Shown: positions 1-64,000 of the stretch, piece by piece
How the letters are laid out: the number at the start of each line of letters is the position of its first letter
How positions within the stretch are numbered: the first letter of the stretch is position 1
Assembly: GCA_015062805.1 (NCBI GenBank)
Contig: SUTQ01000008.1
Coordinates: 1-64,000 of the forward strand
Source: Methanosphaera stadtmanae
Lineage (GTDB): Archaea > Methanobacteriota > Methanobacteria > Methanobacteriales > Methanobacteriaceae
Direction of reading: 5' to 3'
Length of the DNA stretch: 64,000 bases
Translations under genes and position numbers: made by a program
Notes under the pieces: generated by a model
What the model saw: only the letters and a program-made list of their open reading frames with translations
What the model was told of the DNA's origin: nothing
The model's database searches: none

Positions 1-119
1 ATCCTTAAGAGTTATTTACCCGTTTATCGAAACTCTTTTCTGTTATAATAATTGATAATAATCTTTAATATACATTCCTCCAATATATAGTAATATATAT
101 TAAAACGGGAGAATGCTAC

Positions 120-3100
120 GTGATTAAAATGAAGAGAATAAAACAGGTAATGCTGTTTACTGCACTGCTGATACTCCTAATAGGAGCCGTAACTGCAAGC
201 AACACAACCAATACAACAGTTACAAATGAAGAAACACAGACAGCATTACAAGATACAACACAAGTATCACAAACAGACACAACACAAGAAAAAAACAACA
301 ATAATAATAAAATTATAATGAATACAAAACAGGAAACACCCACAACAAAAAACATACAAAAAAACACCAACAAAGCCAACACAAAAACAGAACCAGAAAA
401 AACAGTAAACAACTGGAACGAACTAAATAAAACAATAAACGCTTTAACAGAAAGCACAACCATAACACTAAACCCCGGAACCTACACAGCAGAAGGACGA
501 ATTGACTGGGAAAATAGAAAAATAATTCTAACAATTGACGGAAACGGACAAACAATAAACGCAAACCAACACCAAGCATTTTACATCCAAAGGGGAACCA
601 CAGTAATCCTAAAAAACATCATCATAACAAACGCCACAAACAATGGTGGAGATGGAGGAGCAATATACAACAGTGGAAACCTAACAATAACCAACACCAC
701 ACTACAACACAACACCGCAACAGATGATGGAGGAGCAATAGACAACAGTGGAAACCTAACAATAACCAACACCACACTAAACAACAACACCGCAACAGGT
801 GATGGAGGAGCAATATACAACAACAAAGGTGGAACAATAACCATAACCAACCACACCACACTACAATACAACACCGCAGAATGGGGAGGAGCAATAGAAA
901 ACTCTGGAACAATAACCATAACCAACCACACCACACTACAACACAACACCGCAACAAGCTATGGAGGAGCAATAAACAACAACTATGGTGGAACAATAAC
1001 CATAACCAACCACACCACACTACAACACAACAACGCAACATGGGGAGGAGCAATAGACAACAACTATGGTGGAACAATAACCATAACCAACACCACACTA
1101 CAACACAACACCGCAACAAACTATGGAGGAGCAATAGACAACAACTATGGTGGAACAATAACCATAACCAACACCACACTACAACACAACACCGCAACAA
1201 GCTATGGAGGAGCAATACGCAACTATGGAACAATAACCATAACCAACACCACACTACAACACAACACCGCAACAAACTATGGAGGAGCAATAGACAACTC
1301 TGGAAAACTAACCATAACCAACCACACCACACTAAACAACAACAACGCAACACGGGGAGGAGCAATAGACAACTACTTTGGAAATACCAGCATCTACAAC
1401 TCCACACTACAATACAACACCGCAACAAGCTATGGAGGAGCAATATACTACTGGACAAGCCAAGGCTCTGATACTTTGGTTGTGTTATATAATTCAACGT
1501 TCACAGAAAACAAGGCAACAAACGGAGCAGTAATCCAAAACGAAGAGGGATATGGAAAATATAACATTACATTCAACAAATTCCAACAAAACAAGGCAAG
1601 CAATGATAAAGAAACATTAAACCTTGGACCAAACATCATAGATGGAAGCATAATAGAAGATAACACATATGAAAACACAGATATCCGCATAGAAAATATC
1701 CTAAAAATCCCCGATGGAAATACAAAATACACAACAGATGATGAAATAACACTAAACTTCACAATAAAACTGGAACACCCAGAATACTATGACGAGGACA
1801 TATCAGAAAAAATCAACCTACAAACAATAGACAAAACATTATACATCAACGGTCAGGAAAACATAACAACAAACGAAAGAAATCACACACTCAAAGAATT
1901 AATACCAAACAAATATGAAGTATACTTTATCGCAGGTAACCAACAATCAAACACAATAACATTCACAGTTACAGGAGATTCACAAATAAAAACAGACAAA
2001 GACAACTACGAACACTACACTGGCATAAAAAACACGATAACACTAAACATCACAGACCCAAGCAAAGAAAACGGAACAATAAACATACAAATAAAAGAAG
2101 ACAATACATACAAAGAATTATTAAGATATCATAACGTACACGATGGTTACACGTTAACAACCGATACAATTATAGATGCACTCAAGAACATATACACAAA
2201 CCTGGAAGACGCATACACCATAAACATAACATACAACAACAGTTACGTAAATCCAAGTTCAACAGAATTCACACTAAACATTACCAAACAAAGAAACACC
2301 ACAATAACATACGACATCCTAAATAATACCGAAGGAAACGTGCAAATAAACATAACAGTACTGGATGCAGTATATAACACGCCAATAAATGATGCCACAA
2401 TCAACATAACAGGAGACATCAACCAAAATACCACCACAGGAATAATCACAGACAACACACTAACAACAGGAAACCACAACATAAAAATACAATACCAGGA
2501 AACACCAGAATACAAAGAATCCCAAGTAAACATAGATTTCACAGTAGAAATAGACAAAAACAAAAAAATACTGGAACTTGAAGAAGAAATAACAAACCTA
2601 ACAAGCAAACTGGAAGAAGCACAACAAACAATAACCATACTAAACAACAGCAACAAAGACTTAACAAGACAACTTGAAGAAGCACAACAAGAAATAACCA
2701 CACTCGAAAACATAAAAAACAACCTAACCAGACAACTTGAAGAAACAAAAGAAAAACTAGAACAAACACAACAGGAACTCAAAACACAACAAAACACCAA
2801 CAACGAACTAAACAAACAACTAGAACAGGCACAACAAAACATAACCACACTCGAAAACAAAATAAACAACCTAACAAAACAACTCCAAGAAGCACAACAG
2901 GAAATAACAACACTAGAAAACACCAACAACAACCTAACAAGTCAAATCAACGACAAAAATAAACAGATAGAACAACTCAACAAACAAATAGAAGAACTAA
3001 ACAAACAATTAGATAACCGAAACAATAAAATTGAAGACCTTAACAACAAAATAAAAAACCTAACACAACAACTCGAAGAAGCACAAACAGAAATACAAAC

Positions 3101-4553
3101 ACTCAAAAACACCAACACAAACCTAACACAACAAATCAACAAAAACAACAAAGAAATACAACAACTCAACAACAAAATAGATGATCTAAATAGTCAACTA
3201 GATGAAAAAGATAATGAAATTGATGACTTGAACACTAAAACAGACAACCTAACACAACAACTCGAAGAAGCACAGGCAAAAGTAGAAAGCCTCAAAAATG
3301 CTAACAAAAACTTAACACAACAAATCAACAATAACAACAAAGAAATCGAACAGATCAACAAACAAATAGAAGAACTAAACAAACAACTCAACAAAAAAGA
3401 TAACGAAATCGAAACACTAAACAATAAAACAGACAACCTAACACAACAACTAAAAGAAGCACAAACAGAAATAGAAACGCTTGAAAACAACAATCAGGAA
3501 GTAAACAAACAACTCTCACAGGCACAACAGGAAATAACAACACTGGAAAACACCAACAACAACCTAACAGGACAACTAAAACAGGCAGAAAAAGAAATAG
3601 AAATACTAAACCAAATAATCGATGAACTGATAAACAAGAAACCATTACAGACCACAATCACAATCAACCCAATAAAATCAAGCATAGGATCAATAACAAC
3701 ATTAACAGCCAACATAACAGACAAAAACGGAAACAAAGTAACCGGCGGAAAAACAGTATTCAAAGTTAACGGAATAACACTCAAAGACAAAAACAACAAC
3801 GTAATCTACGCACGCGTAAACAATGGCCAGGCAAGCATAAACTACAAAGTACAGGACGTATGGATAAAAAACACATCATACATTGAAGCAGTATACAGTG
3901 GAACAAATAACTACACCGAAGCAAGAACCAAAGCAACAGATGTCTTAGATATCAGCCAGGGAATAGCCAAGATAACTCTGGATAAACAGACGGTAACTGC
4001 AAAGTCCGGAGAAACACTAACATTCAGAGCAAAAATAGTTGACGCCGCAGGCGATAACATCAACAAGGGAAAAGTGGTATTCAAACTCAACGGCAAAACA
4101 CTAAAAGACACAAACGGAGAAACACTATACGCACAGGTAAAAGACGGAGAAGCAGTACTTGACTACACCATACCAGGCATATACAGCGCCAAAACATACA
4201 CACTAACAGCAGTATACGGTGGAGGAAACTACCAAAGAGCAGAAACAAACGGCACACTCAAACTAGAAAGAAAAGCAGTAACAATAAACACCGACAGCAT
4301 AACCACAACAAACGCTAAAACAACAATAAAAGCCAAAATCAGAGATGAAACAGGAAAACTACTCATAACCAACACCAAACTAGCAATAAAAATAAACCAG
4401 AAAACAATACTAAACAACATCACAAGCACAAACGGCATAATAAACCTCTCATTTACCACAACACTCAGACCGGGAACCTACGAACTAACAATAATCAGCG
4501 GCGAAAACAGCATATACAAAAAAGGAACACTAAACACAGTACTAAAAATATAA
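120..4553 (+). CDS. Adhesin-like secreted protein: beta-helix, coiled coil, Ig-like repeats
   Basis: Giant cell-surface protein of the methanogen adhesin-like class, probably binding host or neighbouring cells. A signal peptide occupies about residues 4-28 (positive start, hydrophobic core, Ala-Ser). A Thr/Gln/Asn-rich linker follows. About ten tandem units with the core GGAI(Y/D)N then LTITNTTL mark a parallel beta-helix (residues about 175-445). After a less repetitive part comes a coiled coil (about 812-1175) with NLT sequons, then three Ig-like (Big_3-type) units to the end. No C-terminal membrane anchor or pseudomurein-binding repeat is visible, so wall attachment is unexplained. Start is ambiguous: GGGAG at 107-111 fits the GTG at 120, whereas GTGAT at 120-124 could serve as Shine-Dalgarno for the ATG at 129. 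Function is inferred from domain architecture only. Confidence 0.9.
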   Translation: MIKMKRIKQVMLFTALLILLIGAVTASNTTNTTVTNEETQTALQDTTQVSQTDTTQEKNNNNNKIIMNTKQETPTTKNIQKNTNKANTKTEPEKTVNNWNELNKTINALTESTTITLNPGTYTAEGRIDWENRKIILTIDGNGQTINANQHQAFYIQRGTTVILKNIIITNATNNGGDGGAIYNSGNLTITNTTLQHNTATDDGGAIDNSGNLTITNTTLNNNTATGDGGAIYNNKGGTITITNHTTLQYNTAEWGGAIENSGTITITNHTTLQHNTATSYGGAINNNYGGTITITNHTTLQHNNATWGGAIDNNYGGTITITNTTLQHNTATNYGGAIDNNYGGTITITNTTLQHNTATSYGGAIRNYGTITITNTTLQHNTATNYGGAIDNSGKLTITNHTTLNNNNATRGGAIDNYFGNTSIYNSTLQYNTATSYGGAIYYWTSQGSDTLVVLYNSTFTENKATNGAVIQNEEGYGKYNITFNKFQQNKASNDKETLNLGPNIIDGSIIEDNTYENTDIRIENILKIPDGNTKYTTDDEITLNFTIKLEHPEYYDEDISEKINLQTIDKTLYINGQENITTNERNHTLKELIPNKYEVYFIAGNQQSNTITFTVTGDSQIKTDKDNYEHYTGIKNTITLNITDPSKENGTINIQIKEDNTYKELLRYHNVHDGYTLTTDTIIDALKNIYTNLEDAYTINITYNNSYVNPSSTEFTLNITKQRNTTITYDILNNTEGNVQINITVLDAVYNTPINDATINITGDINQNTTTGIITDNTLTTGNHNIKIQYQETPEYKESQVNIDFTVEIDKNKKILELEEEITNLTSKLEEAQQTITILNNSNKDLTRQLEEAQQEITTLENIKNNLTRQLEETKEKLEQTQQELKTQQNTNNELNKQLEQAQQNITTLENKINNLTKQLQEAQQEITTLENTNNNLTSQINDKNKQIEQLNKQIEELNKQLDNRNNKIEDLNNKIKNLTQQLEEAQTEIQTLKNTNTNLTQQINKNNKEIQQLNNKIDDLNSQLDEKDNEIDDLNTKTDNLTQQLEEAQAKVESLKNANKNLTQQINNNNKEIEQINKQIEELNKQLNKKDNEIETLNNKTDNLTQQLKEAQTEIETLENNNQEVNKQLSQAQQEITTLENTNNNLTGQLKQAEKEIEILNQIIDELINKKPLQTTITINPIKSSIGSITTLTANITDKNGNKVTGGKTVFKVNGITLKDKNNNVIYARVNNGQASINYKVQDVWIKNTSYIEAVYSGTNNYTEARTKATDVLDISQGIAKITLDKQTVTAKSGETLTFRAKIVDAAGDNINKGKVVFKLNGKTLKDTNGETLYAQVKDGEAVLDYTIPGIYSAKTYTLTAVYGGGNYQRAETNGTLKLERKAVTINTDSITTTNAKTTIKAKIRDETGKLLITNTKLAIKINQKTILNNITSTNGIINLSFTTTLRPGTYELTIISGENSIYKKGTLNTVLKI
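640..1450 (+). repeat. Tandem beta-helix coding repeats
   Basis: Roughly ten imperfect direct repeats of about 66-84 bp, each containing GGAGGAGCAATA followed by AACAATAACCATAACCAACA-type sequence and CACACTACAACACAACACCGC-like sequence. They encode beta-helix coils. Identity between some neighbours is high enough for recombination to change copy number. The bias also opens long non-coding frames on both strands here. Confidence 0.85.
2556..3640 (+). repeat. Repeats encoding the glycosylatable coiled coil
   Basis: Degenerate repeats encode heptads in mostly 21-residue blocks of the form NNLTxQLEEAQQEITTLEN. Each block usually carries an N-L-T sequon, the acceptor for archaeal N-glycosylation. 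The block separates the beta-helix head from the Ig-like part like a stalk. Confidence 0.75.
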
Positions 4554-4993
4554 GATAAAAGAAAGATTTAGATTATTTGTTATAGAATTTATATTCTTAT
4601 AAACATTCAATTTTTTTATAAGGATATGATAATTAATCTCCTTTTCATTAATTCTCTTATAATTTTTTTTTAAAAAGAATTGTTCTTGTTTTTTATCATT
4701 TTATCAAACGATTAACTAAAAATTTCTTTCATTTTATTATAACTATTTTATTAATCTGTTTAATTTTACCTCTGTTTTTTAGAATTCAAAACTTGATTTT
4801 TAGTATAATCCATATTTTATAGTTGTCTTTTCTCGATAATTATAATAAATGATTTAGATAGTTCCTGTAATTTATAGACGTGTTAATATTTTCAAAAGAT
4901 ATAACTATTAGTATTGAAAAATAGGATGATATATACATTGAAGATTTTATTTCTTTAGACTTGATTAGAATTATTATTGGCAGGTTATAATGT
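4554..4993. other. Intergenic region, no gene seen
   Basis: 440 bp of AT-rich sequence between the adhesin and the acetyltransferase. T-tracts around 4610-4680 could end transcription of the adhesin. I see no ORF with a ribosome-binding site and no structured RNA here. Confidence 0.5.
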
Positions 4994-5539
4994 ATGATAC
5001 ATAAAGGAACAAAAACATTGCAAACGGATCGTTTAACTTTAAGACCTTTTAAAAAAGAGGACTATACAGAAGTCTATGAAAATTACGGCTTTGACAAAGA
5101 AGTACATAAATACATTTCATGGATTCCATGTGACAGCCTAGAAAAAAGCAGAGAATTTGTTAATTTTAATGTTTTACAGTATTCCGAAAATCCAAAACAT
5201 TACTCGTGGGCCATTATATACGAAAATAGAATAGTTGGTTCAATAGCTATTTTCAATGTTGGAGACAATGATTCCGGAGAAGTGGGTTATAGTTTAGGTA
5301 GCAAATGGTGGAAAAAAGGCATAATTACTGAAGCCGTCAATGTTGTGTTAAACTATGCTTTTAAGGATGTTGGTTTTCACAGAATTTATGCTTCCTGTCA
5401 TGAGGATAATATCGGTTCAAAAAGAGTTATGCAAAAAGCGGGTATGTCATATGAAGGAAAACTACGTGATGGTCAAAAAAATCTTGACGGATCATACAGT
5501 AATCTTGACTTATATTCAATACTTGAAAATGAATTTTAG
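4994..5539 (+). CDS. GNAT N-acetyltransferase, RimJ/RimL type
   Basis: Acetyl-CoA-dependent N-acetyltransferase of about 181 residues, the usual RimJ/RimL size. It begins with TDRLTLRPFKKEDY, typical of the family's first strand and helix, has the GEVGYSLGSKWWKKGIITEA segment (motif A, acetyl-CoA binding) near residues 96-115, and ends with HEDNIGSKRVMQKAGMSYEG, the family's asparagine-containing motif B. Substrate is not predictable; relatives acetylate ribosomal protein N-termini or small molecules. An ATG four bases upstream (4990) runs into a stop after four codons, so 4994 is the first usable start; the ribosome-binding site is weak (AGG at 4982-4984). It stands alone between two cell-surface-type genes. 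Confidence 0.85.
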   Translation: MIHKGTKTLQTDRLTLRPFKKEDYTEVYENYGFDKEVHKYISWIPCDSLEKSREFVNFNVLQYSENPKHYSWAIIYENRIVGSIAIFNVGDNDSGEVGYSLGSKWWKKGIITEAVNVVLNYAFKDVGFHRIYASCHEDNIGSKRVMQKAGMSYEGKLRDGQKNLDGSYSNLDLYSILENEF

Positions 5540-5703
5540 AAAAAAAATGGAATATTCATAAATCTTTTCTTTAAATCATTGATTTTTTTACCATAGTATT
5601 TTAACAAATAAAAACATATAATATAATAGTTATATATACTGATAATTTTTAGTAAGATTTTTATCACTATCATATGAATTAACAATGTACTACGGTGAAA
5701 TAA

Positions 5704-6447
5704 ATGGATGCAATAATTAAATTAGAAGACATTACAGTTAAAGAATGGGAAAAAGCCAAAATTGAATTTGATGTTGTTGACCAAGATAATAACCCAGTTA
5801 GTGGAAGAGTAGCAGTGAAAATAAACCAGGAAACCAAATTTGATACGAATATTGAAGATGGAAAATTCTCAAAATTAGTAGATTTCAGTAGTTTTCACGA
5901 ACCTGAATATGATTTGGATGTTATTTATGGCGGAAACAACGAATTTGCACCTGCAATGGCAAGATCAAAAATTATCATTGAAAAAGCAGAACCGATTCTC
6001 ATCCCAATAAGTGATTTACAAGATGCTTGTTACAGATTAAATAAATGGATTGAAGTAAATAAAAGAGTTCCGGGAAAAATTTTAATTAACAAACATGAAG
6101 TGACCATTGGAAATTTATTTAACTTATTAGTTACGGCTGTAAGAAAACTTAATAACAATGATAACAGTGCTGTTGAACTTAAATGGGTTGAAACACCAAC
6201 AGTATCCAGTGAAACAATCACTGAAAGTACTTTATTAAGTAACGAAGAATACATGAAAATTACGGAAGGCATTTCATCAGAATTATCAGAAACAAAAACA
6301 TGTCCAAGTTTTGTTGAAATAGAAAAAGGTAAAATTGGGTTTATGAATTTAGTTTACACCTTTTCAACATTAATTACAAACAGTTCTTCTGAAAACGGAT
6401 TATTATCAGGAATTTATATAAAACCTTGGAAAGAAATAGTTGCATAA
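5704..6447 (+). CDS. Pseudomurein-binding-repeat protein lacking a signal peptide
   Basis: Predicted 247-residue protein. Residues 1-90 look like an Ig-like/Big_3 domain (a conserved DxDNNPVSGRVAVKI stretch). Two pseudomurein-binding repeats (PMBR-like) follow: residues about 102-151, with RVPGKILINKHEVTIGNLF matching the family's LP-x-V-x-I ... FLyLL pattern, and about 178-225, with CPSFVEIEKGKIGFMNLVY. PMBR domains bind the wall polymer of Methanobacteriales. No peptidase domain is present. Oddly there is no signal peptide: an in-frame TAA lies directly before the ATG, and GGTGA at 5694-5698 supports this start. It may be exported non-classically or act before export. Domain calls rest on motif reading. 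Confidence 0.75.
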   Translation: MDAIIKLEDITVKEWEKAKIEFDVVDQDNNPVSGRVAVKINQETKFDTNIEDGKFSKLVDFSSFHEPEYDLDVIYGGNNEFAPAMARSKIIIEKAEPILIPISDLQDACYRLNKWIEVNKRVPGKILINKHEVTIGNLFNLLVTAVRKLNNNDNSAVELKWVETPTVSSETITESTLLSNEEYMKITEGISSELSETKTCPSFVEIEKGKIGFMNLVYTFSTLITNSSSENGLLSGIYIKPWKEIVA

Positions 6448-6505
6448 AAATGTAACTACCCCCCCCCTACTTTTTTATCAAAATTTAAAAAAAAAATAGT
6501 GTGAA

Positions 6506-6790
6506 TTATTCAAATACGTCCTCTTTAGGGAGATAATCACATAAATGCATGGTTTGTTTTAATGGATTGATAGTAAATACTATTATTTTATTATTAAATT
6601 CAACCCATTTGAAGTCTTGTAACGGTTTATCGAATGAATTGAATTTAGTTTTATGGTTTTTCATTATTCTTGCATGATTCTGCATTTCTTCAACTTTTTT
6701 GGAAAATAATGTGTATTCTTTAAAGTTTACGCTTCGTATTGCTTCTAACTTATTATTTAAATCTTTTTCTATTGTAACGGTGTATACCAT
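6506..6790 (-). CDS. Small protein, possible RelE/ParE-fold toxin
   Basis: 94-residue protein. I place the start at the ATG at 6788-6790 because GGTGG lies about eight bases upstream; a longer reading to 6841 lacks a ribosome-binding site. It starts MVYTVTIEKDLNNKLEAI and ends with alternating hydrophobic strands (KWVEFNNKIIVFTINPLKQT, then HLCDYLPKEDVF). This resembles the RelE/ParE mRNA-interferase fold, where a basic strand is followed by a dyghrkxVY-type ending. No antitoxin-like gene is adjacent, so it would be an orphan. The family call is tentative; it could be an unrelated small alpha/beta protein. Confidence 0.5.
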   Translation of the reverse strand: MVYTVTIEKDLNNKLEAIRSVNFKEYTLFSKKVEEMQNHARIMKNHKTKFNSFDKPLQDFKWVEFNNKIIVFTINPLKQTMHLCDYLPKEDVFE

Positions 6791-7104
6791 GTTAATTATC
6801 CCACCATCAATAATATGTTTGTTCAATTTATGAAAACCCATTCATCAAAATAATAAAAATTTTTTAAAAAAATATTATTTTTCTATAAATAATAACAAAA
6901 TTAATACATTTAATTTAAAATTAATTATTAAACTATTAAATTCTTTATAAAGTAGTATCTTATAAAAAATATAAATAATTATGTATTTTAACAGAACTAA
7001 ATAATCAATCCTCTTTTTCAAAGAAAAAAAATAAAAAGTATTAAAAACATATTATTAGTATTATATAAAAATTATTTATTAAAGAAAAAAATGGTGTGAA
7101 AAAT
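6791..7104. other. Intergenic region, no gene seen
   Basis: About 310 bp of very AT-rich sequence between divergent genes. Several TATA-like stretches are present, none clearly placed. It ends with GGTG at 7093-7096, the ribosome-binding site of the GTPase. Confidence 0.4.
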
Positions 7105-8202
7105 ATGTCCGCAGCAGAAGATAGAATTAAACAGATAGAAGAGGAAATTAAAAAGACTCAAAAAAATAAGGCAACATCACACCATATTGGTAAACTTAAA
7201 GCACAAATTGCACAATTAAAGGAAAAAATAGAAAAACGTAACAGTTCTTCAACAAAAGGGGAAGGATTCTTAGTCAGAAAAAGTGGAGATTCAACAGCTG
7301 TATTGTTAGGTTTCCCGTCCGTAGGTAAATCCACCATTTTAAACTACCTGACTAACGCTAATTCCAAAGTTGGAGCATACGAATTTACAACATTGGATAT
7401 CGTTCCAGGTATCATGGAGTATGAAGACGCTAAAATCCAGATATTGGATATTCCGGGAATAATTAAAGGTGCAAGTAAAGGAAAAGGAAAAGGTCGTGAA
7501 ATTTTATCTGCTACAAGAAATGCGGATTTAATTATTATGGTTTTAGATGTGTTCCAACCGGAACACATGGACGTGATTCTAGAAGAGGTAAGGAACATTG
7601 GAGTAAGACCTAATGAAAAAAGACCTGAAGTGAAAGTTTCCAAGAAAAAAATGGGTGGATTAAACATAGTATCTACCGTTGAATTAACCCACTTGGATGA
7701 AAAAACAATTCATTCAATCCTTAGTGAATATGGTATTCACAGTGCAGATGTTGTGTTAAGAGAAGATGTAACCATAGATAGGTTTATTGACGCAATGGAA
7801 CCTAATCGTGCATACATACCAATGACAATAGTTGTTAATAAGATAGATTTGGCAAGTGAGGAACAACTTGCAGAACTAAGAAAAAAATTACCTAATGCAC
7901 TGTTTGTATCAGCAGATGATGGTATAATGATGGAAGAACTTAAGGAAAGAATATTTGTAGATCTTGATTTGATTAGGTTATATTTGAAACCGCAAGGAAA
8001 AAAAGCTGATATGGACGAACCATTAATTATAAGAAAAGGTTCAACCATTGAAGATGTTGCCCGTAAGTTACATAGGGATTTTGTAAAGAATTTCAAATAT
8101 GCAAAAGTCTGGGGTAAATCTGTTAAATTCCCTGGACAAAAAGTAGGGTTAGAACATGTTTTAGAAGACCACGATGTTGTTAGAATCATTATTAAAAAAT
8201 AA
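7105..8202 (+). CDS. drg: Obg/DRG-family GTP-binding protein with TGS domain
   Basis: Cytosolic GTPase of the archaeal/eukaryotic DRG branch, thought to act with translating ribosomes. The 365-residue length is typical. A basic helical N-terminus carries the family's [19 protein letters not shown] stretch. G1 is GFPSVGKST (residues 69-77), G3 is DIPGI, G4 is NKID and G5 is SADDG. The C-terminal 75 residues form a TGS domain ([18 protein letters not shown], ending [11 protein letters not shown]). I chose the ATG at 7105 rather than the GTG at 7096: GGTG at 7093-7096 is a good ribosome-binding site for 7105, and homologues begin near MSxxEKI. Monocistronic. Confidence 0.95.
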
Positions 8203-8289
8203 AAACTTAAAATACAATTAAATTTTAATAGTTATAATGTAAAGTTTAATGAAAATGTACCACAATATATATTATACTTTAACACAACT

Positions 8290-8376
8290 ATTAATTGTAC
8301 CCACAGAACAAAATATTTTTTAGATTGTGATAAACATATAATTTCTATATAATGATAATTATATAGTCACAGTTAT
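8290..8376 (+). ncRNA. Candidate structured RNA, copy 1 of a twin pair
   Basis: An AT-rich TATA box (about 8265-8273) lies 26-27 bp upstream of TAATTGTACCCACA (8292-8305). The segment folds on paper: P1 pairs UAAUUGU (8292-8298) with ACAGUUA (8369-8375, one G-U), P2 pairs CACA with UGUG (8326-8329), and P3 is a 9-bp hairpin (8345-8366, GATA loop). A T-run follows at 8377. No ORF. The same arrangement recurs 290 bp downstream with a different P3 sequence, which argues for structural conservation. The class is not recognised. Confidence 0.5.
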
Positions 8377-8579
8377 CTTTTTTTGAATTATTATTTTCGG
8401 TTTTATAATATATTATTTCGGTTTGAAAATATTATTTTAAAACAAATAAATGTTATTTGATTCATTTACAAAAAATCGTAATTATTCGTGTTAAATCTAA
8501 CTTTTAAAATCAGTTTACTATTTTTAATATAACTTTAATTAAATATTAGATAGTATATATAAGACCCTTATTACAAAGA

Positions 8580-8653
8580 ACTAATTGTACCCACAAATAC
8601 ATATAATTATTTTTAAACTGTGCTGTGAATTTTTATTCACTAGTCACAATTAT
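8580..8653 (+). ncRNA. Candidate structured RNA, copy 2 of a twin pair
   Basis: TATATATAA at 8554-8562 is followed after about 20 bp by TAATTGTACCCACA (8582-8595). P1 pairs UAAUUGU with ACAAUUA (8645-8651), here with no wobble; P2 pairs CACA (8592-8595) with UGUG (8619-8622); P3 is a perfect 6-bp hairpin GTGAAT/ATTCAC (8625-8640). U-rich sequence follows. Shared single-stranded motifs with copy 1 are the ACC after P1 and TC before the closing strand. The rest of 8203-8863 holds no gene I can support. Confidence 0.5.
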
Positions 8654-8863
8654 TTTATTTTTCTTTGAATTTTTTTATTAAACTATTTATTAAAGTAGTA
8701 TTATCTAAAAACTTAATTTTTCAGAATTAATATTAAAGCAATTATTAATAATTACGAGTTAGTATTTATTAATAACCAAATTAATAATAATGTATAGAGA
8801 AGTTTGTAATAACAAACATTTTCAACAAATACAATAAATCATTTTCATAATTTTGTAAGGAAT

Positions 8864-9571
8864 CTAAATTGAATCACATAAATTTATAAATTCAATTTGG
8901 AAATTTTCTTTTTTTAAGTTATCAATTAATTTTTTAGCGTAACACAATTTTTTTTTCTTAAACGAATCCGCTACTTTGAATTCTACGCCGATTTCCGGTC
9001 TAGAATAATTAGTAATAATGTTTCCAAAATCCATTCCCGCCAAGATGATTTTTTCAACTTTTAATGCATAAACCGCTATGTGAACTGCCCTGTCTCCATC
9101 AGTAAATCCACCATAATTTTCCAAGTTACCAAATGATCTACATTGACAAGTAGGAACAACTTTATTCAATTCATCAAGATAACTTTTTAACTTATCAAGA
9201 TTATCACCATGTGCATGAACATACAATATGGAACCCAATTTGTTTGATTTGAAGATACTCTCAATATCACCATCCAAGTCTGTTACAATTATATCCGGAA
9301 CAATAGATTCTTCAAGCAATGCTTTTGTTGTGCCATCAGCAGCAATCAAAGTATAATCTTTTAGATTAACATTGCGTTTAAGATAAGCAATATGTTTTTT
9401 AATTGAAGGTCCTGCCCCAAAAACAATACATTGATGCTTGAAATCTATATGAGACATATCAAATTTAGAAACTTTTTCATTTAAATATCTAGCACTTTCA
9501 ATATCATCCTCTTCTTTAAACGAAAAATCATCCAAAATAATTTTGTACCATTTATCCCAATTATTATACAT
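8864..9571 (-). CDS. mptE: 6-hydroxymethylpterin diphosphokinase MptE-like protein (DUF115)
   Basis: Enzyme of tetrahydromethanopterin synthesis that pyrophosphorylates 6-hydroxymethyl-7,8-dihydropterin in archaea. The 235-residue chain shows the DUF115 signature: VFGAGPSIKKHI near residue 48, IAADGTTKALLE, VPDIIVTDLDGD (acidic metal-binding cluster) and GGFTDGDRAV, ending KIILAGMDFG. I use the ATG at 9571; the GTG at 9580 lies inside GTGAT, which fits a Shine-Dalgarno four bases upstream of that ATG. Neighbours are unrelated. The assignment rests on family motifs, and archaeal MptE is the best-characterised member. Confidence 0.85.
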   Translation of the reverse strand: MYNNWDKWYKIILDDFSFKEEDDIESARYLNEKVSKFDMSHIDFKHQCIVFGAGPSIKKHIAYLKRNVNLKDYTLIAADGTTKALLEESIVPDIIVTDLDGDIESIFKSNKLGSILYVHAHGDNLDKLKSYLDELNKVVPTCQCRSFGNLENYGGFTDGDRAVHIAVYALKVEKIILAGMDFGNIITNYSRPEIGVEFKVADSFKKKKLCYAKKLIDNLKKENFQIEFINLCDSI

Positions 9572-9804
9572 TAAAATCACGTAAACATTATCTAAATAAA
9601 TATATCTAATTATGAAACAAATAATTATATCTTTTCTTGAAAGGAAATGATTTTCCCATACATTAAAAAACTATTAAATACAAATAGAATAACATAGTAA
9701 GTTTAGTAATTATTATGTATACAATGTACAAGTATATTAAAACTAGCCTTATTATATTTTAAATAAACGTTTATAAAAAATATATATTTGGAGGAATATT
9801 CCCA

Positions 9805-10950
9805 ATGGAAGACATATTATTAATGATTCCTGGACCTACAACTGTTCCAAAAAGAGTTTTAGATGCTATGGCAAGACCAATAGTTAACCACAGAGGAGCA
9901 GCTTATGGGGAAATTTTAGATGAAACAACTGCTATGATGTCAGAAGTATTCCAAACAGACAACCAATCATACTTCTTTACAGGATCTGGAACAAGTGCAA
10001 TGGAAGCAGCTATTGCAAACATTGTTGAAAAAGGAGACAAAGTTATCAACGTTGTTGGAGGAAAATTTGGAGAAAGACTTCAACAATTAACAGAAGTATT
10101 CGGTGGAGAATCCATAGAAATTACCGTACCATGGGGACAAGCAGTAGATCCATGTGAAATCCAAAGAGTAATGGAAGAAAATGATGATGCAAAAGCTCTC
10201 ACCATGATACACAACGAAAGTTCTACTGCAGTAGTTAACCCTATTAAAGAAGTAGGACAAATAATGAAAGATTATGACACATTATTCGTAGTTGACACAG
10301 TAAGCTCTCTTGCAGGAGATGTTGTAAAAGTAGATGACTTCGGATTAGACATTTGTTTATCAGGTTCACAAAAATGTATTGCAGCACCACCTGGAATGAG
10401 TATGATTACTTTAAGTGATGATGCATGGAATGTTGTTGACAAAGTAGATTCACCAACATACTATCTCAACATGAAAAAAATGAGAAAAAGTGCAGAAAAA
10501 TCACAAACACCATACACACCTAGTGTATCAATGACTTATGCAATGAACGAAGCATTAAGCATGGTTCTTGAAGAAGGATTATGTGCTCGTATCAAACGTC
10601 ACCACACAGGTGCAGAAGCTACTCGTGAAGCTGCAAAAGCATTAGGTCTTGAATTATTCGCACGTGAAGGAGATTACTCAAATACACTTACTGGTATTAA
10701 CATACCTGAAGGTATAACTGACTCACAATTACGTGGAACTATGAGAGACAAATACCAAATTGAAATTGGTGGTGGACAAGACCACTTAAGTGGAAATATT
10801 TTCAGAATAGGCCACATGGGTATAACAGGACTACCTGAATTATCCAGAACATTTACCTGTCTAGAAATGACTCTTAAAGAATTTGGATTTGACTTTGAAG
10901 CTGGTTCCGGAGTTGCAGCATTACAAGATGTTTACATGAAAAATATGTAA
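9805..10950 (+). CDS. Class V aminotransferase, alanine-glyoxylate/serine-pyruvate type
   Basis: PLP-dependent aminotransferase of fold type I, 381 residues. It starts with LMIPGPTTVPKRVLDAMARP, the family N-terminus (PGP then NHR), followed by FFTGSGTSAMEAA (PLP phosphate binding), HNESSTAVVNP, VVDTVSSLAG (Asp contacting the pyridine nitrogen) and SGSQKCIAAPPG with the Schiff-base lysine near residue 194. In methanogens homologues are annotated as alanine/serine/aspartate-pyruvate or glyoxylate aminotransferases; the exact substrate cannot be read from sequence. GGAGGA at 9791-9796 gives a strong ribosome-binding site. Monocistronic with its own AT-rich promoter. Confidence 0.9.
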   Translation: MEDILLMIPGPTTVPKRVLDAMARPIVNHRGAAYGEILDETTAMMSEVFQTDNQSYFFTGSGTSAMEAAIANIVEKGDKVINVVGGKFGERLQQLTEVFGGESIEITVPWGQAVDPCEIQRVMEENDDAKALTMIHNESSTAVVNPIKEVGQIMKDYDTLFVVDTVSSLAGDVVKVDDFGLDICLSGSQKCIAAPPGMSMITLSDDAWNVVDKVDSPTYYLNMKKMRKSAEKSQTPYTPSVSMTYAMNEALSMVLEEGLCARIKRHHTGAEATREAAKALGLELFAREGDYSNTLTGINIPEGITDSQLRGTMRDKYQIEIGGGQDHLSGNIFRIGHMGITGLPELSRTFTCLEMTLKEFGFDFEAGSGVAALQDVYMKNM

Positions 10951-11025
10951 TCTTTTTTAATTAAGAAGAGTTAAATCTCTTCTACAATTCTTTTTTTAAA
11001 ATTTAGATGAAAAGGGGAAATAAAA

Positions 11026-11166
11026 ATATCATTAATTTTCCTGATAATCTGAGTAATTGTTTTGTTTTTAACAACTAGTTTCAATGTTGCTTATTGGTTA
11101 AACATTTATTCTAATGCTACATTTATTGGAGGATTAATAGTATTTTTCTTATTTTATAAACTATAA
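11026..11166 (+). pseudogene. Possible decayed small membrane protein
   Basis: AGGGGA at 11013-11018 sits seven bases before an ATA codon (11026) where ATG is expected. The frame then encodes a very hydrophobic stretch, a TGA at 11050-11052, and continues hydrophobically (VIVLFLTTSFNVAYWLNIYS, then FIGGLIVFFLFYKL) to TAA at 11164. Read through, it would be a two-helix membrane peptide of about 45 residues. The lost start and in-frame TGA suggest decay. Chance hydrophobicity in AT-rich DNA is a real alternative. Confidence 0.3.
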
Positions 11167-11240
11167 TAACTTTTTATATTTTTTTAAATAATAATATTTG
11201 ACATTACTTTTAAATACTATGATAATCATATTAGTATTAT

Positions 11241-11263
11241 CGGAAGTATGTTTCCTACTTCCG
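11241..11263. promoter_or_regulatory. NrpR-type nitrogen operator upstream of amtB-glnK
   Basis: Inverted repeat with arms CGGAAGTA and TACTTCCG around TGTTTCC. It contains GGAA-N6-TTCC at 11242-11255, the operator pattern of the methanogen nitrogen repressor NrpR. It lies about 80 bp before the amtB start and about 30 bp after a TATA-like TTTTAAATACT (near 11207-11217), so it should overlap the transcription start. This predicts repression in ammonia-replete cells and release by 2-oxoglutarate. Confidence 0.75.
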
Positions 11264-11341
11264 TTATGATAATTAAAAATATAATAATAAAAGATAAAAA
11301 TAAAAACAAAGGAAGCATAACAAAAAAATGGAGGATTTTAT

Positions 11342-12565
11342 GTGGTAGCAGAATCACTACTAAACACAGGAGATACAGCTTGGATTTTAATTTCCACAGC
11401 ATTAGTGATGATAATGACCCTTCCAGGGTTAGCATTATTTTATGGAGGTATGAGTAAAAAGAAAAATGTTTTAAACACAATGTTCTTATCTCTAACAGCA
11501 TTCGCCATAGCAAGTGTAATCTGGGTAATATTCGGATATCAATTTGCATTTGGAGAAACAATTAACGGATTTTTAGGAGCACCAACTAATTTCTTCCTAA
11601 CAGGAATCGGTTTGGATATGCTTCACCCAGACACAGGAATACCTGAATTGCTTTTCATTGCATTTCAAGCAACATTTGCAGCAATTACTGTTGCACTAAT
11701 ATCAGGAGCAGTAGTCGGACGTATGAAAGCAAAAGCCTGGATAATATTTACAGCAATATGGTTAACCTTGGTTTACGTACCTGTAGCACATTGGGTATGG
11801 GGTGGAGGATGGCTATACCAATTAGGAGCCTTAGACTTTGCAGGAGGAGCTGTAGTACACCTTAACTCAGGTATAGCTGCATTAGCATTAATATTAGTAC
11901 TTGGACCACGAAAAGACCAAAGATTATTACCTCACCATTTAGGATATGTTGTTATTGGAGCAGCACTATTATGGTTTGGATGGTTCGGATTCAATGGTGG
12001 ATCAGCCCTAGCAGCAAATGGATTAGCTGCAAATGGATTGATTACAACAAATGTAGCTGCAGCAACTGCAATGTTGGGCTGGATTTTAATAGACCTCTGG
12101 AAATCAGGAAAACCAACAGTACTTGGTTCAGCTACTGGTGCAGTCGCAGGATTGGTTGCAATTACACCGGCAGCAGGATTTGTTGATATTCCCGCATCAA
12201 TTATAATCGGATTTACAACTGTCTTTGTATCATATTTCGCAATTTCATACTTAAAACCAAAACTTGGATATGATGATGCATTGGATGCATTTGGTGTACA
12301 TGGACTATCAGGTACGTGGGGAGCTATAATGACTGGAGTTTTCGCAACACCTGCAATTGGTGGGGTTGCAGGACTTTTATATGGAAACCCTGAACAGGTA
12401 GTAATACAAATTATCAGTATAATAGCTGTAGCAGTTTACTCATTCATATTAACTTATGTAATTGCTAAAGTTTTAGACAAAACATTTGGTATTAGAGTAG
12501 ATTCAGAAACAGAAATAGAAGGTTTAGATGTTAAAGAACATGAAGAACTTGGTTACAGATTATAA
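11342..12565 (+). CDS. amtB: Ammonium transporter AmtB
   Basis: Trimeric Amt/Rh-family ammonium channel of the cytoplasmic membrane, 407 residues, with about 11 predicted helices. Seen: [12 protein letters not shown] in the first loop, [20 protein letters not shown] in the pore region with the first pore histidine in [19 protein letters not shown], and [13 protein letters not shown] with the second pore histidine. GTG start: GGAGG at 11330-11334 is seven bases upstream, and an ATG at 11340 hits a stop at once. glnK follows after 15 bp, the conserved amtB-glnK pair in which GlnK plugs the channel. The NrpR-type operator at 11241 predicts nitrogen control. Confidence 0.97.
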
Positions 12566-12580
12566 TAGGAAGATGATAAT

Positions 12581-12910
12581 ATGAAACAGATAACAGCCAT
12601 AATAAGACCTGAACGATTAGATGCAGTAAAAGATGCGTTGGAAAAAGTAGATTGTAAAGGAATTACCGTAACGGATGTTAAAGGAAGAGGGGAACAATTA
12701 GGTATTGAAGAAAAATACAGGGGAAAAAGTTATAGGATAGATCTTCTTCCAAAAGTAAAAATTGAAACCGTTATTCCGGACAATACTGTGGAAAATGTTA
12801 TAACCGCCATTTGTGAAGCAGCACATACTGGAAATATGGGAGATGGAAAAATATTCATTAGCAATATAGAAGAAGTCATTAAAATAAGAACAAAAGAAAG
12901 AAGACGCTGA
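12581..12910 (+). CDS. glnK: Nitrogen regulatory PII protein GlnK
   Basis: PII signalling protein, 109 residues, binding ATP/ADP and 2-oxoglutarate and regulating the adjacent AmtB. It has the family start MKQITAIIRPERLDAVKDAL, the T-loop GRGEQLGIEEKYRGKSY (about residues 37-53) with the tyrosines of the uridylylation region, LLPKVKIETVI, and the C-terminal signature TGNMGDGKIFI. GGAAGATGAT precedes the ATG. It is the second gene of the amtB operon and should share its nitrogen control. A basic tail (KERRR) is slightly unusual. Confidence 0.97.
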   Translation: MKQITAIIRPERLDAVKDALEKVDCKGITVTDVKGRGEQLGIEEKYRGKSYRIDLLPKVKIETVIPDNTVENVITAICEAAHTGNMGDGKIFISNIEEVIKIRTKERRR

Positions 12911-13086
12911 TGAATATATCTACCAAAACATGAATGGATATCAAGAAATAATGACATTTTAATTTGCCATAATATTTGACCTCCCTTCATTCTTTTTTTT
13001 AAAAAAAAAATAATTAATGCTTAAGGAAAAAATAGATTTTGAAGTAATTTAAAAAATATAATTAAAAAAGTAAAAAAATAGACTAA

Positions 13087-13764
13087 TTAAAAGTCTATTC
13101 CTGTAATTCTTAATCCACCATAATGGGATTTATATTTAATATTTAAACCAATAAGTAATGGAGTGATTTTTTCAATCATTCTTGCTTTTTCTAATTTTCC
13201 ACAATCTAAACATTTTACTCCAGGGAGTTTTTCCACTAATTCTTTTACTTGTGCTTTAGCTTCGTTATCATCACCTGCAATTAAACAATCACAATCTATA
13301 GGTTCTGGAATATTATCTAAATGTGAGTTACTAATATTATTAAATCCTGCAACTACCTTTGCACCAGTTTTACTTAGTATTTTTGCAGTTCTTTCTGCAG
13401 CAGATCCTTCCATTAAATCAACAAATCTTGCTGGTGATCCACCAATAGCAGTTTCAAGTGGTACTGTTGCATCAATTAATATTTTGTCTCCAACAAATTC
13501 TTTTATTGATTGTAATGTTGCTTTTTGTGCAGCTAAAGGTACTGTTAATATTAATAAGTCTCCTTCTTTTGCTGCATCTTCGTTAGACATTCCCACCATT
13601 TTAATGTCTTCATAGTCTTTAAGCAATTCAAGAGTTTCTTCAACCTTTGTTAAAGCTTTTTCTTCTTTTCTACTACCAATAATAATATCTTCACCAGCTA
13701 TTGCTAATCTTTTACCTAAATTTAATCCTTGGGAACCTGTTCCACCAATAATTGCAACTTTCAT
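13087..13764 (-). CDS. fno: F420H2:NADP+ oxidoreductase
   Basis: Transfers hydride between coenzyme F420 and NADP, giving NADPH for biosynthesis in methanogens. 225 residues starting MKVAIIGGTGSQGLNLGKRL, a Rossmann GxGxxG-type NADP-binding motif in which GSRKEEKA supplies the 2'-phosphate contacts. The rest matches the Fno family (DLLILTVP, then the VAGFNNIS stretch and a small C-terminal helical part ending GLRITGIDF). The longer frame to 13854 is rejected: GAGGT lies eight bases upstream of the ATG at 13764 and the extension is not Fno-like. Monocistronic. Confidence 0.93.
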   Translation of the reverse strand: MKVAIIGGTGSQGLNLGKRLAIAGEDIIIGSRKEEKALTKVEETLELLKDYEDIKMVGMSNEDAAKEGDLLILTVPLAAQKATLQSIKEFVGDKILIDATVPLETAIGGSPARFVDLMEGSAAERTAKILSKTGAKVVAGFNNISNSHLDNIPEPIDCDCLIAGDDNEAKAQVKELVEKLPGVKCLDCGKLEKARMIEKITPLLIGLNIKYKSHYGGLRITGIDF

Positions 13765-13977
13765 TTTTTTTACCTCATTTATAATATTCAGATTAATCCA
13801 ATATTTATCATGATTAATCATTATTAATATTATAATCGATAATATATAACTCATAGTATAAAAAACTTTGTAAAAAAATTAATTTTTAAATAATAAATTA
13901 TCAAAAAAATAATAAATTATTTGCTTAAAAAACTAAAAAAGAATATGAAAAAATTCTTTAAAAAAATAAAAAAAATA

Positions 13978-14934
13978 TTAAGACTCGTCTAATAAATCAC
14001 GTATTTTATAAGTACATTTTTTAACTGTTCTAGCAGCATCAAAGAATTCTGCTTTCTCTTCATCCTTCATATGAACTGGAATTATACGTTGAATACCGTT
14101 TTTACACAGCACAACAGGAACACCCAATGAAACATCATATACCCCTTCTACTTCACCTTCCAGATACGTACTGACAGTTAAAATCTTTCTAGTATCATTA
14201 ACTATTGTAGATATAAGGTTACCTATAGCATAAGATGGACCATACTCTGTTGCTCCTTTTTTAGAAATGATGTTTCCACCAGCATTCTTAAGCTTTTTAA
14301 CTAATTTTTCAACATTTAACTCTTCAGATTGGGCAAAATATTTTAATGGTATACCCCCAATCGTTGTTGAACTAAGCAATGGCACCATATGATCACCATG
14401 TTCACCAATTACCCTTGTGTGAATTTCTCCACTGTTAATCCTAAAATGTCTAGACAATATTGTTTTAAGCCTAAGAGAGTCCAAATGATTTCCCAAACCA
14501 ATGACCCTGTTTTTTTCAAAACCGGAATATTCCAATGCAATTGAAGTCATTACATCTACCGGATTTGTAACAATCAATATAATTGAATCTGGAGCATATT
14601 TTGCAATGTCTTGTGCATACCCTTTAATAATCTTTGCGTTTGGAACTGCCAAATCAAGTCGTGTATAACCATCTTTTCTAGGAACACCAGAAGTAATTAG
14701 AACTATCTTGGATCCCGCTATATCTTCCACATTGCATGATGGTGTTAGTACACTGTCTATATCCTCAGCAGCAAGAGCATCATACATGTCTAAAACTTCA
14801 CCAGTAACTTTTGGATGACTTCTTTCTCTTGAGTACATCACAATTTCATCAATTACATCTTCTTTAGCCAATGTAAATGCTACATTTTTTCCAATTGTAC
14901 CTGAAGCTCCAATTATAGTAATCTTTACCATCAT
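13978..14934 (-). CDS. mdh: Malate/lactate dehydrogenase family, likely L-malate dehydrogenase
   Basis: NAD(P)-dependent 2-hydroxyacid dehydrogenase, about 317 residues, linking oxaloacetate and malate in the incomplete reductive TCA route of methanogens. GASGTIGKNV is the dinucleotide motif; substrate-loop RKDGYTRLDLA with its arginines, VTNPVDVMT, and the catalytic histidine in VIGEHGDHMVPL are present. Two adjacent ATGs compete; GGAG lies seven bases from the second (14931), which is the better start. Archaeal members can act on malate or other hydroxyacids, so substrate is inferred. Confidence 0.9.
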   Translation of the reverse strand: MMVKITIIGASGTIGKNVAFTLAKEDVIDEIVMYSRERSHPKVTGEVLDMYDALAAEDIDSVLTPSCNVEDIAGSKIVLITSGVPRKDGYTRLDLAVPNAKIIKGYAQDIAKYAPDSIILIVTNPVDVMTSIALEYSGFEKNRVIGLGNHLDSLRLKTILSRHFRINSGEIHTRVIGEHGDHMVPLLSSTTIGGIPLKYFAQSEELNVEKLVKKLKNAGGNIISKKGATEYGPSYAIGNLISTIVNDTRKILTVSTYLEGEVEGVYDVSLGVPVVLCKNGIQRIIPVHMKDEEKAEFFDAARTVKKCTYKIRDLLDES

Positions 14935-15151
14935 ATCACTCCATATTTAATTAGTTTATTTACAAAATATCAATATATATTTATCTAATTAATTATATTA
15001 AAAGTTTTCTAAACAGATTTAAGAAAAAAAATGACTTAAAATGTACAATTTATAAAAATAAATGAAAAAAATATAAATATTCTATAAAAAAGATAAAAAA
15101 ATAATAAAAATAAAAAAAGTTGTTGAAATAATCAACATTATTCAAAATAGA

Positions 15152-15721
15152 TTATTCTTCTAATTTTTCAAGGAATGTTAAAGCATTAGCTTTGATGTAT
15201 CCACTATCATCGCTATCAGCCAATTCTTTTAAGGCTTCAACTGCTTTGTCACCACCAAGGTTACCTAAACCAAATACAGCTCCACCTCTAACAAAACTTT
15301 TTTCATCTTTTGCTGCCTTAAGGAAAACATCTAAAGTATCCGGATTTGCAATTTTTGCCAATGCCCATACTGCTCCGCCACGTGCTCTCCAACTTTCATC
15401 GTCAACCACGGTTAATAACTTATCTACAGCATCATCACCATAGTCAGCTAATGCTGAACTGGACTGTCTTCTAACCCATTTATTTCTATCATGCAATAAT
15501 TCCACAAATACTTCAATAGAACTAGGATCTTTAATTTCCCTTAATAATTCAACCATTGTTAATTTAGTATTTTTAGGATAATCCTCTTTAATTACTTCTT
15601 CATGTAGAACATCAATTTCTGCAGGCATATTCATTGCAATAGTACTTTCAGCCTCAATTCTTACAAAATCATCATCATCATTCAAATTATTAATTGCATC
15701 TATAACTTCTTCTTTACTCAT
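15152..15721 (-). CDS. HEAT-repeat (PBS-lyase type) protein
   Basis: 189-residue all-helical scaffold protein. At least four EZ-HEAT units are visible, for example DRNKWVRRQSSSALADYGDD, DESWRARGGAVWALAKIANP and EKSFVRGGAVFGLGNLGGDK. Such proteins mediate protein contacts; in methanogens they are common and mostly uncharacterised. GTGAT precedes the ATG. It diverges from the dehydrogenase gene starting at 15841. No partner can be named from context. Confidence 0.85.
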   Translation of the reverse strand: MSKEEVIDAINNLNDDDDFVRIEAESTIAMNMPAEIDVLHEEVIKEDYPKNTKLTMVELLREIKDPSSIEVFVELLHDRNKWVRRQSSSALADYGDDAVDKLLTVVDDESWRARGGAVWALAKIANPDTLDVFLKAAKDEKSFVRGGAVFGLGNLGGDKAVEALKELADSDDSGYIKANALTFLEKLEE

Positions 15722-15840
15722 TTTATCACTTTAAAAATTATACTTTCCATTAATATTAATAATATTTAGCCTCGGATAATATAAATAATTAATCACGATA
15801 AATAATAATATAATAAACTATTTTATGGAGAAGGATTTAT

Positions 15841-16812
15841 TTGTATAAAATTACAACAATTCCTGGTGATGGTATAGGTAAAGAAGTAATGAAACCTGCA
15901 CTAGAAATTTTAGAAACTGTTAACGCTGACTTTGATTTTATATATCAGGAAGCAGGAAAAGAATGTTATGAAAAAAATGGTACCAACTTACCCCAAGAAA
16001 CTATTGAATCATGCAAAAATAGTGATTCCACATTATTTGGTGCTGTAACATCAATTCCAGAACAAAAAAGTGCAATCGTTACGCTACGAAGAGAATTGGA
16101 TTTATATATAAATCAAAGACCAATTAAATCATACACTAATAGCAACATTAACTTCACAATAATTAGAGAAAATTCAGAAGGACTATATTCACATCTAGAA
16201 GAGGATTATGGTGATGAAGCAATAGCTATAAGAAAAATTACATACAAAGGTTCGGAAAGAATATGTAACTATGCATTTGAATACGCTGTTAAAACAGGAC
16301 TTGAAAAAGTCACTGCAGCACATAAAGCAAATGTACTTCCCTTAACAGATGGTGTATTTAAAAAATCATTCTACAAAGAAGCAGAAAAGTATCCTCAAAT
16401 TAAAGCTAATGATTACTACATTGATGCTATGGCAATGTATCTTATTACAAATCCTGCACAGTTTGATGTTATTGTAACAACCAATCTCTTTGGAGACATA
16501 TTGTCAGACCAAGGAGGAGGACTGTTGGGAAGTCTTGGATTAATACCTTCAGCCAATATTGGAAAAGATAATGGATTATTCGAACCAGTTCATGGTTCCG
16601 CACCAGATATTGCTGGACAAAACAAAGCAAACCCTATAGCAATGATATTATCTGGTAGCCTAATGTTAGAATTTTTAGGTATGCAAAAAGAAGCAGAAAA
16701 CATACAAAAAACCATAGAAAACATTATTAAAGAAGGAAAAATTAAAACACCCGATCTTGGTGGAACAAACAATACACAAGAAATGTGTGATGAGATTATT
16801 AGAAAACTCTAA
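15841..16812 (+). CDS. Isopropylmalate/homoisocitrate dehydrogenase (LeuB/AksF type)
   Basis: NAD-dependent beta-decarboxylating dehydrogenase, 323 residues. It starts ITTIPGDGIGKEVMKPAL, has the substrate-binding RENSEGLYSHLE, catalytic Tyr/Lys regions (KITYKGSERI and AAHKANVLPLTDGVF), metal-binding DAMAMYLITNP and NLFGDILSDQGGGL, and GLFEPVHGSAPDIAGQNKANP at the nucleotide site. Methanogens carry two such enzymes, LeuB for leucine and AksF for the 2-oxosuberate arm of coenzyme B; I cannot separate them here, so no symbol is given. The start is TTG with GGAGAAGGA about seven bases upstream. Confidence 0.88.
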   Translation: MYKITTIPGDGIGKEVMKPALEILETVNADFDFIYQEAGKECYEKNGTNLPQETIESCKNSDSTLFGAVTSIPEQKSAIVTLRRELDLYINQRPIKSYTNSNINFTIIRENSEGLYSHLEEDYGDEAIAIRKITYKGSERICNYAFEYAVKTGLEKVTAAHKANVLPLTDGVFKKSFYKEAEKYPQIKANDYYIDAMAMYLITNPAQFDVIVTTNLFGDILSDQGGGLLGSLGLIPSANIGKDNGLFEPVHGSAPDIAGQNKANPIAMILSGSLMLEFLGMQKEAENIQKTIENIIKEGKIKTPDLGGTNNTQEMCDEIIRKL

Positions 16813-17035
16813 TAATTTAACTTTTTTTAATATAAATTTTTTTATAAAATAAATAAATTACAAATAAATTTATAAACATTAAATTAAAAAAATATAAGTA
16901 ATAATTAAGAATTTTTTATTCAAAGCTTTTCTAAAGGCAAAAACTATATTTTGAAAATGATTGTTATTAATAAACTATTCATTATAGTATTGAATAAAAA
17001 TGTAATATCATATTTTTACCGAGGAGGTATACTAA

Positions 17036-18130
17036 ATGAAAACTACTGTAAGTATAATTAAAGCAGATATTGGTAGTGTTGGTGGACACGCAGTAACACA
17101 CCAATTATTAAAAGATAAATGTAATGAATATTTATCCAAAGCAAAAGAAGAAGGATTATTAACAGACTTTTATATAACCAACTGTGGTGACGACATAGAC
17201 ATGATCATGACCCACACTAACGGGCCAGATAACGAAGAAATTCACAAATTAGCATTTGATACATTCATGGCTGGTGCAGAAGTAGCAAAAGGACTTAAAT
17301 TATACGGTGCAGGTCAAGACTTATTATCAGACACATTCAGTGGAAACATCAAAGGTATGGGTCCTGGAAGTGCAGAAATTGAATTCGAAGAAAGAGGTTC
17401 AGACCCAGTATTTGCATACTGCTGTGACAAAACAGAACCTGGAGCATTCAACTTACCATTATTCAGAATGTTTGCAGACCCATTCAACACTGCTGGATTA
17501 GTAATTGACCCAACATTACACGGTGGATTTGACTTTGAAGTATACGATGTAATTGAAAACAGAAAAGTAACCATGTCATGTCCTGATGAAATGTATGACT
17601 TATTAGCATTAATAGGTTCAACAGGAAGATACGTTATTAAAAGAATCTTCAGAAGATCAGATGGTGAAATTGCAGCAGCTGTAAGTACAGACAGATTAAA
17701 CCTCATGGCAGGAAAATACATCGGAAAAGACGACCCAGTAGCAATCGTAAGATCACAATCAGGATTCCCTGCAGGTGGAGAAACTTCAGAACCATTTGCA
17801 TTCCCACACTTAGTAAGTGGATGGATGAGAGGATCACACAATGGACCTTTAATGCCTGTTGGTGAATCAGATGCAAGACCTGTAAGATTTGACGGACCTC
17901 CTCGTGTAATCGGACTCGGTTTCCAAGTAAACAATGCACAACTTGTTGGACCAGTTGATATGTTTGCAGACCCTGCATTCGATGAAGCAAGAAGAACTGC
18001 AACTAGAGTAGCAAACTATATGAGAAGACACGGTCCATTCGAACCTCACAGATTACCTGCTGATGAAATGGAATACACCAGTCTTCCAGGTGTACTTGAA
18101 AAACTCGAAGACAGATTTGAAGATATGTAA
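17036..18130 (+). CDS. fbp: Fructose 1,6-bisphosphate aldolase/phosphatase (class V FBPase)
   Basis: Bifunctional archaeal gluconeogenic enzyme that condenses triose phosphates and dephosphorylates FBP. The 364-residue chain carries the family hallmarks: KADIGSVGGHAVTH near the N-terminus, a Schiff-base lysine/tyrosine region (SDTFSGNIKGMGPGSAEIEF), FADPFNTAGLVIDPTLHGGF, and FDGPPRVIGLGFQ near the end. GAGGAGGT at 17021-17028 is a near-ideal ribosome-binding site and codon use looks like that of a highly expressed gene. Monocistronic, with T-rich sequence after the stop as terminator. Confidence 0.97.
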   Translation: MKTTVSIIKADIGSVGGHAVTHQLLKDKCNEYLSKAKEEGLLTDFYITNCGDDIDMIMTHTNGPDNEEIHKLAFDTFMAGAEVAKGLKLYGAGQDLLSDTFSGNIKGMGPGSAEIEFEERGSDPVFAYCCDKTEPGAFNLPLFRMFADPFNTAGLVIDPTLHGGFDFEVYDVIENRKVTMSCPDEMYDLLALIGSTGRYVIKRIFRRSDGEIAAAVSTDRLNLMAGKYIGKDDPVAIVRSQSGFPAGGETSEPFAFPHLVSGWMRGSHNGPLMPVGESDARPVRFDGPPRVIGLGFQVNNAQLVGPVDMFADPAFDEARRTATRVANYMRRHGPFEPHRLPADEMEYTSLPGVLEKLEDRFEDM

Positions 18131-18197
18131 ATATTGAATATTTACTTTCTAATCCCCCTTTTTTAAAAAAAAAACTAATTCTAAAAAAAAAATAAAA

Positions 18198-19676
18198 TTA
18201 CTCTAAATCCAATAAATTGGACAAATGAGTGGTGGAAATATTACCAATAACCTGCTGATTTTTGTTAATTACTGGTAAACCAGATATATGATGTTCTTCC
18301 ATTTTATGTGCAACATCATATATTGAATCATCTTCATAACAGGTCAAAACATCTTTAGTCATTATTTCTTCAATGTTATCGGTATTCTTTGCAATAGCTT
18401 TGGACAAATCCCATGCCGTAATAATTCCAATAATCTTATTTTCAGAATCAACTATTGGAATATGTGTTCTATTTTTGGTCAACATTAATTCAGCTGCATC
18501 CCTGACGCTTTTATTATCCTGTAATGTAACCACATTTTTATTCATTACGTCTTTTACGGTTGCTTTTGACAAGAAGTTACTGATAATATAATTCATTTGA
18601 CCATTCTCAATTAAAAATGCATCATGCCCGTATTCAGAATTTAATTTGGAATATGTTACTTCAACATTATTTGCCCTTAATGCTAAAACGATTTCTTCCA
18701 TGTGCTCATGAGTATATAACCAATCTGAAGTAATGGACATTATCAACATCTTTGCTCTGATTGGTTTTAGACCTTCTTCCAAAGAGTTGTTCTTTCTTAC
18801 ATCAAAATAATCCAATGCCTTTGTTAAATACAAGTAACTGTTTGCATCAAATTTCTTTGTGAAACTAAAACCTTGATGTTCAAGATAACTTTCAACTTCA
18901 AATTCGTTGCTGAAGTCATAACTGAATGAATTTTTATTTTGTAATCTCCTACCGAATTTTTCATACATTGATTCATTACTTAGATAAGTTATGTGACCAA
19001 TCATACGTGCAACGGAAAGTCCCTGTTCTGGTTTTTGATCACTTTCATAATAAGCGCCTTTATTCCAATTTGGATCAGCTATAACTGATTGACGTTCAAC
19101 TGCATTGAAAGCTATTTGTTGAGGTGTTGAATAAGCTCCTGAAGCAATCATTATAGCGTTTCTAATCATTTCAGGATAGGATAATGTCCATTGAAGTACT
19201 TGCATACCTCCCATTGAACCTCCAATAACTGCATACAACTGTTGAATTCCCAGATAATCCATCAATTTTTTTTCTGCGTTAACCATATCCTGAATTGTAA
19301 CAATTGGGAAATCCAAACCATACTCTTTTCCAGTATCAGGATTAATGTCACTTGGCCCTGTTGTTCCTTTACAACTTCCTATTACATTTGAACAAACTAT
19401 GAAATATTTATTTGTATCCAATGGTTTACCCGGACCTATAATAATATTCCACCAACCAGGTTTTTTATCACCATCATGCCAACCAGCAGCATGTGCATCA
19501 CCAGTCAATGCATGGCAGACGTAAATTGCGTTACTTTTCTGGTCATTCAGTGTTCCGTATGTTTCATAGGCAATAGTTGGAGTTTTAATAACATTTCCTG
19601 TTTCCAATTCCAAATCTTCTTCTAATGTATAATACTGAGTTTCAACTGTCCCAATAGATTTGCTAAGTGCCAACAT
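18198..19676 (-). CDS. metX: Homoserine O-acetyltransferase with C-terminal CBS pair
   Basis: Alpha/beta-hydrolase-fold acyltransferase that activates homoserine for methionine synthesis, 492 residues. The N-terminal 370 residues are MetX: GSCKGTTGPSDINPDTGKEY, nucleophile serine in VIGGSMGGMQVLQW, and the late Asp/His region (SDWLYTHEHMEE and SEYGHDAFLIENG). Residues about 375-490 form two CBS motifs (VMNKNVVTLQDNKSVRDAAE and IMTKDVLTCYEDDSIYDVAH), an adenosyl-ligand-binding module, so activity may respond to adenine nucleotides or SAM. GGAGGT precedes the ATG. metY lies upstream on the same strand with a 150-bp gap. Confidence 0.93.
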   Translation of the reverse strand: MLALSKSIGTVETQYYTLEEDLELETGNVIKTPTIAYETYGTLNDQKSNAIYVCHALTGDAHAAGWHDGDKKPGWWNIIIGPGKPLDTNKYFIVCSNVIGSCKGTTGPSDINPDTGKEYGLDFPIVTIQDMVNAEKKLMDYLGIQQLYAVIGGSMGGMQVLQWTLSYPEMIRNAIMIASGAYSTPQQIAFNAVERQSVIADPNWNKGAYYESDQKPEQGLSVARMIGHITYLSNESMYEKFGRRLQNKNSFSYDFSNEFEVESYLEHQGFSFTKKFDANSYLYLTKALDYFDVRKNNSLEEGLKPIRAKMLIMSITSDWLYTHEHMEEIVLALRANNVEVTYSKLNSEYGHDAFLIENGQMNYIISNFLSKATVKDVMNKNVVTLQDNKSVRDAAELMLTKNRTHIPIVDSENKIIGIITAWDLSKAIAKNTDNIEEIMTKDVLTCYEDDSIYDVAHKMEEHHISGLPVINKNQQVIGNISTTHLSNLLDLE

Positions 19677-19826
19677 ATTTACCTCCTTTACAACCGTTTA
19701 TATTAATTATTTTTATATTATTTTTAACATTTAATCTTTGTCATGAAAATAGTTAAGTTAGTTAAATTTTGATTGAATTTAATTGTTAAAAAAAAGTAAA
19801 AATGGAGATTAAGTAAAGAATAAATA

Positions 19827-21116
19827 TTATTCAATTTTATCAAGAGCTTGATCAACATCTGCTAGAATATCTTCCAAATCTTCAATACCAACAGAGAACC
19901 TTATTAAGTCCGGTGTAACACCAGTTGCTCTTTGTTGTTCTTCGGTAAGCTGGGAGTGGGTGGTTGATGCTGGATGAATTACTAATGATTTTGCATCACC
20001 TATATTTGCTAGTAAAGACAATAATTCCGTGTTGTTGATAAAATCAATTGCTCCCTGATAACCTGCTTTTAGACCGAAGGATACTATTCCACCATAACCT
20101 TTTTCAGCATATTTTTTTGCTATTTCATGGTTTGGACTACTTTCAAGACCAGAATATGTTACCCATGCAACTTTTGGATGTGCTTCCAAGTGTTTTGCAA
20201 CAGCCAATGCGTTTTCTGCATGTTTTTCTATTCTTAAACTTAATGTTTCCAATCCTTGTAGTAATAGGAATGAACCGAATGGACTTGGTACAGCTCCAGT
20301 ATCTCTTCCTAATACTGCTCTTATCCTGGTTGTGAATGCTGCTGAACCAAACGTTTCATAGAATTTTAATCCATTGTATGTTTCATCAGGTTCTGTTAAA
20401 CCAGGGAATTTACCATTGTCCCAGTTGAAGTCTCCTTTTTCAATGATTACTCCACCGAGTGTTGTTCCATGTCCTCCAATGTATTTGGTTGCACTACTTG
20501 CTATAATATCTGCACCATGATCAAATGGTCTTACTGAACCTATACCTATGGTGTTATCTGCTATTAATGGGATTCCGTTTTTATGTGCAATTTCAGATAT
20601 TACATCAAAGTCTGGGATATCCAATTTAGGATTTCCTATTGATTCCACATATATAGCTCTAGTTTTTTCATCGATTGCTGCTTCAAATTCGTCAGGTGAT
20701 TGTGAATCTACAAATTTTACTGTTCTTCCAAGATTTTTTAATGTGTTTTCAAATAATTCGAATGTTCCTCCGTATAAATTGTCAGCTGAAACTATGTTGT
20801 CTCCCACTTCAGTTAAATTGATAATTGCATAGAATATTGCAGAAAGACCTGATGATGTTGCATATGCTGATGTTCCTCCTTCAATAGCTGCAATTCGTTT
20901 TTCAAATACTTCTGTTGTAGGATTGGTTAATCTTGTGTAAATGTTTCCTCCTTCTTGAAGCGCGAATCTATTTGCTGCCTGATCCGTATCATTAAATACA
21001 TATGATGTTGTTTGATAAATTGGAACTGCTCTGGAACCTGTTTCATCTGTTTCTTCTTGTCCTACATGTAATCCTAAAGTTGCTATGTTTTTCTTATTTT
21101 TTACTTCGTATGCCAC
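19827..21116 (-). CDS. metY: O-acetylhomoserine sulfhydrylase
   Basis: PLP enzyme of the Cys/Met metabolism family, 429 residues, making homocysteine from O-acetylhomoserine and sulfide. Seen: TLGLHVGQEETDETGSRAVP at the start, NIYTRLTNPTTEVFEKRIAA, YATSSGLSAI, IADNTIGIGSVRPF, and SATKYIGGHGTTLGG with the PLP lysine. The arginine-containing end SLVIHPASTTHSQL is typical. GTG start behind GGAAGTGAT. With metX it forms the direct sulfhydrylation route. Two inverted repeats (21308 and 21441) lie upstream and might be regulatory. Confidence 0.95.
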   Translation of the reverse strand: MAYEVKNKKNIATLGLHVGQEETDETGSRAVPIYQTTSYVFNDTDQAANRFALQEGGNIYTRLTNPTTEVFEKRIAAIEGGTSAYATSSGLSAIFYAIINLTEVGDNIVSADNLYGGTFELFENTLKNLGRTVKFVDSQSPDEFEAAIDEKTRAIYVESIGNPKLDIPDFDVISEIAHKNGIPLIADNTIGIGSVRPFDHGADIIASSATKYIGGHGTTLGGVIIEKGDFNWDNGKFPGLTEPDETYNGLKFYETFGSAAFTTRIRAVLGRDTGAVPSPFGSFLLLQGLETLSLRIEKHAENALAVAKHLEAHPKVAWVTYSGLESSPNHEIAKKYAEKGYGGIVSFGLKAGYQGAIDFINNTELLSLLANIGDAKSLVIHPASTTHSQLTEEQQRATGVTPDLIRFSVGIEDLEDILADVDQALDKIE

Positions 21117-21307
21117 AATATCACTTCCTATGTTTTCTTTTTTCTTCTGTTTAAATATCTTTATTTTCTTAATATAATTCTTTTTGTTGATTTTATAATT
21201 TAATTTGTTTGTTATTTGTCTATTTAATTATGATTTTATAATTTTAATTTAAAAACTAAATACACTCCTATTTTTTTCTTTATGAATGATTAGTTTAATA
21301 ATTATAA

Positions 21308-21323
21308 TATAACAATTGTTATA
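21308..21323. promoter_or_regulatory. Perfect 16-bp palindrome upstream of metY
   Basis: TATAACAATTGTTATA, a perfect palindrome about 190 bp before metY. A related repeat (arms ATATAAC and GTTATAT around AATA) lies at 21441-21458. Both share ATAAC-N4-GTTAT. Possible operator of a dimeric regulator, or a helicase terminator; undecided. Confidence 0.35.
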
Positions 21324-21440
21324 ATATTAAATAGGGTAATGATACATCTGAGAAAAATAGAATTAAGTCAAGTAATTCATAAACAGATATAAATTTAATA
21401 TTATAACAATAATTTATTAAATTTTTATTGATATCATAAG

Positions 21441-21458
21441 ATATAACAATAGTTATAT
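21441..21458. promoter_or_regulatory. Second ATAAC-N4-GTTAT inverted repeat
   Basis: Seven-bp arms ATATAAC/GTTATAT with an AATA spacer, 133 bp from the palindrome at 21308. It sits between the helicase stop and metY promoter region. The shared core is the only evidence for function. Confidence 0.3.
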
Positions 21459-21500
21459 TTTTTTGTATATATAAATGTTTCAATTATTTCAAGAGGATAC

Positions 21501-23369
21501 TCACAAAATATCCTCAAGATATAAAAAATTATTCCTATTAATTTGATTCACAAAATCTTTAATGTTCTGAGCAGTTCTTAACATAGAATAATTGCCAATA
21601 ATTATTAATTTCTTTCGGGATCTTGTCAGAGATACATTTAACTGATTTTCATCGGCCAAAAACTTTTTTTGAAAAACACTTAAGGATCTATTTAAACTTT
21701 TACAAAAAGAGATAATAACTACATCTTTTTCTCTACCTTGAAATCTATAAATAGTGTCACATTCTATTTTAATTCCATTATTATTAAGTAATCCAACAAT
21801 ATAATCCTTTTGTTTTCTGTAGGGAGTAATTATGCCAATTTCATCTTCAGATATATCATTGGACAATAATGCTTTGACAATATGTAAAACCAAATCAGAT
21901 TCATACTTATTACAACAGCCACCAGAAATATCCTCTTCATTAAAGTCAACACTGGATGTGTCAATAAAAGTTACAATGTCCTCATTTAATAAAAAATATT
22001 TATTATCTTTAAGTGTGATTTTCTGATTTTTAATGGTATTCTCTGTAAGAAGCTTATTTTTGTAATATAACTTACTTACAATATCACTGATTTCTTTATT
22101 CATCCTATATTGAATATTTAAAAAAGTAAAATTTTCAGGATATTTATCAATTAATAAGTTAAAAATCGATTTATTCAATAAATAAGAAGAATTCCGATTT
22201 TGAATTGGTTGTAACTGTTTATTATCCCCTATTAAAACAAACTTATCCGTTTTTAATAAAGGAATCAAAGCCAAATACAAAGGAACTTGACTTGCTTCAT
22301 CCATTATAACATAATCAAATTCAATATCTTTAGTTAAAAAACCACTTGAAGATAATACTGTAGAAGCAATAATTTTTGCTCCACTAACTATATCATATTG
22401 TATATTATTTTTAATATCATCTATCTCCTTATTAACTTCACTAATTCTATCAATATTATTATGTTTATTGATATTACCACTAGAATTATCATAGTAACTT
22501 TCATTTTCCTTAAAGTTAAACAGATGATTAAAAATTTTATAGAATATGGATTTATTATTGGAATGATTTAAAAAATTTTTTTCAAAAGATATTTCATAAT
22601 TTTGCAATTTTTTTATCAAAACCTGTTTTTCATGTATTTTTCCATAATCAGGATGAAATTTTATCTGTTCCTCCAAACTATATTTCAAAGTCTTATCTGA
22701 AATTTTTTCGTTCTGTCCAATTCTCAGTATATCCTTCTGTTCAACAAAGCCTAATCGTTCGATTATATTATCCAAGGCAACATGAGTATGGGTTGTCACC
22801 AGTATACGATTACCGGAATTATAGAGATGCTTTATGATTTCAGTTATTGTATGTGTTTTCCCAGAACCTGGTGGTCCCTGAATAATATGAAATTTTTCTG
22901 CCTGTAAAACTTTTTTTACAGCAACTCTTTGATTATGATTTAATTTTGAAGACACTTTAAAATTTTCATCAGAAAAAGTAATCTCATAATCATTTACAAT
23001 CACATCCAATGTTATATTATTTTCTTTGTTAAGTTTATTTTCCTGGATGTTATCCAATGATTCCTGTAATTTATGGATGATAATATCTTTTTGGATATTT
23101 TTTATAGAAACGGATTGATTTAAAGCAAAATATCCATTTTTTAATAATTTCAAATGAACCTGTTTATCTTTTTTTAAAATTACTTTGGCAGGAATTCTAT
23201 CGATTTCCACTTCCATATTTTTTGTTAAATTAGAATTGTTTCTTGTTGAAAGTTCAAGAATACCCTTTCCAATCTTAATTACATCTGCTTTAATAATTTT
23301 ATTTGATTCTTTTTCTTTTTCAATAAACTCTTTAAGTTCTTTAGTAAAAATAGTTAAACTGTAATTCAT
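21501..23369 (-). CDS. Superfamily 1 DNA/RNA helicase, Upf1/DNA2-like
   Basis: 622-residue ATP-dependent helicase. Motif I is IIQGPPGSGKTHT (residues 164-171), then VTTHTHVALDN (Ia), VIMDEASQVP (II), LIGDNKQLQPI (III), IQYRMNKEI (IV), IITPYRKQKDYI, and YRFQGREKDVVIISF plus LNVSLTRSRKKLIIIG (V-VI). This is the Upf1/SMUBP-2/DNA2 branch. The first 110 residues have a small beta-barrel-like part seen in the archaeal group. Likely nucleic-acid repair or processing; target unknown. No co-transcribed partner. Confidence 0.9.
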   Translation of the reverse strand: MNYSLTIFTKELKEFIEKEKESNKIIKADVIKIGKGILELSTRNNSNLTKNMEVEIDRIPAKVILKKDKQVHLKLLKNGYFALNQSVSIKNIQKDIIIHKLQESLDNIQENKLNKENNITLDVIVNDYEITFSDENFKVSSKLNHNQRVAVKKVLQAEKFHIIQGPPGSGKTHTITEIIKHLYNSGNRILVTTHTHVALDNIIERLGFVEQKDILRIGQNEKISDKTLKYSLEEQIKFHPDYGKIHEKQVLIKKLQNYEISFEKNFLNHSNNKSIFYKIFNHLFNFKENESYYDNSSGNINKHNNIDRISEVNKEIDDIKNNIQYDIVSGAKIIASTVLSSSGFLTKDIEFDYVIMDEASQVPLYLALIPLLKTDKFVLIGDNKQLQPIQNRNSSYLLNKSIFNLLIDKYPENFTFLNIQYRMNKEISDIVSKLYYKNKLLTENTIKNQKITLKDNKYFLLNEDIVTFIDTSSVDFNEEDISGGCCNKYESDLVLHIVKALLSNDISEDEIGIITPYRKQKDYIVGLLNNNGIKIECDTIYRFQGREKDVVIISFCKSLNRSLSVFQKKFLADENQLNVSLTRSRKKLIIIGNYSMLRTAQNIKDFVNQINRNNFLYLEDIL

Positions 23370-23457
23370 AATATTGTAATAATATATTATTTAAAATTAT
23401 TAATAAATATTTCTGAAAATAGTGACAAAAAAATTTTTTTTATTAAAATAGTTTTAA

Positions 23458-23561
23458 AGATAAATATAATTATTCTCACGAAAACCATATTTATCTTCAA
23501 ATAGGATATAATTAGTTTAATTTTCCTTTTAAAGGAAAATTTCTATTCTAACTTAAGTTAG
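23458..23561. repeat. Cluster of three inverted repeats
   Basis: Between the ABC permease stop and helicase start lie: AGATAAATAT/ATATTTATCT (23458-23496, 19-nt loop); a hairpin with 10-bp arms AATTTTCCTT/AAGGAAAATT (23519-23541); and the perfect palindrome CTAACTTAAGTTAG (23548-23561). They may be terminators, operators or parts of a short RNA. The rest of 23370-23721 shows no gene. Confidence 0.4.
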
Positions 23562-23721
23562 TTTCAATTTATTTAGGTGTATATTATGTATCTTTATAAA
23601 TTTAACATAATATCTTAATGTTTAATTTAACATTAAACAAATAATATTTTATTCATAGTATATAATATATTTATTTAAAATTTTGTAAAAAAATATAAAG
23701 AAACATATTTGACAATAAAAA

Positions 23722-25980
23722 TTAATCCCTTCCTTTTTTAAGTGATTTGACCATATCAATATCTTTTATTTTTCTAGAAAATAATAGATTTACTAAGACG
23801 GATAATCCAATAACAAATACAAATGCCAACCCTATAGTTATGGGATTATAATTTATAGGATAATAAAATGTATCCCCAGAACTGTCCATCATTATTCTCA
23901 ACACATAATATCCAATAGGAACACCAAAAATAAAACCGATTACTGAAAGAACTATATTTTGAGTTAAAAACAATCTCCTAATTGCTTTAGTTTTGAATCC
24001 TATAACTTTTAAAGTTGCCAAATCACGTTCAACTTCAGTAAAAGCTAAAATACCCAAACTATACAACATCACAACAGATAATCCTATAGCAAAAATTACT
24101 AATATTGCTATCAGAAGATTTGAAGACCCCATTAATTCATCCCACGTATTCTGTAAGTCTGAAAAATTATTTATAGTACTTATACCTTCCATTTTATCAT
24201 TTATATTTTTTTTAGTGACGATCATGTCTGGTGTGAAGTTATATCCAAATTTTTCAAGTTTTGCTGGTCTTATGGTAATTCCTTGAGTAGTTGGATCAGC
24301 GTATATCTCATCAATTGTTGAATTTATCCATTTGTCATCACCATAAATATGCCATTCAATACTTTCACCCTTTTCTACACCCAATAATTCTGCAGATTTT
24401 TCCGTTAAACTGATGCCATCTTCAGGTAACTCCATGGATTTCATGTTTTTATCAGTTGGCGTAATCAAATCCGATTTATTATAAACCATAATACTAGACG
24501 TTTTGGTTATGTTATTGGATTTAATTTCTATCTGTTGATTCATAACCTGAAGACCATTTACCTCCGCACTTATATTATTGATTTGATCTATTGTAGTATT
24601 ATCTTCTATAATTAATTGACTTTCATAATGACATATATCACCATATTGCCATGATTTCAAGTCATTCATACCATCATTCATACCTAAAGCAGATATCAAT
24701 AGCAAAGTGCAACCTATTATACTTATAACTGTTACTAATGATCTAATCTTATTTCTTTTTATATCCCTATAATTCCATCTCCCATTAAATCCCATTTTCT
24801 TCCAAAATTTTGTTTTTTCAAATAACCCCTTACTCTTAATTTTTGGAACTTTGGGAACTAATGTTGATGCGGGAGATTCTTTTGAAATATTTTTTGCAGC
24901 TAAATAAGTAACCATTATTGATATTAATATCATTAAAAGTGCAACATACACAAATTTTATGTCAAAACCCGAATGCCAATCAGGTAATGTATAAAATGAA
25001 CTCATAGATGGGAAAAATAAATAAGGAAGAGTATTTGGACCAACTATTAAACCCAATATACATCCTAACAATGTTAAATAAAATCCATATGAGATATAAT
25101 GTAATGTAATGCTCCTGTTAGAAAATCCTAACGCTTTTAATGTTCCTACTTGTGTTCTTTGGTGATTTACTATCCTAGTCATAGTAGTCAGTAATGTTAA
25201 TAGTGCTACAACTACAAATATTATTGGAAATAAATTTCCCATCATGTTGTGTTGATCTATTTCTGACTGAAACTGTTTGACGCTAACATGATCATCGAAT
25301 GGAATCAACGTATCATATTCTATTTTATCATCCAGTTTTGACTGATAATCAGTGTCATCACTTTTAATCAAAACAACATTATATGGTATGTCTTCAATTG
25401 GAAATGATTTATAAGACAAATATGCAAAGCCTTGAAGTTTAAAATCTGGTATTAAACTATCTCCTTGTGCATAAACATATTCTGGAGAATAACCCAAACC
25501 TTTAATTGTTTTTTCCATAGATAATCCATTGAATTGAACTGTTAACTTATCACCAATTTTTATATCATGTGCATCAGCAAATCTTTTATCTAACCATATT
25601 CCATCTTCATCATTAATATTTATACTTTCGCCTTCTACAGGATAATATTTGGATAACTTATCTTTTTCTATAAAATGTAAGGTTAATGTTGGATTTCCAG
25701 TTATGTTTGCAGTTGAACGTAAAACCAACTGCCTTTCAAATTCATCCGTTGTGGATATTTCAGTTATTTTATTTATAGACTCATTTCCCCAATCTTCTGA
25801 ATAAATCCAGAAATCAGCCATGTCAGTTTCATCATAGTATTCGTTGACTGTTTGCTGAATTCCTGCTACTTCTGAACCTACTCCCGAAAAAATCCATATT
25901 GTCAAAAAGGACATCAAAAATATTGCAATAAATTGCATTTTATGTTCGTTCATATCACGTAACATTTTTTTAAATAACAT
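23722..25980 (-). CDS. ABC transporter permease, FtsX/MacB type
   Basis: 752-residue membrane protein with the duplicated FtsX layout: N-terminal helix (residues about 15-35), a large extracytoplasmic domain, three helices around 250-365 (IIFVVVALLTLLTTMTRIVN, with the HQRTQVGTLKALGFSNRSI signature), a second helix near 415, a second extracytoplasmic domain, and three C-terminal helices (TEVERDLATLKVIGFKTKAI). Such exporters move peptides or lipids or act as mechanotransmission systems. The ATG at 25980 follows GGTGAT; the ATG at 25992 overlaps the end of the ATPase gene and is less likely. Translationally coupled to the ATPase. Confidence 0.9.
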   Translation of the reverse strand: MLFKKMLRDMNEHKMQFIAIFLMSFLTIWIFSGVGSEVAGIQQTVNEYYDETDMADFWIYSEDWGNESINKITEISTTDEFERQLVLRSTANITGNPTLTLHFIEKDKLSKYYPVEGESININDEDGIWLDKRFADAHDIKIGDKLTVQFNGLSMEKTIKGLGYSPEYVYAQGDSLIPDFKLQGFAYLSYKSFPIEDIPYNVVLIKSDDTDYQSKLDDKIEYDTLIPFDDHVSVKQFQSEIDQHNMMGNLFPIIFVVVALLTLLTTMTRIVNHQRTQVGTLKALGFSNRSITLHYISYGFYLTLLGCILGLIVGPNTLPYLFFPSMSSFYTLPDWHSGFDIKFVYVALLMILISIMVTYLAAKNISKESPASTLVPKVPKIKSKGLFEKTKFWKKMGFNGRWNYRDIKRNKIRSLVTVISIIGCTLLLISALGMNDGMNDLKSWQYGDICHYESQLIIEDNTTIDQINNISAEVNGLQVMNQQIEIKSNNITKTSSIMVYNKSDLITPTDKNMKSMELPEDGISLTEKSAELLGVEKGESIEWHIYGDDKWINSTIDEIYADPTTQGITIRPAKLEKFGYNFTPDMIVTKKNINDKMEGISTINNFSDLQNTWDELMGSSNLLIAILVIFAIGLSVVMLYSLGILAFTEVERDLATLKVIGFKTKAIRRLFLTQNIVLSVIGFIFGVPIGYYVLRIMMDSSGDTFYYPINYNPITIGLAFVFVIGLSVLVNLLFSRKIKDIDMVKSLKKGRD

Positions 25981-25985
25981 GAAAA

Positions 25986-26690
25986 TCACCATTCAATCTC
26001 ATCAATACTTTGAGGATTGATATTTACTTCAATATTTTCTATTTGTCCATTTTTAAGATGAATTATTTTGTTAGCTAATTTGGATAATTCAATGTTATGT
26101 GTAACAATTACTACAGTAGTTTTATTGTTCCTACATAACTCCAACAGTAATTTTATTATAGTATATCCTGTTTTAGAATCTAATGCACCTGTTGGTTCAT
26201 CACATAAGAGTAAGGATGGTTGTTTAGCTAATGCTCGAGCAATTGAAATTCTTTGCTGTTCTCCCCCCGACAATTCAGAAGGAAAATTTTCAGCATGCTC
26301 CAACAAACCTACTTCTTTTAGGTATTTTTTTCCATCTATTTTATTATTTGAGATATCATTAATCAATTCAATGTTTTCCAATGCAGTTAAATTTGGTATT
26401 AAATTATAAAATTGGAAAATAAATCCCACTTCTTTGGCTCTATAATTTGTCAGTTCATTATCATTGAAATCAGTAATTAATTGTGAATTTACCGAAATTT
26501 TTCCACTTGTCACAGAGTCTAATCCGCCTAATAAATTTAACAATGTGGATTTTCCTGAACCTGATGGTCCTACTATTATTACAAATTCCCCTTCATCTAT
26601 TACAAAATTAAGATTATCTGCTGCTTTAAGTATGTTATTTCCCGTGATGTATCCTTTGGTTACGTTTTCAAATTTTATTAATTGTGACAA
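25986..26690 (-). CDS. ABC transporter ATP-binding protein, MacB/LolD type
   Basis: ATPase subunit of the exporter encoded by the next gene, 234 residues. Walker A is GPSGSGKST (about 42-50), the signature [20 protein letters not shown], Walker [13 protein letters not shown], switch histidine in [16 protein letters not shown] start behind GGAGG at nine bases. The stop lies six bases past the start I choose for the permease. The palindrome at 26752 abuts a TATA-like element about 60 bp upstream, so a repressor is expected. Confidence 0.95.
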
Positions 26691-26751
26691 GTTATTTTAC
26701 CTCCTTAATTAATATAATAAATAGTTATATCTATTTCATACAATATAAATT

Positions 26752-26767
26752 TTTAGGTATACCTAAA
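26752..26767. promoter_or_regulatory. Palindromic operator between divergent promoters (DtxR-like half-sites)
   Basis: Perfect palindrome TTTAGGTATACCTAAA. TATA-like sequences abut both sides (TTTATATT on the minus strand, TTTATAATAAG on the plus strand), so a bound protein would block both divergent promoters. The TTAGGT half-site resembles that of the metal-dependent DtxR/IdeR family. Variants occur at 33996 and 46295. Regulator identity is inference. Confidence 0.6.
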
Positions 26768-26831
26768 TTTATAATAAGGATATTTTTATTTAAGAAGATG
26801 ACAAAGATAAGAACAGAAATACGTGATTACA

Positions 26832-27089
26832 ATGAATGAAGAAGAAATAAATAATTTAATTAAAGAAAATGAATATTTAAAAAAACAACTGGAAGAACAA
26901 AAATCCAATTACAAACAACTATCCTCCGAATTGGGACAAAGCATCTTTGAATGTGAAGATTTAGATTTGAAAAATAGGAAATTAAAAAAAGAAAATGAAG
27001 AAATAAAAGAAGAACTCAAAGAATTAAAAAAATTTAAAGAAGAAGTTGAATCATCAACGGGATGGAAAATAAAATCAATGTTTAAATGA
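26832..27089 (+). CDS. Small coiled-coil protein
   Basis: 85-residue, almost entirely helical protein rich in Glu/Lys, with heptads from EEEINNLIKENEYLKKQLEE to ELKELKKFKEEVESS, then a short basic tail STGWKIKSMFK. I use the ATG at 26832 because GTGAT at 26823-26827 looks like a ribosome-binding site rather than a GTG start. The tail resembles linkers between coiled coils and catalytic domains, suggesting an adaptor, but no function can be assigned. It diverges from the ABC exporter across a shared operator and overlaps the nitroreductase gene by 8 bp at its 3' end. Confidence 0.7.
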   Translation: MNEEEINNLIKENEYLKKQLEEQKSNYKQLSSELGQSIFECEDLDLKNRKLKKENEEIKEELKELKKFKEEVESSTGWKIKSMFK

Positions 27090-27639
27090 TCTCGTCAAGG
27101 TATACTACAAAGTCATCCTTAATTTTCTTTTCAGTAACTTTGAAATCATCACTCGGATAACCTAACACTACATGACCTATTCCAACATAATTTTCAGATA
27201 AATCCCATACCTTAAGCAATTCTTTTCCTTGCAATGAATCAAACTCTTCCCTAGCTCTATGAATCCAACATGCACCTATATCCAAACTAGTTGCTGCATT
27301 CAAAATATTTCCTATAACTAATGAACCATCTTCCACATAAGTATTAAATGATTTATCAGCTAACACTATGATTAAAGTAGAAGCATTGTAAAATGGGTCA
27401 AAATCATCAGGTAATTGGCTTTTTAACTCTTCCGGATAAAATGATTTATTCCATTGGGAAAATCTTTCAATTATGTCCTTTCTTTGAATTACAAGAATTT
27501 TTGGAGATTGCGCATTCATACCTGTTGGTGCATTTACTGCTGCGCTCAATATATTCTCCAAATCCTCTTTAGATACTTTTTTATCATTAAAATTCTTTAC
27601 ACTACGTCTTGTTTTTAAAACATCAATTGTTGATTGCAT
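27082..27639 (-). CDS. Nitroreductase-family FMN protein
   Basis: 185-residue flavoprotein of the nitroreductase fold. It starts with IDVLKTRRSVKNFNDKKVSKEDLE, the FMN-phosphate arginine motif, then AAVNAPTGMNAQSPKILVI, and GNILNAATSLDIGACWIHRA, and ends with LGYPSDDFKVTEKK. These reduce quinones, nitro compounds or other acceptors with NAD(P)H; in anaerobes the physiological acceptor is often unknown. GGAGGT lies ahead of the ATG. Its end overlaps the convergent coiled-coil gene by 8 bp. Confidence 0.92.
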   Translation of the reverse strand: MQSTIDVLKTRRSVKNFNDKKVSKEDLENILSAAVNAPTGMNAQSPKILVIQRKDIIERFSQWNKSFYPEELKSQLPDDFDPFYNASTLIIVLADKSFNTYVEDGSLVIGNILNAATSLDIGACWIHRAREEFDSLQGKELLKVWDLSENYVGIGHVVLGYPSDDFKVTEKKIKDDFVVYLDEII

Positions 27640-27699
27640 GTGAAACCTCCAGTTTCAAATCTAATATTATATTTGTTGTGAAAAAATAAAGCTTTTAGC

Positions 27700-28854
27700 C
27701 TAATTGATATATTTATTCAACCTTTTGATAGCATCATATTTTTCTTTATCACTTAGTTTTGCTTGATTTAGGGAATTTTTAATAGTGTCAATAGAGTAAT
27801 CATAAACTTCTTTATCAACAGGATATGGAAAACCGTCCTTACCTCCATGTGCAAAACTGTATTTGACAGGATCTTCCCAACTAGCCTCTTCACCATAAAC
27901 CAAATCACTTATTAATGCCAATGCCCTGATTTTTTTAGGTCCGATACCCTTTAAAGAAATAAGTTCAGAATAATTTTCTGGTTGCAATTCATAAGCATTT
28001 TTTAAAACTTTAAATTCGTTATCACTTAAATCCATATCCAATACTTCATGATGGGAGGGCATAGTAAATGCTTTCTGTTTCAGAAATCCTGTAGGATCAT
28101 CGTCTTCATTATTAAAGTCAAAAAAATCAGATAATAATGTCTGTTTAGGATCTTTTCTTCTAAAATATGTTCTTAAATGTTCAGGATTATCATTTATCAA
28201 ATCAACACTAATTTTTTGTACTTCTTCACTCTTTTTTGATGCCATATTTAATGTTTCATCGTTTTTCTTATCACATTCTATTGCCGTATGCGGATCTGAT
28301 AAAAAATCATTCAAATCAGTGCTCATCCAGTGATAACGGCGAGCATACTTATTGGTTAAATTCATTCCCTGTTGAACTACGGCCCAATTACCTTTTTCTG
28401 TTAAAAAGAAATTATGCTGATATAATGCGTAACTATCTTGAATACAGGAATTATCAATTTTAGCCGATAATTTTGATGATTTAATCAGTTCTTCCCTTGT
28501 TTTTTCAGAAAAATTAAAATCATCGGCAAGTTTAGTAATTTGATTAGGAGTTTTTAAAGAATTCTTACCTTTACCTCCCAAAACTGCTATTCCATGTTCT
28601 TCAGGATTTAAACTCGCCCTTAAAGCTCCACAGGTAGTTGTAGTTGTACCTGAAGAATGCCAATCAAAACCTATTATACATGAAAATCCCTGAAACCAGT
28701 AAGGATTTGAAATTCTGTTTAAAAACTCTTCATGACCATATTCTTCAAGAATTACCTCAGTTAAAGCTCCAGACAATTTAACCATTCTTTTCCATAGCCA
28801 TGGTGGTGTATGGTCAGTATGTAACGGTAAATTTGTAATTCCTTTTCTCTGCAT
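27700..28854 (-). CDS. DUF763 family protein
   Basis: 384-residue archaeal protein recognised as DUF763 by its opening RKGITNLPLHTDHTPPWLW and by IIGFDWHSSGTTTTTCGALR. The middle holds GGKGKNSLKTPNQI and SYALYQHNFFLTEKGNWAVVQQGMN, and the C-terminal part has a helix-hairpin-helix-like ISLKGIGPKKIRALALIS, a motif often seen in DNA-binding proteins. Function unknown; the Cys/His and HhH features hint at nucleic-acid work, which is inference. Same strand as the nitroreductase but separated by 60 bp with its own start. Confidence 0.85.
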   Translation of the reverse strand: MQRKGITNLPLHTDHTPPWLWKRMVKLSGALTEVILEEYGHEEFLNRISNPYWFQGFSCIIGFDWHSSGTTTTTCGALRASLNPEEHGIAVLGGKGKNSLKTPNQITKLADDFNFSEKTREELIKSSKLSAKIDNSCIQDSYALYQHNFFLTEKGNWAVVQQGMNLTNKYARRYHWMSTDLNDFLSDPHTAIECDKKNDETLNMASKKSEEVQKISVDLINDNPEHLRTYFRRKDPKQTLLSDFFDFNNEDDDPTGFLKQKAFTMPSHHEVLDMDLSDNEFKVLKNAYELQPENYSELISLKGIGPKKIRALALISDLVYGEEASWEDPVKYSFAHGGKDGFPYPVDKEVYDYSIDTIKNSLNQAKLSDKEKYDAIKRLNKYIN

Positions 28855-28991
28855 GAATAATAGTATAAAAAATATAGTATTTAATAATAATGGGGTTTTG
28901 ATAAGTAATATTCCTTAGGATAAATTTATATCTAAAAATAAGTATATTATTATATAATAAAGATAATCTAATTTATTAAAGGGGTGGAAAA

Positions 28992-29582
28992 TTGGATTCA
29001 AAAATTATTTTAGCAATACTTATTGTAGCCTTAATAGGTGTTGTAGCAGCAACATATAATAATGAGGCTACAGAGGCTATACAAACATTGACAAGTGTTG
29101 CTACTGAAGAAGATAGTCAAGATGGTGCTACCGATATTCTTGATAGTAATATAGGTAGTAATTCACAAGATTCATTAAAAATTGATGAAGATGTAGTTAA
29201 ACCTGACACAAGTACTAAACAAGCTACGAACAATAAAGCATCAACAAACCAAGCAAATAATATAAATTCCAACCAGAACACAAATAAACCTGCAACTACC
29301 ACAAACAACACGGCAAAACCAAACACTGATAACTCAAATAATCAACAAGTTGATACAACAACACCTAAAATATCATCAACTGAAGCAAAAAACATAGCAA
29401 CAAATAATTTACCCAATGAATTTTCAAAAGCAGTAGCTTCAACTCCAAAATTATATGATGATTCATATGAAGTAACTTTCTACGAAAATGGAGAAGCCGT
29501 TGGTTACTACGAAATAAATGCCAATTCCGGAGCAATAACTGGCGGAGCTTTTAAAGGCGAAGTTCCCGAATCAAGTAATTAA
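28992..29582 (+). CDS. Membrane-anchored PepSY-like domain protein
   Basis: 196-residue extracytoplasmic protein. An N-terminal hydrophobic segment (IILAILIVALIGVVAATY, residues 4-21) anchors or exports it; a Thr/Asn/Gln-rich linker runs to about residue 122. The C-terminal 70 residues begin ISSTEAKNIATNNLP and contain YEVTFYENGEAVGYYEINAN and GAITGG, matching PepSY (a peptidase-inhibitor or wall-associated module). TTG start with GGGGTGG seven bases upstream. A lipoprotein with related modules is encoded at 49237. Role: probably wall maintenance, inferred. Confidence 0.75.
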   Translation: MDSKIILAILIVALIGVVAATYNNEATEAIQTLTSVATEEDSQDGATDILDSNIGSNSQDSLKIDEDVVKPDTSTKQATNNKASTNQANNINSNQNTNKPATTTNNTAKPNTDNSNNQQVDTTTPKISSTEAKNIATNNLPNEFSKAVASTPKLYDDSYEVTFYENGEAVGYYEINANSGAITGGAFKGEVPESSN

Positions 29583-29713
29583 TTACTTGAATAAATTCTC
29601 TTTTTTCTTTTAAAAATTTCCTAAAAAAAACTATTTTTATAAAAAAAATATTAAGTAATATAAATTATAGAAATCTTAATATACATTGATTTAATTAAGG
29701 AAGAAAAATAGTT

Positions 29714-31687
29714 ATGGATTTAATATTATTAGAAAGCATATCAATTATTTTAATTACTGCTGTGGTAATATTATTAATTTTTAACAAACTAAAACTTCCA
29801 TCCATGATTGGACTTTTTTTAACAGGTATTATTCTAGGTCAATTCATTCACTCAACGGATATAATTACCAAAATTTCTGAATTAGGAGTAATATTCCTTT
29901 TATTTATTATTGGTCTAGAATTTTCCATTGAAAAATATTCCGCAATAAAAAAATATGCCCTTGTAGGAGGTATATTGCAGGTTTTAATAACTACTTTACT
30001 TGTTAGCTTATTAACAGCAATATTTAAATTTCCATTTAACGAAGCAATTTTCTTAGGATTTTTAGTTTGTTTCAGCAGTACAGCAATAGTAATGAAAATT
30101 ATACAAAAACAACATTTAACCCACTCAATCCAGGGAAAAGTTACTCTAGGTATTCTCATATTTCAGGACATAGCCGTTATTCTGGTATTACTGTTAACTC
30201 CACTCCTTGGTGGAGAAAGCATAGACTTAAGTAATCTTCCATCCACAATAATTACACTAACTGCATTGACTGTCATTATTTTAGCTGGAGCATTATGGAT
30301 TGTGCCAAAAGCATTGCATGAAGCTGCAAGAACAAAAAATCGTGACCTCTATATGCTGTTAGTTCTTTTCATTTGTCTTGGAACAACATATGCCACGTCA
30401 GCTGTGGGTATATCACCAGAACTAGGAGCATTTATAGCAGGACTACTAATATCCCATACAGAATACAGCCACCAAACTCTTGGATATATTCAACCGTTCC
30501 AAGATGTTTTCATGAGTATTTTCCTTATTTCAATAGGACTTATGATTAACGTTGAATATTTCATATATAACATCGTTTTAATAATTGTCTTGGCAATTGT
30601 TGTGTTATTAATTAAGTTTATTGCAACTTTTATAACTGGTCGTGTACTTAAGTTGCCTATCGGAACGATTGTATCCATTTCAATTCTTTTAAGTCAAATA
30701 GGAGAATTTTCATTTGTATTGGCTGGAGAAGGTATTAAATACAGTTTGTTAAGTAATGAAATGTTTACAACATTCCTGGCTGTAAGTATAATTACAATGT
30801 CCTCAACGCCTTTCTTACAAAAAGCAACTCCCAAGATATTAAATCTATTCAAAAAAATACCTCGTTTCAAAGTTGATGAAGAACTGACAAATATTAAACA
30901 TGAAGAACATTACGAGGAAGAATTGGAAGACCATATAGTGATAGTTGGATTTGGGGTAAACGGTAAGAACATAGCAAGAGCATGTGACCATTATGATATT
31001 CCATACCTAGTTGTGGATATGAATCCAGTAATTGTTGAAAAAGAGAAATCATATGGAATTCCTATCATTTATGGTAATGCTGCAAACGAAAACGTTCTGA
31101 AAGAGTTAAAAATCACTTCGGCAAAATGTCTGGTTATTGTAACAAATACTCTTGAATCAACCACCAAAACCGTGGATACTGCACGCCGGTTAAATCCGGA
31201 TCTCCACATCATTGTAAGAACAAGATTTGTTCGTAATGTCGAAGAATTATATGAAATGGGAGCCGATGAAGTTATTCCTGAAGAATTTGAAACCAGTATA
31301 GAAATGTTTAGCAGAGTAATGGATTATTACAATAAAGATGTTGATGAAATAATTGATACTATTGATACTTTAAGATCAGATAACTATAATACATTCAGAT
31401 GTGTATCTCCTGAAGAAATTACTGCAAAACTCTCGGAAAGATTAACTGATTTGAACGTTGGCTCATTAAATGTAAGCAAGAAAAAACGTTTAGATGAATA
31501 TGATTTTAGTGACTATGATTTAACTGTCACTTCCATCATTAGAAATAATAAAACATTGGTTGGATTTAGTCCAAATTTCCCATTAGAAATAGATGATTTG
31601 ATACTGTTTACGGGAAATCCTGAAAATATTAACTGTTTCATTAAAGAGCAGTATCACTCTGAAAATGAAACAATTCCAAATATTTAA
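29714..31687 (+). CDS. Kef-type cation:proton antiporter with RCK domains
   Basis: 657-residue CPA2 antiporter. Residues 1-385 hold about 12 helices, with family motifs FLFIIGLEFSIEKY, FLGFLVCFSSTAIVMKI and ISPELGAFIAGLLIS. Then an RCK/TrkA-N domain (HIVIVGFGVNGKNIARACDH, a Rossmann NAD-binding motif, residues about 400-525) and a TrkA-C domain to the end. It likely exports K+ or Na+ in exchange for protons under nucleotide control. It ends 4 bp inside the convergent acetyltransferase gene. Confidence 0.93.
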   Translation: MDLILLESISIILITAVVILLIFNKLKLPSMIGLFLTGIILGQFIHSTDIITKISELGVIFLLFIIGLEFSIEKYSAIKKYALVGGILQVLITTLLVSLLTAIFKFPFNEAIFLGFLVCFSSTAIVMKIIQKQHLTHSIQGKVTLGILIFQDIAVILVLLLTPLLGGESIDLSNLPSTIITLTALTVIILAGALWIVPKALHEAARTKNRDLYMLLVLFICLGTTYATSAVGISPELGAFIAGLLISHTEYSHQTLGYIQPFQDVFMSIFLISIGLMINVEYFIYNIVLIIVLAIVVLLIKFIATFITGRVLKLPIGTIVSISILLSQIGEFSFVLAGEGIKYSLLSNEMFTTFLAVSIITMSSTPFLQKATPKILNLFKKIPRFKVDEELTNIKHEEHYEEELEDHIVIVGFGVNGKNIARACDHYDIPYLVVDMNPVIVEKEKSYGIPIIYGNAANENVLKELKITSAKCLVIVTNTLESTTKTVDTARRLNPDLHIIVRTRFVRNVEELYEMGADEVIPEEFETSIEMFSRVMDYYNKDVDEIIDTIDTLRSDNYNTFRCVSPEEITAKLSERLTDLNVGSLNVSKKKRLDEYDFSDYDLTVTSIIRNNKTLVGFSPNFPLEIDDLILFTGNPENINCFIKEQYHSENETIPNI

Positions 31688-32292
31688 AAATCTAATTGAC
31701 CTTCCCTTTTTTCTTTCTTTTTAGGCGGAAAGTTCTTGTCAAATGATTCTAATTCATCTTTATCAACATTAAAACATTCATTATCTTTATAAGTTCCATT
31801 TATACAGTCTATTTTATCTTCTGTTAATACTTTTATCATGAAAAATGGAGTTTCTCCTTCAACATCATTGAATTGTACTCCATATTTAGATGCATCTTCA
31901 AAACCAAAACGGTTGTAAAAATCTTCAGCACCAATTGTGAAAACATATGGAATATCCATTTCTTTAGCTTTTTCTAAAGTGTATTCTATAATTTTAGTTC
32001 CAAAACCTCTTCTTTGGTAATCTGGATGTACACATACAGGACCTAAAGTTACAACGGTTTCCGTATTTTCACCATCCAAACAAATATCATTTGTTGAATA
32101 AGCTATTTGTGCAATAATTTTATTGTCTTTTTCAATTACATAATCCAATTGAGAAATAAATGAAGAATCATGCCTCATATTATGAATTATTAAATGTTCA
32201 TAACACCCCGGCCTATAAACGTTCCAAAATGCTTCTCTTACCAAGTGTTCAACTTCCTTATAATCTGTTCTTTTTTCCAATCTTATGTCCAT
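31684..32292 (-). CDS. GNAT N-acetyltransferase, YhbS-like
   Basis: 202-residue acetyltransferase. IRLEKRTDYKEVEHLVREAF opens the fold; VTLGPVCVHPDYQRRGFGTKII is the acetyl-CoA motif A (Q/R-x-x-G-x-G/A, residues about 84-105), followed by YVFTIGAEDFYNRFGFEDAS. This order matches YhbS-type enzymes, whose substrates are mostly unknown. A Lys-rich tail ends the protein. Overlaps the antiporter gene by 4 bp at the 3' end. The two tandem paralogues lie upstream on the same strand after a 24-bp gap, so the three may be co-transcribed. Confidence 0.88.
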   Translation of the reverse strand: MDIRLEKRTDYKEVEHLVREAFWNVYRPGCYEHLIIHNMRHDSSFISQLDYVIEKDNKIIAQIAYSTNDICLDGENTETVVTLGPVCVHPDYQRRGFGTKIIEYTLEKAKEMDIPYVFTIGAEDFYNRFGFEDASKYGVQFNDVEGETPFFMIKVLTEDKIDCINGTYKDNECFNVDKDELESFDKNFPPKKKEKREGQLDF

Positions 32293-32316
32293 TCAAATCA
32301 TCTCTTTTTATGCGGA

Positions 32317-32955
32317 TTATTTTCCTTTATATAAATTCTCATCTGAAACTATTTTAATCAAATCATGTACATGTTCATCGTATGAAATTCTGAATCCTAC
32401 TGCTCCAGGACCTGTTGTTTTAATGTTGTTTAATGAAAAATCATCACCTTTTCTTCCATTATTTATGATATACCATATATATAAAGATTCTATGACAAAT
32501 AATTGTCCTTCCCCAAATTCATGATCAGTATAGTAACCATCACCAGGATCATAAACTATATCTGCCTTTTTAAGTAATTTTTTTAGAAATTTATTAGGTC
32601 TTGGTGCATTCTGGAAAATTCTTTCAATCTCACTCATTGCATCATTTTTAATCTTTCTCTTTTCATTGAGTTCCCTTTGAATTTTTTCTTTGTTTATTTT
32701 TTGTTGTTCAAGTGTTTCGGTAATTCCCAATATATCCTCAACTTTTGAAGCATTTTCTTCCAGACACATCCAGCCGTGAGGATTTCCTTCTATGTTCATG
32801 ATGTTTTTAAAATCAATTGGTTTATACTTTCTAAAAAATTCTTTGACGGATTCTTTTTCTTCATCAGTTATTTCTTGATTTAATGCATATAAATTTCCAA
32901 ATTCCTCATGATCAATACATTTAAGCACTAATTTTAATGAGTCCTTAGATTCCAC
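32317..32955 (-). CDS. Uncharacterised protein, paralogue B of a tandem pair
   Basis: About 212 residues, not recognised. I start at the GTG at 32955: alignment with paralogue A begins there, GGTGG is just upstream, and the longer frame (to 33018) only re-reads the end of the neighbour. Shared blocks with paralogue A are YALNQEI, GNPxGWMC, ILGITETLE, a charged coiled-coil linker, IVYDP, WYIxNNGR and YDEHVHDLIKxVSDEN. Predicted soluble. The gene overlaps the end of paralogue A by 11 bp, indicating coupled translation and perhaps a heteromer. Confidence 0.7.
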   Translation of the reverse strand: MESKDSLKLVLKCIDHEEFGNLYALNQEITDEEKESVKEFFRKYKPIDFKNIMNIEGNPHGWMCLEENASKVEDILGITETLEQQKINKEKIQRELNEKRKIKNDAMSEIERIFQNAPRPNKFLKKLLKKADIVYDPGDGYYTDHEFGEGQLFVIESLYIWYIINNGRKGDDFSLNNIKTTGPGAVGFRISYDEHVHDLIKIVSDENLYKGK

Positions 32956-33631
32956 AGGAACCACCTGTACTGTCAAATTCAGGTTCTTTATAAGTATCAC
33001 CGGAATATTCGTTTTCATCTGAAACCAATTTAATCAAATCATGCACGTGTTCATCGTAGGGAATCTTAAATCCGATTGCTCCACCAGCTTCTTCAATTTC
33101 AATATTGTTCATGTTCCAATTGTTCTCTTCACGTCCGTTATTCATAATGTACCATATGCTGTTTTTCATGATTATAAATAAATGACCTCCCCCATAGTAG
33201 TTGTTATCTCTGAAGCTATTTGTTGGATCATAAACTATCTGTGCAGCTTTAAGAAGATTTGACAATTTTTGTTTAGGCCTTTTTGCACTAAAAAATATTT
33301 CTTCCAATTCAAGTTGTGCTTTTTCTTTTTTTCCTCTTTCCTTATCAAATTCTTCTTTTTGAATTTGTCTGTCAGCAGCAATTTTTTCCAAAGTTTCGGT
33401 TATTCCTAATATTTCTTCAACCTTTGGAGCATTTTCTAGTGTGCACATCCAACCATTTGGATTTCCAGAGATTTTCATAACATCTTCAAATGATGCTGGT
33501 GTGTATTTTTGCATATAAGGTTTAACCTTTTCGAAATCTTCTTCAGAAATCTCTTGGTTTAATGCGTATAACATGCCACATTCTGGTGCATGACATTTTT
33601 CTATTAATTTTAATGGTTCTTCATTAGCCAT
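32945..33631 (-). CDS. Uncharacterised protein, paralogue A of a tandem pair
   Basis: 228 residues, not recognised as a known family. N-terminal globular part up to NPNGWMC (about residue 62), a charged helical linker (about 70-115), then an alpha/beta C-terminal part with IVYDPTNSFRD, GGGHLFIIMKNSIWYIMNNG and IGFKIPYDEHVHDLIKLVS. It has two Cys in the first 20 residues (CHAPEC) and ends GGSCGI, features missing from paralogue B. GAGGAATAG precedes the ATG. A recent tandem duplication is the simplest origin. Confidence 0.75.
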   Translation of the reverse strand: MANEEPLKLIEKCHAPECGMLYALNQEISEEDFEKVKPYMQKYTPASFEDVMKISGNPNGWMCTLENAPKVEEILGITETLEKIAADRQIQKEEFDKERGKKEKAQLELEEIFFSAKRPKQKLSNLLKAAQIVYDPTNSFRDNNYYGGGHLFIIMKNSIWYIMNNGREENNWNMNNIEIEEAGGAIGFKIPYDEHVHDLIKLVSDENEYSGDTYKEPEFDSTGGSCGI

Positions 33632-33718
33632 AACTATTCCTCATATTAATTGTTAAATGAATTTTTTTATTAATTTATTTTCATTATTAGAATATTTAAA
33701 AAACAAATATATTATTTA

Positions 33719-33834
33719 TTTCGGGCTCTCTAGTAAACCTTAATTGAAGAAAGTTTGAGTAATATTCAAATATTATCGAGTTAGAGATGGAAAATTATAT
33801 TTCAACATATAATTTTTTCATCCAACACCCGGAA
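33719..33834 (+). ncRNA. Candidate three-way-junction RNA
   Basis: No ORF. Paper folding gives P1 UUUCGGG (33719-33725) with CCCGGAA (33828-33834, one G-U); P2 UCUCUA (33727-33732) with UAGAGA (33782-33787), enclosing a hairpin UAAUAUU-CA-AAUAUUA (33760-33775); and P3, about 12 bp, closing 33788-33820. The G-U pairs favour the plus strand. A TATA-like ATATTTAAAA at 33692-33701 lies 20-25 bp upstream. The class is not recognised; riboswitch or regulatory RNA are options. Confidence 0.45.
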
Positions 33835-33863
33835 TTATCACTATTAACCCTTATTACATTCAT

Positions 33864-33956
33864 TTAATTTCTGAGTAAATCCTCTTATGATATACATAGT
33901 TATAACAGGTTATTCCGAAAATCCTGTGGATATAACAAATAAAATTAGAAATTAAT
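33864..33956. ncRNA. Second long-range stem element
   Basis: TTAATTTCT (33864-33872) pairs perfectly with AGAAATTAA (33948-33956); inside, GTTATA-ACAGG pairs with CCTGT-GGA-TATAAC (33900-33937). It follows the three-way-junction candidate by 30 bp and precedes a microprotein gene. It may be part of the same transcript. Weak evidence from pairing only. Confidence 0.3.
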
Positions 33957-33995
33957 AATATTCAAATAAATAATAAATTAAAAATAATGTATGAA

Positions 33996-34011
33996 TTTAG
34001 GTTTACCAAAA
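33996..34011. promoter_or_regulatory. DtxR-like operator variant before the microprotein
   Basis: TTTAGGTTTACCAAAA, two mismatches from the palindrome at 26752. A TATA-like ATTATATATT follows directly (about 34013-34022), the same operator-then-TATA order as at 26752, and the microprotein ATG is about 95 bp downstream. Confidence 0.4.
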
Positions 34012-34106
34012 TATTATATATTATTAGGAATATACTTATATTATACAAATTTTTATAAGATTAAAAAAAAAACATAAAAATTTGTGAAAAATAGAAGGTG
34101 AATAAT

Positions 34107-34205
34107 ATGGATAATGGAACTAATGATGCGGTGAAATTATTGGTTGAACTGATAGTCATATTTACCGTATTGTATTTCATACCAATCCTTCTGACAGGAG
34201 GATAA
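34107..34205 (+). CDS. 32-residue single-helix membrane microprotein
   Basis: Short ORF with AAGGTGA six bases before the ATG. It encodes an acidic N-terminus (MDNGTNDAVK) and one hydrophobic helix (LLVELIVIFTVLYFIPILLT) ending GG. The clear ribosome-binding site, an upstream TATA element and an operator-like sequence make it more than a chance ORF. Such microproteins often modulate transporters or respiratory complexes; no function can be assigned. The remaining parts of 33632-34391 hold the two RNA-like elements and nothing else I recognise. Confidence 0.55.
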   Translation: MDNGTNDAVKLLVELIVIFTVLYFIPILLTGG

Positions 34206-34391
34206 TTATATTCTCCAAAAAATGTTAAAAGAGAAATAAAATCAAATATTTAACAAAATAAGTTTATGGAAGATTTTCTTCCAATATAAACTTGCTCAAT
34301 AATACTTTTTTTAAAAACATTTACATCATAAAAATATTACTTCTCAATGTAAACAATAATTAAATAAATTAAAAATAGTTTAAAAGAGAAA

Positions 34392-34688
34392 TCAGATAGA
34401 TAATGTCCTACCAGATTCCATACTTTTAAGAGATTCCATAAATTCATCATAATGCTCACTCATGAAATCGGATAAAAAATATAACTTACCATATCGTTCT
34501 CCGTATGATTCAACCAATTTCAATTCCTTAAGTTTGGCAAGATGATGTTTAACTGTTCTGTAATTCAAATTTAATTCTTTTGATAATTGATTTATGTTAT
34601 AAGGTTTTTCTTTGATTTTTTGGATAATTCTTACCCTATTTTTAGAACCTTTGGTTCCTAATAAAACCCATTGTATAATTTTTTTCAT
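34392..34688 (-). CDS. Winged helix-turn-helix transcriptional regulator, ArsR-like
   Basis: 98-residue DNA-binding protein. KNRVRIIQKIKEKPYNINQL and SKELNLNYRTVKHHLAKLKE form the helix-turn-helix; LVESYGERYGKLYFLSD is the wing. This is a common archaeal one-component regulator form without a visible metal-binding Cys cluster, so the signal is unknown. It diverges from the small membrane protein at 34845 across a 156-bp promoter region with AT-rich repeats (TAATAC/GTATTA arms about 34734-34764), so it may control that gene and itself. Confidence 0.85.
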   Translation of the reverse strand: MKKIIQWVLLGTKGSKNRVRIIQKIKEKPYNINQLSKELNLNYRTVKHHLAKLKELKLVESYGERYGKLYFLSDFMSEHYDEFMESLKSMESGRTLSI

Positions 34689-34844
34689 ATTATCAAGTCC
34701 AATAATAATATTGATTGACTGTATATTTATATATAATACTGGTGTTTATATAAGTAATGGTATTATATTCAGAAGTTATTAAATAGTAATTTCAAGTAAC
34801 ATATATCTAGACTAATGTTTTTAAAAAATTAAACGGAGGATAAT

Positions 34845-35096
34845 ATGAAACAACGAAATTTAATCATTTTAATAGTAGGACTTATCCTTGTCGGATTATT
34901 GTTAATTTCTGGAATGGGAAATTTAAGTTTCAATCCACTAAACCATGAAGAATCTCAAAATATTGAACAACCTCAACCAATAGACAATAATCAGGAAATT
35001 ATACAAAATCCTCTTGAAAATAAAGAACCAATCGCAGAAGATCATCCATCCAATACTAAAGATGTATCTTCTAACAATAATGCAAACAGCACTTAA
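34845..35096 (+). CDS. Small membrane-anchored protein with disordered tail
   Basis: 83 residues: a basic start, one hydrophobic segment (LIILIVGLILVGLLLISGMG, residues 6-25), then a hydrophilic, Asn/Gln/Glu/Pro-rich tail, predicted outside the cell and disordered. GGAGGATAAT precedes the ATG. It lies 55 bp upstream of the DsbA-family gene on the same strand and divergent from a regulator, so the three may be a functional unit. No function recognised. Confidence 0.6.
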   Translation: MKQRNLIILIVGLILVGLLLISGMGNLSFNPLNHEESQNIEQPQPIDNNQEIIQNPLENKEPIAEDHPSNTKDVSSNNNANST

Positions 35097-35151
35097 GTAA
35101 TTATATAACACTACCCACATTAATTAAAAAATAAAAAATGGAGAAAAAATA

Positions 35152-35829
35152 ATGAAAATTTCATACTGGATTGATTATAACTGTCCTTACTGTTATCTTG
35201 GTATCACAAGATTAAACAATGCAATAAATAAATTAAAACTAGAAGATGTTAAAATAGATACCCATGCTTTTGAATTAGATCCCAATGCCCCAAAAACTTG
35301 TCAAAACACTACATTAGAACGATTTTCTAAAAAATACAACATGACAAAAGAAGATGCGCAGAAGGAAATTGACAAAATTACCAAATGGGGTACAGACGAT
35401 GGATTAAATATGAAATATGAAAGCTGTAGGTTCACCAATACCAGAGATGCACATCGTTTAGCCAAATTAGCAATTCAAAGCAACAACCAGGAAATTATCA
35501 GCGAATTTAATAACGCACTATTTGAGGCATATTTTTCTGAAAATCTGGAATTGGCTGACAAAGAAACATTAAAAGACCTTGCAACAAAAGCAGGCCTAAA
35601 TAAAAAGGATGTAATCGAAGTATTAGATAGTAATAAATTTGATAAGGAAGTGGAGTTGGATGAACGTGTAGCTTTAGATACCGGTATACAAGGTGTTCCA
35701 TACTTTATTTTCAACAATAAATATCCAATTCCGGGTGTTTTACCTGAAAGTGAATTTGTTAATGTTCTTAAAAAAATTAAATTCGAAGAGGAATTCGCTG
35801 AAAAAATTAATTCAAAACAAAACAAATAA
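35152..35829 (+). CDS. DsbA-family oxidoreductase, FrnE-like
   Basis: 225-residue thioredoxin-fold protein with a large helical insertion. ISYWIDYNCPYCYLGITRL contains the active-site CPYC (residues 11-14); ALDTGIQGVPYFIFNNKYPI carries the cis-proline VP of the fold. FrnE-type proteins act as disulfide oxidoreductases or isomerases in the cytoplasm, consistent with the lack of a signal peptide. GGAG precedes the ATG at nine bases. Possibly co-transcribed with the small membrane protein upstream. Confidence 0.88.
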   Translation: MKISYWIDYNCPYCYLGITRLNNAINKLKLEDVKIDTHAFELDPNAPKTCQNTTLERFSKKYNMTKEDAQKEIDKITKWGTDDGLNMKYESCRFTNTRDAHRLAKLAIQSNNQEIISEFNNALFEAYFSENLELADKETLKDLATKAGLNKKDVIEVLDSNKFDKEVELDERVALDTGIQGVPYFIFNNKYPIPGVLPESEFVNVLKKIKFEEEFAEKINSKQNK

Positions 35830-36028
35830 ACTTTCCCTATTTTTTTAATTATTAAACTTTTTTAAATTAATTAATCAAAAATTAAGCAATTTTTCCATTA
35901 ATATTGTGCAATTTTGAATATGGAATCATATATTGTATGTTAATGGAGAAGCATTTTTTCAATCAAATTAATACAAATAAATCCCATTATAATTTTTTAA
36001 AAAAAAAAGAATTGAAGGTTAAAAAAAT

Positions 36029-36421
36029 TTAATCCAACTTTACGACGTTTTTAATTAAAGTGAATTCAATTGGACCGTTTTCATCTATGTAAAATGGCAT
36101 TTTATAATGATTTGGTACATTTTGTTCTTTAATACTTTCATGATTTAATAATAATTTTGCTCCAACGTCACTTTTATGGAATACTTCATATGGTGCATTT
36201 AATATTGCTTCTACAATCAAATCTGTGCTTTCATCACTTTCACCATTGTAATCCAATGACCAATCATCACCATCAGGGAATTCTATTTCATCAATTACAC
36301 CGAATTCATCATTTACTAATCTAAATTCAATTGTTTTTCCATCGTATGTACATTCACAGTATTGTATAATCTCACTAACATCATCATATTGTAATGCATC
36401 TAAAATATTATCTATTTCCAT
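36029..36421 (-). CDS. Uncharacterised acidic protein
   Basis: 130 residues, acidic, no membrane segment or signal. Not recognised. Regularly alternating strands (TIEFRLVNDEFGVIDEIEF; then a WSLDYNGESDESTDLIV helix; PFYIDENGPIEFTLIKNVV) suggest an alpha/beta fold of the small uncharacterised type common in methanogens. GGAGATT lies eight bases before the ATG. It stands alone next to the bracketed accessory segment that starts at 36528. Confidence 0.65.
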   Translation of the reverse strand: MEIDNILDALQYDDVSEIIQYCECTYDGKTIEFRLVNDEFGVIDEIEFPDGDDWSLDYNGESDESTDLIVEAILNAPYEVFHKSDVGAKLLLNHESIKEQNVPNHYKMPFYIDENGPIEFTLIKNVVKLD

Positions 36422-36527
36422 TGATTAATCTCCGTTCTTAAAGGTTATATTACATTATCTTTTACAAAAATAATAATCTTTTTGGAAAATTTAATTATCT
36501 GATGTAACGGATAAAAGGTAGATGAAA

Positions 36528-36561
36528 TTTACTTCGCTATACTCCTCTATAACGAAGTAAA
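36528..36561. repeat. Dif/loxP-like inverted repeat, left copy
   Basis: Arms TTTACTTCG and CGAAGTAAA with inner TATA/TATA. Read as a recombinase site it is ACTTCGCTATA (36531-36541), centre CTCCTC, TATAACGAAGT (36548-36558): 11+6+11 bp, the layout of Xer dif sites. A near-identical copy lies at 49035. An A-tract follows, which rules out a simple terminator on the plus strand. The rest of 36422-37140 has no gene I can support. Confidence 0.55.
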
Positions 36562-37140
36562 AAAAATGGTTTTTTTCTCACAAACCTGTTTTTTTTAATC
36601 TTATTAAAAAATCACATTTTGTTTAACAAGCTCTGTTTTAACATTACAATAAGCAATTAATTAAAAATTATCAAAAATATTATACCTAATCAACAACAAA
36701 CATTAAACTATATTAAAAAATAGGATAAATTACACTTAATTCATGAGAAAATCTAGTAATTTTCCAAGATTAAAGATAATTTGACTAATAATCAATAATT
36801 CATATGGAGAATCTAAAGAAAATAACATCATTTTATAGATTAAATCATGATTCAGGATATTAACTAAAATAAATGTTATAATTTAGAGACTATAAAGTGG
36901 TTTGAAGCATTATTTGCTATTTTTGAATGATAAGAAACAAAAAACTAAGAAAAAATTCTTTCATTCAGAAAGTGTTAGAAAACATGAAAAATTAATAATG
37001 AGATTATATGTAAATATAATTTTTTAGAGATTTAACACTTTTATGATTTTTCATAACAATCACTAAAAAAATATGGAACTATTTTGATGTTGAATTTAAG
37101 ATTTTTCATATAAAAAAAATTATAAATTGGGGAAGGGTTG

Positions 37141-39399
37141 ATGAAAAAATTAGACCTTAGAAAAAAAGAGGACGATAACAAAAGCAGGATATTAAATCGA
37201 GAAACCATATCCGAATTTCGAAAAGAATCTAAGCACAATACTTTAGAAATAATGAAGAAAGATATCAGATCTGCTTTTACAAATCCGATAGTGATGATAG
37301 TATTACTTGGTGTAATTCTTTTACCTTCATTATACGGACTCGTTAATATTTATGCTTGTTGGGATCCGTATGAAAATACTGGTAATGTTCAATTTGCAAT
37401 AGCAAATGATGATAACGGAACAATATATGATGGTGAAAACGTAAATGTTGGAAATGAACTGGTTGAATCATTGAAGAGTAATGATAACTTTGATTGGGTG
37501 TTTGTATCATCTACTGAGCTGCGAAATGGAGTTCATGATGGAAAGTACTATGCGGGAATAGTTATTCCACGGAACTTTAGTGAATCCATTGTTTCGATAG
37601 TTACGGGTGATCCTCATGCTGGTGAATTGGAATATGTCGTTAATGAGAAATCCAATCCTGTTGCAGCTAAACTTACTGATGCTGCTGCCAAAGCTGTTTA
37701 TAATGAACTTAACGCAAAAATTGTATCATTTATTGATGAAAAGGCCGTTGGTAAACTTGGAGAGTTACAATCAGGTTTAGCTAGTGGTGCCGATAAAATG
37801 GGATCAGGTGCGGATCAATTAGCAGCTGGTGCAGATCAGGTAGCAAGTGGTGCAAACCAGTTAAGCAGCGGAGCAAATCAAGTTTCTAGTGGTGCAAACC
37901 AGTTAGCAGCTGGAGCAAATGCAGTTTCCAGTGGGGCTACACAATTATCCACAGGATCAGTTCAACTAGCTAATGGTGCAGACCAGGTAGCAAGTGGAGC
38001 AGGACAGGTTGCAGATGGAACACAACAAATTGCAAGCAAAACCAATGAAATATACGACATTTATTTAAAGGTTAAACAGGCCATTATAAATAATGGTTCA
38101 CTTTCAAAATTAGAAAATGATGTCGATAAACTTGATTCAGATACTTCAAAAATTGCAGAAGAATTAAAACAATTACACAATGAATCTCGTGAAGTATCCA
38201 ACAGTGCCCTTAACATCTTTGGTAATTCATATAATTTAACAGATGATGCTGCAAAAGTAGCTATTGGTTCAGGTCGTGTAGCAGATAAGACAGAGGAACT
38301 GAAAAATAAATTCAGCAATGTATCAACACACATGACCCAACTTAATGAAGCTATTAAAAATGGAGAAGATAAAGCAAGAATTCGTGAATTGCTTGAAAAG
38401 ATTGATACGGAAATGAATGAAACCAATCAAAAATTCAATGAATTAAATAATGGTGCTCATTTAGTTGCAGACGGATCAAACAGTGTTGCTTCTGGTGTAC
38501 ATGAAGTTGCTGCAGGGTCAGGACAGTTAGCAGATGGTTCAAGCCAGTTAGCTGGTGGAGCCAATGAATTAGCAAGTGGTGTACATGTTTTAGCAAACGG
38601 TACCATAGAATTAGCTGATGGTGCAGAATTATTAGGTTATTCCTCTGCTTCAGCATTAAGAAATGCATCCGATGAAATAGGATTTGCTGCAGAACAATTA
38701 TCTGCAATTACTGAAGTAAATCAGGAAGATGTTGGAGATTATTTCTTCTCACCAGTAATACTTAAAAGACATGAAGAGTTCCCAACAAATAATTATGGTT
38801 CACAAGTAGCACCATTCTATATAGTATTATCCATGTGGGTAGGTGCACTTATCACCACAGTTATGCTTAAAACAGGAAGTAGTATCGGAACAAAATACAG
38901 ACCACACGAAATGTACGGTGGTAAATTAGCCTTATTTACTGTAATGGCAATATTACAAACCACAATTACGTTAATAGGAGCATTCCTATTAAGAATTGAT
39001 GTTGCAAATCCAGCATTATTTGCTTTATCATGTTACTTTGTGGCAGTAGTATTCATGGCAATAATTTATTCAATGATATCGTTATTTGGTGATGTTGGAA
39101 AAGCAATTGCAATCTTACTCCTGGTATTCCAGATTTCTGGTTCGGGAGGAGTGTATCCTGTAGAGATAATGAACACGATTTTCGGTGTGCTTTATCCATA
39201 TTTACCTATGACACACGGTATTACAATGGTACGTGAATCGCAATTGGGATTACTATGGCAAAATTATCTGCCGTCTTTCGCGTTATTGTTGATTCTGGGT
39301 GCAGTGGTCATCATCGCATCTGTTGTTCTCAAACAGAAATGGGATAAACGTACAAAATATTTCGATGAAAAATTAGAGGAATCTGAACTTTTCAATTAA
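37141..39399 (+). CDS. YhgE/Pip-family membrane protein with ABC-2-type permease part
   Basis: 752 residues. N-terminal helix at about 45-65 (PIVMIVLLGVILLPSLYGLV) with the family motif NIYACWDPYENTGNVQFAIAN after it, a long extracytoplasmic region with Ala/Gly-rich heptad-like repeats (GADQLAAGADQVASGANQL type, about 215-300 and again about 440-500), and five to six C-terminal helices ending before a charged tail. Homologues serve as phage receptors or type VII-like/export components in Gram-positives; in methanogens role unknown. ATG at 37141 is chosen over the TTG just before it; GGGGAAGGG lies upstream. Confidence 0.85.
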   Translation: MKKLDLRKKEDDNKSRILNRETISEFRKESKHNTLEIMKKDIRSAFTNPIVMIVLLGVILLPSLYGLVNIYACWDPYENTGNVQFAIANDDNGTIYDGENVNVGNELVESLKSNDNFDWVFVSSTELRNGVHDGKYYAGIVIPRNFSESIVSIVTGDPHAGELEYVVNEKSNPVAAKLTDAAAKAVYNELNAKIVSFIDEKAVGKLGELQSGLASGADKMGSGADQLAAGADQVASGANQLSSGANQVSSGANQLAAGANAVSSGATQLSTGSVQLANGADQVASGAGQVADGTQQIASKTNEIYDIYLKVKQAIINNGSLSKLENDVDKLDSDTSKIAEELKQLHNESREVSNSALNIFGNSYNLTDDAAKVAIGSGRVADKTEELKNKFSNVSTHMTQLNEAIKNGEDKARIRELLEKIDTEMNETNQKFNELNNGAHLVADGSNSVASGVHEVAAGSGQLADGSSQLAGGANELASGVHVLANGTIELADGAELLGYSSASALRNASDEIGFAAEQLSAITEVNQEDVGDYFFSPVILKRHEEFPTNNYGSQVAPFYIVLSMWVGALITTVMLKTGSSIGTKYRPHEMYGGKLALFTVMAILQTTITLIGAFLLRIDVANPALFALSCYFVAVVFMAIIYSMISLFGDVGKAIAILLLVFQISGSGGVYPVEIMNTIFGVLYPYLPMTHGITMVRESQLGLLWQNYLPSFALLLILGAVVIIASVVLKQKWDKRTKYFDEKLEESELFN

Positions 39400-39472
39400 A
39401 CCCCTTATTACCCCCCTTTTTTTATAGAAAAAGAAAAATTATTATAAAAAATAAAATTGAGGCAATGACAAT

Positions 39473-39763
39473 ATGTTAGAAGAATATTTACCCTTTGTAG
39501 GATTATTAATTTTTGGTAATATAGAAAACTTAATTCTTGCTTCACAAGGAGAAGTAAAAAATGCAAAAGTACTTTCATTAAGTATAATGAGTATAATCAT
39601 AGTTATCGCATGGTACCTTGTTGGAGCAGTATTAACAGAAGAAGCTATGAGATATTCAAACATTATCGACTTTATAGGCGGATTAGCAATATTCATACTT
39701 GGTATTCAAGCCATAATAGAAGCTCGTAAATCAAAAGCAAACAAAAAAGCAGAAGGTGAATAA
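39473..39763 (+). CDS. Three-helix membrane protein, half-transporter candidate A
   Basis: 96 residues with three hydrophobic segments (about 7-25, 33-52, 64-83) and a basic Lys-rich tail, inside by the positive-inside rule. The first helix carries GNIENLILASQG, the third GGLAIFILGIQAI. The third helix resembles the last helix of each MntP/CadD repeat. The next gene encodes a paralogue starting 3 bp after this stop, with its ribosome-binding site (GGTGA) inside this gene, so both are probably made in equal amounts and pair. Function not known; a split LysE-superfamily transporter is my inference. Confidence 0.65.
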   Translation: MLEEYLPFVGLLIFGNIENLILASQGEVKNAKVLSLSIMSIIIVIAWYLVGAVLTEEAMRYSNIIDFIGGLAIFILGIQAIIEARKSKANKKAEGE

Positions 39764-39765
39764 GA

Positions 39766-40038
39766 ATGAAGTTAATTAATGATTGTAACGGATTTTGGGG
39801 CTTACTTGTCTTTGGTAACATTGAAAATTTAATACTGGCATCACAAGGAGCAATCGCCCAAGTGAACTTAGTAATTCTATTAATATTAAGTTTAATTTGT
39901 GTGGTTTTATGGTTATTAGCAGGAAAATTCGGAACCCAAATAGCAATAAAATATGCAGATGAAATAGAAATTATTGGTGGATTAGCAATAGTTGTATTAG
40001 GTCTGCAATCAATGCTAGGAGCTGTAGGAATTTTATAG
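39766..40038 (+). CDS. Three-helix membrane protein, half-transporter candidate B
   Basis: 90 residues, three hydrophobic segments (about 10-25, 32-51, 66-86). It shares FGNIENLILASQG and IGGLAIVVLGLQS with its upstream paralogue but lacks the basic tail, so the two could have opposite or different orientations in the membrane, as in dual-topology transporters. Start ATG lies 2 nt after the previous stop. mntP, a full-length relative of this fold, lies broken 1.5 kb downstream. No substrate can be named. Confidence 0.65.
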   Translation: MKLINDCNGFWGLLVFGNIENLILASQGAIAQVNLVILLILSLICVVLWLLAGKFGTQIAIKYADEIEIIGGLAIVVLGLQSMLGAVGIL

Positions 40039-40258
40039 TAATATTATATATTACTTCATTTCTTCTATCTTTTAAATTAATTGAAAAGAAAACATTAATC
40101 TCATTTCCCAGAACAAAACTGATATACATTCAACCTATTTTTAATAAAAAAATCATTAAATCCCATAAAACATTTTAACATTCAATTTACATATAATCTA
40201 TAAAAAAAGTTAAAAATTTAGAATCCCAAATAATATAATATTAAACTGGGTGACTTTA

Positions 40259-41071
40259 ATGAGCATTTTTAATAAGAAAGAAAATGAACATAGCTTTTTA
40301 TGGATTGGTCTTCAAATATTAATAGTCATAGACATATTCTTAATATCACTTTTACTTTTATTGAACCTTTCCGAGGATATCGTAGAATTTATCCAAAATT
40401 TTGATTTGATTATATGTATTTTCCTTTTAATTGAATGGAGCATAAGTTTTTACACCTCAAAATCTAAAAATAATTTCCTAAAAGAAAGGGGAAATTGGTT
40501 AGACTTAATCGCTTCAATACCCTTTGATGCAATATTACCATTTTTCCTTCCACAGTTAAGTCTGTTAAGATATTTCAGGTTACTTAAACTTTTACGTGTA
40601 ATAGTATTGTTTAACAGTTTAATTAGTAGCTTAATGAATTTTATAAGAAAGACAAACATAGATAAAATATTACTGGGAATATTCATAATTATCGGAATAT
40701 TTACATTAATATTATGGAATTGGGGTACTTTAAACTTTGTTGATTCATTATACTTTGTTATAGAAACTATTACCAGTGTGGGCTATGGTGATCTGACTCC
40801 CAAAACCGTGAATGAAAAGGCAATAACTATGGTATTGATCTTTTTAGGAGTTTTTGTATTTTCCACAGTGACTGCGGTTATTTCATCATTCTTCACAGAC
40901 CAATTAATCAATGACGAAAAAATCGAAGAGGACTTGAAAGTTGTTAAAACAGAGTTAGATACTGTTCAAAAACAAAATACTGACTTGAAAAATGAATTAA
41001 CTGTTTTAAAAAGCCAAAATGATGTTTTGATTTCTGAAATTAATGAATTAAAAGAGTTAATTAAAAAATAA
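40259..41071 (+). CDS. Voltage-gated-type potassium channel
   Basis: 270-residue channel with six predicted helices. The S4-like helix LLRYFRLLKLLRVIVLF has spaced arginines/lysine; the pore has ETITSVGYGDLTPKTVNEKA with the K+ filter SVGYGD. A C-terminal coiled coil (about 215-270: ELDTVQKQNTDLKNELTVLK) probably tetramerises. It resembles KvAP-type archaeal channels. The GTG at 40250 belongs to the ribosome-binding site GGGTGA; the ATG at 40259 is the start. No partner genes. Confidence 0.93.
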   Translation: MSIFNKKENEHSFLWIGLQILIVIDIFLISLLLLLNLSEDIVEFIQNFDLIICIFLLIEWSISFYTSKSKNNFLKERGNWLDLIASIPFDAILPFFLPQLSLLRYFRLLKLLRVIVLFNSLISSLMNFIRKTNIDKILLGIFIIIGIFTLILWNWGTLNFVDSLYFVIETITSVGYGDLTPKTVNEKAITMVLIFLGVFVFSTVTAVISSFFTDQLINDEKIEEDLKVVKTELDTVQKQNTDLKNELTVLKSQNDVLISEINELKELIKK

Positions 41072-41535
41072 GGTGGATAATAGATATTTTTGAATAGCAC
41101 CCAAGTTATTGATGTATTGTATTAATCAAATAGAATTGCCCGATATTCCTTAACCACCTACAACCCTACTAATTAATTTTTTTATCCGAATAGCAGTTAT
41201 TTCCAAATACATATATACCATAAGATTAATAAAATTGTCTTTTTAATCACCATACAATTTAATAAAAAATAGGACTAATTACAGTTGTGCTTCGGCAATA
41301 TTCCAAGGTTCATTCTCTTCATAATATGAAACATTTATTTTTGAGCAAAAAAATTTAAGTCCCTTATTAACCTTTAATCTATTTTAATAAATTTATTTAT
41401 TCATTTTTAAATAATGTAAAGAAAATAAAAATATGATTATACATTGATTATTTTATATAAATAACTATCTATAGAAATGATTAATTAGAATTAAAATAAA
41501 TATAATAGTACTAAAGTATAGGAGAAAAATATATC
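41072..41535. other. Intergenic region, no gene seen
   Basis: 464 bp. AGGTGG at the channel stop (41071) and CCACCT at 41154 form a distant inverted repeat of doubtful meaning. The region ends with GGAG before the mntP start. I see no ORF or strong RNA fold. Confidence 0.4.
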
Positions 41536-42020
41536 ATGGATTATATTTCCATTTCACTTATTGCTGTAGCATTGGCTATGGACGCATTCAGTGTTTCAAT
41601 TACCAAGGGTTTTACACAGAAACACTTGACTAAATTACAAATAATTTGGTATGGTGTGTTCTTTGGAGGTTTCCAAGCACTAATGCCACTATTAGGATAT
41701 TTCTGTGGAAGTACCATAACATCCTTTGTTTCATTCATTGCCCCAATAATCGGATTTATCCTATTGTTACTGATTGGTTTAAACATGATAAGAGAAAGCT
41801 TAACTAGTGATGAAGAAGAAATAACTGATAACTTTAGTTTTAAAGAAGTCACATTACTAGCAATTGCTACAAGTATCGACGCATTTGCCGTTGGTTTAAG
41901 TTTTGCCTTTTTAAACACCAACCCATTATTCCCTAGCCTTATAATAGGTATTGAGCATTCCTATTCAGCATAGTTGGAATATATATCGGGAAAAAATTGG
42001 GCAATATCTTTGGGGATAAG
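41536..42020 (+). pseudogene. mntP: mntP manganese efflux pump, frameshifted and truncated
   Basis: The first 140 residues are a clear MntP (MDYISISLIAVALAMDAFSV, then GFFGGFQALMPLLGYFCG-type helices, TLLAIATSIDAFAVGLSFAF). Near 41953 one base is missing and the frame stops at 41973. In the next frame the protein resumes with FLFSIVGIYIGKKLGNIFGD and is then joined at 42021 to adhesin sequence, losing about the last 20 residues. So the pump is broken twice. The adhesin fragment follows without a gap. GGAG precedes the ATG. Function would have been Mn2+ export. Confidence 0.85.
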
Positions 42021-42057
42021 GTAAAAAATGAATCAGACAGTTCTAACGTTCCTCAAG
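42021..42057 (+). repeat. 37-bp direct repeat, left copy
   Basis: Begins GTAAAAAATGAATCAGACAG and ends CGTTCCTCAAG. Identical by eye to 48666-48702, same orientation, 6,645 bp apart. It forms the exact junction between mntP and the adhesin C-terminal part, and encodes VKNESDSSNVPQ. Confidence 0.9.
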
Positions 42058-45000
42058 GTAAAGTAACATTTAAACTTGATGGAGTAGAATTAGGTACTGC
42101 TGATGTAAATGAAGGTATAGCTACAATAGATGTAATATTCAATGAAACAATAAATGATAAAATTATCGCATATTATCATGATGAAAATAACAAATATAAT
42201 GATTCTCATTCATCTGAAGAAAACAATAACTTACTCATAGAGAAAGGAGAAACAGTTATAGATGTTACACCTACCGCACATGGTTATATGGATACACAAG
42301 TAACAATAGATGCAGTAGTTAAAGATAAAAATACTGGAGCTATTGTTAATACGGGTAAAATCAATATCAATGGTGAATCATGCGAAATTGTAAATGGTAA
42401 AGTTGTTTATAATTTTACAGTAACTGTAAACAGTCCAGTTGAAATTACATCCTACTTTGAAGGTAATGAAAATTACAATAAAAGTAATAATGGAACAACA
42501 ATTGTAACTAAAGATCTTATTCCTACAGTAACAATTGTAGACAATATAAGTGGTACAGTTGGTATACCAGTTGAAACAATTACTGCTACAGTAACAAATA
42601 GTAGTGAAACAGGAAATACCGATAATGTTCCACAAGGAACAGTAACATTCTTGTATAATAATGAAGTTATAGGAACAGCTCAAGTAATTGATGGAGTTGC
42701 AACATTAAATAACATTATATTTAATCATACTGTAAATCCTGGAACTATAACAGCAGAATATACAGATGAAAATGTTAAATATGGTAATTCAACATCAACA
42801 AACAATAACAACCTAGAAATTACTAAAGGTCAGGCTAATATTGGGCTTGTTGCTGATCCTGATAGTGGTGTTCCTGGTGTGACTAGTGTTGTGACTATTA
42901 ATGTGAATGATGTTAATACTGGTCTTCCTGTTAATGGTAGTGTAAGTATTGATGGTCATACTGTTGACGTTGTTGATGGTGTTGGTAGTTATGAGTATCC
43001 TATTGTGGATGCTACTAGTTTGTCTGGTACTGAGTTAGTTGGTGTTTTCAGTAGTCCTGATTATGAGGATGCTGAGGATAGTGTAACTGTTACTAGGGAG
43101 CTTATTCCAACAACTACATATGCAACAATTATAAACAACACGGTTAGAAACATTACACTTAATATTTCAGTAATAGATAATGACAAAAAACCAGTTGATC
43201 AAGGTTCTATAATTATCACAGTTTCAAACGAAACATTCACAAAAGATTATTCAAAAGAACTAGAAAATGGTAATACTACTATAGTTATAGATGACATCCA
43301 AAAAGGAACATATAATTTCACAATTGTATATCCAATTAATAATATCTATGCTAACAGTTCAACAGCTCTTGATGATGTTGAGGTGGTTGGTCGTGAATCT
43401 GAAATCATTCCTGAAGTTGTAAATACTACGGTTGGTAATACAACTATTAATATCACTCTTGTGGATCCGGTTACTAATGATACAATTCCTAATGCTACTG
43501 TTATTGTAACATTACCTAACGGAACTAATATTACTACAACTACGGATGAAAATGGTACTACTAATGTAACTGTAGATATTCCTGTAGGTCCTAATGATGT
43601 AAATATCACTTATCTTGGTAATGAAACTTATAATGGTACAATACAACTGTACATATTGATGTGACTAAAAGAAATAGTACAACAGTTGCTGATGTTATTA
43701 ACAATACTGCTGGTAATGTAACTATTATTGCTGATGTAACGGATAGTGTTACTGGTGAAAATGTTCCTAATGGTCCTGTTGTAGCTAAATTAAACGGTAC
43801 TGTTATTGGTGAAGGTATTGTGGAAAATGGTACTGCTATTATTCCTACAAACCTTGATAAGATTGGTAACTACACCATAGAATTAGAATATCTTGGTAAT
43901 GAAAACTACACTGAAAGCAACAACACTGTTCCTGTAGATGTTGTTGGAAGACCTAGTGAAATTACAGCTGAACCTGGAAATGAAACTCTTGGTAACAGTA
44001 CGGTTAACATTACTCTTGTTGATCCTGAAACCAATGAGCCTATTCCTAATGCTCCTGTAATTATTACATTACCTGATGGTACAAACATTACAGCAACAAC
44101 TGATGAAAACGGTACTGTTGAAGTTCCTGTTGACTTGCCTGTAGGTCCTCATACACTTAATGTAACTTATCCTGGTAACGAAACTTACAGTCCTTCAAAC
44201 ACTACTGTTGATTTAACAATCAACCCAAGACCTAGTGATATTGAAGCAGAAGTTGTTAACAACACTCCTGGTAATGTAACCATTACTGCAAATGTTACCT
44301 ATGCTGAAACTGGTTTACCTGTACCTAACGGTCCTGTTGAAGTATATGTAAACGGAACCCTTGTCGGTACTGGTGAAGTAGTTGACGGTAAAGTAACCAT
44401 TGTTACTGATATTACAGAGCCGGGTAGTTATGACTTTGATGTAAGATATTTAGGTAATGAAAATTACACTTCTAGTGATGATGATGTTCCTGCTGATGTT
44501 GTAAGTCGTGAAACCGAAATCAGTGGTGACGTGATTAACAACATTATCGGTGATACTGAAATTGAAATAACTCTTAAAGATCCAGTTACTGGAGATTTAT
44601 TAGCTAACAAGGAAGTAATAGTAACATTACCTGACGGTACTAACGTAACAGCTGTTACTGGTGACGACGGTAAAGTAAGATTACCTTTAGATTTACCTGC
44701 TGGTCCTAACGATTTGGTATTAACATTTGCTGGTGATGATGAATACGAGGCATCCACTTCACCTATGGTTGTGGATGTTGTAAAACGTAATGCAACACTC
44801 ACCCCTGAAGTTGTAAATAGAACTCCAGGAAAAGCTGTGATAGAAATTACAGCTATAGATGATCTAACAGGCAAACCAGTTGTTAACGGAACCATTGAAC
44901 TTACATTGGCAGATGGTACTAAGGTACGTGCAGTTACCGATGAAAACGGTGTTGCAAGATTTGAAAATGTAACAGTTCCTAAAGGTGGATACAATTATGA

Positions 45001-45624
45001 TGCTAAATTATTAGAAAATCCTATCTATAATGAGGCAGATACTAACGGAACGGTTAAACCGATTAAAATTAAAATTACTATAAAAATTGGTGACTGGAAG
45101 TTAGTTTGTGTTGTAGACGAACCTGAAAATGGTGACATTGATTATAAAGATGTTATAAATAGACATGTTCCTAAGTATAAAGCACAAAAAGCTGTAAGAG
45201 CAAACCGTGCTTCCAGATATAGTACTCCTGGTAAATACAGAAAGTATTCACCAAGAAAATACAGACCTGCTTGGAACAGAGGTAGACCTCACTTTGTACC
45301 TACACATAGGCTTAGCAAAGCAAAATACCAATTATACATCTATTTATCTCTGAATACTTCAACGGTGAATTAAGTTACAGCGACTTCGTAGCTATCTTAA
45401 AAGCAAACGGTATTGAAATAACCAGTTCAAATGCTTGGGATGAAAATGGAATGTTAGTCTTTGAATATGATAATATAGATGAAGTTCCAGACTCATTTGA
45501 CATCCATGATAACAGAGGTAAAGCTTCAGACTTCAATCAAAACATTGACAAGTCCAAAGCAAACGGTCAATCTGGTGTCATTGACAATGGTGATATTGAA
45601 GTGGAAATAGAAGTTGAAGCATAG
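42021..45624 (+). pseudogene. C-terminal part of a split adhesin gene, two frameshifts
   Basis: Encodes a run of about ten Ig-like/Big_3 repeats (VPQGKVTFKLDG, then units with NTTxGNxTINITLVDPxT and NVTYxGNETY). It has no start or signal peptide of its own and is fused to the mntP remnant. One-base deletions near 43638 and 45340 split it into three frames (0, 2, 1); corrected, it ends with a domain reading EYFNGELSYSDFVAILKANG and stops at 45624. The missing N-terminal part lies downstream at 46731-48702. Repeat units after 43400 use GGT/CCT-rich codons, unlike the N-part. Confidence 0.85.
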
Positions 45625-46730
45625 AAATGTTTCTAAACTTCTATTTTTAAATTTTTTTTAATCTTTATATCATAAATGAAGGTTAACAGGTCATGTAATT
45701 TAAGTCCTAATTACTATTTAAACCTAAACTTAAAATTTCTCTTTTTTATTTTTTTTTTAAAATAATCTTTTTCTAAAACATTACACTAACCAATAAATTA
45801 ATAAAACTAGTTTTGAAGTGTAAATATTGATTCTATTTTTTTAAACATTTCATGATATTAAAATAACAGTATATTCAATAAATTAAAAGTATAGTTTTTC
45901 AATAGGTTATCATTATCTTTGATGTTAAAATTAATTTGATTGTTCATATCATATTTTTTCACATAATAAAATTTATGTATGTGTATTTAATCTTTAAAAA
46001 AAGAGGTAATATGTATTGTGGATAATGAAGTTTAAAATTCAATCATATTTTATATAAAATAATTTTTTTTTAAATGGGTATTTTAATCCTATTTAAAATA
46101 AACTCTTATTCTTTATTTTTAATTATTAATAGTTCTTTTTTTTAAAAAAATTTTATGTATTTTATTTTTTAATGTTTTTATGATATTTATATTTATTTTA
46201 TTTAAATTAGACTGTTTTTTTCTATTTAATTTTTTTAAACATTTTCTATTTTTTTATGGATAATTCTATTGTATTATATTATTTTTATTATGAATTTAGT
46301 TATACCTAAATTAAATACTTTGTATCATAAAAGTATATTTTAGTGATTATAAATATTTTTAGTGAAAATTATTGAATTTATATTCTTATTGATATTAATA
46401 AATATGTAAATTTTTTAATTTAAGTATATGAATAATTAAATGTTCTGTAAACGGATTACTAATTTTTTAAACAGTAATTATTTTTTAACAGAATTATTTA
46501 AAAACAATAATTTATCGACTAAAAAAAATTTTAATCATTTTTTCAAGAGAAGCAAGAGTTTCGCCTAACTCTTCACAATTAAAATCAGATATGACATATA
46601 ATGACAAGTCAACGAAAAACATTTAAAATCGAAATAATGATTAAATAATCTTAAAAATCACTATAACTTTATCATTAGACTGTAAAATGTTAATGATAAT
46701 TTAATTTGTAAATAATTTTTAAGGTAGAAT
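45625..46730. other. Long intergenic region with operator-like and hairpin elements
   Basis: 1.1 kb, extremely AT-rich. It holds TTTAGTTATACCTAAA at 46295-46310 (one mismatch from the palindrome at 26752, again followed by a TATA-like stretch) and a hairpin AAGAGTT-TCGCCT-AACTCTT at 46554-46573. No ORF with a ribosome-binding site. Likely promoter and long leader of the adhesin N-part. Confidence 0.45.
46295..46310. promoter_or_regulatory. DtxR-like operator variant upstream of split adhesin
   Basis: TTTAGTTATACCTAAA with TTAAATACTTT just downstream. One base differs from the perfect palindrome at 26752. The adhesin start is 420 bp away, so its target is uncertain. Confidence 0.35.
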
Positions 46731-48702
46731 ATGAGATTAAACAAGAAACAATTAACCTGTTTCTTCTTAATCATGTTTTTCACTTTAATAAGTTGTTGTG
46801 CAATATCAGCAGCCGATAATGCTGATACAAACACAGTAACTACAACAAACAATGAGGTAACAAATATACAAACTGTTGAACAAACAAAGACAATCCATAA
46901 TTTAGAAACAAAGGGCTCAACAGGTAACATTATTCAAAGTGAAAATGATAATATCGAGGAGACAGCAGATCAAAATGATGTAGAAGATGAAAATAATAAT
47001 ACAAAGGCGATAAATAAAACTAAGATACAAAGTTCAGTTAAAGGTTTACAAACATCTCTTGATTCAAGAGGAACAGTAACATTAACAGATGATGTAAGGT
47101 TATCCAGTGGTATAACACTCACAGGAAACTTAATAATAAATGGTAATGGTCATACTATTACATACACAGGTTCCGGAAATTTATTTACTGCAGGATCATA
47201 TTCAATAACTATGGATGATGTAACAGTAACCGGAGTTAGTAGAGGGTATGTAATAAGTGGTGGTTCAGGTCATAGTCTGACTTCATCCGTGTTTGTTAAT
47301 AATAGGGGTCTTTGGGAAACTACAAGTGGAGAACAAACAGTTTCCATAGTAAATTGTAATGTAAACTGTACAGGTACTGCAATTTACACTAAGGAAGGAA
47401 ACAACCATTGTACCTATACATTATATAATTCAATTTTCCAAGGTCCATACCCAATCATCAGACAGCACAACTGGGCAACATTTAATGGATATAACTTCAT
47501 AATCATTAAAAATGATGGAAAAGCTGTACTAATAACAAAACAAAACTATGAATCTTACAGAGACCAAAACAAAGTTGAAGGAACACAACCGATACATGAA
47601 CAACAACATGCAGTTGTGGACACTACAACCTACACATCAGATGTTAACATAGAAATAACCGCATCGGATGTACATATTAATGAAACCAATGACATCAAAA
47701 TACGATTAACTGCATATGTAAAAGATTGTACAGTTGGTGTACCATATGAATATGTATATTTAACAATAACCTATGCAGATGGAACAACAGAAAACTTACA
47801 GGGAATTACAAATGCTAATGGTGAAGTAACACAATTAACAGACCATGATGGAAAAGTAACCATTCCAATAACTGCTAGTGAAAGTGGAATTGTAAACGTC
47901 AATGTAGATTTTAGAGGTTCAAGATTTGCAGATGACAATGGAGGTAACGAAATTTATTATCCAACAAGCAAATCACAAACATACAATGTTCTAAAACTAC
48001 CAACAAATACAACAGTTTCATTTGATGAAACAACAGCAACACTTGGAGACACAGTACAACTAAAAGCACAGGTTACAAGTACTTACAAAAATTCAACAAA
48101 TTCAACAGTAACTACAACAGTTAATGAAGGAACAATTAAATTCTATTCTGGTTCAACATTAATCGGTGAAGGAAATATAGTTAACGGTCAAGCAACATTT
48201 GATTATACTACAAACATTGCAGGACAAAACAATATCAAAGCAGTATTTAAAGAAACAGATCATTTTACATCTAGTGAATCTACAACAAAAATACTGGAAA
48301 TTCAAAAAGCTAATTCCTATATAACAGTAACAACACCTTACGTTGATACAATAGGAAAAAATGTTAGCTTAACAGCTTCGGTTAAAGATGAACAACAAAA
48401 TCCAATAAATACTGGAAAAATAAGATTTACTTTGGAAAATGGACAATATTTCGACATACCAGTTTCTCAAGGACAAGCAACTTTCACAAATTACATCATA
48501 GAAACAATTGATGATTACACAGTTAAAGCACAATTTATCGAAGATGACAATTATCATTCAAGTGAACAAAAAGATATAATCGTTCAAGGACTTAAAATTC
48601 CTACAGTAACAACTATTGACGAGGTAACAGGTATTGTTGGAAAAGAAGTTACAATCACAGCCAAAGTAAAAAATGAATCAGACAGTTCTAACGTTCCTCA
48701 AG
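46731..48702 (+). pseudogene. N-terminal part of the split adhesin gene
   Basis: Signal peptide (MRLNKKQLTCFFLIMFFTLI to about residue 28), a Thr/Asn/Glu-rich linker, a beta-helix-like part (about 95-250: GNLIINGNGHTITYTGSGNL), then Ig-like units (SFDETTATLGDTVQLKAQV, KIPTVTTIDEVTGIVGKEV). The sequence breaks inside an Ig-like unit at VPQ; the frame runs on with unrelated AT-rich sequence to a stop at 48851, so a truncated protein might be secreted. Joining base 48701 to 42057 completes the Ig-like unit in frame. AAGGTAG precedes the ATG. Confidence 0.85.
48666..48702 (+). repeat. 37-bp direct repeat, right copy
   Basis: Same 37 bases as 42021-42057; bases on both sides differ (A before and A after here, G and G there). 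It ends the adhesin N-part. Sequence after it (48703-49034) is AT-rich without a gene and does not look like the lost end of mntP. Confidence 0.9.
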
Positions 48703-49034
48703 AAAAAACACTATTAATAAAAACAATTAATTATAAAATAGATAATTCACACTATTTTATTTGTCAGCCATTAATCAATATCCGAAAAAACTTATTTACA
48801 ACAATCATAATAAAAAAAAATGAGAATATACAAAAAATTAATAAAAAATGAATTAAACGAAATAAGAACAAATAGTATTCCATTTCAATTAATTAATTAT
48901 TCTGTTTTAAAAATTTCCACAATTTAATTGATATTTCCATCTTATTCATCAAATGATATTGAAACTGTAAAATATATCTTAATTAAAATTTTAAAAAAAA
49001 CTTGAATAATATCCATATTCAGATTCTTTTTATC

Positions 49035-49067
49035 TTTACTTCGCTATACCTTCTATAACGAAGTAAA
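49035..49067. repeat. Dif/loxP-like inverted repeat, right copy
   Basis: Arms identical to the copy at 36528; ACTTCGCTATA, centre CCTTC (5 bp), TATAACGAAGT, followed by the same A-tract. Same orientation as the left copy by its pyrimidine-rich centre. The two bracket 12.5 kb of accessory genes. Confidence 0.55.
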
Positions 49068-49236
49068 AAAAATCAGTAAAACAAGACAATTATTAAAAAC
49101 ACAAAAAAGTAATAGCTGATATATATGGTGTAATTAAAATTCATAAATTTGAATTAAAAAAAGAAAAAAATAAAAGAAAGGTATAATTAAATAAATTTAT
49201 TTTCCAATAAGGTTTATATTCAATAAACCACTTGAG

Positions 49237-50217
49237 TTATATCTCTTCAACTGAATCTTGTTCACCAATATTCTCAGAATCATCAACTTGAATATCATTC
49301 ACAGTTTGTTGATTAATATTAGGAGTACTTACTTCAACATTTAATACTGATAATGAAAATGGATCAACATCAATACTTCCCAGATTAATCTTTTCTCCAT
49401 CAACATCATAATATACGTTGTAGCTATAAATAAATCCACCCATATCATTTAATCTTGCAGGCTCAGATAAATAAGCTCCATGAATATCCAGATTATCTAA
49501 TTCATTCTGAGCTAATTGTCTACATTTTTCTTCGGAAAGTCCGCTAGATGGTTCATTATCAAAAACACAATGAATTAATTTACCGGTATTAGCATCGTAA
49601 ATAATATTACCAAGATCGATTACATATACAACATTATCATCTTTTGTACTGAATAAATCTACCATAAATACTTTTTGATCTTCACCATATTTTTTATATA
49701 ATTCATTTGCTTTGGCAGTGATTTCTTTTTCAGATATTTTAGCTTCAGGCAATGATCCATCATCTTTTTTTAAGGTATAAAAATATTCGGACAATACTCC
49801 TTTAGCTTCAAAACCTTGTGCATCAATCAATTCTGGTTTAACTTTTGCATCAACTTCCAAATGTAATATAGAAACCATTTCATCATATATTTCTTCCACA
49901 TCAACAATATAATAATATGTTCCGTTATCCATTTTATATGGTCCATTTACGGAAACTGTTGCATTAGTAAAAGTAAACATATTTTCATATGCTTTTTTAA
50001 TTTCATCCTTGGAAAGTAATCCTTCAACAGGTTCTGCAGGGGTAACTGGCTTGTTAGCATTTTTTATTTCATCAATAGTTTTTAATTCAGTAACATCACT
50101 TTCATTCATATCAGATATAGTTAAATTTGATGCGTCAGGTAGAACTGTGATACAACCAGATACTGAAACAACACCAACAATTATTAAAATTATCAACAAA
50201 AAGTTTATTTTTTTCAT
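49237..50217 (-). CDS. Lipoprotein with PepSY-like modules
   Basis: 326 residues. Signal peptide with lipobox VSGC (Cys22) anchors it to the outer face of the membrane. Two or three repeated modules follow: SKDEIKKAYENMF with YYYIVDVEEIYDE; SEKEITAKANELY with VYVIDLGNIIYDANTGKLI; SEEKCRQLAQNEL with YSYNVYYDVDGE. This helix-then-sheet pattern matches PepSY-type domains. An acidic tail ends the protein. It is convergent with nothing and divergent from atwA. Related in style to the protein at 28992. Role unknown, probably envelope-associated. Confidence 0.75.
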   Translation of the reverse strand: MKKINFLLIILIIVGVVSVSGCITVLPDASNLTISDMNESDVTELKTIDEIKNANKPVTPAEPVEGLLSKDEIKKAYENMFTFTNATVSVNGPYKMDNGTYYYIVDVEEIYDEMVSILHLEVDAKVKPELIDAQGFEAKGVLSEYFYTLKKDDGSLPEAKISEKEITAKANELYKKYGEDQKVFMVDLFSTKDDNVVYVIDLGNIIYDANTGKLIHCVFDNEPSSGLSEEKCRQLAQNELDNLDIHGAYLSEPARLNDMGGFIYSYNVYYDVDGEKINLGSIDVDPFSLSVLNVEVSTPNINQQTVNDIQVDDSENIGEQDSVEEI

Positions 50218-50460
50218 ACAATCACATTATATTTATTATTTAAAGAATTATTTCTAATAATATATATTTCAATAACATATAAAAGATTTCTTCAAGTATA
50301 AACAATACTATGTTAAAAAAAAATCAAAAGTAATGATAAACTTAAATAGTGAAACTATTTTTATCACCACAGAAATAGAAAATAGGATATAAACTCAAAT
50401 TTAATTATGGATTATTTACAATATAATAATAGAAGAAATTTCAAAAAAGGACGCTGAAAT

Positions 50461-52143
50461 ATGATTAAGGTAGAAAATTTAACAAAAATTTACAAATTAA
50501 ATGATAATAACCGAATCAAAGCTTTAGATAACGTATCATTTGAAATAGAAGATAACGAAATTTTTGGTATTATGGGAATAAGTGGTTCTGGAAAGTCCAC
50601 ATTAATGCGAATTTTAAGAGGAGTAGAACCATTTGATGAAGGAACAATCACTATCGGTGATATGGTAATCACTCCAAAAACATATAACAATTACAAAAAT
50701 GAATTGAAAGAAAAGACAGCAATTCACTTACAGAGATCTTTTGGATTATGGTCTAAAACTGCTGTTGAAAATGTCATTCATAAATTATATGGAATCAAAT
50801 CAGGAGACGAAACAACTGCAGATATCACTAACATTAAAGATGAATATATGGATGAAGCATTAGATATCTTAGAAACAGTTGGTTTGAAAGAAAAAGCAAA
50901 CCATTTTGCACCGGTACTTAGTGGTGGTGAAAAACAAAGATTAGTTCTTGCCAGACAACTGGCAAAGAAACCAGAAATATTACTTTTAGATGAACCTGCT
51001 ACAATGAGCAGTCCTAAAAAGAGAAAAGAAGTTTTAGATACCATCAAACGAATAAATGAAAAATATAATACAACCGTTATTATCGTTTCTCATCAACCTG
51101 AAATCCAGGAATATATGGCTGATAGAATTATGTTGATGTTCAATGGTTCTGTCATTGAAATAGATAGTCCTAAAAAAGTTATTGATGACTTTTTAAAAGA
51201 TGAAGAAGACATATATCCTATAGCAGAATTAGATAGAACTGAACCAATCATAAAGGTTAATAATTTAATGAGAGATTTCTACCTTTACAGGGGAGGACAT
51301 GTGTTAACTATTGAAGATGTCAGTTTTGAAGTTAATAAAGGTGAAATTTTATCCATTATTGGTCCTACAGGTTCTGGTAAGACAGAAATATTAAAAATGA
51401 TGGCTGGTTTTGAATTACCAGATAGTGGAAGTATTGAAATTTTTACTGAAGATAATTGGATAAAAATGGATGAATATGGAGAAAACAGGATGCAAATTAG
51501 AAAAAATATGGGTTTTATGCACCAAGAATTTGCATTAACTCCACATACTCCAATTATTGAACAATTAAGGTATAAGATATCACCTAAAACAGAGGATACA
51601 TATAAACATGCTTTAGAAAAAGCTGATGAACTGGGAATTAGCAAAGAATCCTTAGACATATTGTATCAATTAACTGATTTATCTAAAGATGAAGCAATAT
51701 TAAAATTAGAAAAAATCAATTTAGGTCCTGAAATTTTAAATATATTATTCCCTAAAATCGATACAAAAGAAGTACTTGAATATGCAAAACCAGTATTTGA
51801 AGCTCTTGATTTACCTTTACCATTACTTACAAGACAATTCATAGAATTATCCGGTGGACAAAAAGTAAGAGTTGCCATGGCTACTGTTTTAGCATCAAAA
51901 CCAGACATATTGATTCTTGATGAACCATTCGGTGATTTAGATCCAGTCACTTTAAGACAAGTAGCAAACTCCCTTAAAAAAATAAATGAGGAATTCGGAA
52001 CAACAATTGTCCTCGTTAGTCACACAATGGAATTTGTTAAAGAAGTTTCTACCAGGAGTATCTTAATAAACAAAGGTAAACTTATAGAAGAAGGAAATCC
52101 TGAAAAAGTAACTGATGACTTTATTAAAATGGAATTAGAATAG
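50461..52143 (+). CDS. atwA: Methyl-coenzyme M reductase activation component A2 (ABC ATPase)
   Basis: Soluble protein with two ABC ATPase domains, 560 residues, which powers reductive activation of methyl-coenzyme M reductase. Domain 1: Walker A GISGSGKST (about 42-50), signature LSGGEKQR, Walker B EILLLDEPATMSSPKKR. Domain 2: GPTGSGKT (about 298-305), a long helical insertion (about 375-445) typical of A2, LSGGQKVR, LILDEPFGDLDP. No membrane subunit is nearby, which fits A2 rather than a transporter. GGACGCTGA precedes the ATG. uspA follows with its ribosome-binding site overlapping the stop. Confidence 0.93.
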   Translation: MIKVENLTKIYKLNDNNRIKALDNVSFEIEDNEIFGIMGISGSGKSTLMRILRGVEPFDEGTITIGDMVITPKTYNNYKNELKEKTAIHLQRSFGLWSKTAVENVIHKLYGIKSGDETTADITNIKDEYMDEALDILETVGLKEKANHFAPVLSGGEKQRLVLARQLAKKPEILLLDEPATMSSPKKRKEVLDTIKRINEKYNTTVIIVSHQPEIQEYMADRIMLMFNGSVIEIDSPKKVIDDFLKDEEDIYPIAELDRTEPIIKVNNLMRDFYLYRGGHVLTIEDVSFEVNKGEILSIIGPTGSGKTEILKMMAGFELPDSGSIEIFTEDNWIKMDEYGENRMQIRKNMGFMHQEFALTPHTPIIEQLRYKISPKTEDTYKHALEKADELGISKESLDILYQLTDLSKDEAILKLEKINLGPEILNILFPKIDTKEVLEYAKPVFEALDLPLPLLTRQFIELSGGQKVRVAMATVLASKPDILILDEPFGDLDPVTLRQVANSLKKINEEFGTTIVLVSHTMEFVKEVSTRSILINKGKLIEEGNPEKVTDDFIKMELE

Positions 52144-52152
52144 GTGAAAATT

Positions 52153-52548
52153 ATGTTTGAAAGAATATTAGTGCCAACAGATGGTTCTGATTTAGCAAAA
52201 AAAGCTGGATTTGAAGCAGTTAATGTGGCTAAAAAGTTGAATGGAAAAGTAATTGTAACACATATTATAGACCAGACTTTAACTAAACCTTATGAAGTTT
52301 TAGAAAATCAAGGACGTGAATATATTAAAGTAATCACAGATTATGCCTTGGAAAATGAAGTTGAATGTGAAAGCATGATAATATTCGGAAGTCCGAAGTA
52401 TGATATTGTTAAATTAACTAGAAAAAGTGAAGCAGATTCTGTAATGTTAGGAACCCATGGAAAAACTGGTTTAAAAAGTACATTACTAGGAAGTTTCGCA
52501 CAAAATGTTATAAGTACAATAGATTTACCGATTATTCTAATCAAATAA
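52153..52548 (+). CDS. Universal stress protein UspA family
   Basis: 131-residue nucleotide-binding protein. FERILVPTDGSDLAKKAGFE opens the fold and VMLGTHGKTGLKSTLLGSFA is the ATP-binding G-x2-G-x9-G(S/T) motif, ending VISTIDLPIILIK. I use the ATG at 52153 since GGTGA at 52143-52147 is the ribosome-binding site and overlaps the atwA stop. Co-transcription with atwA suggests a link to MCR activation or stress control, which is inference. Its end overlaps cbiZ by 12 bp. Confidence 0.92.
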   Translation: MFERILVPTDGSDLAKKAGFEAVNVAKKLNGKVIVTHIIDQTLTKPYEVLENQGREYIKVITDYALENEVECESMIIFGSPKYDIVKLTRKSEADSVMLGTHGKTGLKSTLLGSFAQNVISTIDLPIILIK

Positions 52549-53595
52549 ATGTCGATTAACAGAAGTTATTAACAAATCAAGTATATCTTCTATATTTTCT
52601 ATTTTTTTATTTTCTATAGATACTCCCAAATAAGATGTTAACAAAATGTTAACAGGAATTAATATATCATTTATGTCCAACAAACCCAACTGAACCTCAT
52701 CAATTAAATTTATTACGCTACTAACAAAGGCAACGTTTTGGCTGTTTTTATTAAATTTATAAAAATTATATAGATAATCCTCTTTATCAGAAACCACTTG
52801 AATATAAAAATCATCAAAGCCAATATTAAAACGAGACAATCGACTCAATACTGTTTTTTGAAAATCCTCGGACATGAAAGTTTGCAAATATAATGCTTCT
52901 TTTGTTGCTTCACGAACACTTTTTGCTATCAATTCACCCAATTTAGAATGTTTTCCAGCATTTTCTAAATGATTATCACTATCCTTGTTAGAAATTATAC
53001 ATATTCCATCAGTGCCCGTACCCGTAGCAATATTGGATGAATATTGACTTTCAATTTTTAAATCTTGAAGAACAGAACTTTTAGCTTCAGTAGCTGTAAT
53101 AGAAGCAGTGACTAAAGAACCATCCTGCAAATTTGCATCAATAATCGTGATAATGTTAATTGTTCCAAAATGATTGAAATAATTATTATTATATTCGTAA
53201 AAAGAAGCATTATCACCTGCTTTAACTGCATTTTTATCTGCACCTGCAGTAACAATTGAAGTAACTTTTAATTCTTCATATTTTTTAATGGATATAGCTA
53301 AATTATCCATACAGGCTGAAGTTAAGAGTCCAGTAGTTTTTTCAGGATTTAAACCCAAATATTTAAATTTATTCTTTTGGAAATCGTTAAAATCCCCATC
53401 AGACACATCATCATAATCTGTACCATCTACAGTTAAATTTACAACATTTTCCATATTATGACAAATTCCTCCATTTAGCCATGAGGATATTAACAAATTA
53501 TTATCTTTTTTTAAATTTATAACAATAGAATCTTCTCTTTTTATTAAATTAAAAAATAAGTCGTTAATTATTGTCGCAGAAAAGTCTTTAATCAT
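52537..53595 (-). CDS. cbiZ: Adenosylcobinamide amidohydrolase CbiZ
   Basis: Archaeal enzyme that cleaves the side chain of salvaged adenosylcobinamide to cobyric acid, 352 residues. Family motifs: LISSWLNGGICHNMENVVNL, GLLTSACMDNLAI, IVTAGADKNAVKAGD, ATEAKSSVLQDL, ATGTGTDGICIIS and GKHSKLGELIAKSV, all within the first 230 residues. The last 120 residues are an extra helical part without a motif I know. Methanogens using methanol or methyl-CoM pathways need corrinoids, so salvage is expected. A tandem pair of GTTAAC sites lies in the coding sequence at 52636-52655. Confidence 0.9.
   Translation of the reverse strand: MIKDFSATIINDLFFNLIKREDSIVINLKKDNNLLISSWLNGGICHNMENVVNLTVDGTDYDDVSDGDFNDFQKNKFKYLGLNPEKTTGLLTSACMDNLAISIKKYEELKVTSIVTAGADKNAVKAGDNASFYEYNNNYFNHFGTINIITIIDANLQDGSLVTASITATEAKSSVLQDLKIESQYSSNIATGTGTDGICIISNKDSDNHLENAGKHSKLGELIAKSVREATKEALYLQTFMSEDFQKTVLSRLSRFNIGFDDFYIQVVSDKEDYLYNFYKFNKNSQNVAFVSSVINLIDEVQLGLLDINDILIPVNILLTSYLGVSIENKKIENIEDILDLLITSVNRHLFD
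52636..52655. repeat. Satellite GTTAAC pair inside cbiZ
   Basis: ATGTTAACAAAATGTTAACA, with two GTTAAC cores 11 bp apart (52637 and 52648). The same 20 bases occur at the start of the array at 55723. Single GTTAAC cores also lie at 54139 and 54244 in nadM. Confidence 0.6.
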
Positions 53596-53613
53596 AAATA
53601 ATACACCAAAAAA

Positions 53614-53685
53614 TAGTCCTTAGCGGAGTCGAACCGCTGTCACAAGATCCAGAGTCTCGTAGGATTGCCACTACCCTAAAGGACT
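53614..53685 (-). tRNA. tRNA-Gln (anticodon CUG)
   Basis: 72-nt cloverleaf on the minus strand. Acceptor AGTCCTT pairs with AAGGACT, discriminator A, no encoded CCA. D arm AGGG...TCCT, anticodon stem CGAGA/TCTTG with loop CTCTGGA giving anticodon CTG, T arm AGCGG-TTCGACT-CCGCT. The A1-U72 pair and general form fit archaeal tRNA-Gln. No intron. Confidence 0.95.
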
Positions 53686-53959
53686 ATGTTAAAAAAAACT
53701 ATATAATATTATATAAAATAATCTATTTAAAGTTTTTTAAATGTTTATTAAATATCTTTTTTTGAATGAATAAAAAAAAATTAAATTATTAAAGAAAATA
53801 AAAAAAAAGTATTCAAATTTCATAAATGATTAAATAAATATCAAGAAAATTAAATTTTTAAATGTAATAACTTAATAATTGTCTAATAATGATTGAAAAG
53901 TATAAATAATAGAAAAAAATAAAATAGATAACAATTATTAGAAATTTATCAAAAAGTGA

Positions 53960-54502
<543 letters not shown>

Positions 54503-54520
54503 TAAAATGAGATGTTAAAA

Positions 54521-55690
54521 ATGGGCTTTATTAGAGATAGTATCCATGGAGATTTGCATTTAACAGATTTCGAATTAAAAATTTTGGATACTGTTGAAAT
54601 GCAAAGACTTAGACGTATAAAACAATTGGGTTTTACAAATTTAGTATATCCTGGTGCAAATCATACAAGATTTGAACATTCTATAGGAACCCTCTTTTTA
54701 GCAAATAAAGTTGGAAATACCTTGGAATTGGACAAAGAAGTAGTGGAATTACTTAGAATTTGTGGTCTTTTACATGATATAGGTCATTCACCGTTTTCAC
54801 ACGTATCTGAAAGAGCATTAAAACATAAACATGAATACGTTACTAAAGAAATTATTTCAGATTCCAGCATTACAGACATAGTTGAAGAACAATTCGATGT
54901 AAAATTAATTGAAAGTATTATTGATGGAAAAACAAAATATGGGAAAATAATATCTGGAGATTTAGATGTTGATCGTATGGATTATTTAGCTAGAGATTCA
55001 TATTACACAGGAGTTGCATATGGAGTAATTGATACTGAAAGATTAATATATGGTTTAACTTATGACAATGATGATTTAGTATTGTCACCCAAAGGTGTTC
55101 AAGCAGCAGAATCAACTTTGTTAGCAAGATATTTCATGTATCCAACTGTTTACCAACACCATACTACCAGAATAGTAAACAGTATGTTCAGAGTATCATT
55201 ATCCAGACTTTTAGAAGATAACGTTATAGAAGAAGAACAACTTAAATACTTGGACGACGGAGACTTAATAAATATAACACGTAATACTCCCGGACTCCCC
55301 GAAAAAACCATGAAAAACTTAGATACAAGACATTTATACAAGAAAACAGATACAATTAACCTTGCACAATTCGAAGAACCTTCATTAATTGTTGAAATGG
55401 ATAAAAAATATTTGACCGAAGCTGAAGAATCTATCGCAGCTAAATTGGATTTAGAACCAGAAGAAGTAATAATTGATATGCCTGAAGAATTATCTTTCAA
55501 AAAAATGAATATTAAAGTTGAAACTGATGAAGGATTGAAACCATTAACACAAGTATCAACGATTATTGATTCTTTGAAACAAGCACAATATAATTATGCT
55601 GACCTTGCATTATTCATGTCACCCGAAAATAAAAAGAGAGCCCTAGAAAAAAATATAAGATTAACAGACTATTTGACAATACCATGTTAA
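54521..55690 (+). CDS. HD-domain phosphohydrolase, dGTPase-like
   Basis: 389-residue metal-dependent phosphohydrolase. MGFIRDSIHGDLHLTDFELK is the usual start of this archaeal/eukaryotic SAMHD1-like family; RRIKQLGFTNLVYPGANHTRFEHSIG supplies the first His, LLHDIGHSPFSHVSE is the HD pair, and SGDLDVDRMDYLARDSYYTG the last Asp. Members hydrolyse dNTPs. ATG at 54521 is chosen over 54512 because it matches homologous starts and has GAGATG upstream. Probably co-transcribed with nadM. The phased array starts 34 bp after its stop. Confidence 0.9.
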   Translation: MGFIRDSIHGDLHLTDFELKILDTVEMQRLRRIKQLGFTNLVYPGANHTRFEHSIGTLFLANKVGNTLELDKEVVELLRICGLLHDIGHSPFSHVSERALKHKHEYVTKEIISDSSITDIVEEQFDVKLIESIIDGKTKYGKIISGDLDVDRMDYLARDSYYTGVAYGVIDTERLIYGLTYDNDDLVLSPKGVQAAESTLLARYFMYPTVYQHHTTRIVNSMFRVSLSRLLEDNVIEEEQLKYLDDGDLINITRNTPGLPEKTMKNLDTRHLYKKTDTINLAQFEEPSLIVEMDKKYLTEAEESIAAKLDLEPEEVIIDMPEELSFKKMNIKVETDEGLKPLTQVSTIIDSLKQAQYNYADLALFMSPENKKRALEKNIRLTDYLTIPC

Positions 55691-55723
55691 TAGTAAATCT
55701 TTTTAAAACAATAAATTTTTTAT

Positions 55724-56329
55724 GTTAACAAAATGTTAACAATTTGTTTAACTCTTAAAAATAGTTAACAATCTTTTTTTTGAAACTTTTTTTTTGAAAA
55801 CATAATGTTAACAAAACAAATAATTAGTTAACAGAGATCTTGAAAATTTTTTTAATTTAGATAATACCCGAGATTGCTGTTAACATTTGCAAACTTTTTT
55901 TAAACAATAAAATTTGAATTTATTATCTTGTTAACAAAATACAAAAAAATGAAAACTGCTAAAACATAACCAAATTATCATTTTAAAACAGTTTAGTTTA
56001 TAATAATATCATTAAGAATATTGATGTTAACAAAAGTTAACAATAAAAACCATATAGTTAATTAAATATTTTTTAATGTTAACAATTAAAATATTATGTT
56101 AACAAAAAATTTAAAAATCAAAACATATTGAAAAATATTAAAACATTTGTTAACAATATTTATATAGTAGGCAGTATAAAAATATGTATAGGAAAAAATG
56201 TTAACAAAAAGTTAACTCTAAAAACATGATAAAAAATCAGAATTCTAAAAAATACGGAAGATGAAAGATTCTCAGATATTATGTTTTCAGTCTTTTATTA
56301 ATTGTTTTCATTGTTAACAAAAAGTTAAC
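55724..56329. repeat. Helically phased GTTAAC iteron array
   Basis: Sixteen exact GTTAAC cores, nearly all within GTTAACA(A/T), start at 55724, 55735, 55764, 55807, 55827, 55879, 55930, 56026, 56036, 56078, 56098, 56149, 56200, 56211, 56313 and 56324. Spacings are near multiples of about 10.35 bp. Near matches at 55746, 56057 and 56344 fall on the same phase. There is no gene in this 680-bp gap. The pattern fits binding of many regulator dimers on one DNA face. Confidence 0.85.
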
Positions 56330-56369
56330 ATTTACCGATTATTGTTAATAAAAAAAATAAGGTGTATTT

Positions 56370-57263
56370 ATGACTTCTGGACAAGCTACTGCAAGAATAA
56401 AAAATATTGAAGAATGGCATAAATTCAAAGAAAACGCCGAACGAAATGGAATAAAAATTGGTGAAGCTTTAGAACAAATTTTAGTTGCATACAATAATGA
56501 TACCTTAGTTGACAAGAATGAATTAGAAAATCTTCAAAAAGAGTATGACCTTTTATTAAAAAAAGTAGAATCTTCAGAAAAAACAGTAGTCGATATACAA
56601 GAAAAAAACAATAATTTACAAAAAAGAATAGACGAATTAAATAATTCAAATAGTCTTTTAAATAAAGAAAATAATTTTCTAAAGGATAATAATACAAACT
56701 TAGAAAATAAATTAAAAGAGTATGAAAATAATATTAAAAATATCACTGAAGAGAATAATAATTTAAAAATTGAAAATTCAGATAACACTAATATTTCCGA
56801 TCAACTTGAAAATACTGTTAAGAAATTACAAGAAGTTCAAGAAGAAAACAAAAAACTAGTTAAAACAAACAAAGAACTAGAAAATTCCAATCACCAATTA
56901 ATTGAAGAAAACATTAAATTAAAAGGATTATCAGATGTTCCTGAAAAAGAGAAAAAATTACTACAACAACAATATGACAATCTTGAAGAATTATATGATA
57001 ATCTAAAAAGTGATAATTCAGTATTAAACGACTCTTTAAAAACATTAACTGATGAGTTAAAACAACAACAAAAAGACACAAGAACTGCTAGAAGTGATTA
57101 CAAACATATTGTCGAGAACCTTAACAAGTTACATGAAGAGTTCAATGAAATTCAAAATGAAAATAAACAATATAATGTAATTTTTGCAGAAATCAAAAAA
57201 ATGTCAATAATGGAAAGAATTCTTGGAAAATATCCTGATGATATTAAAGAATTAAAACCATAG
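56370..57263 (+). CDS. Ribbon-helix-helix/coiled-coil protein, candidate array-binding protein
   Basis: 297 residues. Residues 3-45 (TSGQATARIKNIEEWHKFKE, then NAERNGIKIGEALEQILVAY) match a ribbon-helix-helix DNA-binding pattern: a short strand then two helices with G-I-K-I before the second. Residues about 50-265 are an unbroken, Asn/Lys/Glu-rich coiled coil. The last 25 residues (IKKMSIMERILGKYPDDIKE) form an amphipathic end. AAGGTG lies nine bases before the ATG, and the last GTTAAC sites lie 40-55 bp upstream, so autoregulation is likely. The layout recalls DNA-segregation adaptors, but no ParA-type ATPase is nearby. Fold call is mine, from sequence. Confidence 0.65.
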   Translation: MTSGQATARIKNIEEWHKFKENAERNGIKIGEALEQILVAYNNDTLVDKNELENLQKEYDLLLKKVESSEKTVVDIQEKNNNLQKRIDELNNSNSLLNKENNFLKDNNTNLENKLKEYENNIKNITEENNNLKIENSDNTNISDQLENTVKKLQEVQEENKKLVKTNKELENSNHQLIEENIKLKGLSDVPEKEKKLLQQQYDNLEELYDNLKSDNSVLNDSLKTLTDELKQQQKDTRTARSDYKHIVENLNKLHEEFNEIQNENKQYNVIFAEIKKMSIMERILGKYPDDIKELKP

Positions 57264-57281
57264 GTGAAGAGATGATTAATT

Positions 57282-57578
57282 ATGCTTATACCTGTTTATA
57301 ATAAAGACAATAAAAAAATTGGACAAACTCCTTTTATTGATAATTTAACTTTTGATAATAAACCGTCTTATTGTAATGAATCAGGTCGGTTGGGTTTAGT
57401 CCGAGTTAGAGATGGAAAATACAAAAATAAACTCATATTGTTGTATTACGATGAATTTTTCTCAAGTTGTAGTAGGGGAGAATTTATTACTGAAGATGAA
57501 GCTTATGATCTTTGTTTAAGTCGTGGCAAACTACAACTAACTGAAAGATTACAGATTAATCCATCAGATGATATCTAA
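57282..57578 (+). CDS. Uncharacterised small protein in the array-gene operon
   Basis: 98 residues starting MLIPVYNKDNKKIGQTPFID, with RLGLVRVRDGKYKNKLILLY in the middle and CSRGEFITEDEAYDLCLSRG near the end. Soluble, mixed alpha/beta, four Cys spread along the chain. It begins 18 bp after the coiled-coil gene, so the two are probably co-transcribed. Not recognised. The sequence after it (57579-57811) carries no supportable gene. Confidence 0.65.
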   Translation: MLIPVYNKDNKKIGQTPFIDNLTFDNKPSYCNESGRLGLVRVRDGKYKNKLILLYYDEFFSSCSRGEFITEDEAYDLCLSRGKLQLTERLQINPSDDI

Positions 57579-57811
57579 AATTAATTCCTTTAATCATAAA
57601 ACAACATTTCATAAAAACTTAAATTTAAAAAATAAGGAATTCAGAGTTATAATATTTTTTTTTAACTCTAATCTATTTTTTTACAATTATTTATATATTC
57701 AATGGAGAAAATATGCTAAATTGAATATGAAAGATATAATAGTTAATTCATTATTAAATTAAATTAAAATAAACTAAAATAAATAAAAAAAAGAAGGGGC
57801 TTAATACCAAA

Positions 57812-59305
57812 TTATTCACGTGGATGATAATTTGGACTTTCGTTTGTAATTGTTATATCATGAGGATGACTTTCAGACATACCATTTGGAGTTATATGTA
57901 CTAATTCTGCTTTTTCATGCATTTCTTTAATAGAAGCTGCACCAACATATCCCATAGATGATTTTAATCCACCCATCAACTGATAAATAATTTGACTAGC
58001 TTCACCTTTATAAGGAACTACTCCTTCAATACCTTCCGGAACTAATTTTGTAGAATTCATGTTACTGGCAGAACCTTGGAAATACCTATCTTTACCAGCA
58101 CCAACACCTCCAGTCATAGCACCTAATGAACCCATTCCACGGTATTGTTTATATTTACGTCCATTTCTTATTGTCATTTCTCCAGGAGATTCAGTTGTTC
58201 CTGCAAGTAAACTACCAACCATTACTGCATTAGCACCAACAGCTAATGCTTTAGCTACATCACCTGAATATCTTAAACCACCATCTGCTATAACTGGTAC
58301 ATCATAATCCATTGCAACATCTGCTACACTTGATACTGCACTTAACTGAGGAACTCCAACACCAGCAACAATACGTGTTGTACAAATTGATCCAGGACCT
58401 ATACCCACTTTAATTCCATTTATTTCTGCTTTCAAAATATCTTCAGCAGCTTTAGCAGTTGCGATGTTACCTAACAGTACATCTGATTCTACATTTTTAT
58501 TCATTTCCCTAACTGACTTAATTATATCAGTTTTATGACCATGAGCACTATCAATAGCAATTATATCAGCACCTGCATCACTTAATGCCATTGCTCTGTC
58601 AATGTCAAAAGGACCACATGCAGCTGCAACCAGATATCTGCCCTTATCATCTCGTACAGCATTCGGGAATTTTTTTCTTTCCAATATATCCTTCATTGTA
58701 ACAATACCTACAAGCTCATTATTTTCTGAAACTACAGGTAAACGTTCAACTTTGTTTTCATAAGCTATATCCAATGCAGTGTCGGTGTCAGTACCTTCAG
58801 CAATAGTAAGTACATTCTGAGTCATTGCATCTTTTACTTTACGATTCATACGATTTCCACGTAAAGGTTTAATATCTCTTCTACTAATTATACCCACTAC
58901 AACATTGTCTTCATTCACAACAGGTAATCCACTGACTCCTTCAATATCCATAATATCCTGAGCATCAGCAACAGTTTCATCAGGAGAAATAGTAATTACT
59001 TCTTTAACTGTTAATTCATTAGCAAATTTAACTTTTTTAACTTCTTTAACTTCTTGTTCAATAGTTAAATTTCTGTGGATTACTCCAAGACCACCTTGTC
59101 TGGCAAGAGAAATGGCCATTTCGGATTCAGTAACCGTATCCATTGCTGAACTTACTACAGGAATGTTTAAATCATAATTTGTGGATACTTTAGTATTTAA
59201 TGTAACATCCTTAGGTTCTATACTTGATAAACCTGGTTTAATTAAAAAATCATCAAATGTATAAGTATCTTCTGCTTTTGTTAATTTATCTGTAAACTTA
59301 CTCAT
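57812..59305 (-). CDS. guaB: Inosine-5'-monophosphate dehydrogenase
   Basis: NAD-dependent first step of GMP synthesis, 497 residues. [20 protein letters not shown] starts the barrel; two CBS domains are inserted at about 95-210 ([19 protein letters not shown] and [20 protein letters not shown]). The catalytic loop is [20 protein letters not shown] with the active-site Cys, then [20 protein letters not shown] and the flap [12 protein letters not shown]. The ATG at 59305 follows AGGGGC by five bases; an upstream ATG in the same frame has no such site. Last gene of the minus-strand block. Confidence 0.97.
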
Positions 59306-59385
59306 AAAATGCCCCTTTAAAAAATTCATTAATTATTATAAAATATAAAATTTTATATTAGTATTATTTTTATCATAAATTCTAA

Positions 59386-60090
59386 TTAAATGTTATCTTT
59401 TAATTCTTTTACTAAGTTGTGATTAATAGTCCCAGTATTCCTGTCACCACCACTGCATACACAACCTCTAACACCCATAATGTCACAGCCAATATCATTT
59501 AGCATTTTAACATCATTTTTATTTACTGAACCTGCTAAAGCAACTTTAAGACCATAATCATGTGCAGTCTGTACGAAAACTTTTAATTCATCATTATTCA
59601 TATAATCAGTTAATCTGTGACCATCTTTAATATATGTATCAAGCATTGCTATGTCAGATTGACTGTCTTTAGCTACATGAGGGATTTCTTCTGGAAGAAC
59701 AGAACCAATTTTATATGCATCAGCATAACCACAAGCAACAACAATAATGTTTTCATCATATTCTTTAATAGTTCGTACAACAGCACTCATTACTTCCAAT
59801 GCCTGATTATAATTTTGAGTACCATGTAACCCCACTTTAATATAATCAGACCCTGAAACAGCACTACCCAATGCAGCTAATGAAACTGTGCCTGGTTTGT
59901 AGGGAACATCTCCGATAGTAGTGCTAACAACTATTTCACCATTTGCATAATCACTAATTTGTTTAATTACCCATGGAAAATTAGCACCTAATGAACCTTC
60001 TTTTGGATTTTTTACATCCAAAATATCTGCTCCACCCAATCTAGCTTCTTTAGCTTCTTCTAAATTAATTGCACTGACTAATAATTCCAT
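59386..60090 (-). CDS. mfnB: (5-formylfuran-3-yl)methyl phosphate synthase MfnB
   Basis: Builds the furan precursor of methanofuran from two glyceraldehyde-3-phosphates, 234 residues, formerly DUF556. MELLVSAINLEEAKEARLGG, ADILDVKNPKEGSLGANFPW with the catalytic lysines, VSTTIGDVPYKPGTVSLAAL and DYIKVGLHG are all family motifs; GSVNKNDVKMLNDIGCDIMG closes the barrel. ATG at 60090 is chosen over the TTG at 60099. It ends the pheS-small ORF-mfnB run; the gap to the small ORF is 40 bp. Confidence 0.93.
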   Translation of the reverse strand: MELLVSAINLEEAKEARLGGADILDVKNPKEGSLGANFPWVIKQISDYANGEIVVSTTIGDVPYKPGTVSLAALGSAVSGSDYIKVGLHGTQNYNQALEVMSAVVRTIKEYDENIIVVACGYADAYKIGSVLPEEIPHVAKDSQSDIAMLDTYIKDGHRLTDYMNNDELKVFVQTAHDYGLKVALAGSVNKNDVKMLNDIGCDIMGVRGCVCSGGDRNTGTINHNLVKELKDNI

Positions 60091-60130
60091 CAATATCAAC
60101 TCAAAATTTATAAAAAATAGATAAAAGAAA

Positions 60131-60280
60131 TTAAAATACTTTTAATTCTTTTAATAGGTTATCTCGTTCTTTTTTAAGACTTTCAATCTTTTCTTTATTT
60201 TCATCCTTATTTTCTTTTTCAAGCATAATAATTGTATTTGTAATAGCTTCTAAATTAAATTCCAATGGACTTATAACCAT
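60131..60280 (-). CDS. 49-residue coiled-coil ORF between pheS and mfnB
   Basis: ATG preceded at five bases by AGGGGTGA, a strong ribosome-binding site. The protein starts MVISPLEFNLEAITNTIIML and continues with a Lys/Glu-rich helix (ENKDENKEKIESLKKERDNL) to LKVF. It starts 15 bp after the pheS stop, so it is read from the same transcript. The helix could pair as a coiled coil. Not recognised; conserved position in other Methanobacteriales would confirm it. Confidence 0.7.
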   Translation of the reverse strand: MVISPLEFNLEAITNTIIMLEKENKDENKEKIESLKKERDNLLKELKVF

Positions 60281-60295
60281 AATATTCACCCCTAA

Positions 60296-61849
60296 TTAAA
60301 ATGATTTAATATTTTTAGTTACAGGTAATTGGCGTAACCATCCAATATCACTTTGATATAACTGACGTATATCCTCAACATTACAACGCATCATAGCTAA
60401 TCTCTCGATACCTAAACCGAATGCTGCCACTTGTGTTTTGATACCTAAAGGTTCCAGTACTTCAGGTCTAAACATTCCAGAACCCCCTAATTCCATCCAA
60501 CTTTTCTTTTCAGGAACATAAATTTCAGATTCAACTGAAAGATAAGTATATGGGAAGTATGCTGGTCTAAATCTTACTTTAAATCCTAATTTCCTATAAA
60601 ATTCTTTTAAAATACCTAAAAGATTTTTGAAACTCATGTCATCTCCAGCAACTATACCTTCAACTTGATGGAATTCCGGTAAATGTTTATAATCTAATGT
60701 TTCTCTCCTAAATACTCTACCCACTGAAAACATTTTTAATGGAGGTTCATGTTCTGATAAGTATCTGACAGATAATCCTGTTGTATGTGTTCTAAGAACC
60801 ATCTGTTTTGCAACTTCAACATCCCATTTATATTGCCATCCTTTACTTCCCGTATTTCCACCATTCTCATGTTCTACCTTTGTTTTTTCAACTAACTCCG
60901 GACTAGGTAAATCAGCTATTGGCGGATTATTAACATAGAAAGTATCCTGCATTTCCCTAGCAGCATGATCCTGTGGTTGGAATAACATGTCGAAATTCCA
61001 AAATGCTGATTCCAAAATGTTACCTTTTGCTTCGTCAAATCCTAAATCTATGAAGATACTTCTAATTTCTTCAATTGTTTGTTGTAACGGATGAACTTTA
61101 CCTGGAAATGAATTTGGAGCGGATGCATTAATATCATATCCCCTATAATGCAATTTCTTCCAAGATCCTGTTTTTAATTGTTCATGAGTTAATTGAGTAG
61201 CTTCTTCTTGGATTTCAATTCCATCATCAATGATATCTTGTCCCAAATCATTAATTTTATATTTGAATTTTTGTGTTGTTTTTATATTAAATAATTCTTT
61301 TCTTTTATTGAATTCTTTTCTAACTTCATCAAACTCTTTAGGAATATTATCAGTAGCTACTTGTTTCTTTTCATTAATATACTTTAAAAATTTAACTTGA
61401 GGCAATTCGTTTAAATCTACTGTTTTACCTTCTTCAGTTAGAGATAATTTTCCTTGATTCATTGTTGCCCATCGATGGCGCATTAAGATTCCTATAGAAA
61501 AATTCATTTGTTGTTTAGAAACATCTGCTCTTTCAATAATTTCGGACATACTTACTTCATCTATTCCTTCTTTGGAAAAATCTTGTAAAGCTTTAAGAAT
61601 TCTGTGTTCAGGTAAACCATGTTTAACATATTCCTCTGCTTCTTCAGATAATGCAATGTTTTCGGTTGAAGTTTTTTCAACGGTGATTATATCTTTACTT
61701 GATAACATACCTGCAGCACTAGTAACTGCTTTTAATGGCATATTCTGCCTATCTGCTATTTCTTCAGGTGTTGAATCAACATCAGAAGATAATTCTTTAA
61801 GTAATTTTTTTTCATACAAATGTAATTCGTTCTTAATTTTATCTAACAT
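60296..61849 (-). CDS. pheS: Phenylalanyl-tRNA synthetase alpha subunit
   Basis: Catalytic subunit of class II PheRS, archaeal type, 517 residues. The first 150 residues are winged-helix-like (IADRQNMPLKAVTSAAGMLS; VSMSEIIERADVSKQQMNFS). Catalytic core: FPGKVHPLQQTIEEIRSIFI, FWNFDMLFQPQDHAAREMQD (motif 1-2 region), FHQVEGIVAGDDMSFKNLLG, and motif 3 with VAAFGLGIERLAMMR. ATG at 61849 behind GGAGGGGAT. pheT is not adjacent. The CitG-like gene ends 17 bp upstream, so this is an operon. Confidence 0.97.
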   Translation of the reverse strand: MLDKIKNELHLYEKKLLKELSSDVDSTPEEIADRQNMPLKAVTSAAGMLSSKDIITVEKTSTENIALSEEAEEYVKHGLPEHRILKALQDFSKEGIDEVSMSEIIERADVSKQQMNFSIGILMRHRWATMNQGKLSLTEEGKTVDLNELPQVKFLKYINEKKQVATDNIPKEFDEVRKEFNKRKELFNIKTTQKFKYKINDLGQDIIDDGIEIQEEATQLTHEQLKTGSWKKLHYRGYDINASAPNSFPGKVHPLQQTIEEIRSIFIDLGFDEAKGNILESAFWNFDMLFQPQDHAAREMQDTFYVNNPPIADLPSPELVEKTKVEHENGGNTGSKGWQYKWDVEVAKQMVLRTHTTGLSVRYLSEHEPPLKMFSVGRVFRRETLDYKHLPEFHQVEGIVAGDDMSFKNLLGILKEFYRKLGFKVRFRPAYFPYTYLSVESEIYVPEKKSWMELGGSGMFRPEVLEPLGIKTQVAAFGLGIERLAMMRCNVEDIRQLYQSDIGWLRQLPVTKNIKSF

Positions 61850-61866
61850 CAATTATCCCCTCCCAT

Positions 61867-62790
61867 TTAAAATTTTTCATTAGAATATTTATCAACCAAA
61901 CCTACGAACAAGGATGCTGCAGTAAAATCTGCTGTTGTTCCCGGATTATATTTTTTATTTATCAAATATTCATCAAAATCTTTTAATTCTTTTAATCTTT
62001 CTTCCGTACTAATTTCTGTTTCTTCTAATATTCTTTTTGCCCTTTTGGAAACAACTTTTGCAACATCTTCACCATATTTTCTACTGATCAAAGTATCCGG
62101 AACATTTGCAAGTAAGGTTAAAAATATTTCTAAAGTAACATCATTTCTAGAATATTCATCATAATATTTAGTAAATGTGGAAAAACCATAATCCGAAATT
62201 ATAGGCAATCCATTCACCAATTCATATGAGATTTTATCATATTTTGCAGACATCTTTAATAAATCATATAAATTTATTTGATTTTCTACTATCTCATTTA
62301 ATGTATTACTGTTATTGACATCGTATTTTGATGTTTCATTCATTCCACCAGCCTTAGCTAATACTATTGCCTTTGTTAAAGCAACAGCATCATCGGGCCG
62401 GGTATTTTTCATGATTATGTCAACAATTTTAGGTAAGTTATATATGTTTTCTGAGTCATGTAAAGCTCCAAAACCGGCAGAAAGTGGAATCATGAGCATA
62501 CTAATTCCCAAATTTGTATTAGTATTTACAAGTTTATTTGTAATTTTTACACTACGTAAAATCGCTTCACCCAAATAAATTTTATCTAATAAATTAGGAT
62601 AATACTTTGAAGCATTGAATGCCACTATTTCAAGATTTTCTCTAAGTACACTTGCACTTATTAAAAAATCTTCATAGGTCATATCAGAAAAATTTTGGGT
62701 TCTGTGAACATTTCCCGGTTTAGGATATCCACTTACTTCCAATAATGCTGCAATTTCACCTAATTGTGCAATATTACGATAATTTAGCAT
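61867..62790 (-). CDS. CitG/MdcB-like triphosphoribosyl-dephospho-CoA synthase family
   Basis: 307 residues. LGEIAALLEVSGYPKPGNVH is the family's N-terminal motif, with NTNLGISMLMIPLSAGFG and DAVALTKAIVLAKAGGMNET following, the pattern of CitG. Archaea lack citrate lyase, so the true substrate is probably a related ATP-dependent triphosphoribosyl or dephospho-CoA reaction; unknown. Start ATG at 62790 behind GGGAGGATATGG. It lies first in a run with pheS, the 49-residue ORF and mfnB. Confidence 0.85.
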   Translation of the reverse strand: MLNYRNIAQLGEIAALLEVSGYPKPGNVHRTQNFSDMTYEDFLISASVLRENLEIVAFNASKYYPNLLDKIYLGEAILRSVKITNKLVNTNTNLGISMLMIPLSAGFGALHDSENIYNLPKIVDIIMKNTRPDDAVALTKAIVLAKAGGMNETSKYDVNNSNTLNEIVENQINLYDLLKMSAKYDKISYELVNGLPIISDYGFSTFTKYYDEYSRNDVTLEIFLTLLANVPDTLISRKYGEDVAKVVSKRAKRILEETEISTEERLKELKDFDEYLINKKYNPGTTADFTAASLFVGLVDKYSNEKF

Positions 62791-62923
62791 CAATTGAATC
62801 CATATCCTCCCTAGAACTAAATGATAAGATAATTATAAAAATTATGAATAATAATTTATTATATTAAGATTTATGTATTTAATTAATTATTAAGTTTGTG
62901 AAAAAAGAAAAAAAATAGGATAA

Positions 62924-63889
62924 TTATTCTATACCTAACAATTGAGGTACAAAATAACTGATTATCATGTCAGCACCTGCTCTTTTGATACTGAGTAATG
63001 TTTCGTCAAGTAAGTCCCAGGTAATATAACCTTTTTCAATACCTGCCGTTATCATTGAATATTCTCCACTTACCTGATATGCAATTGTAGGCATTTTAAA
63101 TGTTTGTTTAACTTCACGTAACACATCCAAATATGCTAGTGCCGGTTTAACTATGATTGCATCGGTACCTTCTTGGACATCCAAATTTACTTCCCTAATT
63201 GCTTCATTGAAGTTTGCCGGATCCATTTGGTATGATTTTCTATCTCCAAAACTAGGTGTTGAATCAGCTGCATCCCTGAATGGTGCATAGTAAGTTGATG
63301 CATATTTTGCCGCATAAGAAAATATTGGTGTGTTTACATAATCATTTGAATCTAAACCTTCCCTAATTGCTTTTACTCTACCATCCATCATATCACTAGG
63401 TGCAATGACATCTACACCCGCATCAGCATAACTGACAGCGATTTTGGACAAATAACTGAGAGTTTCATCATTTTGCACATAATTATCTTTAATTATTCCA
63501 CAATGCCCATGATCCGTATATTCACACATACAAACATCTCCCAAAACAACAAGGTCTGTCTGTTCTTTTAATCCCCTGATTGTTTGCTGGATAATTCCCT
63601 CAGGATCATATGCACTGCTTCCTATTTCATCCTTATGATCAGGAATTCCGAATAAAATTGTTGAAGTTAATCCACTATCTTCAAGAATACCTGCAAATTC
63701 TATTGCATCATTGATTGAATACCTATATTGACCGGGCATGGTGGAAATTTCTTCAGGTTCCCCATCTTTAGCAGATTCCTTAATGTAAATTGGATATATT
63801 AAATCTTCAATACCCACATTAGTTTCTCTAAACATTGCTCTTATTCTTTCATCAGTTCGCATTCTTCTCATTCGTATATTTGGAAACAT
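62924..63889 (-). CDS. hemB: Delta-aminolevulinic acid dehydratase
   Basis: Porphobilinogen synthase, 321 residues, feeding F430 and corrinoid synthesis in methanogens. [20 protein letters not shown] opens the chain; [20 protein letters not shown] holds the zinc Cys cluster; [20 protein letters not shown], then [15 protein letters not shown] and [16 protein letters not shown] with the Schiff-base lysine. ATG at 63889 follows AAGGAG by about seven bases; the longer frame to 63916 overlaps the upstream gene and is rejected. Confidence 0.97.
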
Positions 63890-63900
63890 TATAGCACTCC

Positions 63901-64000
63901 TTAACTTTTTAAACATAAATAATCATAGATTACTTGAGCAGCATTGATACTTGTAGAATCACCAATAGTATCCGCCGAAACTTCCACCACATCCAATCCT
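63901..64000 (-). CDS. speB: C-terminal end of an agmatinase/arginase-family enzyme (partial)
   Basis: Only the last 32 residues are inside the window: [20 protein letters not shown] then [12 protein letters not shown] and a TAA. The D-V-V-E-V-S motif followed by an S/T-x-N-A-A helix matches the end of agmatinase-type ureohydrolases, which make putrescine from agmatine. It lies 11 bp upstream of hemB. The family call rests on this short stretch. Confidence 0.6.

Follow-up and report, generated by a model that had tools for sequence, protein, structure and literature searches.

Two short intergenic elements of Methanosphaera stadtmanae probably encode members of a genus-specific family of trans-acting antisense small RNAs, which would control the methanol methyltransferase by pairing with the leaders of mtaB (methanol:corrinoid methyltransferase) mRNAs. 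As the 8-letter seed near the 5' end of these RNAs exactly complements a leader site of every intact mtaB examined, they most likely control this enzyme by base pairing. The elements lie in tandem in a stretch of 64,000 nucleotides (the window) from a genome of 2.1 Mb (G000), with the following features:

7096..8202, plus strand: upstream neighbour, DRG-type GTPase gene with MMR_HSR1 and TGS domains (Pfam, synteny)
8266..8274, plus strand: TATA box of copy 1, at about -26 (from the sequence)
8292..8384, plus strand: small RNA copy 1, transcript predicted to run from TAATTG to the T-run (R1 covariance match, syntenic homologues)
8296..8305, plus strand: UGUACCCACA of copy 1, with the core UACCCACA at 8298-8305 as the proposed seed for mtaB leaders
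8323..8330, plus strand: 5' strand of the conserved stem (GAUUGUGA), copy 1 (covariation)
8335..8345, plus strand: CAUAUAAUUUC block, copy 1, which complements the mtaB Shine-Dalgarno/start region GAAAUUAUAUG and doubles as the 5' strand of the inner hairpin
8367..8374, plus strand: 3' strand of the conserved stem (UCACAGUU), copy 1 (covariation), followed by the T-run at 8378-8384
8554..8562, plus strand: TATA box of copy 2 (from the sequence)
8582..8670, plus strand: small RNA copy 2, predicted transcript with approximate 3' end (R1 match)
8586..8595, plus strand: UGUACCCACA of copy 2, with the core UACCCACA at 8588-8595
8599..8609, plus strand: ACAUAUAAUUA block, copy 2, complementing AAUUAUAUG at the mtaB start
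8618..8651, plus strand: copy 2 stem CUGUG...CACAAUU around a GUGAAU/AUUCAC hairpin (fold z -2.8 to -3.2, covariation)
8864..9580, minus strand: downstream convergent neighbour, gene for an MptE-like protein (Pfam PF01973, synteny)

Occurrence and location of the elements

An earlier note, made from the letters of this DNA, had proposed twin small RNAs here, and both segments are real. TAATTGTACCCACA opens each copy (8292-8305 and 8582-8595) and has only these two exact 14-mer matches in the window; ACAGTTA or ACAATTA lies downstream, and a hairpin and a T-run close each copy. The covariance model R1, consisting of 28 copies, matched copy 1 at 8292-8379 with 83.6 bits and copy 2 at 8582-8656 with 51.6 bits.

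Comparison between genomes shows that the pair goes far beyond chance, with the elements recurring at the same locus across the genus. R1 matches were found in 18 of 20 Methanosphaera genomes. One of the two genomes missed (G016) has a longer, divergent copy in the same place, with a CUUGUACCCACAGAA start and a UUGUGACAU/AUGUCACAUU stem, which brings the number of genomes with the element to 19 of 20; the other (G018) is an assembly that lacks both flanking genes. Several of the genomes compared are incomplete MAGs. The note had made its proposal depend on covariance matches in related genomes, and within the genus these were abundant, while the R1 search detected no element in 118 other genomes of the family. 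Copy 1, used as a DNA query, likewise matched most members of the genus. A pattern scan of GTDB contigs returned nine Methanosphaera/Methanobacteriaceae contigs and three single matches in unrelated MAGs (L247, L251 and L258, from Aquificales, Bifidobacterium breve and Oscillatoriales, respectively), the latter being probably due to chance or contamination.

The copy number ranged from one to three per Methanosphaera genome, the third being a tandem copy in G003 and G014 (L018:2266-2347 and L019:1893-1971). In the 11 genomes that were read closely, copy 1 comes after the DRG-type gene and the last copy adjoins the mptE-like gene. These two genes have become separated by an inversion in G009 (and, by coordinates, in G019) and lie on different contigs in G004, and each copy keeps its own neighbour, which argues that each copy is autonomous. 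The loci in which the DRG-type gene and copy 1 were moved or inverted away from mptE and copy 2 are L065 (G009), L046/L057 (G019) and L066/L067 (G004). The DRG-type gene of other genera has another gene or a spacer after it, and no such element. The deepest member of the genus, G016, has a single small RNA of about 230 nt (L097 = G016:C103:7000-7700, minus strand), with an extra hairpin, TTGATTC/GAATCAA, between the seed and the main stem. Elsewhere in the window, positions 120-4553 encode a large repeat protein, rich in Asn and Thr and coiled-coil-like over a long stretch; it resembles adhesin-like proteins of gut methanogens.

Transcription signals, structure and RNA class

The TATA boxes that the earlier note had placed 26-28 bp before each segment are present and are a feature of the family. 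A TATA-like hexamer was found at -36..-20, typically -26 to -28, in 30 of 32 distinct copies (shuffling gives an expectation of about 7), and a T5 run comes after the stem in 30 of 32. At the level of sequence signals, each copy therefore has the promoter and terminator of an independent intergenic transcription unit, and we infer that each would be transcribed separately into an RNA of about 75-95 nt that ends in a 3' hairpin and T-run.

Single-sequence folds of the copies are of modest stability only. The structure was judged from 33 distinct homologues. The hairpin AAUUGUGA/UCACAGUU with its variable inner stem was paired in 94.7% of cells and reached a covariation score of 0.119 compared to 0.050 for shuffled alignments, with 0 of 500 shuffles reaching the observed score; 7 pairs were changed on both sides, in 18 cells. 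As this alignment had been fitted to the model, it is biased in the model's favour. An independent MAFFT alignment ranked the folds in the same order, its members having been chosen by a pattern requiring the seed and stem core. Copy 1 of G011, found outside that pattern, changes UGUGA/UCACA to AGUGA/UCACU.

The fold proposed previously was a different one. The window copies allow its 7-bp closing stem UAAUUGU/ACARUUA to be drawn, but the conserved helix is another one. Together with P2 (CACA/UGUG), this closing stem scored 0.045 against 0.048 for shuffled alignments of the same 33 homologues, and the one pair changed on both sides was equalled by 487 of 500 shuffles. The observation that the ends of the twin genes are conserved and the inner hairpin is variable holds. 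As the conserved helix is the AAUUGUGA/UCACAGUU hairpin and the closing stem lacks covariation, the 5' segment is predicted to be left single-stranded, with an unpaired probability of 0.72-0.74 for the seed in the predicted fold. The conservation of this segment would then be explained by its being unpaired and probably target-binding. UACCCACA is present in 33 of 34 aligned copies, the exception being one G004 copy with UACUCACA.

The earlier note recognised no known RNA class, in agreement with Rfam 15, in which no family reached the gathering threshold for either copy and only a tRNA-Gln was detected in the whole window. Three classes were considered and rejected. A C/D box guide RNA would have boxes C (RUGAUGA) and D (CUGA) near its ends, but neither is conserved in the alignment and there was no snoRNA match; an H/ACA guide RNA would have a hairpin with a pseudouridylation pocket and kink-turn, and ACA three nt from the 3' end, but here the ACA is part of the stem, with UUA and the T-run after it, and again no match was obtained; and the next gene, mptE-like, is convergent on the minus strand, which excludes a riboswitch-like cis-regulatory leader. 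The combination of a conserved, apparently unpaired seed with complementarity to a conserved mRNA site encoded elsewhere is that of a trans-encoded base-pairing sRNA.

A conserved complement of the seed in mtaB leaders

The seed complement TGTGGGTA occurs 47 times in this genome and is not enriched genome-wide (47 compared to 68 for a reversed control), so the signal is one of position and conservation and not of number. Two of the 47 sites are distinguished by lying between genes, in sense orientation and a short distance before a coding sequence, which in both cases is mtaB. A protein search was then used to gather mtaB across the genus, and the leaders were read regardless of the motif. Each of the 24 distinct leaders in which the start was intact had AUGUGGGUAUA 26-44 nt ahead of the start codon, as did a 25th, from G016, which was found through the motif. 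Across these 25 leaders the 11-nt block is invariant (2.0 bits per position), whereas the flanks have diverged, mostly to below 1.5 bits. TGTGGG was absent from the 400 nt upstream of six mtaB genes of two other genera that do not have the small RNA. Conservation of the seed together with its site is thus a result of the comparison.

A search for the seed complement followed by a Shine-Dalgarno sequence and ATG gave 38 matches in 13 genomes, 27 of which were mtaB leaders and the others scattered. In three genomes, the only recurrent classes of intergenic TGTGGGTA were the small RNAs, the mtaB leaders and a site behind nikR; possible singleton sites, such as window positions 35112-35119, did not recur. 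Four mtaB leaders of downstream genes in clusters (L156:4278, L171, L178 and L180) have no clear TATA box at the usual spacing and carry upstream an imperfect inverted repeat, AAGTATTA...TAATACTT, possibly an intra-operon terminator or processing site.

Duplexes between the 5' 32 nt of the two copies and the two mtaB leaders of this genome were calculated at -16.3 to -18.6 kcal/mol; of 42 window genes, the best gave -12.6 kcal/mol. The energies are unusual to a moderate degree only, with 4, 14, 11 and 40 of 1000 dinucleotide-shuffled leaders pairing equally well, and the case for pairing is made mainly by conservation and not by energy. As the seed and its site are both near-invariant, compensatory changes between RNA and target cannot be scored.

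The invariant A before UGUGGGUA in the mtaB motif is unaccounted for by sRNA pairing. It would be explained if the motif were a translational leader, as it reads AUG UGG GUA UAA (Met-Trp-Val-stop), with the AUG present in 25 of 25 leaders and the complete mini-ORF in 22. The match to the small RNA would then be secondary or coincidental. We consider this very unlikely, since three leaders have no stop after Val, the AUG is not preceded by a Shine-Dalgarno sequence, and neither the complement in a genus-specific small RNA and in the nikR 3' UTR nor the joint absence of motif and RNA from outgroup mtaB genes is explained by it.

The main rival explanation, which is improbable though less so than a mini-ORF, is a DNA operator. 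A transcription factor would bind A/Y-TGTGGGTAYAA at the transcription start of mtaB, in inverted orientation at the small-RNA genes and also behind nikR, with no RNA-RNA pairing. The motif does lie about 32-38 bp after the TATA box in both type I mtaB promoters and small-RNA genes, and the opposite strand of the nikR copy gives the same 12-mer, ATGTGGGTATAA. However, the motif is also kept by several downstream mtaB copies in clusters that have no TATA box at that distance, and the nikR copy, which in several species is in a hairpin loop, does not lie in an evident promoter. The strand relation is constant, with the small-RNA sense always the complement of the mRNA sense, and the variable position has G or A in the small RNA opposite U, either of which can pair. 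These features fit antisense pairing between RNAs, which we therefore continue to favour.

The site behind nikR

UACCCACA itself, in the sense of the small RNAs, was found 10-42 nt past the stop codon in 15 of 17 Methanosphaera nikR genes (L259-L274, e.g. L261:1936-1943); the exceptions are G007, with one mismatch, and G016, which lacks the site. G009 has two copies behind nikR. The usual extended form, UUAUACCCACAU, exactly complements AUGUGGGUAUAA, and this match takes in the A to which the small RNA offers no partner. In several species the site lies within a hairpin loop. This hairpin is suggestive only: pairing of the flanks gave a combined z of -5.8 against mononucleotide shuffles, and 7 of the 16 fell below z -2; elsewhere in the same AT-rich region, however, pairing is equally good.

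The presence of the same single-stranded or loop motif in two unrelated RNAs could also point to UACCCACA being the site of an RNA-binding protein, with the small RNAs and the nikR 3' UTR acting as protein sponges or scaffolds and the pairing with mtaB being incidental. Such a site does not predict an exact complement that is invariant in all mtaB leaders, and there is very little to recommend this explanation over antisense pairing. With pairing as the preferred reading, the nikR 3' UTR would probably take part as a competitor or as a third pairing RNA. The nikR mRNA may pair with mtaB mRNA, may give rise to a small RNA or may share a protein partner. A three-part network, in which UACCCACA is exposed by the small RNAs and the nikR 3' UTR alike, with competition for, or joint action on, all mtaB leaders, is put forward tentatively, with slightly more doubt than belief. 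If it is true, nickel status would be coupled to the synthesis of methanol enzymes through RNA in an obligate methanol-reducing archaeon.

A second complementary block and a possible mode of action

The small RNAs carry a second block that can pair with the Shine-Dalgarno/start region of mtaB. In copy 1, CAUAUAAUUUC is the exact complement of GAAAUUAUAUG, the stretch from the Shine-Dalgarno sequence to the AUG, which is present in 16 of 25 mtaB genes compared to 0 of 42 other gene starts; this 11-nt match was reached by 7 and 5 of 2000 shuffles. The match of ACAUAUAAUUA in copy 2 is weaker (9 nt; 65 and 59 of 2000 shuffles), and the G016 small RNA lacks the block. Both RNAs have the two blocks in the same order, which rules out a single continuous antiparallel duplex, and joint use of the blocks would need two sRNA molecules or a kissing arrangement. 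The second block is likely a secondary contact, which would explain how initiation could be blocked.

In the proposed mechanism, the single-stranded 5' end would expose UUGUACCCACA and pair with UGUGGGUAUAA in every mtaB mRNA leader. Pairing in the leader would anchor the RNA, and pairing with the start region would block initiation; repression is somewhat favoured over stabilisation. MtaB output would most likely be set by these RNAs upon a change in methanol or H2 supply.

Relation to known systems and significance

The closest functional precedents, judged by analogy, are two small RNAs of Methanosarcina mazei. sRNA162 is also an archaeal small RNA that acts in trans and has a single-stranded stretch for target binding, and it affects the switch between methanol and methylamine methyltransferases; however, its direct target is the mRNA of a regulator (MM2441/MM2440), whose ribosome-binding site is masked, and methyltransferase genes are not predicted to be direct targets (PMC3510493). 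For the Methanosphaera RNAs the predicted target is the methyltransferase mRNA itself, and the likeness is functional, with no shared sequence or gene context being claimed. sRNA154 is likewise intergenic, conserved and confined to its genus, and it pairs with mRNAs of a central metabolic pathway, acting by stabilisation or by masking of ribosome-binding sites; its seeds are in loops and its targets belong to nitrogen fixation (reviewed in PMC5867862), whereas the Methanosphaera RNAs have the seed in a predicted single-stranded 5' end and occur in tandem copies. RNA-based control of methanol methyltransferase genes has also been proposed from mtaB/mtaC antisense transcripts in Methanolobus psychrophilus, which are cis-encoded (PMC5378194), while those described here are trans-encoded and intergenic, with a short seed. 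A search of a literature collection with limited coverage of subscription journals returned no report of small RNAs in Methanosphaera or of any small RNA pairing with an mtaB leader.

Methanosphaera lives only by reducing methanol with H2. Its mtaB transcripts increase strongly in the rumen after feeding (reviewed in PMC10658910). A small RNA directed at all mtaB copies would give methane formation from methanol in the gut a post-transcriptional control point. To our knowledge, few archaeal small RNAs have known targets. With a named predicted target, a defined seed, natural tandem copies and a clear pattern of presence and absence, the Methanosphaera RNA is directly testable.

Follow-up and report, generated by a model that had tools for sequence, protein, structure and literature searches.

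A helically phased GTTAAC array beside the gene for a predicted ribbon-helix-helix coiled-coil protein in Methanosphaera

The GTTAAC array

The window analysed here is a stretch of 64,000 nucleotides from a contig of Methanosphaera, a genus of methanogenic archaea of the gut. Between a gene for an HD-domain protein (54512-55690) and a gene referred to here as the 56370 gene, it carries 16 copies of GTTAAC within 606 bp (Table 1), at exactly the positions and with all 15 spacings listed in an earlier note on this DNA. Across the genome GTTAAC occurs 505 times in 2,116,421 bp, that is once per 4.2 kb, and the remainder of the window holds 20 copies against the 19.2 +/- 4.3 expected from dinucleotide shuffling. 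The high density remarked on in that note is thus borne out. The sites are concentrated in one locus and stand at chance level elsewhere in the window, so that a role in organising the nucleoid, in the sense of elements dispersed over the chromosome, is not supported.

The sites are also helically phased, as had been proposed. With the period left free between 9.5 and 12 bp, the best Rayleigh R was 0.827 at 10.36 bp and none of 5000 random placements reached this value; a second randomisation (9-12.5 bp) likewise gave no placement as good among 1000. All site offsets fall within about 0.2 of a whole number of turns. The 11-bp doublet GTTAAC-N5-GTTAAC occurs only four times genome-wide, and the array accounts for three of these. 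The fourth, at 52637, is kept in one relative (L005), together with a third site nearby, and is absent from the others. Given its location in a coding gene and its conservation in L005 only, its role is doubtful and it was set aside as a part of the system.

The description of the sites as oriented direct repeats is correct in part. Among 116 sites pooled from seven species, GTTAACAA accounts for 75 and TTGTTAAC for 26, so that one orientation predominates, but there is also a clear two-sided component (GTTAACA in 100, TGTTAAC in 88), close to TGTTAACA. The pooled consensus, TGTTAACAA, has its A-rich side mostly downstream, so that the sites are near-palindromes with a preferred orientation. 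A search of Rfam with the array gave no match.

Table 1. Positions of the array, the 56370 gene and associated features in the window
Feature	Position	Strand	Remarks
Sole GTTAAC-N5-GTTAAC doublet outside the array	52637..52653	+	Inside gene 52537-53595, ~3 kb upstream of the array
GTTAAC array, 16 sites, phased at 10.36 bp	55724..56329	+	Fills the intergenic region and the promoter of the 56370 gene
11-bp doublet GTTAACAAAATGTTAAC	55724..55740	+	
10-bp doublet GTTAACAAAAGTTAAC	56026..56041	+	
TATA-box-like element TTTATATA	56159..56166	+	Array sites on both sides; inferred promoter of the 56370 gene
11-bp doublet shortly after the TATA-like element	56200..56216	+	Equivalent 10-11 bp doublet in all six aligned species
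Leader element TACRGAT...CACRGATA	56253..56278	+	In a ~100-bp GTTAAC-free gap between the last two doublets
11-bp doublet near the start codon	56313..56329	+	Equivalent paired sites, 11-20 bp apart, in all six aligned species
Gene for a putative cognate DNA-binding coiled-coil protein, 297 aa	56370..57263	+	
Codons 1-45, predicted ribbon-helix-helix (RHH) DNA-binding domain	56370..56504	+	
Codons 46-224, long coiled coil	56505..57041	+	Evolves fastest; 55-77% identity within group I
Codons 225-297, conserved C-terminal module ending MSIMERILGKYPDDIKELKP	57042..57260	+	Common to paralogs

Conservation of the array, promoter and leader

The gene is found at the same place in six further Methanosphaera genomes (68-85% identity), which with the present one form group I, and in each of these relatives the array has been retained just upstream, with 15-19 GTTAAC sites. 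The spacings differ widely between the species, and yet the best period lies at 10.36-10.46 bp in all seven arrays. Random placements did as well in 0, 0, 3, 4, 8, 21 and 229 of 1000 trials for the individual arrays, which are related and hence not fully independent. Over a set of 10 orthologous arrays with differing spacings, each taken singly, the best period was always within 10.36-10.58 bp, with at most 31 of 1000 random placements as good in nine of them.

A TATA-like element stands at the equivalent place in the other group I species and the pattern of sites around it recurs in relatives, often with one site upstream, a doublet downstream and paired sites near the start codon. The leader element is present as a single copy in the genome and in all seven group I arrays; it has no match in Rfam. 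A stretch similar to TACRGAT-N-CACRGATA was also seen in M. stadtmanae (L101).

The neighbours of the gene in group I are those for an HD hydrolase, a nucleotidyltransferase and IMPDH; other groups of the family have other housekeeping genes. No NTPase gene, including one for an actin-like protein of the ParM type, was recognised among the neighbours adjoining family genes. In six genomes (G001, G002, G003, G007, G009 and G011) the IMPDH gene comes immediately after that for the HD protein, with no family gene and 0-1 GTTAAC between them. This joint absence of gene and array from the empty site indicates that the two form one cassette.

The 56370 protein

Scans of the family against Pfam, NCBIfam and PADLOC returned nothing but coiled-coil noise. 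Alignment of the protein with 24 relatives revealed a layout in three parts. The head, of ~45 residues, has two helices and a segment whose alternating pattern resembles a strand; the coiled coil is variable; and the C-terminus forms a module with the pattern MS..[DE]R...[GNK]..P...[KR].L. Within group I the C-terminal 73 residues are 90-100% identical and the head 80-93%. The C-terminal tail is of amphipathic type by calculation. A similar module (LLDRLLNRAPPDIKKL) was noticed in another genus (L056) on a different N-terminal domain, and the C-terminal module may therefore be portable.

The head is best read as a ribbon-helix-helix domain, an assignment made by sequence profile, matches to Pfam being below thresholds. 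When head profile A7 (the first head profile, A3, extended by two divergent homologs) was searched against the PDB, the top two matches were both to RHH domains, that of NikR (E 6.7e-4) and that of ParG, a protein of plasmid partition (E 0.022). Comparison by hhalign with CopG/NikR/Arc gave P 3.2e-5 across the whole head, the three reference sequences having been confirmed by Pfam as RHH/Arc. Profile A3 itself had found no RHH match in the PDB and was weak in hhalign, and a profile of the whole protein matched only coiled coils there. The AlphaFold model of the full protein is of low confidence, and that of the lone monomeric head has two helices and no strand. In RHH proteins the strand takes shape only on dimerisation, so this model neither confirms nor excludes the assignment. 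The sole match in a fold search with the head model was the MukBEF-MatP-DNA complex, at a non-significant E of 4.2.

The wider family

A sister clade, I' (tree support 100/99), which includes a genome (G015) that we take to be M. stadtmanae, has the gene at a different locus, close to a DNA ligase gene. The cores of its arrays are GTACAC, GTATAC and GTAAAC (GTRTAC-like), many of them in 11-bp doublets, and are phased at 10.42-10.58 bp. Between group I and clade I' the RHH head is 38-40% identical and the C-terminal 73 residues 70-79%. Head and array motif thus changed together, and no other observation speaks as strongly for binding of the array by the protein. We consider it very probable that the 56370 protein binds this array.

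By profile search, almost every Methanosphaera genome has a full-length family member and such members are rare outside the genus; a closed chromosome has some two to three family loci. No full-length member was found in G002 or G011, which implies that the family is not essential to the genus. The tree sets groups II and III apart from a half whose members mostly have arrays (groups I, I', IV and others). Within the arrayed half a single 9-mer is repeated 11-28 times in the 600 bp upstream of the gene, where shuffled sequence reached at most 5-8 copies, and this 9-mer differs from group to group; for the paralogs beyond groups I and I' the count is 10-28 copies of other motifs. In every arrayed group the array lies at the gene's own promoter and leader. 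The exceptions in that half are the divergent L085 and L114, the latter with only 332 bp upstream on its contig. Groups II and III are mostly without a detectable array (L034 clearly departs from this, and L098 and L024 are borderline), suggesting that the C-terminal module can work without one. Coiled-coil proteins of similar size from other genera (L057-L066) were excluded from the family on account of their other N- and C-termini and the lack of a clear array, and viral contigs and phage records yielded no relatives. One member with a ATGTTACC array (L112:1-5727, G012:C1) lies beside ABC-transporter, usp and FIST-like genes, which are those found upstream of group I in the window, and is followed at the contig end by a second RHH-like gene.

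One arrayed member of the family is plasmid-borne. Its carrier, pNP174 from Methanosphaera sp. ISO3-F5, is circular, 174 kb long and has genes for MCM and primase. Upstream of the family gene are ~27 near-tandem copies of TATCTTACCTG at 11-bp spacings. A ParA-family model found nothing on the plasmid, and the regions of it that were read, outside 100,001-103,869, contain no gene annotated for partition in a table that describes itself as incomplete. The plasmid bears the BREX genes brxL and BREX-4 pglZ at 153131-162853 (L122) and, elsewhere, several HEPN/nucleotidyltransferase pairs.

Position relative to the origin and to chromosomal partition genes

In three closed relatives the array locus is 288-470 kb from cdc6-1, equivalent to 17-19% of the genome, and for this reason a reading as an Orc1/Cdc6 replication origin was dropped. 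The ParA-type genes of the genome are on contigs other than that of the array, and segA does not lie directly upstream of the 56370 gene. One of them (257 aa; L131:5603-6717), ~18 kb from cdc6-1, is followed by a 112-aa gene whose product begins MSDNALGRGLDALI and is SegB-like in appearance. This pair is perhaps the chromosomal SegAB of the genome. No SMC protein scored above the curated cut-off of TIGR02169 in G000, G008 or G015, where weaker coiled-coil matches were seen, some of them on ORFs of ~905-930 aa.

Comparison with known systems

Dam and Gerdes are said, going by the title of their 1994 paper, to have found ten direct repeats flanking the par promoter of plasmid R1. In ParR/parC systems the direct repeats measure about one helical turn (11 bp in R1, 10 bp in pB171) and flank the promoter of the system's own operon, and the DNA wraps round an RHH adaptor (PMC9426499). 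The cassette shares with this type II (ParMRC) system an RHH protein, predicted here by sequence profile, and phased repeats around its own promoter. It differs in that there is no gene for a ParM-type NTPase in the operon, in the long coiled coil that the protein carries along with its conserved C-terminal module, in its presence on chromosomes as well as a plasmid, and in the greater length of the array, which has 15-28 sites, most of them spaced by several turns. The operator of KfrA of plasmid RA3 consists of five 9-bp repeats over its own promoter, and binding to it is needed for plasmid stability (PMC7783346). A small N-terminal DNA-binding head, a long alpha-helical coiled-coil tail and a repetitive operator over the gene's own promoter are common to KfrA and, with head and operator as predicted, to the cassette; however, the head is predicted to be RHH here and is helix-turn-helix in KfrA, a protein of bacterial plasmids, and no match to the KfrA family in Pfam or NCBIfam and no sequence relation to it was found. 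The cassette would work like ParR/parC and KfrA and is a member of neither, having no ParM and no KfrA-type helix-turn-helix head.

Among archaeal systems, SegB shares an operon with SegA, which is of ParA type, and its binding sites, of ~13 bp, are few and dispersed (PMC12284271). The resemblance is in the archaeal host and in site-specific binding upstream of the system's own genes, which is predicted for the present cassette; the differences are that the latter has no segA directly upstream and that a ParA and SegB-like pair is found elsewhere in the genome. TubY, of the type III partition systems of Bacillus plasmids, combines a DNA-binding head, a coiled coil and a short conserved amphipathic C-terminal tail (PMC7762940). 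This order of parts is the same in the 56370 protein, where the amphipathic character of the conserved tail is by calculation only, but the head of TubY is a MerR-like helix-turn-helix and its partners TubZ and TubR were not found beside the 56370 gene. No description of the family was met with in the papers searched, mostly those outside subscription journals, and in relation to them the cassette looks like an undescribed DNA-anchoring or partition device.

Proposed mechanism and alternatives

The earlier note had taken the array for a centromere-like or wrapped nucleoprotein site. A wrapped, one-faced site beside the gene for its cognate DNA-binding protein is the best reading of it, supported by the co-inheritance of array and gene, the change of motif with the RHH head, the phasing kept despite turnover of the spacings, and the plasmid paralog with an array of its own. 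The centromere part fared less well: a plain chromosomal centromere is disfavoured by the want of a nearby NTPase gene, the separate ParA and SegB-like pair, the distance from cdc6-1 and the two genomes that have no full-length member. Since the chromosome has that pair, a second partition locus is not obviously needed. Partition or anchoring is nevertheless suggested by carriage on a plasmid, the behaviour as a cassette, the orthogonal motifs and the length of the array.

We propose that the 56370 protein would dimerise through its RHH head, each dimer reading one GTTAAC-centred near-palindrome. Dimers separated by one turn (10-11 bp), or by any whole number of turns, would lie on the same face of the DNA and bind cooperatively, so that the 600 bp could turn into a nucleoprotein filament, one-faced and either wrapped or stiffened, with the coiled-coil arms projecting outward. 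As array sites flank the TATA element, occupancy would be expected to repress the gene. The C-terminal module at the ends of the arms may connect the locus with its sister copies or with an anchor in the cell, and the cassette would then act as a partition or anchoring site of its carrier replicon, without an NTPase of its own. That the protein binds its array cooperatively, regulates itself and builds such a filament for anchoring or partition is, with both binding and segregation inferred, about an even chance. A broader generalisation can be put forward only tentatively, namely that these RHH-coiled-coil proteins with their own phased arrays, on chromosomes and on the 174-kb plasmid, form a family of NTPase-free archaeal centromere or anchoring cassettes in which joint change of head and motif keeps co-resident cassettes orthogonal and the C-terminal module makes the link to the cell. 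The segregation and positioning of euryarchaeal chromosomes and large plasmids are largely unknown, and a compact locus of two parts, one gene and one array, bears on this question. The natural specificity variants (GTTAAC, GTRTAC, TGTAAAACA, AATATTAC and CTTACC) would allow swaps, the plasmid copy offers a natural stability assay, and the cassette provides a clean example of a DNA-binding head co-evolving with an array of many sites.

Autoregulation alone is a serious rival, possible if on the unlikely side. The array would then be simply an operator by which the RHH protein sets its own expression, many sites giving a steep, cooperative response, and the coiled coil and C-terminus would serve something unrelated to DNA positioning, for example in the cytoskeleton or envelope. 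In its favour, each arrayed group has its array over the promoter and leader of the gene concerned, the core is at chance level elsewhere in the window, a partner NTPase is absent, the ParA and SegB-like operon is separate, and KfrA is itself described first of all as an autoregulator (PMC7783346). Against this, an array of 15-28 sites that occupies 600-800 bp and extends hundreds of bp beyond the TATA element on its upstream side seems excessive for repression, phase is kept across ten turns, and the existence of array-free paralogs means that control of expression needs no array; for KfrA, moreover, plasmid stability itself depends on binding to the operator (PMC7783346).

Three further explanations are improbable to differing degrees. 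RHH heads and coiled-coil arms might tether the array to other loci or those of paralogs, making it a nucleoid-bridging or looping site that organises the chromosome, as a macrodomain organiser does. The combination of RHH and coiled coil resembles MatP in design, the only fold match of the head model, a non-significant one, was to the MatP complex, and a closed chromosome has several family loci; the sites of the array are nevertheless gathered in one locus, as are three of the four 11-bp doublets, and since the motifs of paralogs differ their loci would not share heads, so that we regard bridging as improbable. Somewhat less probable still is that the cassette is a selfish or domesticated plasmid-stability element, a remnant of integrated plasmids that is now neutral on the chromosome. 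The plasmid-borne paralog, the loci that differ between clades and the absence of the cassette from the HD-IMPDH site in relatives would fit such a history, but the preservation in group I of phasing, site number and C-terminal identity looks like selection rather than decay. Finally, phased GTTAACAAAA tracts could bend the DNA or seat archaeal histones, the downstream gene being incidental. The A-rich 3' flank of the sites and their helical phasing are consistent with this, and we nonetheless hold it to be very improbable: the array is absent where the gene is absent, and the core, an exact GTTAAC, gives way to other cores in members with a diverged RHH head.

Follow-up and report, generated by a model that had tools for sequence, protein, structure and literature searches.

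The window analysed here, a stretch of 64,000 nucleotides, carries an array of GTTAAC sites followed by the gene of a putative array-binding protein, in the following called the reader (Table 1). The earlier note had described the locus as a ribbon-helix-helix (RHH) and coiled-coil open reading frame behind a phased array, and this description was borne out by a gene for 297 aa and by 16 sites with a best period of 10.35 bp.

Table 1. Positions of the array, the promoter element and the reader gene with its parts in the window
Feature	Position	Strand	Remarks
GTTAAC array, 16 sites (consensus tgTTAACa)	55724..56329	.	probable binding array of the reader; phased at ~10.35 bp
TATA-like TTTATATA	56159..56166	+	directly after GTTAAC at 56149, within the array; inferred as probable reader promoter
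Reader gene, 297 aa, ATG start, intact	56370..57263	+	RHH, coiled coil and conserved C-terminus
Residues 1-46, predicted RHH DNA-binding domain	56370..56507	+	AlphaFold2 model and VIA-align superposition
Residues 49-277, predicted long coiled coil, two helices with a break at 136-141	56514..57200	+	full-length AlphaFold2 model; first part fast-evolving
Residues 240-297, conserved C-terminal end MSxMeRiLGkYPddIKEL	57087..57260	+	in every subtype; probable docking surface

All 16 exact GTTAAC sites upstream of the reader gene lie within 55724-56329. The whole window contains 36 GTTAAC compared with 19.2 +/- 4.3 expected (maximum 28 in 100 shuffles), so that nearly all of the excess is accounted for by the array. 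Successive sites in the array are spaced by 11, 29, 43, 20, 52, 51, 96, 10, 42, 20, 51, 51, 11, 102 and 11 bp, and the four pairs at 10-11 bp mentioned in the earlier note were all located there (55724/55735, 56026/56036, 56200/56211 and 56313/56324). A period equally strong or stronger was found in none of 5000 uniform placements. The array upstream of the type-A orthologue is kept in all seven genomes that have the cassette of array and reader at this chromosomal site (site A, between an HD-domain gene and guaB). An alignment of the arrays from five genomes showed a mean column identity of 67%, with diverging spacers and seven invariant GTTAAC (55764, 56026, 56149, 56200, 56211, 56313 and 56324).

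Some further features of the array were noted. Within 55764-56200 the spacings 43-20-52-51 return about 271 bp later as 42-20-51-51, as if an ancient doubling had occurred of which the sites alone were retained. A block around TACGGAAGATGAAAGATTC (56254-56282) is conserved among the arrays and contains no GTTAAC. A fifth GTTAAC pair at 11 bp (52637-52653) was noted 3 kb away from the array, inside a CbiZ-domain gene; in genome G006, too, one pair lies apart from the array, at a distance of about 3 kb.

It appears reasonable that the array overlaps the probable promoter, as had been proposed: the TATA-like element abuts the site at 56149 and is followed by four GTTAAC before the reader start codon. 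A TATA-like element is present in six of the seven site-A arrays, in five of these six directly after a GTTAAC. An array surrounding the probable promoter, together with GTTAAC pairs limited to the reader locus and its contig, could be taken as the oversized operator of a plain autorepressor. We consider this very unlikely, because 15-24 sites over 600-800 bp go far beyond what an operator needs, because an operator would not account for the long coiled coil of the reader or the strong constraint on its C-terminal half, and because a purely self-regulating gene would not be expected to persist and spread as a unit.

Predicted structure of the reader

Structure prediction with AlphaFold2 (alignment of 40 sequences) for the first 60 residues of the reader returned an extended segment, helices at residues 13-25 and 30-42 and the start of a coiled coil with a pLDDT of 90.5, in agreement with the RHH N-terminus that the earlier note had expected. 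VIA-align superposed this head with Arc (1baz; 1.5 Å over 41 residues), CopG (2cpg; 1.7 Å over 42) and PutA (2rbf; 1.7 Å over 42) at Z scores of about 5; the matches also included ParG and MatP, the latter weakly (Z 3.4-4.0). A fold missing from the VIA-align list was not counted as absent. Foldseek listed mostly RHH proteins for the head, but none at E <0.001. As the VIA-align Z scores reach only about 5, the RHH assignment rests on the model, the superposition and the sequence pattern taken together, and on this basis it is a well-supported prediction. The full-length model (pLDDT 83.8, pTM 0.29) predicts helices at 49-135 and 142-277, corresponding to the long coiled coil proposed before, and a short C-terminal element.

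Searches with the window protein in Pfam, NCBIfam and PHROGs revealed chance matches to coiled coils only (18 Pfam families to E 0.1), a sequence search of the PDB likewise detected only coiled coils, and the RHH head had no Pfam match. Among type-A readers, residues 47-190 are 54% identical, the N-terminus 83% and the C-terminal half 91%; between readers of types A and B (see below) the identity is 38% for residues 1-46 and 68% for the C-terminal half. The first half of the coil seems free to change, as would be expected for a spacer between two binding surfaces. A C-terminal amphipathic helix that binds the membrane is a feature of pSK1 Par and RocS; in the readers, the last residues rank 0-8 in hydrophobic moment among 246-314 sequence windows (six proteins), but coiled-coil stretches score alike. 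A downstream ORF of 98 aa was dropped as a partner or part of the unit, as a homologue was detected only in G006 among the fetched loci.

Reader types and their arrays

A sequence search of 41 genomes revealed relatives of the reader in 17, all of them Methanosphaera. With a profile of the C-terminal 75 residues, members were detected in 18 of 20 Methanosphaera genomes, with up to six per genome, and over the whole order in 23 of 150 genomes and three of 19 genera; the five genomes outside Methanosphaera match more weakly. With the same profile no member was found in G002 and G011 (97-98% complete), hence the cassette is dispensable. The family of array plus reader is apparently undescribed: no prior report appeared among the literature matches listed for Methanosphaera segregation, megaplasmid or centromere and for archaeal RHH or coiled-coil plasmid partition, a selection with subscription journals mostly outside.

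The C-terminus is kept throughout the family, and each N-terminal type has its own array motif (GTTAAC, GTRYAC, AATATTAC, GGTAAGAT or TRTAAAACA). The GTTAAC-type (A) reader is found in seven genomes, in all of which the upstream region contains 15-19 GTTAAC per 800 bp. All seven contain paired GTTAAC-N4-5-GTTAAC, solely on the contig of the reader, and seven genomes lacking a type-A reader contain none; in the genome of the window (G000) four of five such pairs lie inside the array. Type B readers from four other genomes have a different head and a GTRYAC array (12-15 per 800 bp). The corresponding numbers of sites per 800 bp are 16-19 of AATATTACA for type T3a, 18-24 of GGTAAGAT for T3c, 14 of TRTAAAACA for T6 and seven of GGTAACAT for T3d; the array motifs of the distant paralogues are AATATTACA, AATATTCC, GGTAAGAT, GGTAACAT and TRTAAAACA. 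A table of motifs against readers, made for 26 loci selected among the 48 whose start was resolved (including eight of the 25 T2 and T4 loci), is near block-diagonal, each motif being close to zero at other types except close relatives. Similar heads go with similar motifs, as seen for KKVSLSL and KRVSLNI with GGTAAGAT and GGTAACAT.

In a motif-blind test of single loci, from which ten loci were excluded as remnants only or as C-terminal matches without a resolved N-terminus, 20 of 47 upstream regions beat all 100 shuffles. Of the T2 readers one in 17 passed, and of the T4 readers one in eight. Pooling the upstream regions revealed an enrichment of AAAAACA (76 compared with 15.7 expected) and AAGTATG (19 compared with 1.6) for T2, and of AATGTTG (14 compared with 0.7; seven of seven loci) for T4. 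The same C-terminal element also occurs in other Methanobacteriaceae genera on an N-terminus that does not look like RHH and has no Pfam hit (L083:170-760 and L084:7280-7966); by eye we take this N-terminus to be AbrB-like, which suggests that whole DNA-binding heads are swapped.

Helical phasing was searched between 9 and 13 bp with 5000 uniform placements per array; this null takes no account of minimal spacing, and the tests are not independent because the arrays are related. Best periods were 10.35-10.45 bp for the site-A arrays (n=7) and 10.45-10.55 bp for the B arrays (n=4). Placements as strong as the array numbered 0, 68, 29, 0, 14, 1510 and 176 per 5000 for site A and 232, 0, 0 and 0 for B. 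Phasing was accordingly not significant in the site-A array L029 (1510/5000), and was weak also in L031 (232/5000) and L030 (176/5000). The site set of a different site caller (EM) gave 10.75 bp for L031 and 12.1 bp for the B array L034. The array on plasmid pNP174 is an 11-bp tandem with long runs at this spacing.

From the presence and absence of sites and readers, and from the change of reader type with motif type, we strongly infer that the reader binds the GTTAAC array as its cognate site. The protein can thus stand as the array reader that the earlier note saw in it, but not as a lone one, since it belongs to a family of cassettes on chromosomes and on a plasmid.

Genomic sites, plasmid pNP174 and NTPases

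At site A without a cassette, the HD and guaB genes are adjacent in six of eight genomes; the remaining two are a contig fragment and a genome in which no HD gene lies within reach. The site B cassette lies between c35 and c36, which are adjacent in three of six genomes without a cassette there, the remaining three having no c35 in the examined stretch. Insertion of array and reader as one unit appears well supported by these sequence comparisons. T2 readers occupy one constant site (17 loci) and T4 readers another (eight loci). No neighbouring gene, including an NTPase, is common to the different cassette sites. Decayed or truncated reader C-termini at G015:C1:392912-393118 (six stops) and G003:C1:525500-525664 point to cassette loss.

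The fixed position of sites A-D in many genomes, the presence of several different readers in one genome and the RHH chromosome organiser MatP among the structural matches could indicate that the readers organise the chromosome in the manner of MatP or RacA, tethering or looping it at fixed addresses, and do not segregate a replicon. This seems distinctly unlikely to us, as each reader has one dense array and no scattered sites, as a plasmid carries a cassette too and as individual sites gain or lose the cassette.

The plasmid pNP174 of Methanosphaera sp. ISO3-F5 (174,118 bp, circular) encodes a reader annotated as hypothetical protein (PXD04_RS23160). It contains 26 exact GGTAAGAT, 24 of which lie in the 605 bp just upstream of the reader. 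Tandem GGTAAGAT-N3-GGTAAGAT was found in two of 20 Methanosphaera genomes, the same two in which this reader type occurs. On pNP174 we detected no ParA-type match (PF13614, PF01656) and no partition gene among the annotated features (139 by the count of the record); open frames of at least 100 codons contained neither a deviant Walker A nor a tubulin signature. A cassette on a plasmid without a recognisable ParA-type or tubulin partition NTPase argues for a role in inheritance.

Two observations were made around the readers. An archaeal histone gene lies, possibly by chance, within a few kb of the reader at four loci including pNP174 (L046:3080-3286, L038:14338-14553, L032:7780-7977 and L033:7879-8076). 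The plasmid-type reader loci also encode short proteins of 192-206 aa (L038:5581-6966 and 12486-13082, L040:461-1886, L046:5084-5662). Inspection by eye suggests RHH-like starts and coiled coils in some of them, and some face the array from the opposite side.

On the chromosome, the array locus is 287-470 kb away from Cdc6 (17-19% of the chromosome; G008, G009 and G015), and the array was dropped as a candidate replication origin because Cdc6 is far away. Its AT-rich, iteron-like character, and the fact that some members reside on the plasmid or share a contig with defence-like genes, might suggest part of an origin or of a defence or selfish element. With this distance to Cdc6, no catalytic domain found in the window protein (Pfam, NCBIfam) and no relative of the reader in viral contigs, such a role is barely conceivable.

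The absence of an NTPase gene from the window and from the neighbourhood of the reader, as stated in the earlier note, was confirmed for ParA-type families: in G000, all matches to PF13614 and PF01656 lie outside contig C28. Its suggestion of a co-occurring ATPase encoded elsewhere held in so far as the genome has a ParA, but this ParA has a partner of its own and is not simply the missing one. In all five genomes searched for both, the distance between Cdc6 and the chromosomal ParA (about 260 aa) is 18-24 kb. This ParA is followed by a protein of 106-123 aa starting with GRGLDALI in four of five genomes checked (G000, G003, G008 and G015). From the cassette it is separated by hundreds of kb (G008, G009, G015) or lies on another contig (G000). 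The GRGLDALI sequence presumably resembles the ParA-binding end of ParB; the small protein (L022:927-1256, L125, L126, L128) belongs to no Pfam family. As the sole partner of the readers, the chromosomal ParA was demoted because of this partner gene.

The readers might still be adaptors for a motor in trans, with a C-terminus that binds the chromosomal ParA or another host NTPase and with cassettes that serve as additional parS-like sites of one shared motor. RHH adaptors of ParA are known, for example SegB (PMC12284271). A ParA near Cdc6 in each of the five genomes, ParG among the structural matches and a C-terminus conserved across subtypes, which fits one common partner, are consistent with such an arrangement. 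However, RHH partners of ParA usually contact ParA via an N-terminal tail, whereas the constant part of the readers is the C-terminus, and the ParA is already provided with a small partner gene in four of five genomes. We therefore regard a motor in trans as rather unlikely.

Proposed function and comparison with known systems

We propose that the cassette is a self-contained, motor-less system for DNA positioning or partition, which is probably autoregulated and works like pSK1 Par and RocS with another DNA-binding fold; we give this explanation slightly better than even credence. The cassette would combine a centromere-like array with the gene of its own reader. RHH-headed reader dimers would bind to GTTAAC sites lying on one helical face, and in the multivalent complex formed on the array every coiled-coil tail would present the same conserved C-terminus. 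This end could tie the DNA to a host structure common to all members (membrane, division machinery, nucleoid or an NTPase in trans), and this tie would position or segregate the replicon. Binding of the reader around the promoter would also repress the reader gene. A segregation role of the cassette appears likely; autorepression and DNA positioning or partition are put forward less firmly.

Against the view of a single centromere, constant chromosomal sites of many genomes hold between two and six members, and the array locus described here lies 17-19% of the chromosome away from Cdc6. As a tentative extension, possible rather than probable, the cassettes could be interchangeable motor-less 'centromere barcodes', in which the RHH head would be the address and the constant C-terminus would lead to one cell structure; each chromosomal site or plasmid would then be positioned independently, with no cross-talk or incompatibility.

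For most archaea, little is known about how chromosomes and large plasmids are segregated. If true, the proposed function would mean that abundant gut methanogens mark DNA for inheritance in yet another way, one that does without a dedicated motor, and the family would represent a natural series of protein-site pairs for reading RHH recognition. The C-terminal element shared by all readers would give a direct handle on the host structure, and pNP174 together with the isolated host strain ISO3-F5 makes the question testable.

Among known systems, MatP is an NTPase-less DNA-binding coiled-coil protein that organises or anchors the chromosome. The sites of MatP and RacA are spread over a chromosomal domain, whereas no matS-like dispersal was seen here, the GTTAAC pairs being found only on the contig of the reader. 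KfrA acts on a single operator and not on an array. RacA likewise organises and anchors chromosomes as a coiled-coil DNA-binding protein without NTPase, with a MerR-type winged helix-turn-helix (PMC11500499). According to PMC7821693, KfrA of IncP-1 and IncU plasmids is an autorepressor with a proposed positioning role; it resembles the readers in its DNA-binding head and long coiled coil, but the KfrA N-terminal domain had no Pfam match in the window protein or the pNP174 reader.

The archaeal SegAB system is similar in its RHH protein SegB, which binds centromeres and whose own locus is preceded by palindromic sites (PMC12284271). SegB differs, however, in its adjacent SegA ATPase and in sites scattered over the chromosome, where the Methanosphaera cassette lacks a neighbouring ATPase gene and has its sites in a single dense array. 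ParR-parC combines an RHH protein with 10-11 bp repeats (R1, pB171), and parC of R1 flanks the par promoter (PMC9426499). The predicted RHH fold and the repeats are present in the cassettes as well (11-bp tandem on pNP174); in contrast to ParR-parC, no ParM-like gene adjoins the cassette, the reader has a long coiled-coil tail and the array precedes the reader gene itself.

Single-protein partition is described for Par of the low-copy Staphylococcus plasmid pSK1 and for RocS, which acts on the Streptococcus chromosome (PMC11500499). With these the readers share an N-terminal DNA-binding head, a coiled coil, a conserved C-terminal end and the lack of an adjacent NTPase (PMC11500499). pSK1 Par and RocS have a MerR-type winged helix-turn-helix and DUF536, whereas the confident model of the reader predicts RHH and no MerR-type winged helix, and DUF536 had no match in the window protein (Pfam to E 0.1) or the pNP174 reader (four families to E 0.05). 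Unlike pSK1 Par and RocS, Methanosphaera has several cassettes of different specificity per genome. By its defining features the cassette belongs neither to pSK1 Par/RocS (head fold, no DUF536) nor to ParR-parC (no adjacent NTPase). By analogy, it would be closest in its working to pSK1 Par/RocS, and in its DNA part to ParR-parC.
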